33,215 nucleotides of DNA. Source: Fidelibacterota bacterium. GTDB lineage: Bacteria > Fidelibacterota > UBA8477. Both the position numbers and the translations under genes were made by a program. Under the pieces are notes generated by a model. The model made no database searches and was not told the origin of the DNA. It was given only the letters and a program-made list of their open reading frames with translations. The DNA lies in NCBI GenBank assembly GCA_021734045.1, contig JAIPJR010000025.1, forward strand, positions 1 to 33,215, in the 5' to 3' direction. The first letter of the stretch is position 1; each line of letters opens with the position of its first letter. Positions 1 to 33,215 of this stretch are shown piece by piece.

Positions 1-1019
1 ACAAGCTTTCACACCAACTGTTTCTTGAGCCTGAATGGGTAGGCGCGGATCAGATTTATGTGAATGGGTTTTCATCCTCTCTACCGGAAGAGGTACAACT
101 GGCAGCGATGCGAACCGTACCCGGTTTGGAAAATGTAGAATTTATTCGTCCGGGTTATGCGGTTGAATATGACTTTTTTCCGCCGCGTCAGTTAAATCGT
201 ACCCTGGAAACCAAGCGGGTCTCCGGACTCTACTTCGCCGGGCAAATCAACGGGACATCCGGATATGAAGAGGCTGCCGCCCAGGGGTTTTTCGCCGGGG
301 TAAATGCGGCATTGAAACTTACCAGGAAAAGCCCGCTCATTTTGCAGCGCCATGAAGCCTATATTGGTGTGTTGATCGACGATTTAATCACCAAAGACGC
401 AGACGAGCCCTACCGGATGTTTACTTCTCGTGCGGAACACCGCCTGTTGTTGCGCTACGATAATGCCCATTTCCGCCTGGCAAAACACGGTAAACAGCTG
501 GGTCTTTTAACGGATCGTGTATATGAGAGGGTCTGTGAGGAACAAGCGCTGGCAGACAAGGCGCTTAAATTATTAGAAATTACCTTCGTGGACAAAAATC
601 GGGTGAATACCATCCTGGGTCCAACCGGGGAGGCTCCTGTAACCGAGAACCCCTCTTTGGCTGCTTTACTGCGCCGGCCTAAAATTAGTATTACGGAAAT
701 TCGTTCGCTTTTACCGGAATGGATGCAAGCACTCCCCCACTCTCTGCTTTCTCTTATCGGGACCGATGTTCGTTATGCCGGGTATATTCGTCGTGAATGG
801 GAGCAGGTGCGAAAGATGATTCGCCTGCAATCAGCGTCTATTCCACAAGGCGTTGACTACTTAAGTATTCCCGGTCTTTCCACTGAAGCCCGCCAAAAGC
901 TGGATCGGATAAAGCCGGAAACACTGGGGCAGGCAGGCCGGATTTCCGGCGTTAATCCCGCCGACATCGCGGTGTTGATGGTCCATTTCAAGCAGCATGT
1001 TTCACGTGAAACTGTCTGA
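1..1019 (+). CDS. mnmG: tRNA uridine-5-carboxymethylaminomethyl modification enzyme MnmG, 5'-truncated by the window edge
   Basis: C-terminal 338 or so residues of MnmG (GidA), the FAD-dependent partner of MnmE that modifies wobble uridine 34 in a set of tRNAs. The frame is open from base 3, and the first visible residues (HQLFLEPEW, then [10 protein letters not shown]) match a mid-protein MnmG segment, so the true start lies outside the window. Family members are about 620 residues. Visible hallmarks are [32 protein letters not shown], and the C-terminal helical domain that binds MnmE, with [14 protein letters not shown] and [12 protein letters not shown]. The stop lies 23 bases inside mfd. 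In many bacteria mnmG is followed by rsmG and parAB near the origin; here mfd takes that place. Identity is very secure. Confidence 0.97.
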
Positions 1020-4000
1020 TTTTATCTCCGACAGACTTTCCCTCCTTGAAGGTCAAACCGACCCGGCCGGTGTTGATCCTGCTGCACTTGGACTTTACAT
1101 TGCTCAACTGGTTTCACCGGATAAACGATGCCTTGTTGTCCTTCCTGAGCAAAATCTTGCAGATCAGGTTTTTAATGATTTGGTTGGGTTTTACACTGCC
1201 GACACCGTCTCGTATATCGGGAAAACCCCACTCACCGGTATGGATTCAGGTCAGTCCCTCTCCGCTCTCCACCGCCTGGGGGCAGAACAGCCCGGCCTAT
1301 ACCTGGTTACCTACAACGATCTGGTTGCCGGAATCCAGAAGCAGGACTTACAAGGGGAAACCCTGGTTGTAGGTGAATCTTACCGTTTCAATAACCTGGA
1401 GACCATGCTTGACCGGTTTGGATTTACTCGCGAACGGTTTGTGGTGGAGCCGGGTACTTATGCCGTTCGTGGTGGTGTCATTGATTTTTTCCCCGGCGAG
1501 AGCGAACATCCCGTCCGTCTGGATTTTTGGGGAGATACACTCGATTCAGCCCGTCAATTCGAACCCGAATCTCAGCGTTCGATTCTTGACCTGAAAGAGG
1601 TCCATTTCTTCAGCCAAAAGCCCTTTGATGACGAATCCACCACCACCCTTCTGGACCTGCTACCGTCAAATATTACCACCGTTTTTTATCGGTCAGCCTA
1701 TGAACCACAGGACCGGGTTAAGACGGCGGATACTATTTATAAGTATTTTATTAACAATGATTTAATAACAATATTGGGGGGTGTTCCGGAGAATTTCCCT
1801 GGTCGTATTTATTCCATTGAGCCACAAGCCTCTTTCCATCGGAATCTGACGGCGTTTCGACACCGCCTGGACTATCTCCATGAGTTGGGGTACCAGATCT
1901 TGATCACGGCTGAGTCAAAAATCCAGACCGAGCGGCTGGAAAGTTTATTCGACGAGGAAAAATTCCTGCCGGTGGTGTTTAATTTGTCTGCCGGGTTCAT
2001 TGATCATACCCATCATTTTGCCATTCTTACCGACCACCAAATCTTTGACCGACGTCGGCGTCGCAATATTGTGCAGCGCTTCTTTCCCTCTCGGCCGCTG
2101 ACCACGGTGGATGAGTTCAACGAAAACGATTTTGTGGTACACCTTGATTTTGGTGTGGGCAAATATCGTGGTGTGGAAGTTATCCGGGTTGCCGGCGTTC
2201 CGGCGGAGGTGCTGGCGATTGAATATCAGGATGGCGACACTGTTTATGTCCCGGTTGATAAAATGGACCGGGTCCACAAATATGAGGGCGGCGATGGACC
2301 ACCAAAAATTACTCGCCTGCGCTCTACCGAGTGGGACCAACTTAAATTTCGCACGAAAAAAGCGGTTGAGAATTATGCCATCGAACTGATGGCATTTTAC
2401 GCTCGTCGTTTCCAGGCTGACGGGCACGCTTTTAATTCAGATACTGACTTACAGAAAAAGGTTGAGGCTGCATTTCTCTACAATGAAACATCTGACCAGC
2501 TCCAGGCCACCCGGGAAATAAAAGCAGACATGGAGTCCAGCCGTCCCATGGACCGACTACTCTGTGGGGATGTGGGCTTTGGAAAAACGGAGGTGGCTAT
2601 CCGGGCGGCGTTCAAGGCTGTCTCGGATTCAAAACAGGTGGCCATCCTGGTGCCGACAACAATTTTAGCGCAGCAGCATTATGAAACCTTCCGTGAACGG
2701 CTGGATGAATTCGCGGTAAAAACTGCCGTCCTATCCCGGTTCCGGTCAACAAAAGAGATTAAGGAAACCCTGGCAGGCGTGGCTAGCGGTGACATCGATA
2801 TCCTGGTGGGCACACACCGCCTGTTATCGAAAGACATTCAGTTTAAAGACCTGGGGCTGCTGGTGGTGGACGAAGAGCATCGGTTCGGCGTGAAACACAA
2901 AGAAAAAATTAAGGAGCTGAAGTTGGGTGTGGACTGTCTTTCCATGACTGCAACACCCATTCCCCGTACGCTGCAAATGTCCCTTATGGGTGTTCGGGAT
3001 TTTAGTCAGCTCAGTACGCCACCCCGGGAGCGTCAACCTATTGACACCAAGGTCGTGGAATACCGTGAATCGGTAATCCGGGATGCGATTCTGCGCGAGC
3101 TTGATCGTGGCGGTCAAATCTATTTCGTACATAATCGCGTGGAATCCATCGGAATCATGCTGGAGAAATTACAGCATCTTGTGCCGGAAGCGCGTTTTAT
3201 CGTGGGCCACGGACAAATGAAGGGGCCGGAGCTGGAGCGTGTTATGTTGGGCTTTTTTCATCGTGAATATGATGTTTTGCTTAGTACCGCCATCGTAGAG
3301 TCCGGTCTGGATAACCCGAATACAAATACCATTTTAATCAATCGGGCGGATGCCTTCGGGCTTTCACAACTATACCAGCTTCGTGGCCGGGTCGGCCGCT
3401 CCAACCGGCGGGCTTATGCCATTTTGCTTACACCACCTTTTCGGCAGTTGAATATTAATGCCGCACGACGCCTCAATGCTCTTGAGCGTCACTCCCATTA
3501 CGGCGGTGGGTATGAAATCGCCATGCGGGACCTGGAAATTCGCGGTTCGGGGAATCTGTTCGGAACGGAGCAAAGCGGACACATTGCCAATATCGGTTAC
3601 AAGCTATACACCCAAATTTTGACAGAAACACTTGACGAACTGAAGGCCGAGGCGGAGGATCAGGCGCCCATCTATCCCAAGCCGGACGTGAAAATCGATA
3701 TGGACATGCTGATTCCGGAGGATTATGTGGTAGATCCCAACGAAAGGGTTTCGCTCTATCGCCGCATTGCCACCGCTGTTGATGTAAATGCGGTGCAATT
3801 ACTGCAGACTGAGATTCGCGATCGCTTCGGTCGGACGCCACCCGAGGTGTTACAATTGCTGGACAGCAAACGAATTCAACTGCTGGGACAGATGCTGGGT
3901 CTGCGCTCAATCACGATTAAGCCGAAACAGGCGAGTGCCGATTTCCACAAGGAAGTGGTGACTGAACAGGGGGCCGGATTAATAGGGCGATTATCTCGCG

Positions 4001-4134
4001 CAATCGAAAAAACGCAGCAAAAAGTGGAAATCTTTAACAACGCCGCGCTTCCCGTTGTCATTTCCATTCCCACAGACAAAAATGCCCTTTCAGAAGCCAA
4101 ACAATTTTTAGAAGCCCTGGAACCTGCGGGGTAA
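997..4134 (+). CDS. mfd: Transcription-repair coupling factor Mfd
   Basis: Mfd is a DNA translocase that removes RNA polymerase stalled at lesions and recruits UvrA. The 1045 residues show the family order: an N-terminal UvrB-homology region (about 1-370), a CarD-like RNA-polymerase-interaction domain starting near 376 ([16 protein letters not shown]), a superfamily 2 helicase with Walker [10 protein letters not shown] near 524, DEEH box near 624, [11 protein letters not shown] and the QLRGRVGR motif, then the C-terminal TRCF domain. It is about 100 residues shorter than E. coli Mfd, with the shortfall before the RNA-polymerase-interaction domain. The start is the ATG inside mnmG, within the parS palindrome, so the two genes are probably co-transcribed. 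Identity is secure. Confidence 0.97.
998..1013. other. parS: parS centromere-like site (ParB binding site)
   Basis: TGTTTCACGTGAAACT matches the published 16-bp bacterial parS consensus TGTTTCACGTGAAACA at 15 of 16 positions. The inner 14 bases (999-1012) are a perfect palindrome. It sits in the mnmG/mfd overlap and forces the N-terminus MFHVKL on Mfd, the same peptide that parS forces on RsmG where mnmG precedes rsmG. It lies about 7.3 kb from the putative oriC, as expected for parS sites. No parA or parB gene is in the window, and I found no second copy by eye. Confidence 0.85.
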
Positions 4135-4214
4135 ATGGGCTTTCATTGTCTATATTTATTGCTATGCTATACCCGCTGATCATGACAGATGAAAAAAAGA
4201 AGAGGTTTACGATT

Positions 4215-5933
4215 ATGATGAAAAGACTGTCGGTGCTCACAATTCTGATGGGAGCGCTTGTCCTGACACATTGCTCAAAATCATCTCCCCGCGGTGACAA
4301 TGTCATTGCCACGATGGATGGTGCTGAAGTCACCGTCGAAGATTTGTTTTCACGCTATCCACAGGAACGCCTGGCTCAGGCGGCTGATGATGAGATTAAA
4401 AACGCGGTGGATGATGTGGTGCGCCGGGCGCTTTTTGTGAAAGATGCCATCGCCATGGGATACAAGGATTCTGTCGGCACCAAAGCGCAAATTCAGAGTG
4501 TGGAAGATCAGCGGCTTTTTCAATACGTCTATGAAAAAGATATTCTGGATTCCGTGATTAATGAAGCCCAGCTCCGAGAGATGTACGACAAAGCGCGTTA
4601 TGAAATTCACGCCCGGCATATTTTGGTTCAACACCGGGACGTACCCCGTGCTGAAGCCTCCCGCAGCAAGGAAGAGGCACTGGCCCTGTGTGCCCATATC
4701 CTTCAACAATTAAAGGAGGGGGCCGCATTCGAAGCACTGGCTAATCAGTACACCGAAGATCCATCAGGAAAAAACAGTGGTGGCGACCTGGGCTGGTTTG
4801 GCTGGGGCAAAATGGTCGGTCCATTCCAGGAAACCGCCTTCAAACTCTCTGTTGGTGAGGTTTCCGATGTGGTTGAAACCCAATTTGGTTATCACATTAT
4901 CAAGGTAGAGGGTCGTCGCGAGACGGACGTTAAGCCCTTTGAAGAGGAGAAAGACCGGCTCAAGCGCCTGGCAGCCCGGGACAAAGCCAAAGTTCTGCAG
5001 CAATTGGCGCAGGAGTTTATCTTTAACATCAAAGCGAACAAGAACTTCCAAATCATTAATAAAAATGTGGACGCCCTTTACGGTGTTATTAATGCCTCAA
5101 AATACAAAGTCGGCCCCATCGATTATGTTCTGAAGAATGTGAATTTCGCCGCACCCCTTTTCACCCTGGATGGTGAAACCTACGGCAGCCAATGGATTAT
5201 TGACGAAGTCAACAAGCTGGATGTGAATGCCAAGCCCACGGTGAACAACATCAATGATTTCAAAACGCTCTTGGAAAATATGGTCGTCCACGCGCTCATC
5301 ATTGACTACGGGTATGAAAAAGGCTATCACAAAGATGCGGCGTTCAGTAAGGCGATTACCGATGTTCAGAATAACATTATTTACAACAACTATGTTCGTG
5401 ATCAAGTCAACGCCAACCTGAACCCCAGTGAAAAAGAGTTGCTGGAATACTACGAAAACCACAAAAACACCGATTACATGCAAAAAGAGATGGTGCGCGT
5501 TCGGGAAGTGCTGGTGAAAGACCAGACAAAAGCGGATTCTCTTTACAAAATCATCCGCGATGGTGCAGACCTTGGTTTGATGGCCCGGCGACATACCGAA
5601 CGTAAATATGCTAAGGAACGGGGTGGTGAGCTGGCCCCCTTTCCGCCTGGCCGCTATGGTGAAATGGGCCGTCGTGCTTTTGAAATGTCAGCCGGCGAAC
5701 TCTCAGAGCCTATCAAGACCAATACCGGATATTCCATCATTAAAGTCCTGGAAAAAATCGAAGCGGGTCACCAGGATTATGAGCGTGTAAAAAACCGCGT
5801 GAAAAATGATATTAATCAGGAAATGCGCAAAAAACGGACGGATGAGCGTTTCAATATGCTGACAGAAAAATACGACCTGCAGATCAATTATGATGCGGCT
5901 TATGACGCTTACCGTGACGGTAACAATAATTAG
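4215..5933 (+). CDS. Peptidylprolyl isomerase lipoprotein with two parvulin domains
   Basis: Periplasmic SurA/PpiC-type folding factor of 572 residues. A hydrophobic leader ends in LVLTHC (Cys20 from this start), a lipobox-like site with an unusual His at -1, followed by a SurA-like N-terminal helical region. The first parvulin domain (about residues 130-245) has ARHILVQH, GGDLGWFG, MVGPFQETAF and QFGYHIIKV. A second, more diverged one (about 430-530) has VREVLV, GGELAPFPPGRYG and NTGYSIIKV. I chose the ATG at 4215 because AGAGG lies 9 bases upstream and it places the leader at the N-terminus; in-frame ATGs at 4182 and 4146 are alternatives. It lies 80 bases after mfd and just before two related genes, pointing to an outer-membrane-protein folding operon. 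Confidence 0.88.
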   Translation: MMKRLSVLTILMGALVLTHCSKSSPRGDNVIATMDGAEVTVEDLFSRYPQERLAQAADDEIKNAVDDVVRRALFVKDAIAMGYKDSVGTKAQIQSVEDQRLFQYVYEKDILDSVINEAQLREMYDKARYEIHARHILVQHRDVPRAEASRSKEEALALCAHILQQLKEGAAFEALANQYTEDPSGKNSGGDLGWFGWGKMVGPFQETAFKLSVGEVSDVVETQFGYHIIKVEGRRETDVKPFEEEKDRLKRLAARDKAKVLQQLAQEFIFNIKANKNFQIINKNVDALYGVINASKYKVGPIDYVLKNVNFAAPLFTLDGETYGSQWIIDEVNKLDVNAKPTVNNINDFKTLLENMVVHALIIDYGYEKGYHKDAAFSKAITDVQNNIIYNNYVRDQVNANLNPSEKELLEYYENHKNTDYMQKEMVRVREVLVKDQTKADSLYKIIRDGADLGLMARRHTERKYAKERGGELAPFPPGRYGEMGRRAFEMSAGELSEPIKTNTGYSIIKVLEKIEAGHQDYERVKNRVKNDINQEMRKKRTDERFNMLTEKYDLQINYDAAYDAYRDGNNN

Positions 5934-5947
5934 CTCCTGGAGCATTC

Positions 5948-6790
5948 ATGCGTAGATCATTCTGGATGCGCAGCTTATGGGTTGGTCTGATCCTGATATC
6001 TATATCAGCCTGTAACCGTCTGAATAAGGATGAGGTTGTCGCCCAGGTCAACCGTGAGGTCCTGACCATGGAGAAATTACGCGCCATGGTGCCGGTCCTG
6101 GATCAGCTGGATAGCCTGCAGCGGACACATTATGTGGAAAGCTGGATCCAGGAAACATTGCTGAAACAGGAGGCAGAAAAACACCTCCTGGAGCGGGATC
6201 CCCAGTTCAAACAACAAATGGATACCTACTACCGACGCTTACTGGCCGATAAAATGATGCAAAAGTTCATGCGTCAGTCGATTCAGATTTCTGATCAGGA
6301 AATCCGGGATTATTACGCGCGAAACCAGGATAATTTTCGGCGCGCGGAAGACGAGATTTTCGCACTGCATGTCCTGCTGCCCAGCCGGGATGAAGCGCGC
6401 GAGCTGCGAAGAGTTCTCCTGGCCAATGATTTGGATAAAAAGGCTGAGTTTTTGCGCAAATACCAGAACGAAACCGGATTATTCAAACTCAGTGATCTGA
6501 TTCCCGATTTACGCAACCGGCTCTCCCGCAACCGGGAGCCTGGTGTGTATGGTCCCTACTGGTCAGATTTCGGCTATCATGTGATGAATGTTACCCAATG
6601 GTACGCAAAAGATGATTTGCGCCCCCTGGAAGAGGTCTGGGATGAAATCGCCGGTCGTCTGTCAATCGATCGGCAGATGGATTACCGACTGGCCATCACC
6701 GATAGTTTGCGAGCCCAGGCTAATGTGAGTTTTCACCCCGCGCTGCTTAACCAATCTCAATCTCAATCTCAATCTCAATCGAGTCCATAA
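5948..6790 (+). CDS. SurA-like lipoprotein with degenerate parvulin domain
   Basis: Protein of 280 residues with a good lipoprotein signal, ISISAC with Cys22, so probably an outer-membrane or periplasmic lipoprotein. Residues 30-120 resemble the SurA N-terminal chaperone helices (VVAQVNREVLTMEKLRAM, then WIQETLLKQEAE). The later region keeps an outline of a parvulin domain (DEIFALHVLLPSRDEA, then GPYWSDFGYHVMNVTQW) but lacks the GGDLG-type loop, so isomerase activity is doubtful and a chaperone role is more likely. GGAG lies 5 bases before the ATG. The gene ends in a (Gln-Ser)n tail encoded by a hexamer repeat, and its stop overlaps the surA start (TAATG). Family call is good; exact role is inferred. 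Confidence 0.8.
   Translation: MRRSFWMRSLWVGLILISISACNRLNKDEVVAQVNREVLTMEKLRAMVPVLDQLDSLQRTHYVESWIQETLLKQEAEKHLLERDPQFKQQMDTYYRRLLADKMMQKFMRQSIQISDQEIRDYYARNQDNFRRAEDEIFALHVLLPSRDEARELRRVLLANDLDKKAEFLRKYQNETGLFKLSDLIPDLRNRLSRNREPGVYGPYWSDFGYHVMNVTQWYAKDDLRPLEEVWDEIAGRLSIDRQMDYRLAITDSLRAQANVSFHPALLNQSQSQSQSQSSP
6752..6780. repeat. Hexanucleotide tandem repeat (CAATCT), about 4.8 copies
   Basis: Four perfect CAATCT units plus CAATC lie at the 3' end of the preceding lipoprotein gene, encoding alternating Gln-Ser. Slippage would add or remove two residues per unit without shifting the frame, so this is a length-variable tail and not a phase switch. It ends only 9 bases before the surA start codon. 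Confidence 0.9.
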
Positions 6791-8106
6791 TGCAAAAAGA
6801 ACCAAACTTTAGACATATCCGAAATCGCCGCGCCTCCCTCCTGCTGCTTCACCTTTTATTGGTCTCTGTAATGAGTGCCCAATCACTTGTGGATGGCCTG
6901 GCTGCAATTGTAGGGCAAAAGGCAATTCTCTATTCTGAAGTCGAACAAATGGCTCAGCTAATCAGCGCTCAACAACGCATTGATCCTTACCAGAACCCGG
7001 AAGCCTACAACCAACTGCGATACAGTGCATTGGACGAATTAATCAACCAGCAGGTTTTGCTGGAGTATGCCCGCCAGGAGACCATCGAGGTGCGCGACCG
7101 GGATGTGGAGGCGCAGGTGGAACAATTAATGGGAAACCTGGAGCAGCAATACGGTGGCCTTAACCAGGTGGAGCAAACGTTTGGTATCAGTCCACGAAAA
7201 ATCCGCCGGTATTACCAGGATCAGATTCATAGTAATCAGATTATTGAGGCTGTGAAGCGTGAATTATTCAGCAATATCACCGTGAGTCGTCGAGAGGTGG
7301 AGGCTTTTTTCCACACCAACCGCGACAGTTTTCCGGATATCAATCCGGCGGTTGATTTTTCCATCATCTCCCTGCCGCTTGAGGCTGGTTCTCGTGCGCG
7401 GGAAGCCGCCCGGGATACCTTGTTGGCGATCCGGGAACGGATTCGCGCTGGTTCGGCTTCTTTTGGTGAAATGGCCGGCCGCTACTCCCAGGATCCCGGC
7501 AGCGCTGCCAATGGTGGAAATATTGGCTTTACCTCCCGGGGAACCTTTGTAAAACCGTTCGAAGCGGCAGCCTACTCACTTGAACCTGGTGAGATGAGCG
7601 ATGTGATAGAAACTCAGTTCGGTCTGCATCTTATTAAACTCGAAGAACGACGGGGTGAGAAGGTGAATGTCTCACACATTCTTATCAAACCCCAGGCATC
7701 CCAAGCCGATGTACAAGCACTTACAGACAGCCTTACCAGTCTCCGGGATGCGATTTTAGCTGGAAAGCTCACTTTTGCTGAGGCGGCTAAACAGTACCTC
7801 ACCGACCCGGATTTAAAAGCTCGCAACGGCCGGGTTGGCAAAACAGATATTACCACCATGCCGGAGGGAATGCAGAAAATTCTCAGCAGCCTGCCCGCAG
7901 GAGAAATCTCCCGGCCCTTCCCGGCTTTGGATCAGGTGAACATCATCCTCGTTCACGAGCGTTTCCCCGGCGGTAAATTAACGCTGAAGAACAACTGGTT
8001 TGAACTGGAGTCCATGACCCTGCAACAAAAACAGATGGAGCGGCTGGAAAAATGGATTCAGGAGCAGCGTGAGAAGATGTATATCAATGTTAAAATGATA
8101 TTATGA
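6790..8106 (+). CDS. surA: Periplasmic chaperone / peptidylprolyl isomerase SurA
   Basis: SurA escorts unfolded outer-membrane proteins across the periplasm to the BAM complex. The 438-residue protein has a signal peptide (basic start, LLLLHLLLVSVMSAQS), the SurA N-domain opening with LVDGLAAIVGQKAILYSEV, and two parvulin domains. The first (about 185-290) carries GGNIGFTSRGTFVKPFEAAAY and QFGLHLIKLEERR. The second (about 293-395) starts VNVSHILIKPQ and is more diverged. Length and architecture match the family (about 430). The start overlaps the previous stop by one base and has no clear ribosome binding site, so translation is probably coupled. It is the last gene of the mnmG-mfd-isomerase run and ends at a strong terminator. 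Confidence 0.92.
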   Translation: MQKEPNFRHIRNRRASLLLLHLLLVSVMSAQSLVDGLAAIVGQKAILYSEVEQMAQLISAQQRIDPYQNPEAYNQLRYSALDELINQQVLLEYARQETIEVRDRDVEAQVEQLMGNLEQQYGGLNQVEQTFGISPRKIRRYYQDQIHSNQIIEAVKRELFSNITVSRREVEAFFHTNRDSFPDINPAVDFSIISLPLEAGSRAREAARDTLLAIRERIRAGSASFGEMAGRYSQDPGSAANGGNIGFTSRGTFVKPFEAAAYSLEPGEMSDVIETQFGLHLIKLEERRGEKVNVSHILIKPQASQADVQALTDSLTSLRDAILAGKLTFAEAAKQYLTDPDLKARNGRVGKTDITTMPEGMQKILSSLPAGEISRPFPALDQVNIILVHERFPGGKLTLKNNWFELESMTLQQKQMERLEKWIQEQREKMYINVKMIL

Positions 8107-8138
8107 TTTCACCTCAAGGATAGGCTCGCCCCCTTTTT

Positions 8139-8174
8139 AACACCCCGATTCACACCAGACCGGGGTGTTTTTTT
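8139..8174 (+). terminator. Intrinsic terminator after surA
   Basis: CACCCCG (8141-8147) pairs with CGGGGTG (8161-8167) across a 13-base loop, followed by a run of seven T (8168-8174); flanking A and T bases extend the stem. It sits 32 bases past the surA stop and separates the left operon from the origin region. Confidence 0.9.
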
Positions 8175-8203
8175 AAAAACCTGAAAATCCCTGTTTCACA
8201 TAC

Positions 8204-8212
8204 TTATCAACA
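8204..8212 (+). promoter_or_regulatory. DnaA box, near-consensus
   Basis: TTATCAACA differs from TTATCCACA at one position. It lies just after the surA terminator, at the left border of the box cluster. Confidence 0.5.
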
Positions 8213-8304
8213 GGCTCCTGAATGCGCTATCGAATCGATGTAATTGTTTTTGTTCATCCGTCGGTTTTGACTGAACGGGGTTATGAACATATCCACGTAA
8301 ATTG

Positions 8305-8313
8305 TTATTCACG
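8305..8313 (+). promoter_or_regulatory. DnaA box, near-consensus
   Basis: TTATTCACG matches TTATNCACA except at the last base. It overlaps the left arm of the 8295-8378 inverted repeat by one base. Confidence 0.55.
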
Positions 8314-8344
8314 TCCTTCAAAAATAGCCATTTCGTCACCGTTG

Positions 8345-8353
8345 TGTGGATAA
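8345..8353 (-). promoter_or_regulatory. DnaA box, perfect consensus
   Basis: TGTGGATAA on the + strand is the reverse complement of TTATCCACA. It sits inside the inverted repeat, opposed to the box at 8305-8313. Confidence 0.8.
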
Positions 8354-8482
8354 ACAATTTGTTTCTGACAATTTACGTTCATGCTGTCTACTGCAGAATA
8401 TAACTGCCCACGTGAGAGGGCTTGGCTTTTCATTTTTCAAACATGCCTGATTGTCAAAAAGTTACCGGCGCCGGCAAAAATC

Positions 8483-8501
8483 TTATCCACAATGTGGACA
8501 A
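8483..8501. promoter_or_regulatory. Head-to-head DnaA box pair
   Basis: Perfect TTATCCACA (8483-8491, +) is separated by one base from TTGTCCACA on the minus strand (8493-8501), making a near-palindromic 19-mer. The pair is the box set closest to the AT-rich segment, the position expected for the boxes that load DnaA onto the unwinding element. Confidence 0.8.
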
Positions 8502-8520
8502 ACTACGTACTACTGCGACG

Positions 8521-8575
8521 TAAGAATATTTCTTTAGATTAGTTATAATAAAAGCGATTAAAATACCCATTAAGC
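8521..8575. other. AT-rich stretch, candidate DNA unwinding element
   Basis: About 50 bases very rich in A and T start 19 bases after the paired DnaA boxes, with a mixed-composition spacer (8502-8520) between. This box, spacer and AT-rich order resembles basal unwinding systems described in other bacteria. TAG and TAA triplets occur at 8536-8555, but a regular DnaA-trio run is not convincing by eye. Confidence 0.5.
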
Positions 8576-8601
8576 AGGCCATTCAAACGCATTGAATAGC
8601 T

Positions 8602-8629
8602 TTGAAATCAGGCCGGTTTATGTTATCTT
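8602..8629 (+). promoter_or_regulatory. Candidate promoter for dnaN
   Basis: TTGAAA (8602-8607) and TATCTT (8624-8629) with a 16-base spacer form a plausible housekeeping-type promoter about 60 bases before the dnaN start. It is the only good candidate I see between the AT-rich element and dnaN, and the leader is short. Confidence 0.4.
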
Positions 8630-8688
8630 GTTCCGCTTATGAAGAAAATATTTAAACCCTTGTTAATTGTGCATTTGGAGAGTTAAGC

Positions 8689-9804
8689 ATGCAATTTACC
8701 CTTGAGAAATCAGCCCTCCAGACTGGCGTACAAAAAATTATCAAAGTGAGCCCTACCCGCTCTACCATGCCAATCCTGAATCATATCCTGTTTACCATTG
8801 AAAATGGACGTCTTTATTTACGGACTTCGGATATCGAAATCACCTATGTATTGGAGGTGGATTTACTCAATGGTGAAGATGGATCTGTGGCTATTCCAGC
8901 GCGTCTGTTACAGGAAATTACCAATGAGTTGCCTGAGACGGAGTTGAAGTTCAGTGTGGACGAAAAACAGCGGATTAGTCTGGAAACCACTGTTGGGACA
9001 TACAAAATCCAGGGGCGTCCCGGCGATGAATTTCCGGAAACACCTGAGTTAGCGGATGCCTCCACATTTAAGCTGCCCGCTGACCTGCTGGAGCGAATGG
9101 TTGATAAGACACTGTTTGCCGTTGGCCGGGATGAGTTGAAGCCCGCCCTGATGGGGGTGTTGTTTGAAATTAACAAAGCGGATATCCGGGCTGTGGCAAC
9201 CGACGGCCATCGGTTGGTTCGCTTTACCAATAAAGCCTTTACTAACTCCGGTGACCCGGCAAAAGTCATTATCCCCACCAAATTTCTACAATTGCTTCAA
9301 AACTTGCTGCCCATGGAAGATCAGGTGGAATTCAGTATTTCGAACGATCATGTGAAGGTTGAAACCAAGGGAGCCAAAGTTTATACCCGCGTAATTGATG
9401 AACACTATCCCGATTACACGGCGGTGATTCCTTCCGGAAACGATAAAACCTTTGTTTCAAATACCAGTGAGATGGTTAACACCGCCCGGCGGGTCTCGAT
9501 TTTTTCCAACCGAACCACCCACCAATTGGCATTTAAGCTGCATCCGGGCTATCTGGAGGTCTATACCGAGGACCCGGAAAACAGCACTTCCGCCAAAGAA
9601 GAGGTATTGGTGGAGTACGATGGTGAGGAGATGACGATTGGGTATAATTCGCTCTATGTGCGGGACCTGCTGCGCAATATTGAGACGGAAAAAGTGGTCT
9701 TTAAGCTGAGCAGTGCTGTGGGTCCGGGCATTATCCTGCCGGAAAAACAGCGCGAAAAAGAAGACCTGCTCATGTTATTAATGCCCATCAGGTTGAATGC
9801 CTAA
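8689..9804 (+). CDS. dnaN: DNA polymerase III sliding clamp (beta subunit)
   Basis: DnaN is the ring-shaped processivity factor of the replicative polymerase. The 371 residues match the usual 366-380, with three repeated clamp folds. Recognisable segments are MQFTLEKSALQTGVQKIIKVSP at the start, LKPALMGVLFEI, VATDGHRLVRF, and the C-terminal IILPE and LLMLLMPIRLN that form the partner-binding pocket. GGAGAG lies shortly upstream of the ATG. It is the first gene after the putative origin; usually dnaA stands immediately before it, and here the origin does. Identity is secure. Confidence 0.97.
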   Translation: MQFTLEKSALQTGVQKIIKVSPTRSTMPILNHILFTIENGRLYLRTSDIEITYVLEVDLLNGEDGSVAIPARLLQEITNELPETELKFSVDEKQRISLETTVGTYKIQGRPGDEFPETPELADASTFKLPADLLERMVDKTLFAVGRDELKPALMGVLFEINKADIRAVATDGHRLVRFTNKAFTNSGDPAKVIIPTKFLQLLQNLLPMEDQVEFSISNDHVKVETKGAKVYTRVIDEHYPDYTAVIPSGNDKTFVSNTSEMVNTARRVSIFSNRTTHQLAFKLHPGYLEVYTEDPENSTSAKEEVLVEYDGEEMTIGYNSLYVRDLLRNIETEKVVFKLSSAVGPGIILPEKQREKEDLLMLLMPIRLNA

Positions 9805-9864
9805 TGACAGCAGGTAAACGATTCAGTCATCCAAATAAAAATATTGTGTTGTGAGGTAATTAAC

Positions 9865-9890
9865 GGAGGTTGGTTCACACCGGCCCGGTG
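9865..9890 (+). promoter_or_regulatory. recF ribosome binding site with a bridging hairpin
   Basis: A strong GGAGG (9865-9869) lies 22 bases before the only plausible recF ATG (9892), too far for normal use. The gap contains CACCGGCCCGGTG (9878-9890), which can fold into a 5-bp stem with a 3-base loop ending one base before the ATG. Folding would shorten the effective spacing to about 9 bases. There is no in-frame ATG, GTG or TTG between 9870 and 9892. Function is inferred. Confidence 0.5.
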
Positions 9891-9891
9891 C

Positions 9892-11002
9892 ATGCTGATT
9901 AAGTCCCTTTCCATGAAAAATTTTCGGGTATATGAACACGCAGCTCTTCGCTTCGGAGAGCAGACCAATGTTCTCTTTGGTGAAAATGGCGCGGGCAAAA
10001 CAACCGTTTTGGAAGCAATTCACTGTCTGGCATATACCCGCAGCTTCAAAACCCATTTGGACGGAGAGTTGATTCGGTATGAGACGACGGAAGCTAAAGT
10101 CGGTGGAAATTTCAGCGGTGACCGGAAAAATGATCAGCGGGTTGAAATGTTTCTTTCAGAAAAGCAACCAAAACACATTAAGGTGAACGGCGCGCTACTT
10201 TCCAGTCAGGCTGATTTAATTGGCCGGATCCCGCTGGTGTGTCTCGCACCAGAAGATGGTGTGGTAACTTCCGGCGCGCCTGCGGACCGACGCCGGTTTT
10301 TTGATAAGCTGTTTTCTCAGGTGGACTCGGTCTATCTACAGGCACTCCAGCAATTCAACCGGGTATTAAAGCAGCGCAATGCCCAGTTGAACGATTATGC
10401 GGTAAATGGAACGCCGGTGAATTCGGAATTACTCCGCGCGCTGGATACGCAAGTCGCTAAGCATGGGGCGGTTGTTCAGGAAAAACGCGCGGAATACCTG
10501 CAAAAATTCAAAACCTTTGTATATGAGATTTACCAGGAATTGGAGCGGGAGAAGACATTTAAAGCGGCGTATGTCCCCTCAGTGAAGCCCAAAGCGGGCG
10601 AAACGGTTGAAGCGGCATTTCAGCGTGAATTGGAGGCCAGTCGACCTGCTGATATGCGCCGGGGAACCACCACCACCGGAATTCAGCGAGATTTGTTTCT
10701 ATTCTATCTGAATCACCAGGAAATCCGGCGTTATGGCTCCAAGGGTGAGCATAAGCTGGCCTTGGTTGCGTTAAAATTCGCTGAAGGGCGGTTATTAGAA
10801 GATTACTTGACCGAGAAGCCCATTTACCTGCTGGATGATTTATTCGCTGAGTTGGACATTAAGCGCAGCGTACAGATTATTCAGTCGCTGCCGGAGGGAT
10901 ACCAGATTTTTATTACCTCAACCGATCTGGCCGATCTGCGACAGCATGGGATGACGCTGGAGTCAGAAAAATTGACCGTTTTTGATACAGGAAAGCTTCG
11001 TG

Positions 11003-11016
<14 letters not shown>
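9892..11016 (+). CDS. recF: DNA replication and repair protein RecF
   Basis: RecF is an SMC-like ATPase that with RecO and RecR loads RecA on gapped DNA. The 374-residue protein starts MLIKSLSMKNFRVY, the typical RecF N-terminus, with Walker A GENGAGKTT near residue 32, a central coiled-coil arm region, and Walker B YLLDDLFAELD near 310, followed by ITSTDL. The open frame runs further upstream from a TTG at 9844, but that extension has no family resemblance, so I place the start at 9892. The gene overlaps the downstream DUF721 gene by 14 bases. recO is also in this window at 27316. Confidence 0.95.
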
Positions 11017-13230
<2,214 letters not shown>

Positions 13231-13321
13231 TCATATCCGGTGAGCGTGATGCAGCAACGCGGTCAGCATAAAAAACGAATTTAAAGCAGACAGTGATTAT
13301 TAGATAAGGACGAGGCGAACT

Positions 13322-15853
13322 TTGGAAATTCAAAGACAGAACATTATCCGCGCCAACATTGAAGACGAAATGAAGAAATCCTACATGGATTACTCCATGT
13401 CCGTGATTGTTTCGCGCGCACTTCCCGATGTTCGGGATGGACTCAAGCCGGTACACCGGCGCATTTTATATGGCATGAGCGAACTGGGCGTACAGTATAA
13501 CCGCCCCTACCGTAAGTCAGCCCGTATCGTGGGTGACGTGTTGGGTAAATATCACCCCCACGGTGACTCGGCGGTTTATGATACCATGGTGCGCATGACC
13601 CAGGATTTTTCATTGCGGTATCCGTTGGTGGATGGCCAGGGCAACTTTGGCTCTATCGATGGTGATAATGCGGCTGCCATGCGATACACGGAAGCCCGGT
13701 TGAAGCGAATTGCCGGTGAAATCATGCGTGACCTGGAGAAAGACACGGTAAATTTCATGCCCAATTTTGACGACAGCCTGCAGGAGCCGGTGGTTATGCC
13801 AACGGTACTGCCCAATCTGTTGCTCAATGGTGCCAGCGGAATTGCGGTGGGGATGGCCACCAATATTCCTTCCCATAATCTGGGCGAAGTCGTGGACGCA
13901 ATCTCCGCACAGATTGACAATCCCGACATTACCATTTCTGAGTTGATGCAATATATCACCGGACCCGATTTCCCCACCGGCGCTATTATTTACGGCGCCA
14001 GCGGTATTAAGGATGCTTATGAAACCGGTCGCGGGAAAATTACCGTTCGGGCGCGGGTCAACGTGGAAGAGCAGAAAAATGGCCGGGAACATCTGATAGT
14101 TACCGAAATCCCCTACCAGGTAAACAAGGCGACGCTTATTGAAAAAATCGCTGATCTGGTTCACGACAAGAAAGTTGAAGGCATCTCCGACCTGCGGGAT
14201 GAGTCTGACAAAGACGGCATCCGGGTGGTGATAGAATTAAAACGGGATACCGTACCAGAGGTGGTACTGAACCAGCTCTACAAACACACGCAGCTTCAGG
14301 ACACTTTTGGTGTGATTATGCTGGCGCTGGTGGACGGCCTGCCAAAAGTGTTGACCCTGAAGGAGATGATTGCCCACTTCATCAATTTCCGGCATGATGT
14401 TGTGGTGCGCCGGACACAGTATGATTTAAATGAAGCCGAAAAGCGCGCCCACATTTTAGAGGGGTTGAAAATTGCCCTGGATAATTTGGACGCCGTAATA
14501 AAAACCATCCGTGAATCCAAAAACCCGGTGGTTGCTAAAGAGCAGCTCATGAGCCGGTTTGAGCTCAGCGACGTACAAGCCCAGGCGATTCTGGATATGC
14601 GACTCCAGCGACTAACCGGACTAGAACGGCAGAAAATTGTTGACGAGTACACGGAAACCCTGAAACTCATCGCCAAACTGAAAGAAATTTTGGCCAACCG
14701 GGGCCTCCGGATGGAGATCATCAAGGAGGAGTTGACGGAGTTAAAAGAGCGCTATGGCGATGAGCGCCGAACGGAAATTGTCCACGACGCCCGGGACTTC
14801 ACTGTTGAGGATATGATTGCCGAAGAGGAGATGGTCATTACCATTACCCACAACGGCTTTATCAAACGCTATCCCGTGAGCGGCTACCGCCGTCAAAACC
14901 GTGGCGGCCGTGGTTCATCAGGTGCCAAGGCCCGGGATGATGATTTTGTGGAGCATCTGTTTGTTGCTTCTACCCATGACTATATCCTCTTTTTTACGGA
15001 CGCGGGAAAATGTTACTGGATAAAAGTACACCAGTTGCCCCAGGCCGGAAAAGCAACCCGTGGCCGGGCGATTGTGAATCTATTAGGCATTGAATCGGGT
15101 GAAAAAATCATGGCTTACATTACCGTCCGTGATTTCACCGCGGGAAATTATATCATCATGGCCACGGCCAACGGACTGGTGAAGAAGACAGATCTGCAGG
15201 CCTACAGCCGCCCGCAGCGGGGAGGCATTTACGCCATTGATATTCGTGAAGGCGATTACCTGATTGATGCCAAGCTCACCAACGGTGAGAATGATATTTT
15301 GCTGGGAACCCATAACGGCAAATCGATTCGATTTAATGAAAACCAGGTGCGCCCCACCGGCCGTAAGACCATGGGTGTTGCCGGCATCCGACTCAGCGGT
15401 AAAGATGATCGTGTTGTGGGAATGATTGTTGTCCGCCGGGAAGGAACCGTTCTGGCCGTGACTGAAAATGGATTTGGCAAGCGCACGGAAATTATCAATT
15501 ACCGGGTCCAGAATCGCGGCGGCAAAGGCATTATCACCGTAAAGGTCACTCCCAAGGTTGGCAAAATGCTGGCTCTGCTGGAAGTGGTGGACCAGGATGA
15601 TCTGATGATTATTACCGCCAAGGGCGTCCTGATTCGCCTGCCGGTTGGAAAAATCCGCAGTATCGGACGAAACACTCAGGGCGTGCGGCTCATCCGGTTG
15701 GATGAAAACGACACCATTTCGGCCGTCACCCGGGTTCAGGAAGAGACCGAGACAAAAAATGGTGTAGAGATCCAAACTTCGGACGATGAAAATGGCGAAA
15801 ATGGCAACGATGATGATTCCGGAGCCGACCAAATCAGTGCCTTTGATGAATAA
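13322..15853 (+). CDS. gyrA: DNA gyrase subunit A
   Basis: GyrA is the DNA cleavage and rejoining subunit. The 843 residues show the winged-helix breakage domain with [28 protein letters not shown], the quinolone pocket [10 protein letters not shown] with Ser and Asp in the sensitive-type state, and the active-site Tyr in AMRYTEARL. The coiled-coil gate follows, then the beta-pinwheel domain with a GyrA-box-like RQNRGGRG near residue 525. An acidic tail ([16 protein letters not shown]) ends the protein. The start is a TTG preceded 6 bases upstream by GAGG; the next ATG would remove the conserved N-terminal arm, so TTG is preferred. Identity is secure; the start is likely. Confidence 0.97.
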
Positions 15854-15916
15854 AAATAATCCGGAATCGCAACCGGATCGGTGGTGCCGGGGAGGCGGGA
15901 GTTTACAGGATATCAA

Positions 15917-16627
15917 ATGACTCCCCACCCGGATCAAAATAATATTGCTGAGAACCTGGCGTCGGTGCGGGATAGGATTTCCCGTGCCGCCACACAGGCG
16001 GGTCGCGATCCGGATGATATTATCCTGGTGGGTGTTACCAAGCGCCAACCAATTGAAAAGGTCCGGGCGGCACTGGGGGCGGGATTGAAAGACATTGGAG
16101 AAAATCGGCTTCAGGAGGCGCGGGACAAGTTTCCACAACTTGACTTGAGTGGAATTCGGCGTCACCTTATCGGCCACTTGCAAACCAATAAGGCCAAATA
16201 CGTCCCCCAGCTTTTTGATACGGTCCACAGCATTGATTCGGAGCGAATTACAAAAACGCTGAACGATAGGTTGGGACCGGAGGGTGATCCGCTGCCCGTT
16301 TTCATTCAGGTGAACACCTCCGGAGAAGAGAGCAAGTTTGGTATTAAACCGGAAGCGGCCATGGACTTGACGGGGTACTGTTTGGAGCAGCCGCGCTTGA
16401 GTGTGCAGGGCCTGATGACAATAGGACCGTTAACAAGCGATAAACAGCGGATTATTCAATCGTTTCGTCTGTTAAGGAAGCTGGCGGACCAGATTCAAAC
16501 CGTCTTTGTTCCGGTAATCCGGAAGCTGGATTTATCAATGGGCATGACGGATGATTTTGAATGGGCGATTGGTGAAGGTGCGACGCATGTGCGCGTCGGC
16601 CGGGCAATTTTCGGCGAACGGGAATAG
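15917..16627 (+). CDS. yggS: PLP-binding protein of the YggS/PROSC family
   Basis: A pyridoxal-5'-phosphate carrier or homeostasis protein with the alanine-racemase N-terminal barrel fold and no known catalytic activity. The 236 residues match the family (about 230). Visible features are ILVGVTKRQP with the PLP-binding Lys, IGENRLQEARDK, HLIGHLQTNKAK, VNTSGEESKFG, LSMGMTDDFEWAI and the phosphate-binding end VRVGRAIFGER. The start is the ATG at 15917 with AGGA six bases upstream; the upstream in-frame extension lacks family similarity. It precedes divIVA, a pairing also seen in Gram-positive division clusters (the ylm region). Confidence 0.92.
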   Translation: MTPHPDQNNIAENLASVRDRISRAATQAGRDPDDIILVGVTKRQPIEKVRAALGAGLKDIGENRLQEARDKFPQLDLSGIRRHLIGHLQTNKAKYVPQLFDTVHSIDSERITKTLNDRLGPEGDPLPVFIQVNTSGEESKFGIKPEAAMDLTGYCLEQPRLSVQGLMTIGPLTSDKQRIIQSFRLLRKLADQIQTVFVPVIRKLDLSMGMTDDFEWAIGEGATHVRVGRAIFGERE

Positions 16628-16636
16628 GAGATTTCA

Positions 16637-17428
16637 ATGGCACGGATTACACCACTGGATTTGCGGAAGCAGGAATTCAAACAAAGCGCCCTGGGATTAA
16701 ATCGTGACCAGGTACATGAATTTCTGGAGATGGTGGCCGAGGAGATGGAGACCCTGATTCGTGAAAAAAGCGAAGCCCAGGAAGAGATTAAAGACCTTCA
16801 GGCAAAACTGGATCGTTATTCGGAGATTGAAAAATCCATGAATTCTGCCCTTGTAATGGCCCGGGAATCCGCCAATCAAGCAGTGAAAGCCGCCGAGAAA
16901 GAGGCCGACGCCATTCTCGCGCAGGCACGGACCGAGAAAAACGCACTTCTTTTTTCGGCAAAAGAAGCGCTGAATGAAGTTCAAAATGATATCCGGGATC
17001 TGAAGTTAAAGCGTGACGGATTTATCATGAACTTTAAAACCATTTTAAAAACCCATATGGATGCGCTGGAGGCGGAATTTTCTCGCGATGCAGTTATGTT
17101 GCCTGACGAAAGGGCTACGGGTGAAGCAGTCTCGCCGAATACGAAAAGTGACGATGCTGAACGAATCATCGATTTTTCCCAGTCCGACCTAACGCTTTCT
17201 GATCTTGATACCGAACCGGATGATACCCCGGAAAAAGACACGACAATTTCCGGTACCGACAGCGATAAAAAGGGTAAAAAAGCAAAGTCAGCTTTTGAAG
17301 AAGCGCTGGATTTTGAAACCGAATCCGAAACCGAAACCGAGGCCAGCGAAAAGAACGGCTCGTCTTTTGACGAGGATGACGATGACGATGTCGATGACAA
17401 TGAGAAGGGTGATGAAAAGGAAAAATAA
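16637..17428 (+). CDS. DivIVA-domain protein with acidic C-terminal tail
   Basis: A coiled-coil protein of 263 residues. The N-terminus (ARITPLDLRKQEFKQSALGLNRDQVHEFLE) is the DivIVA membrane-binding module, followed by a long heptad-like coiled coil (about 33-155) with KAAEKEADAILAQA. The last 85 residues are disordered and highly acidic, with hexamer-repeat coding at 17315-17342 (Glu-Thr/Ser-Glu) and an Asp-rich run. DivIVA proteins mark curved membrane at poles and septa. AGGAG overlaps the yggS stop and is 6 bases before the ATG, indicating an operon. DivIVA is best known from Gram-positives, so its presence in a cell with SurA and outer-membrane machinery is notable. The function is not determined. 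Confidence 0.85.
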   Translation: MARITPLDLRKQEFKQSALGLNRDQVHEFLEMVAEEMETLIREKSEAQEEIKDLQAKLDRYSEIEKSMNSALVMARESANQAVKAAEKEADAILAQARTEKNALLFSAKEALNEVQNDIRDLKLKRDGFIMNFKTILKTHMDALEAEFSRDAVMLPDERATGEAVSPNTKSDDAERIIDFSQSDLTLSDLDTEPDDTPEKDTTISGTDSDKKGKKAKSAFEEALDFETESETETEASEKNGSSFDEDDDDDVDDNEKGDEKEK

Positions 17429-17954
17429 ACCAGTCGTCGCGTGCGGGCCGGTCGTTCTCACGGACGAGCTATTTCGGGCAGATATTGTTCGCTGGTTGCC
17501 CGATGTATCGGTTGGGACCTTCAACGCGAGTGCTGACGGGGCTCGGGAGCAGGTTCGCCGATGGCGTAAAGCAGGTTATCAACATTTTATCCTCCTTTTT
17601 AATCCGGTGGATACACCCGGGGAAAACCAGCCCGTTACGGACCAGATTAACCTGACTTACGATAACCCGCTCATTGGCACGCAGGAGGATATTTTCGGGA
17701 ACCGGTTTCCTGACATGTCGGATGTTTATACCGTGGATAAAAAGCCTGCCGAACCGACGGTTGTTGTCATGGGACACCACAAAGGATTGGAGACCTTCCG
17801 TGAAAGGGTTTGGCCCGTTCGCGGCGGTATTTACGAAGCTATCGCCATAAAAGCCAGCGGTGGTACTTCGCGAGGCTGGTTGGTGAGCCAACTGGAAGAC
17901 TTGTATTCTGAAATTTTGAATTTGACGGAGGTATTATGCAACGCGGAAGTGTAA
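17412..17954 (+). CDS. Short purine nucleoside phosphorylase-like protein, probably not catalytic
   Basis: Protein of about 180 residues. Residues 76-105 (VTDQINLTYDNPLIG, then GNRFPDMSDVY) closely resemble the central signature of class I purine nucleoside phosphorylases. FILLFNPVDTPGENQP just before it matches the position of the family's TNAAGGLN segment. The normal N-terminal phosphate-binding part and the later purine-binding Glu and Asn segments are missing or unrecognisable; full enzymes have about 270 residues. It is therefore either a degenerate PNP or a shortened paralogue with another role. The frame is intact and tightly packed: 17 bases overlap divIVA and 19 overlap ssb, so it looks maintained. 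The start is uncertain; ATG at 17400 is an alternative. Confidence 0.65.
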   Translation: MKRKNKPVVACGPVVLTDELFRADIVRWLPDVSVGTFNASADGAREQVRRWRKAGYQHFILLFNPVDTPGENQPVTDQINLTYDNPLIGTQEDIFGNRFPDMSDVYTVDKKPAEPTVVVMGHHKGLETFRERVWPVRGGIYEAIAIKASGGTSRGWLVSQLEDLYSEILNLTEVLCNAEV

Positions 17955-18436
17955 ATAAAGTGATTTTAGTGGGTCGTTTAGGCCAGGATCCGGAGGTGCG
18001 CTATGCCCCATCCGGTACCGCAGTAGCCAATTTCACAGTGGCCACAAACGATGTTCGGCGTGATCGGGATGGCAATAACCAGGAAACCACAGACTGGCAT
18101 AAGATTGTGGCTTTTGGGAAAACCGCCGAGTTTCTGGAGCAATATATCAAAAAGGGCGATATGATTTATGTTGAAGGCAAGCTCCAGACGCGCAGCTGGG
18201 AAGACAAAGACGGCGTAAAGCGCTATGTTACCGAGGTTTTGACCAACATTCTGACACCCCTTTCCTCACGCAGTTTCCAGGGTAATGACAATGGTGCATC
18301 CACTGGTGGCCGGGAGAATAATTCCAAGGGTGGCTATAGCGCAGGTAAGAATAATAGCAGTCGCGATGCGGATGACAATTCAGTCAACGAATCGGGTGGC
18401 GATGATTATTTTGGTGATGATCCCCTGCCGTTTTAA
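17936..18436 (+). CDS. ssb: Single-stranded DNA-binding protein
   Basis: SSB coats single-stranded DNA and recruits repair and replication partners. The 166 residues have an OB-fold (residues 1-110: NKVILVGRLGQDPEVRY, ANFTVATNDV, WHKIVAFGKTAEFLEQYIKKG, YVEGKLQTRSWEDKDG), a Gly/Asn/Ser-rich flexible linker, and the conserved acidic tip GDDPLPF that binds partners. GGAGG lies 4 bases before the ATG, inside the preceding gene. Length and tip are standard. Confidence 0.97.
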   Translation: MQRGSVNKVILVGRLGQDPEVRYAPSGTAVANFTVATNDVRRDRDGNNQETTDWHKIVAFGKTAEFLEQYIKKGDMIYVEGKLQTRSWEDKDGVKRYVTEVLTNILTPLSSRSFQGNDNGASTGGRENNSKGGYSAGKNNSSRDADDNSVNESGGDDYFGDDPLPF

Positions 18437-18456
18437 ATCCCGGTTTTTGAGCAACG

Positions 18457-18948
18457 ATGGCGGATGACTATACCCGTGGATTGGTGGATGTCTTCGTCTG
18501 GCGTGAAGGTCAGGCGGGGCGTGAGTTTCTTTTGTTAAAGCGTGCACCCGGCGAGCAATTCCCCAATATATGGCAGTGCGTTTCCGGCGGAATGAAGCCC
18601 GGTGAAAAGGCCTGGCAGGCGGCCTTACGGGAAATGCACGAGGAAACCGGCTTCATACCGAAGCAACTTTTTGTGGCCGATTACGCGTACAATCTTTATC
18701 TCCACCCCACTGATGCTATGCTGCAGGTGCCGGTTTTTGGTGCTGAAGTCGCCAATCATCAAAACCAGCCGCCCCGTCTTTCCAAAGAACACAGTTCTTT
18801 CCGGTGGGAATCTCCGGAGGCGGCGCTGTCCGTTCTATCGTGGGAGAATTATCGGCTAGGCCTTCAGGCGGTGAACCGAATCGCCAATTCGCCCGCTCTG
18901 CTGGACATTACCCGGATTCCGGCGCATCGCTGGAAAAGGGACGCCTGA
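18457..18948 (+). CDS. Nudix hydrolase, NudB-like
   Basis: Protein of 163 residues with a complete Nudix box: G, five residues, E, seven residues, then REMHEETGF, within GGMKPGEKAWQAALREMHEE. Nudix enzymes cleave nucleoside diphosphates linked to another group, using Mg bound by the REUXEE glutamates. Flanking features (LVDVFVWRE, FLLLKRAPGEQFPNIWQCVSGGM, HSSFRWESPEAA) resemble dATP / dihydroneopterin triphosphate pyrophosphohydrolases of the NudB type. It starts 21 bases after ssb and faces the convergent LiaF-like gene. Nudix membership is certain; the substrate is a guess. Confidence 0.85.
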   Translation: MADDYTRGLVDVFVWREGQAGREFLLLKRAPGEQFPNIWQCVSGGMKPGEKAWQAALREMHEETGFIPKQLFVADYAYNLYLHPTDAMLQVPVFGAEVANHQNQPPRLSKEHSSFRWESPEAALSVLSWENYRLGLQAVNRIANSPALLDITRIPAHRWKRDA

Positions 18949-19009
18949 TCTTCTAAGTGCCCCTTCCCGCGCGATAATTTTTCCTGTAATCGTTCAACGT
19001 GTCAATATA

Positions 19010-19711
19010 CTAGACAGAAATAATCTTAAGTCCGCCCATGATGGTGGTGGCATGCACCTGTAAAACCGGCGCGTCCGTATCAGGCGCCGGGGAACCGTGC
19101 GTCTTTTCATGGTCCACGCCGCCAAAAATAGGGAGGCTGCTAATAGACACATTCCACTCGGATGGAATCAGGATTCTGCCACCACCCATGATGCAGGTGA
19201 CTTCAAGCGCGGCTCCCTCTGGAGAAAGCTTTGCAGCGGTCAGGTCAATGTCAAAACCACCCATGAGCGTGGCTGCACTTCCACCCTTAAAGTTCTGAGT
19301 TGTGCTGGCTCGCAGGCCGCCACCAAACATGGAGAACACATCCAAAAAATCTTCGCTGTCTTTCTTTTCGTTACGCGCAGTGATGCGCGCCCGCAAAAAT
19401 GGCGGACGCCCGCCGGTAATGAGCAGATACACACCAAAAGCTATCAGTAACACCGGCCAATAGTAAAAGACCTGATTCAGTTCCAGGAAATTGAGCTCGG
19501 CAAGCTGAAAGACCACCCCGATGATGATGAACAGCCAGGCGCTTGCCGTACTTGCCGCGGGCACGGATAATCGGCGTACACCGAAGAGAATAATAATCAA
19601 AGGCCACCAGGTGCCGATAACGTTACCTACGCGCAGCCAATTCAGGGTATCCGCAAGAAACAGAACACCCAAAACGAGAAAAATTATACCCAGTGTTTTT
19701 TGAGATCGCAT
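19010..19711 (-). CDS. LiaF-like membrane protein with DUF5668-type repeats
   Basis: Membrane protein of 233 residues. Four hydrophobic helices form two similar halves (LGIIFLVLGVLFLADTLNWLR with WWPLIIILFGV, then WLFIIIGVVFQLAELN with YYWPVLLIAFGVYLL). A soluble C-terminal domain rich in G-G turns follows (SMFGGG, ATLMGGFDIDL, IMGGGRILIP, TTIMGGLKIISV), typical of the LiaF / cell-wall-active-antibiotic-response fold. In Firmicutes LiaF restrains an envelope-stress histidine kinase; no LiaRS pair is nearby, so the role here is unknown. AGGAGG lies about 8 bases upstream of the ATG. Confidence 0.8.
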   Translation of the reverse strand: MRSQKTLGIIFLVLGVLFLADTLNWLRVGNVIGTWWPLIIILFGVRRLSVPAASTASAWLFIIIGVVFQLAELNFLELNQVFYYWPVLLIAFGVYLLITGGRPPFLRARITARNEKKDSEDFLDVFSMFGGGLRASTTQNFKGGSAATLMGGFDIDLTAAKLSPEGAALEVTCIMGGGRILIPSEWNVSISSLPIFGGVDHEKTHGSPAPDTDAPVLQVHATTIMGGLKIISV

Positions 19712-19810
19712 TTGTTGAACCCTCCTAATTTCCCCCGTTTGACCCCAATATGCCCATCCGTTGTCATGCCCGCCAATAAAATATGCGTGAACAGGCCTAT
19801 GCGTGGTCAG

Positions 19811-20602
19811 TTAATCAATGACGCACGCGTTCAAACCAGCCCATTGAGAAACTCTGTGCCGGTAACGGGCGAATAGCGAGTAGGCCGGCCGGGTTAGCGG
19901 CCAAAGTAGTGGTGTAATAAGTATCCAGCCAAATAATGGCCAAAGAAACCGCATTCGAATTAACAGTGCACCCAAAGCCCGGGCGTGGGTGAGCTCGAAT
20001 CCTTCCGAAAAATGCACAATGAGCGTTTTCCTTGCTCGGGCAGCCAAATCCGGCCGTAAGGTTTCATCAATCAATTGGTGGGGATGATAGGGAAAGGCAC
20101 TCCCCGAAACCGTGCGGGCTGACGACCAGTCGGCTGCTGCCTGGCAAATACCGCAATTACCATCGTAATAAACAACCCGGACCGAACCCTCCCGGATTCG
20201 CGCGAAATCCAGAGCCATTCTGTTAAAAACCCAAAGGATAATCCCGCCTGATCCATAGGCTGCGACATCACCTCCGGTACCGGTGTGGTGTGGCAGGATT
20301 TTTGGAACCAGCCATTCAAACAGCAGGCTAAAAACTATCCAGCCAAGTCCAATGTGCCACAGGCGTAATGGACTGAATGGCGGTATGATGGACAGCACTC
20401 GCGCCAGGAAGTATGAAAGCGGGACGAAAACAATTAGCGCCAGAATATCATTGAAAGATGTTCTGAAAAACGAATCGGTCCCCACCATAGGCTGAATCCA
20501 CCAATGATTCATGCCATACAGGAATGCTCCGGCAATGGCGAAACAGATTAGATATTGAGCAGCGCGATCAACGACAGAGCGATTGAATTGATGGTCAACC
20601 AT
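19811..20602 (-). CDS. DCC-family thiol-disulfide oxidoreductase with N-terminal membrane domain
   Basis: The C-terminal half carries the DUF393/DCC signature VVYYDGNCGICQAA with the CxxC pair, followed by family-like PYHPHQL and further hydrophobic segments. About 140 residues before it form a membrane region with roughly four hydrophobic helices (LICFAIAGAFLYGM, ILALIVFVPLSYFLA, WHIGLGWIVFSLLFEWL, GGIILWVFNRM). This is a fusion of a small membrane domain to the DCC domain; substrates are not known. I place the start at the ATG at 20602 (263 residues); an in-frame GTG at 20659 would add 19 polar residues. Neither has a clear ribosome binding site. It follows the AlkD-like gene on the same strand. 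Confidence 0.75.
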   Translation of the reverse strand: MVDHQFNRSVVDRAAQYLICFAIAGAFLYGMNHWWIQPMVGTDSFFRTSFNDILALIVFVPLSYFLARVLSIIPPFSPLRLWHIGLGWIVFSLLFEWLVPKILPHHTGTGGDVAAYGSGGIILWVFNRMALDFARIREGSVRVVYYDGNCGICQAAADWSSARTVSGSAFPYHPHQLIDETLRPDLAARARKTLIVHFSEGFELTHARALGALLIRMRFLWPLFGWILITPLLWPLTRPAYSLFARYRHRVSQWAGLNACVID

Positions 20603-20679
20603 AGGAGGATATTTTTTCTCTTTAAAATGAACCTGGACACAGTCTTTCCCTCTTTTCACTCAAATGAGTGACTTATTGT

Positions 20680-21363
20680 TTAAGTCAGGTGTTTTAATGC
20701 TTCCCGGCGCGACAGACCGGACAGCCTGTCCCCCATTTTCTCAACAAAAGTTTTCACCGCCACAGGATCGGTACGGGCATACTGACGCAGCGCCCATCCG
20801 ATGGCCTTGCGGATAAAAAATTCTTTCTCGTGTGCCATCTTTTCACAGAAGCCGAACAGCAACCCGGCGTTGGTGTGTTCTTTCAGGCTGAGCTGACCAA
20901 TAATCGCCGCCCGTCGCATCCAGAAATTATCTGATTGGGACCACTTTACCAACCACGACTCCAAAGTCGGGTCTTTCAGAAGCAGGCGACCTACCGAACC
21001 ACCAGCAATCCCATCCAGTAAATCCCAGTTCCAACAAGACACCAACAAAGTTTCGTAGAGAGGCATTGCTTCCGGCACGCGGTGAAGCGGGTAGCCATTC
21101 AGAAGATATAGTGCTATATATTTTTCCTCATGGTGTTTCGCCTGAAACCACAGCGTCTTCACCGATTCTGCATAATTTTCCCACGATAATTTTGGGAATT
21201 TTTGACGAGCAAGGCGCCAGACCTCCTTCTGCCCGGCGGACTGAACACCATAAAACGGCAGAGGCGATTTCACATATTGCTGCATTTTGGGTGCTTTGAC
21301 CGGGTCGGCGCGAAGAGAGAGTTCGTTGCGTACTAGGGACTGAATTTCAAGCGAGATTGACAT
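20680..21363 (-). CDS. DNA alkylation repair enzyme, AlkD-like
   Basis: A HEAT-like repeat DNA glycosylase family that removes positively charged alkylated bases. The 227 residues fit the family (about 225-240) and show its landmarks: KMQQYVKSPLPFYGV near the N-terminus, NWDLLD with the presumed catalytic Asp, WMRRAAIIGQLS, and FFIRKAIGWALRQYARTDP. The WD, WMRR and IRKAIGW motifs line the DNA-binding groove in AlkD. It lies 77 bases upstream of the DCC gene on the same strand and is presumably its operon partner. The substrate range is not determinable from sequence. Confidence 0.9.
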   Translation of the reverse strand: MSISLEIQSLVRNELSLRADPVKAPKMQQYVKSPLPFYGVQSAGQKEVWRLARQKFPKLSWENYAESVKTLWFQAKHHEEKYIALYLLNGYPLHRVPEAMPLYETLLVSCWNWDLLDGIAGGSVGRLLLKDPTLESWLVKWSQSDNFWMRRAAIIGQLSLKEHTNAGLLFGFCEKMAHEKEFFIRKAIGWALRQYARTDPVAVKTFVEKMGDRLSGLSRREALKHLT

Positions 21364-21562
21364 ACGGACGCAGGTTCCCCCGGTAGATGTTGTGTGGCAT
21401 AACGGCTGAAAATAAAACCCTGAGGGATAAGGAGTAGGATTTTTTCACGATAGAGATTTAAAAGGCTCACCGTCCCCAGGTGGATATATTGCTCCTTGTG
21501 AATGGTGTTTGCACCAGTGATATTTTCGGCCGATGTGGACCAATAAAAGAGGATTGATTTAC

Positions 21563-22393
21563 ATGCGCATCCGTTATGCCATCCTGCTCTTCTCGCTGAT
21601 CTCCGGTTTGATGTTTACCACCCTTGCCCGGGCGGCTGTACACCATGTGAAGGTCCCCTCAGAATTTTTAGCGGACAGCAATCGCACCATTATTGCCATA
21701 CCAACATCATTTGACTCACAACGCGCGGAGCGCTACCCGGTAATCTTTATGCTTCATGGCTGGAGTGGTGACGAGACCCAGTGGAAGGACGACGCCGACC
21801 TGCAATCGCTGGCAAATCGGTATGACCTCCTTTTCGTGCTGCCGGACGGTGGTTATGATGGCTGGTGGGCCGACAGCCAAACTCAGCCCCACCGGGATTA
21901 TGAGCGCCATATTGTGGATGAATTGGTGCCCTGGCTCGTGCGACATTACAATGCCACAGAATCCCGGTTTCAGCGTGGACTCACCGGCCTGAGCATGGGC
22001 GGGTATGGCTCCATTGTTTTGTTATTGCGGAACCAGGATAAGTTTTGCGCCGCCGCCAGCTTAAGCGGGATTACCGACATCATCGCTCACGGCACCCAGT
22101 GGGGCTTGCTGGAGACATTCGGGGATCAGGAAGCCAACTTGACTTACTGGCAAGCGCATAATCCGCTCACCATGATTGATGATTTACGGGGACGCAGTAT
22201 TCCACCCATATTCCTCATCTGCGGGACGGAAGATTTTGCCTTTCAGGAAAACCTGGCGATGGCAGAACTGCTGGATGAAAAGGGCGCTGACTTCCTGGCC
22301 CTGTTCCCTCCCGGAACCCATTCCCATCCTTTTTGGAAAGAATACATTGGCGAGGCGATTCGATTCCTGGTCAGCCAATTTCAAGATTCATAG
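21563..22393 (+). CDS. Secreted alpha/beta-hydrolase, esterase family PF00756-like
   Basis: Exported esterase of 276 residues. The N-terminus MRIRYAILLFSLISGLMFTTLARA is a signal peptide with an ARA cleavage site. The putative-esterase fold shows YPVIFMLHGWSGDETQW (oxyanion region), the nucleophile elbow GLTGLSMGG (Ser about 144), CGTEDFAF (Asp about 224) and GTHSHPFW (catalytic His about 253 or 255). Close in layout to tributyrin esterase and S-formylglutathione hydrolase relatives, but the signal peptide argues for an extracytoplasmic substrate such as a short-chain or sugar ester. AGAGGA lies 9 bases before the ATG; an upstream in-frame ATG at 21533 is less likely. Confidence 0.85.
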   Translation: MRIRYAILLFSLISGLMFTTLARAAVHHVKVPSEFLADSNRTIIAIPTSFDSQRAERYPVIFMLHGWSGDETQWKDDADLQSLANRYDLLFVLPDGGYDGWWADSQTQPHRDYERHIVDELVPWLVRHYNATESRFQRGLTGLSMGGYGSIVLLLRNQDKFCAAASLSGITDIIAHGTQWGLLETFGDQEANLTYWQAHNPLTMIDDLRGRSIPPIFLICGTEDFAFQENLAMAELLDEKGADFLALFPPGTHSHPFWKEYIGEAIRFLVSQFQDS

Positions 22394-22417
22394 CAAAACT
22401 TATGTCTGGATAATCCC

Positions 22418-22873
22418 ATGGAAATCACCCGCCACTTTACCGCAACAACATTCGTGGTGTATCAAAACCGCACGGTGTTGCATTTTCACAAAACGCTTAA
22501 AATGTGGTTGCCTCCGGGTGGCCATATTGACCGGGATGAACGGCCGGATCACGCGGCAATCCGCGAGGTGAGGGAAGAAACCGGTCTGAGTGTGACCCTG
22601 GTGCACGCCCCGCCCCAAATCATGTCCGAAAACGCGATTGAGCTGCCACCGCCCCGCCACATTTTGCTGGAAAACATCAATCCCTACCACCAGCACATCG
22701 ATTTAATTTATTTTGCGCGAGCCATGTCAGATGAGTTGACGCCTGAAGATGGTGAGTCCACCAAAATTCGCTGGTTTACAGAGGCAGAGCTGGAAAACGC
22801 GGACCTGACTGAAGATGTTCGTATTTTGGCGAAAGAGGCGTTACGGGCAGTTTCGATTCAGGCGGAAATGTGA
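22418..22873 (+). CDS. Nudix hydrolase
   Basis: Protein of 151 residues with a complete Nudix box (GGHIDRDE, then RPDHAAI, then REVREETGL). The region before it, VLHFHKTLKMWLPPGGH, and after it, IRWFTEAELEN, are typical of the family. It is not closely similar to the Nudix gene at 18457: the N-terminal and late regions differ. It begins 25 bases after the esterase and is likely co-transcribed. No obvious ribosome binding site is seen before the ATG. Substrate unknown. Confidence 0.85.
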   Translation: MEITRHFTATTFVVYQNRTVLHFHKTLKMWLPPGGHIDRDERPDHAAIREVREETGLSVTLVHAPPQIMSENAIELPPPRHILLENINPYHQHIDLIYFARAMSDELTPEDGESTKIRWFTEAELENADLTEDVRILAKEALRAVSIQAEM

Positions 22874-22960
22874 TGTTGATTTATCTTAGTTTTTTCAGTC
22901 GGAGCACTTAGTTTTTCGACACCAATGAAGCAAAAATGCCGGATGCGCAGAGATAATCCT

Positions 22961-23062
22961 GTTCAGGCAAATCATCATCCGCCGGATAAATCTTCCAGGG
23001 ATAGACGCCGGGCCAAAGGCGCAGCAGGCATAACCGATAAATTGAGATTTGAGCGAAAGGAG
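22961..23062 (+). promoter_or_regulatory. Possible structured leader upstream of the octaheme cytochrome
   Basis: The 198-base gap before the cytochrome start can form several pairings: ATCC/GGAT around GCC near 22977-22987, CGCC (23006-23009) with GGCG (23018-23021), and a long-range AAATCT (22988-22993) with AGATTT (23045-23050) ending just before the AAAGGAG ribosome binding site. GGCAAATC at 22966 resembles the start of the c-di-GMP-I (GEMM) riboswitch core, but the GCAAAGCC core is not present. I could not assign a class. Confidence 0.2.
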
Positions 23063-23071
23063 ACGGAGGGT

Positions 23072-24436
23072 ATGCAAAGGAGACACACCACGTGGCTCTT
23101 GATTTTTAGTCTGGCCATGGCAGTAAACCTGTCCGGGCAATCGGGCGATGTACAAGCAGGAACCGGTCAGTGTATGATTTGCCACAAAAGCACTTCTCCG
23201 GGACTGTACCGGCAGTGGTTGGGATCCAAACACGCCACCATGAGCGTCACGTGTTACGATTGCCACAAAGCGGAAAAATCCGATCCGGATGCCTTCAAAC
23301 ACGGGGATCATTACATTGCAACCCTGGTCACACCGAAGGATTGCTCCCGGTGTCATCCCACACAGTTCAAGGAAGTTGATAAATCCTATCACGCCACGGC
23401 AGGCGAAATTCTGGAATCTGCAGATGCTTATCTCGCCAATGTGGTGGGTGGTCATCCAGCAGCGATTGCCGGCTGTGAAGCATGCCATGGGAACCGGGTT
23501 AAAATTGACCCCAAGTCTCCCAACATGCTGGCGCGTGAAAGCTGGCCCAATTCCGGAGTGGGACGCATTAACCCGGACGGGTCAAAGGGCTCTTGTAATG
23601 CTTGCCATAGCCGCCACTCCTTCTCAAAAGCCCAGGCTCGTCGTCCGGAGACCTGCGGGAAATGTCACCTGGGACCCGATCATCCCCAAAAAGAGATTTA
23701 TGAAGAATCCAAACACGGCATCGCATTTTTCACCAATCAGGACAAAATAAATCTGGAATCGGATCGCTGGGTTGTGGGCGAAGATTATTATGAGGCCCCC
23801 ACTTGTGTTACCTGCCATATGGGTGCCACGAAGCAGCAAAATGCCACCCATGATGTTGGTTTGCGCCTTTCGTGGACGTTGCGCCCAGCGATTTCGGTGC
23901 ACAAAGAGGACTGGCGGGAAAAGCGGGACAACATGAAGGATGTATGTCAAGCCTGTCACGGGAAAGATTTCGTGGAGGGACATTATTACCAATTCGATGG
24001 TGTGGTGAATTTGTATAATGAAAAATTCGCAGCACCGGCGACTAAAATCATGAAGCTGTTAAAGAAGAATGGTGCTTTAGAGCGCAAAGCTGAATTTTCT
24101 AACGATATTGAGTGGATTTATTGGGAACTCTGGCATCACGAGGGTCGTCGGGCACGCCATGGTGCGGCGATGATGGGACCGGACTACACCTGGTGGGAAG
24201 GCATTTACGAAGTGGCGAAACACTTCTACTTTGAGTTGCTGCCAGCCGCCCGGGAATATGATGACCCGGAGGTAAACCAGTTCATCGACAACCTGCTGAC
24301 CAACGATCCGATGCATAATTGGATGAACAAGGACTCAGGGGAATTGAAAGCCAAGATTAAGTCCGGAGAGATGCAGAAAATTTATCAAGACCTATTCAAG
24401 GAGACACGGGCGACCAATGCGCCAAACAATTACTAA
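23072..24436 (+). CDS. Octaheme c-type cytochrome of the hydroxylamine oxidoreductase (HAO) family
   Basis: Periplasmic cytochrome of 454 residues. After a signal peptide (WLLIFSLAMAVNLSG) come eight CXXCH heme sites at about Cys34, 61, 91, 135, 175, 195, 245 and 292, then a heme-free helical C-terminal region. This count and layout are those of HAO-family octaheme enzymes. GRRARHGAAMMGPDYTWW (about 356-375) is the conserved C-terminal signature near the catalytic heme. Relatives either oxidise hydroxylamine or reduce nitrite or hydroxylamine; pairing with a NapC-like quinol dehydrogenase favours a reductive role, as proposed for epsilonproteobacterial haoA-haoC. Tyr372 could be the heme-crosslinking Tyr of the oxidative enzymes, which an alignment must decide. 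AAAGGAG lies 9 bases before the ATG. Confidence 0.85.
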   Translation: MQRRHTTWLLIFSLAMAVNLSGQSGDVQAGTGQCMICHKSTSPGLYRQWLGSKHATMSVTCYDCHKAEKSDPDAFKHGDHYIATLVTPKDCSRCHPTQFKEVDKSYHATAGEILESADAYLANVVGGHPAAIAGCEACHGNRVKIDPKSPNMLARESWPNSGVGRINPDGSKGSCNACHSRHSFSKAQARRPETCGKCHLGPDHPQKEIYEESKHGIAFFTNQDKINLESDRWVVGEDYYEAPTCVTCHMGATKQQNATHDVGLRLSWTLRPAISVHKEDWREKRDNMKDVCQACHGKDFVEGHYYQFDGVVNLYNEKFAAPATKIMKLLKKNGALERKAEFSNDIEWIYWELWHHEGRRARHGAAMMGPDYTWWEGIYEVAKHFYFELLPAAREYDDPEVNQFIDNLLTNDPMHNWMNKDSGELKAKIKSGEMQKIYQDLFKETRATNAPNNY

Positions 24437-25907
24437 TTTCCTACGCGGCCTGGCATCCAACTGGATTTCAAAAAGCGGGGTGGTCTTGGTCACCACCTCG
24501 TTTCTGCTGTTCAGCAGTTTTGAGATCTTCGCGCTACTGGGCCTGGTGAACAATGCCTATATAGGCTTAATCACCTACCTGGGTTTTCCTTCTATTTTCG
24601 TCATCGGCCTGATGCTGATACCCTTCGGCTGGTGGAAGTACGTAAGGGAAACGGGACGATCCACGCGGGATTTGCTGAGCGAGCGCTTTCCCGATGATGT
24701 TCTTCAGCCGAAGGCCTTTGGTGCGAAACTGATTCGCACAGTCGCTATTCTGACGCTTATAAATATCGTAATTCTTGGCGCAGCCAGCACGCGCATGTTG
24801 CATTTCATGGACCAGCCTGAATTTTGCGGGACAGCCTGTCACAGTGTTATGGGGCCCGAATGGGCGACCTACCAGGACTCACCCCACGCACATGTGAAAT
24901 GCGTGGATTGTCATGTAGGTGAAGGCGTGGGTGCGCTGATTGACTCCAAGATTAACGGCACCTGGCAGATGATTTCCGTAACCTTCGATCTGTATGAGCG
25001 CCCCATCCCAGCGCCGGTTCATCAGTTGCGCCCGGCTCGGGAGACTTGCGAAAAATGTCACTGGCCGTCAAAGTTTCACGGCACCCGACTAAAAACCATC
25101 ACCCGCTACCGGCGGGATAAAAACAATACGCCCAAATACACCACGCTTAATCTGAAGGTGGGATCCGGGGAGAATGGTACCGCCAGTGGTATTCACTGGC
25201 ACATTGCCTCCCAGAATGAAGTCCGTTACGGCGCTATTGATGACAAGCGGGAAAAAATTCTGTGGGTCGAAGCGCGCCAGCCGGACGGCACCTTCAAGCG
25301 CTATGTTAACAGCCGCTATGATGCGAATGCGCCGGTCCACGAAGAGCGGGTGTTGGACTGTATTGATTGCCACAACCGGGCAACCCACATCTATGAGTTG
25401 CCGGACAAGGCCATTGACCGGCGGATTAACGAAGGGCTGCTCCCCAGGGGTTTGCCATTCCTGAAGCGGGAAGCTCTGGCTGCGCTGACAAAGAGCTACC
25501 CTGACAAGGAGACCGGATTGGCGAGTATTGAGCGCTACCTCATGGGATTTTACAGAAAATACGACAGGCAATTAGCGGGAACCCGGCTGAACGAGATTGA
25601 CAGTGCCATCACCGTGGTACAGGAAATCTATCGCCGCAATATTCACCCCCGGATGAATGTAAATTGGGGCGCCTATCCCAACCATATTGGGCACGAAACC
25701 GACCTGGGCTGTTTTCGGTGTCACAACATGGATATGGTAGATGAAGCCGGAAAAAATGTGGTGAATGACTGTACGACCTGTCACTCCATTTTGGCTTACG
25801 AAAAAGACGAGCCTTTTGCCTATCTCTTCCCGGTGAGAGAGGGTGAGCCGGAAGGCGATATGCACGAATATCTACGCCAGGAGTTTTTACAGTCGTTTGA
25901 TAAATAG
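24417..25907 (+). CDS. Membrane-anchored NapC/NirT-family multiheme cytochrome c
   Basis: Protein of 496 residues with about three N-terminal hydrophobic helices (LVTTSFLLFSSFEIFALLGL, FPSIFVIGLMLIPFGW, VAILTLINIVILGAA) and a periplasmic heme domain. The first heme site is an unusual CX3CH, CGTACH at Cys137, followed by five CXXCH sites (CVDCH, CEKCH, CIDCH, CFRCH, CTTCH), so six hemes are predicted. NapC/NirT relatives oxidise quinol and pass electrons to periplasmic reductases; here the partner is the octaheme protein, whose gene overlaps by 20 bases. It is longer than NapC or NrfH (about 150-200 residues), with extra hemes in the C-terminal part. A strong terminator follows. Confidence 0.85.
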   Translation: MRQTITNFLRGLASNWISKSGVVLVTTSFLLFSSFEIFALLGLVNNAYIGLITYLGFPSIFVIGLMLIPFGWWKYVRETGRSTRDLLSERFPDDVLQPKAFGAKLIRTVAILTLINIVILGAASTRMLHFMDQPEFCGTACHSVMGPEWATYQDSPHAHVKCVDCHVGEGVGALIDSKINGTWQMISVTFDLYERPIPAPVHQLRPARETCEKCHWPSKFHGTRLKTITRYRRDKNNTPKYTTLNLKVGSGENGTASGIHWHIASQNEVRYGAIDDKREKILWVEARQPDGTFKRYVNSRYDANAPVHEERVLDCIDCHNRATHIYELPDKAIDRRINEGLLPRGLPFLKREALAALTKSYPDKETGLASIERYLMGFYRKYDRQLAGTRLNEIDSAITVVQEIYRRNIHPRMNVNWGAYPNHIGHETDLGCFRCHNMDMVDEAGKNVVNDCTTCHSILAYEKDEPFAYLFPVREGEPEGDMHEYLRQEFLQSFDK

Positions 25908-25941
25908 TGTTTTGTAAACGCCAAAACCATCATCTCGAAAA

Positions 25942-25967
25942 AAACCCGCCACACCAGCGGGTTTTTT
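25942..25967 (+). terminator. Intrinsic terminator after the cytochrome pair
   Basis: AAACCCGC (25942-25949) pairs with GCGGGTTT (25957-25964) over a 7-base loop, with a T run to 25967. It ends the two-gene cytochrome unit 35 bases after its last stop. Confidence 0.9.
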
Positions 25968-26071
25968 GTTGAAGCTTATTGCCGCGCCCCGATTGCTTTT
26001 TGGGTGGAATATTCGGCGGTTACGCAAATTGAATTGATAGCAGATAACATCCCCAGCGTGTAAGTTTTTTC

Positions 26072-27319
26072 ATGACCGAAACCAACGGCGCCACGTCTCG
26101 CAATTTCAAAGCTTTTGTTTGGCATGGGCTTTTTCTGGCTTTTGCGACAACATTCACTGAAATCAATACGGTGCTCCCGGCGCTGGTGGTTCAGGCCGGC
26201 GGAACGGCTTTTCAGCTGGGCCTGTTGACAGCGATAATGGTTGGTGTTCCCATGCTGGCGCAGTTGTTCTTCGCGGGTGTGTTCGCGCCGCGCCGGATTA
26301 AAAAGCCATATCTTTTAGCGGGAATCTATATGCGCGTCCTGGCTTTGCTGGGTGTAGCGTGGACGTTGTCACGGGTGACCAGCTTACAGACCGGTGGTGT
26401 CTTGATATTTCTGGTGTATCTCTGGATGCTGCTCTTTACTACCAGCGGCGCCTTCGCAGGTTTGGCCTATACGGATATTCTGGGAAAGTCGGTAATGGGG
26501 CTGGACCGGCGCCGGTTTTTTATTATCCGGCAGATATTCAACAGCCTGGGCATCCTGATTTCAGCCCTCATTGCACGTCAGGTTTTGGTGCAGCTTCCCT
26601 ATCCACAAAACTATTTCGTCCTGTTTTTGGCGGCTGGCGCACTGTTGTTTGTCGCTTCGGGTGGGTTTTTGTTTCTCAAAGAGCGGCCCACCAAGACCAC
26701 CTTGCAGGCGGGCTCTATTCTTGAGATTTTGCGTTACATCCCCCGAGCATTAAGGGCTGATCCCAACCTGCGTAATTTTGTAATCCTCACTAACCTCACC
26801 GGATTCGCGCTCACCAGCATACCGTTCTATATCGCAATGGCAAAGGATCGGTTTGGACTGGGTAGTGAGGCCGTGGGGAATTTTTTACTGGTTCAAATTC
26901 TGGGCATGTTGCTATCAAATCTTTTCTGGTCCCGGCTGGTTAATCGGGGTGGCTTTCGGGCTGGATTATTTGCCACGGCAGGGCTGGGAGCAATCCTGCC
27001 CCTGTTGGCACTTGCCGTGGTTTTCTGGGGTTCGGGGACCTATTACTACGCCGTGTTTTTTGTCTCCGGCATGATGCTTTCCGCTCGCAAAATTGCATTT
27101 GACGGAGCACTGCTGGAAATTTCGACCGAGGAAAACCGAACGTTGTATCAGGGTATAGTCGGCGCATTCAATATTACAGTGGCCGTTTTTCCCCTGCTTG
27201 GTGGGGTCTTGATAACCGGCTTTGGATTCACGCCCCTGTTTCTCCTTGTATCCGTTTGCCTCATGGCTGCTATTCCGGTGGTAGGCCGGTTAAACTGTCC
27301 GGTGGAGCGTGCCACATGA
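26072..27319 (+). CDS. Major facilitator superfamily transporter
   Basis: Polytopic membrane protein of 415 residues with about 12 hydrophobic helices in two halves, consistent with the major facilitator fold. Early helices include FVWHGLFLAFATTFTEINTV and LGLLTAIMVGVPMLAQLFF; late ones include AVFPLLGGVLITGFGFTPLF. Short basic cytoplasmic loops (APRRIKKPY, GLDRRRFFIIRQIF) match the family. The substrate cannot be read from the sequence. Its stop overlaps the recO start by 4 bases (ATGA), so the two are translationally coupled, although no functional link is known. Confidence 0.85.
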   Translation: MTETNGATSRNFKAFVWHGLFLAFATTFTEINTVLPALVVQAGGTAFQLGLLTAIMVGVPMLAQLFFAGVFAPRRIKKPYLLAGIYMRVLALLGVAWTLSRVTSLQTGGVLIFLVYLWMLLFTTSGAFAGLAYTDILGKSVMGLDRRRFFIIRQIFNSLGILISALIARQVLVQLPYPQNYFVLFLAAGALLFVASGGFLFLKERPTKTTLQAGSILEILRYIPRALRADPNLRNFVILTNLTGFALTSIPFYIAMAKDRFGLGSEAVGNFLLVQILGMLLSNLFWSRLVNRGGFRAGLFATAGLGAILPLLALAVVFWGSGTYYYAVFFVSGMMLSARKIAFDGALLEISTEENRTLYQGIVGAFNITVAVFPLLGGVLITGFGFTPLFLLVSVCLMAAIPVVGRLNCPVERAT

Positions 27320-28089
27320 TCCGGCAAGCAGAGGCGGTGGTTTTGAAAACCATTAACCAGGGCGATACCAGTAAAATTGCCACACTGTACACCCGTGAAT
27401 TCGGACGCCTGAAAGTTATTGCCAAGGGCATTCGCAGTAAAAAAAGCCGCTACAGCGGGATGCTGGGGATAACCCAGCATGTTCACCTGGTGTTTTATGA
27501 AAAACACAACACGGAACTCCAGCTTTTCAAATCGAGTGAAATTGTTAAAACTTACAACACCCTGAGCCAGGATTTTGACCGGCTGGCATTTGCGCAGGTA
27601 GCCATGGAGTTCATTGAGCGGGCTGCAGAAAAATCCGAGCCCCACCCGGAATTGTTTGACCTGGTGGTCTGGATTCTGACTCACCTGGATGATCCGAAAA
27701 CGACCGCGGTGAAAAGCTATTGGTATTTTCATTTGCGCGTCCTGTGTGAACTGGGATTTCGTCCGGATGTCTTTCACTGTCACCAGTGTCGAAAAGGGCT
27801 GTCTCAAACAGAGTCCGTATATCACCAGCCAGATGGTGCCATTTATTGTATAACCTGCAGCCCCACCCTGGATGAGCGCTTCAGCCTGCGCCTCTCCTCC
27901 GCTGTGATGAATGTCTTGCAGGCCATTGACGCAGAGGCATGGGATGCGGTAGAAAAAAGCCCCCTATCACTTGCCGAGCGCCGCGCGATGTGGTCATTCC
28001 TCTGGCATTACGGAAAGGTTCATCTGGAGCCGTTGCAGCGAATGAAATCCCTGGCTGTACTGGAACAAATTTACCGGGGAGGCCATTAA
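27316..28089 (+). CDS. recO: DNA repair protein RecO
   Basis: RecO anneals complementary strands and, with RecR and RecF, loads RecA on SSB-coated gaps. The 257-residue protein begins with the typical OB-fold N-terminus (RQAEAVVLKTINQGDTSKIATLYTRE, then KVIAKGIRSKKSR) and has a four-Cys zinc site (CHQC and CITC). A C-terminal helical domain follows. The start is the ATG overlapping the MFS stop; an upstream in-frame extension lies inside the MFS gene. Together with recF and ssb in this window, most of the RecFOR pathway is present except recR. Confidence 0.95.
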   Translation: MIRQAEAVVLKTINQGDTSKIATLYTREFGRLKVIAKGIRSKKSRYSGMLGITQHVHLVFYEKHNTELQLFKSSEIVKTYNTLSQDFDRLAFAQVAMEFIERAAEKSEPHPELFDLVVWILTHLDDPKTTAVKSYWYFHLRVLCELGFRPDVFHCHQCRKGLSQTESVYHQPDGAIYCITCSPTLDERFSLRLSSAVMNVLQAIDAEAWDAVEKSPLSLAERRAMWSFLWHYGKVHLEPLQRMKSLAVLEQIYRGGH

Positions 28090-28120
28090 TTTTAAGAACG
28101 ACACAGTTGTGTTAATCTTT

Positions 28121-28166
28121 TTGACATAAAAACAAACTTCCATAACGAATAAAAGGTTAGTATACT
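28121..28166 (+). promoter_or_regulatory. Candidate promoter region for the rhomboid gene
   Basis: A perfect -35-like TTGACA lies at 28121-28126 with only a weak -10 (TAACGA, 28143-28148) at 16 bases. A good -10, TATACT, is at 28161-28166 but with no clear -35. Transcription from TATACT would begin near 28173, leaving a leader of about 33 bases before the ATG at 28206. No terminator precedes it after recO. Confidence 0.4.
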
Positions 28167-28205
28167 TTACATATGAATGGTTGGCAGTATCAAGGTGGTC
28201 AGAGA

Positions 28206-29117
28206 ATGTCCATTGGTCCCCGGGGGTTGACGCCGGCGATTAAAAACATCATTATCATTAATGTGGCAGTATTTCTGTTCCTGAATCTTCTGGGACGGAA
28301 TGCTGGAATTTTGGTACACTATTTTGGATTGAATCCCGAGTTGGTGTTAACACGGGTGATGATCTGGCAGCCGGTGAGCTACATGTTTTTACACGGCGGA
28401 TTCATGCACCTGTTTATGAATATGCTGATGCTGTGGCTGTTTGGTACGGAGCTGGAAATGCTGTGGGGCCGGCGTGAATTTTACCGGTTTTATTTCATCA
28501 CCGGCATTGGCTCGGGAATCCTGTCGATTGTGCCTTATATCGTGGGTGTCTTGACTCAGGGGACTTCTTTTTCGCCGGTGATAATCGGTGCCAGCGGTGC
28601 CGTTTACGGAATTTTGCTGGCCTTTGCCCTTACCTGGCCGGATCGTACGGTTTATCTCTATTTCATCATGCCGGTGAAGGTAAAACACCTCATGATTTTC
28701 ATGGGCATTATTACTTTTCTCTCGGTGGGTAACCGTGACGGTGTCAGTCATGTGACACATCTGGGTGGTTTGTTGGTGGCGTGGCTTTATTTGCGCTATC
28801 ACGGTAATTACCGTGGTTTTAATCTGAACTTCAACTTGCGGGATTGGCTGAAAAAGTTGAAGCGCATCCAGTTTGTACAAGATAATGACACTCCCGGGCG
28901 CGGATCCGGCGGTAGCCGAATGTCTGGCTTTGGCGGGTGGCAGAAGGTCGGCCGGTCAGACGAATCGCCAACGGATGTTGATCCGGGCAGGGCTCGCGCG
29001 GAACTGGATCATCTGCTGGATAAAATAAACCGGATTGGCTATGAGCAGTTGTCTGAGGAAGAAAAGAAACGACTTTATGAACTTTCCCAGGATATCGCCA
29101 AGCATGAACCCAATTAA
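28206..29117 (+). CDS. Rhomboid-family intramembrane serine protease
   Basis: Membrane protease of 303 residues with six or so helices. It shows the rhomboid landmarks: WQPVSYMFLHGGFMHLFMNM, LWGRREFYRFYF, the active-site GASGAVYG with Ser about 130, and HVTHLGG with His about 185, the Ser-His dyad. The tail contains a short helical motif (LDHLLDKINRIGYEQLSEEE) like that on rhomboids of Bacteroidota and relatives. I choose the ATG at 28206 because AAGGTGG is 7 bases upstream; an in-frame ATG at 28173 would add 11 residues. Substrates are unknown. Confidence 0.9.
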   Translation: MSIGPRGLTPAIKNIIIINVAVFLFLNLLGRNAGILVHYFGLNPELVLTRVMIWQPVSYMFLHGGFMHLFMNMLMLWLFGTELEMLWGRREFYRFYFITGIGSGILSIVPYIVGVLTQGTSFSPVIIGASGAVYGILLAFALTWPDRTVYLYFIMPVKVKHLMIFMGIITFLSVGNRDGVSHVTHLGGLLVAWLYLRYHGNYRGFNLNFNLRDWLKKLKRIQFVQDNDTPGRGSGGSRMSGFGGWQKVGRSDESPTDVDPGRARAELDHLLDKINRIGYEQLSEEEKKRLYELSQDIAKHEPN

Positions 29118-29120
29118 AGG

Positions 29121-29585
29121 GTGGAAGCAGAAAAAACAGCGTATCGAATGGTAAGGCTATTGAGATTGAGACACTCTAATAAAGTCAGGACCTATTGCAT
29201 CCCGTTTTCTGACCAGTTCGAAGAGGTGGTGAGGGCTGAATTTCAAAAATTTACAGCCGATATCCCCATGAAACCGGACGATCGCCTGGCGGCGAGCATG
29301 GCATTAAATGAGTTGGCCTTGAACGCTGTGGAACACAGCCGCAGCGAAGATAATCAGGTCGTAATCACCTTCCGGTTTTTAGGCGGCAGCCTGAATATTC
29401 AGGTGCGCGACAAGGGTCGCGGGTTGGTTGTTTCTGAGCCCAAGGCTCGTTATTACCGTGGACACGGTTTTAATATTGTTAAAGCGCTCTGTGACAGAAT
29501 GGACGTGCATCCATCAGGCACAGGGCTAACCGTTTCAATAACGAAAAATCTATGGAGGCCTCAAATTGGTGGATTTTCCATATAG
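29121..29585 (+). CDS. Anti-sigma-factor-type HATPase (RsbW/SpoIIAB-like)
   Basis: A stand-alone GHKL ATPase domain of about 150 residues with N-box ASMALNELALNAVEHS, G1 box VRDKGRGL and G2 box GHGFNIVKALCD. Such proteins act as serine kinases that bind a target and phosphorylate a STAS antagonist in partner switching. The STAS gene follows at once with a 17-20 base overlap. The GTG at 29121 lies directly after the rhomboid stop; an ATG at 29148 is an alternative, and neither has a good ribosome binding site. No sigma factor is adjacent, so the regulated partner may be the GAF-AAA protein two genes on. Confidence 0.85.
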   Translation: MEAEKTAYRMVRLLRLRHSNKVRTYCIPFSDQFEEVVRAEFQKFTADIPMKPDDRLAASMALNELALNAVEHSRSEDNQVVITFRFLGGSLNIQVRDKGRGLVVSEPKARYYRGHGFNIVKALCDRMDVHPSGTGLTVSITKNLWRPQIGGFSI

Positions 29586-29907
29586 TCTGGTTAACCAGGA
29601 CCAGGCAGTTGTGCTAAGAATCGGCGGTTATATTGATCGCCGGGGCATTAAGCAGTTGCGTGAGACATTGCTGGAGGAATACGCTAACGGCAATAAACCC
29701 ATCATTGTCAATTTTTCTAACGGTGAGCCTAACAGCCTGTTGGTGGCCATCTTTTTTGAGATTTTGGATATGGCGAACAAGGATCCCCAAAAGATTGCTT
29801 TCTCCAATCTGAATGAGCCGATTCACCGGGCGCTGGAAGCGACGGGAATTCTTTCGCTCTGTGCGGTGTATGCAGATGAAAATGAAGCGCTGGAGCGGTT
29901 GAAATGA
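29566..29907 (+). CDS. STAS-domain protein, anti-anti-sigma-like
   Basis: A 113-residue single STAS domain (VVLRIGGYIDRRGIKQLRETL, IIVNFSN, LEATGILSLCAVYADENEAL). In SpoIIAA/RsbV the phosphorylated Ser sits in a DSSG motif; here the segment reads GEPNSLLVAIF, so the Ser is kept but the surrounding acidic and Gly residues are not. GGAGG lies 7 bases before a TTG (29566) and 10 before a GTG (29569); either could be the start. It overlaps the HATPase gene upstream and the GAF-AAA gene downstream (ATGA), so the three form a coupled unit. Confidence 0.8.
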   Translation: MVDFPYSLVNQDQAVVLRIGGYIDRRGIKQLRETLLEEYANGNKPIIVNFSNGEPNSLLVAIFFEILDMANKDPQKIAFSNLNEPIHRALEATGILSLCAVYADENEALERLK

Positions 29908-31337
29908 GTCCTGCCGACCCGCGTCTTTTTCTGCTATACCGCAGCCTGGAAGAGCTGGCTGACCTGGAATTAACAGCCTCATCTTACCAGGAGGCTTTTG
30001 AAACCATTCAGCAGGTATTCATGGGGGTTTTGGGCGTCAGTCGGGGGGCGTTTCTTATCAAGCAATTCGATAAAGATGTCTGTGAGGTGGCTTATAAGCG
30101 GGGGTTGAATTTACCACTGGGTTTTAAAATTCCGGTAAATGGTCTGGAGGATGCGACGGAAAAAACGCTGAAAACCATGGGGGTTGAATTTGTTCTGCCG
30201 TTGTATCATCACAACCAGTGTACCGGATTAATTTTACTGGGCGAGAAGATGAATGGGAAGCCATTCGTTTTGGAGGACCGCAAGCTGGTAGAGCCCATCG
30301 CCAACCTGGTGGGAATGGTTCTGGCGAACTTTATGCATTATTACGAAAGCCTGTCCGAAAGAGATGATCTGAAGGTTGAAAATCGACGCCTGAAAACACT
30401 GGTAGAAACCCGTTTCAGTATCCGGGAAGTGGTGGGGGTCTCATCTGCTTTCCAGAAAACGATTCGTCAGGCAACAATATTCGCCCAGTCAAACCACCCC
30501 CTGTTGCTGGCGGGTGAATATGGCACGGGAAAAGAGTTTCTCGCTCGCTTCATTCACCACCAGGGACCCCGCAGCATGAATGCCATTTATGTTTTGGATG
30601 CTGAAACGATTTCCAGAACCCAATGGCTGAAGCAGCACCCCAAAGATCTATCTGCGGAAGCACAAAAACGCCTGAACCAACTGCGTGGCGGTACGGTGGT
30701 TATTCTGGGTATTGAAGAAATTGATGCAGAATTTCAACAAGGCCTCTTTAGAGCGCTTAACAATCCTGATGTGTCCAGTATTCCAGCCATGTATGATTTG
30801 CGCATGATTCTCACAGCCCGCCAGGATCCCGATGAATTGGTTCAGGATGGGCGGTTATTGCCGGAGCTGCGGGACTATCTGAAGGGATATATTCTTGAAG
30901 TAGCGCCTCTGTCGGAACGACAGGAGGCCATTCCTATCATCGCGCAAAAGATTTTGGAAACGTTGATGGTGGAATATAACCGGCCGGGTTTAAGCTTTTC
31001 ATCTGCTGCCCTGCGGTATCTGTCCGCCCGAGCCTATTCGGAAAATGTGCGTGAGTTGGAAAATCTGGTTGAGCGAGCGGTTGTGGCGCTCCCTTTGGAC
31101 AAGCATGAAATCACCCTGGCCGTTCTTCAGCCAGTGGAGTTGATTGGGCGGGACGATTTTAAATCGCCGCTCCCCCAAACCATGCAGGACCTGGAAGAGT
31201 TTAAAGAGGGAATGGTTTTACGAGCGCTGGAACAGAATAACTGGAAGAAAATCGCAGCCGCTGAATCATTGGGTGTATCTCGCCAGACAATTGATAATCT
31301 CATCGCTCGCTACAACATCAGCCGACCCGGGCACTGA
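29904..31337 (+). CDS. GAF - AAA+ - Fis-type regulator related to sigma-54 activators but lacking GAFTGA
   Basis: 477 residues. A GAF-like sensor (about 20-150) leads by a coiled linker to an AAA+ domain. Walker A is GEYGTGKE (204-211). The Walker B region reads GGTVVILGIEEID (about 261-273) where sigma-54 activators have FLDEIG. The GAFTGA loop that contacts sigma-54 is absent; the segment between Walker A and B is shorter and reads SRTQWLKQHPKDLS. Later motifs YSENVRELENLVERAVV and a Fis-type helix-turn-helix (WKKIAAAESLGVSRQTIDNLI) are kept. It thus probably binds DNA but is unlikely to open sigma-54 promoters. It is coupled to the HATPase and STAS genes, suggesting regulation by partner switching. 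Confidence 0.8.
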   Translation: MSPADPRLFLLYRSLEELADLELTASSYQEAFETIQQVFMGVLGVSRGAFLIKQFDKDVCEVAYKRGLNLPLGFKIPVNGLEDATEKTLKTMGVEFVLPLYHHNQCTGLILLGEKMNGKPFVLEDRKLVEPIANLVGMVLANFMHYYESLSERDDLKVENRRLKTLVETRFSIREVVGVSSAFQKTIRQATIFAQSNHPLLLAGEYGTGKEFLARFIHHQGPRSMNAIYVLDAETISRTQWLKQHPKDLSAEAQKRLNQLRGGTVVILGIEEIDAEFQQGLFRALNNPDVSSIPAMYDLRMILTARQDPDELVQDGRLLPELRDYLKGYILEVAPLSERQEAIPIIAQKILETLMVEYNRPGLSFSSAALRYLSARAYSENVRELENLVERAVVALPLDKHEITLAVLQPVELIGRDDFKSPLPQTMQDLEEFKEGMVLRALEQNNWKKIAAAESLGVSRQTIDNLIARYNISRPGH

Positions 31338-31392
31338 GCCCGATCCATTGCTCTTTCAATCTCGGTCGTGGTTCCCACAATAAGGCAAATCC

Positions 31393-32685
31393 ATGATCAG
31401 CATTCCCATAGCATACGGTCACCATGAAATTCGTCTCGCACTTCCGCGCCTGAATCTCCGCCATGAAGTTGGTGTGAAAAAACCATCAAAAGCGGGGAGT
31501 GACAAGGTCTTGTCCTCCGCACTCAGGTCTTTGCGCCCTGAACTGGTTCAAAACCAGCGGGTCATGATTCTCTGTGATGACTATACCCGCCCGACCCCGC
31601 GTTCCCGTGTGTTTCGCGCGCTTTTCCCCAAGTTATCCACCGCGAAAAGTGTAGATTTTCTTATTACAACCGGCACGCACCAGGCACAGACACCCGGTAA
31701 TGAATCGATTTTGGCGGCCGCCCATCGTTATGCAGAAATGGCAGGCTTGGAAGCGTTCCGTGCCTTTGTGCACGATATAAATTCTGCCGAATTTGTCTCC
31801 GGTGGCAACACCAGCCGGGGCACTGAAGTCCAATTCAATTACCTTTTGGAAAAACCGGAGGTTTTTATCGTCATTTCCGATATGAAACCCCACTATTTTT
31901 CTGGCTATTCCAGCCCGATAAAACATTTTATCCCCGGCTGTTGTGATTTTGCCGCCATTGAGAATAATCATAGTATGGCGCTGGACACACAGGCGTCCTT
32001 TGGTCGCCATCCACTGCATCGTAAACATGACCGCCGAACGAATCCGGTGGCGGAAGATCAATTGGAAGGGATGCGCCTGATTGTGAAAGACCGGCCGGTT
32101 TACGCGCTGCATCTCATCACCGTGGATAGTGAAATTCATGACGCCCTTTTTGGGGAGACATTTCAAACCCAGCCTGAGATGTTTGAACGTGTAGATGCAT
32201 ATTTTGGTGCACGGGTACAGCCGGCGGATATTGCCATTGTGACAGCCGGCGGTTATCCCGATGATGAAAGTCTCTACACGGCGCAGCGGGCACTGGAATT
32301 GACGGCCGCCGGCGTGAAACCAGGGGGGCGGGTGCTCTTTCTGGCGGCGTGTGAGAACGGCATTGGCACAGAAAAAGCGATTAAAAATTTTTACCAGCCA
32401 CTCACTCGTCCGCTGCCGGATGTTTTAAAAACGATAGAAGAGAACTATGTACTTTTCACCCACAAACCATACAAATTTGCGGTGATGATACAGAATCTTA
32501 CAGAACTGGCGGTTAAGAGCGAATTATCCGATGAAGTGCTGGCCACCGCACACCTCGTTCCGGCCCGGGACCCGCAGGTCGTATTAAATAATTGGCTGGC
32601 TCAATCGCCCGGTGCGTCAGTCAATATTTTCCATCACGCCAATAAACTGGCGATTTATACGCAGGACGATGAATCAGATGAGTAG
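31393..32685 (+). CDS. LarA-family (DUF2088) nickel-pincer-dependent racemase-like protein
   Basis: Protein of 430 residues matching lactate racemase LarA in length. Motifs in order are CDDYTRPTP, ITTGTHQAQT (His108-like), SDMKPHYFSGYSSPIKHFIPG (His174- and Lys184-like), ENNHSMALD (His200-like), and FLAACENGIGTE. These are the residues that hold the nickel-pincer cofactor in LarA, so catalysis is plausible. LarA-family members isomerise or epimerise various 2-hydroxy acids, and the substrate here is unknown. The cofactor genes larB, larC and larE are not in the window. It lies 55 bases after the GAF-AAA gene, with AAGG before the ATG. Confidence 0.85.
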   Translation: MISIPIAYGHHEIRLALPRLNLRHEVGVKKPSKAGSDKVLSSALRSLRPELVQNQRVMILCDDYTRPTPRSRVFRALFPKLSTAKSVDFLITTGTHQAQTPGNESILAAAHRYAEMAGLEAFRAFVHDINSAEFVSGGNTSRGTEVQFNYLLEKPEVFIVISDMKPHYFSGYSSPIKHFIPGCCDFAAIENNHSMALDTQASFGRHPLHRKHDRRTNPVAEDQLEGMRLIVKDRPVYALHLITVDSEIHDALFGETFQTQPEMFERVDAYFGARVQPADIAIVTAGGYPDDESLYTAQRALELTAAGVKPGGRVLFLAACENGIGTEKAIKNFYQPLTRPLPDVLKTIEENYVLFTHKPYKFAVMIQNLTELAVKSELSDEVLATAHLVPARDPQVVLNNWLAQSPGASVNIFHHANKLAIYTQDDESDE

Positions 32686-33215
32686 ATTGAAAAGGCCAAG
32701 TGTCTTAAAAGCGATGATAATTGGAGCAGTTTTAATGCTGACGGCCAGTGCCTGGGCGATAGTCCCGTTTCGGGCGGACGTCCATCATCTCACACCCGGA
32801 GCCATCACCATCAGCGACGGGAACCTGGATTTTGGCGATGTGAGCCTTGGCGAGTGGATATTGGAAACCCTTTGGGTTTACAATGGCACGGAGGATACAC
32901 TGCTTCTGAGTTACCAGGATATGTTCACAACATCTGCTGTTTTTGATCTCTGGGAATGGACTTCTCCGGTACTGCCACCCATGGATTCCACGTGGATTAG
33001 TGTGAAATTCCAGCCATCAACAAATATCCTGTATGAAGGATTTCTGTTAGCTCAGGTAAGCGATTGCGATCAGGGTATTGTGGTGGCATTAGCCGGGGCC
33101 GGACGGAGCAGTGCGGATTATGCCCTGACATTTAACAAATTTGGCGAGGAGTTAAAAGCTGCGCTGCCGAACCTTTTCCCCGGTCAGACCGATCTGGGGT
33201 ATAACGGCGCTCGCG
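32678..33215 (+). CDS. Secreted protein with anchor-like beta domain and endonuclease I-like start, truncated by window end
   Basis: An open frame begins at ATG 32678, overlapping the LarA-family stop by 8 bases, and runs off the edge (about 179 residues seen). The N-terminus (KAMIIGAVLMLTASAWA) is a signal peptide. Residues about 30-140 look like an immunoglobulin-like choice-of-anchor domain (LDFGDVSLGEW, VYNGTEDTLLL, WISVKFQPST). The last visible part (FGEELKAALPNLFPGQ, then TDLGYNGAR) resembles the start of bacterial endonuclease I (EndA) domains, which typically read LKxALHxII then YxxAR or W. The nuclease call rests on this short piece. Confidence 0.6.
   Translation, partial: MSRLKRPSVLKAMIIGAVLMLTASAWAIVPFRADVHHLTPGAITISDGNLDFGDVSLGEWILETLWVYNGTEDTLLLSYQDMFTTSAVFDLWEWTSPVLPPMDSTWISVKFQPSTNILYEGFLLAQVSDCDQGIVVALAGAGRSSADYALTFNKFGEELKAALPNLFPGQTDLGYNGAR

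Follow-up and report, generated by a model that had tools for sequence, protein, structure and literature searches.

We propose that the 582-bp intergenic region between surA and dnaN is very probably the chromosomal origin of replication (oriC) of this Fidelibacterota bacterium, judging from sequence comparison. This reading draws on DnaA boxes, an AT-rich tract, conservation in the genus, and GC skew and strand composition in relatives; within the genus itself, the placement rests on the boxes, the AT-rich tract, conservation and the relatives. It would give this uncultured phylum a concrete oriC position, on which ori/ter estimates of growth rate from metagenomes could draw. In a limited search of the literature on the phylum, we found no description of its origin or of surA as an origin neighbour.

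The window (the whole stretch of 33,215 nucleotides that was analysed) is contig C99 of a fragmented assembly of 119 contigs that is 92% complete. Based on dnaN, the nearest named relatives are Candidatus Neomarinimicrobiota/Marinimicrobia MAGs (94% and 85% identity). The gap had been delimited correctly in the preliminary description, with the surA stop at 8106 and the dnaN start at 8689, and the flanking genes are of the origin type as described there, except that the surA side consists of three SurA/PpiC-type genes in a row. The gene layout around the gap is as follows:

1 to 1019, plus strand: mnmG (NCBIfam TIGR00136), truncated at the contig edge so that only its 3' part is present, with its 5' part on contig C86
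997 to 4134, plus strand: mfd (TIGR00580, above cut-off), within the block separating dnaA from the origin candidate
4146 to 5933, 5948 to 6790 and 6790 to 8106, plus strand: three PpiC/SurA-type peptidyl-prolyl isomerase genes
8107 to 8688, no strand: surA-dnaN intergenic region, candidate chromosomal oriC, 582 bp (from box count and conservation in the genus)
8689 to 9804, plus strand: dnaN
9844 to 11016, plus strand: recF, downstream of dnaN
10982 to 11287, plus strand: short ORF between recF and gyrB, assumed from its position to be of DUF721 type
11284 to 13230, plus strand: gyrB
13322 to 15853, plus strand: gyrA

Within the gap itself, we recognized these elements:

8141 to 8175 (core stem 8152 to 8168), plus strand: terminator-like hairpin and T-run behind surA, read from the sequence
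8204 to 8212, plus strand: DnaA box TTATCAACA (at most one mismatch), present in 3/3 genomes of the genus
8345 to 8353, minus strand: perfect DnaA box TTATCCACA
8483 to 8491, plus strand: perfect DnaA box TTATCCACA, first half of an inverted pair
8493 to 8501, minus strand: DnaA box TTGTCCACA (at most one mismatch), second half of the inverted pair
8503 to 8527, plus strand: strongly conserved block CTACGTACTACTGCGACGTAAGAAT in the three-genome alignment, loosely trio-like, adjoining the box pair
8503 to 8580, no strand: proposed unwinding element, the lowest-GC part of the gap (GC 0.27 to 0.30), adjoining the box pair
8602 to 8629, plus strand: promoter-like site TTGAAA-16-TATCTT for dnaN, inside conserved sequence
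8677 to 8682, plus strand: candidate ribosome-binding site GGAGAG of dnaN, read from the sequence

The preliminary description had counted at least five DnaA-box-like 9-mers, two of them perfect. The two perfect boxes stand, and the total reaches five only if two-mismatch sites (in the gap at 8281, 8289 and 8305) are included; otherwise it is four. These four boxes with at most one mismatch compare with a mean of 0.20 in shuffled sequences, and neither four such boxes nor two perfect ones were reached by any of 1000 shuffles. Perfect boxes no more than about 200 bp apart occur at three places in the contigs of this genome, and the surA-dnaN gap is the only intergenic one. The paired perfect boxes on contigs C83 and C117 were rejected as alternative origin sites because they are inside coding genes. 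The AT-rich tract was confirmed: the gap has 39% GC compared with about 50% around it, and its lowest GC (27 to 30%, in the 60-bp windows that begin at 8491 and 8521) comes straight after the 8483/8493 box pair. In the three genomes of the genus the gap length is kept (582, 582 and 585 bp), as are the box-bearing islands of the alignment. Few parts of the gap are as well conserved across the three genomes as the CTACGTACTACTGCGACGTAAGAAT block. Neither the terminator-like hairpin nor the promoter-like site is of a kind that stands far above chance counts (for promoter-like sites, two found in the gap against 1.4 expected), and an Rfam search of the window gave no match.

If this region is the origin, DnaA, encoded about 13 kb away, would bind the boxes at 8204 and 8345 and the inverted pair at 8483/8493. 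The AT-rich DNA just past this pair (approximately 8503 to 8580) would then open, and the helicase would be loaded there. The rightward fork would run along dnaN-recF-gyrB-gyrA, co-directional with the genes, and the leftward fork would meet surA-mfd-mnmG-yidC head-on before running along dnaA.

According to the preliminary description, dnaA is absent. It is indeed in neither the gap nor the window, but the genome does not lack it: a profile search recovered one full-length DnaA above the TIGR00362 cut-off, encoded on contig C86, where dnaA is divergent from rnpA-yidD-yidC-mnmE-mnmG. Both C86 and the window align to a single contig (G022:C74) of a close relative (G022; 94% dnaN identity) that carries the whole run from dnaA to dnaN, and about 38 bp separate C86 from base 1 of the window. 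Placed by synteny, dnaA starts about 13 kb to the left of the gap, about 4.9 kb beyond the left edge of the window. The absence of dnaA is thus an effect of the window edge. A denser box cluster beside dnaA was sought as counter-evidence and none occurs in this genome, where the short rnpA-dnaA gap holds just two TTATCAACA sites, both imperfect boxes. As dnaA keeps these upstream sites of its own, its autoregulation need not be lost; the suggestion of an odd layout is not upheld, with dnaA some 13 kb off and the layout common in the phylum. In several genomes (L031, 4867 to 4892, and relatives), dnaA is immediately preceded by one or two TTATCAACA sites, which would probably serve as an autoregulation site. 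Three genomes (G142, G040, and G121) have two full-length dnaA matches each, which may be second copies or contamination.

We searched 150 genomes for dnaA and dnaN. In 56 listed genomes, as well as in G022 and G024, the two genes are on one contig, on opposite strands and about 9 to 17 kb apart (in G024, whose single contig begins between them). In a dozen further genomes both genes share a contig but are spaced differently or point the same way; in the remainder they are on separate contigs or one of them is absent. The common order is dnaA, a divergent yidC-mnmE-mnmG-mfd-surA block, the gap, and dnaN onward. It was compared in 42 genomes from 16 families which, having been picked for this layout, show its spread and not its exact frequency. 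Variations among them are small: no mfd was recognised in G102 and no recF in some, and the position of mfd is conserved in nearly all. For the small-genome family f12, the comparison covered dnaA and dnaN positions only. Over the 42 genomes the surA-dnaN gap averages 373 bp with 27% GC and contains 36 perfect and 74 one-mismatch boxes in total, where about 6 would be expected. In the 450 bp preceding dnaA there are 18 perfect and 56 one-mismatch boxes, compared with an expectation of about 5. The classical origin region has the order rpmH-oriC-dnaA-dnaN-recF-gyrB. The same genes are found here, with dnaA divergent from the rpmH/rnpA side and dnaN-recF-gyrB-gyrA still in one run, but dnaA is separated from dnaN by a block from rnpA to mnmG-mfd-surA, and it is to the dnaN end of this block that the origin evidence points.

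Some genomes have lost part of this arrangement. In G012 and G013, dnaN lies with the gyrase genes on a separate contig and has no upstream box, and the gap behind surA keeps its boxes: four one-mismatch boxes in G013 (0/1000 shuffles), and one perfect and one imperfect box in G012 (p 0.06 for the sum and 0.013 for the perfect one). The dnaN contigs of both genomes show local skew minima near dnaN, for which gene direction may be the explanation. In two other genomes dnaA is away from the block (G128 and, on contig evidence, G001). The origin-like gap therefore stays behind surA when either dnaA or dnaN leaves, which suggests that the origin need not travel with either gene. In G001 (L037), dnaA no longer adjoins rnpA, and an ORF of 279 aa runs divergently from it. 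In genus g3 (L033, L035, and L036), the dnaN-recF-gyrB-gyrA run is found at another locus beside divergent unrelated genes, with local skew minima near dnaN.

Cumulative GC skew had been named as a check on the origin. Its minimum is at or near the surA-dnaN gap in two relatives with single-contig assemblies (local stretches of 390 to 400 kb), while in the window's own genus the skew is too weak to place the origin. In G024 (388-kb stretch), the minimum is at 172 to 175 kb, the surA-dnaN gap at 175.4 kb and dnaA-rpmH at 188.3 kb, which puts the minimum within about 2 kb of the gap and 13 kb from dnaA; the skew changes sign there although the genes from yidC to gyrA share one direction. In G128 (400-kb stretch), the minimum lies in the range from about 132 to 159 kb; the surA-dnaN gap is at 135 kb and the lowest point about 20 kb from it. 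The displaced dnaA of this genome, at 226 kb and 92 kb from dnaN, is located well up the right-hand arm of the curve. The G128 gap has one box only; from 125 to 172 kb, no other AT-rich gap contains a box. On the weakly skewed contig of G022, from the window's own genus, the minimum (about 13 to 14 kb) falls between the two candidate sites, 10 kb from the surA-dnaN gap (at 24 kb) and about 3 kb from dnaA-rpmH. Skew at fourfold sites of the window and the G022 contig is likewise weak and has no sign change, and does not separate the two sites.

We also compared composition at fourfold sites, which is largely independent of protein content. On the coding strand, the yidC-surA genes are C-richer than dnaA, dnaN, recF, gyrB and gyrA in 34 of the 42 genomes (Wilcoxon, 1.4e-5), and also T-richer in most of them. 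Because genomes within a family are not independent, we give the test by family as well: the GC bias holds in 12/16 families (Wilcoxon, 0.008) and the TA bias in 14/16 (0.0008). Calibration on the leading and lagging genes of the G128 and G013 arms gave the same directions. In G024 the GC bias agrees but TA separates leading from lagging genes in the opposite direction, and TA is therefore no uniform strand marker. The lagging-type composition of the yidC-surA genes favours an origin at surA-dnaN over one at rpmH-dnaA.

An origin between rpmH and dnaA, the usual ancestral place, would leave the surA-dnaN boxes as sites for DnaA regulation of dnaN-recF-gyrB-gyrA. We consider this unlikely. Although boxes upstream of dnaA are also enriched across the phylum, the rpmH-dnaA divergence is kept and the G022 skew minimum is nearer to this site, the skew of G024 and G128, the lagging-type composition from yidC to surA, the boxes that remain behind surA after dnaN has left, and the short rnpA-dnaA gap of this genome with its two imperfect boxes all argue against it. 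A split origin, in which the rpmH-dnaA and surA-dnaN clusters about 12 kb apart would cooperate via DnaA looping with unwinding at surA-dnaN, is very unlikely in our judgement. Bacillus has a two-cluster origin, and boxes are enriched in both gaps over the 42 genomes. A two-cluster origin is also reported for Helicobacter (PMC8235120). Set against this, dnaA is off the block in G128 and (on contig evidence) in G001, which indicates that close dnaA linkage is not required, and the sites directly before dnaA are in keeping with simple autoregulation. Equally improbable is that a split origin of this kind, its parts about 12 kb apart and spanning a conserved gene block replicated head-on, extends through the whole phylum; if true, it would hold that block in place.

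It is also very unlikely that the origin lies elsewhere and that the boxes in both gaps are only DnaA-titration or regulatory sites. A fragmented, 92% complete genome could hide an unseen origin, but this reading is opposed by the skew in the two single-contig relatives together with the phylum-wide conservation, and the contigs of this genome are without another intergenic pair of perfect boxes.

An oriC at surA-dnaN has counterparts in layout. Cyanobacteria are known to have origins that adjoin dnaN, with dnaA located elsewhere (PMC4674748, PMC2275245), so an origin of this kind is already known. The candidate shares with the cyanobacterial oriC upstream of dnaN (Synechococcus, Cyanothece ATCC 51142) its position adjoining the dnaN start and a dnaA that is not adjacent. 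It differs in that its other neighbour is surA, dnaA is only about 13 kb away, and its boxes are TTATCCACA/TTATCAACA, whereas the cyanobacterial box is TTTTCCACA, a 9-mer with no occurrence in 8107 to 8688. The two are similar in layout and not related. The basal unwinding system (BUS) consists of DnaA boxes, a spacer and DnaA-trios (PMC8287927), and the box pair adjoining an AT-rich stretch in the window resembles it. A box followed by at least three [CT]TA trios occurs in 9 of the 42 relatives, compared with 1.15 expected. Strict [CT]TA trios (at least three within 16 bp of a DnaA box) were not found in the window, where the looser NTN form fits, a form likely to be frequent by chance in AT-rich DNA. 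Unlike in the BUS, the trio repeat is interrupted in the window's genus (CTACGTACTACTGCGACG), and CTACGTACTACTGCGACGTAAGAAT is no clean trio array.

Elsewhere in the window, two neighbouring multihaem cytochrome-type genes are encoded at 22925 to 25907; part of the second one is NrfH-like. Positions 29121 to 31337 carry anti-sigma factor and antagonist-like genes and, after them, a gene of the sigma-54 activator type.
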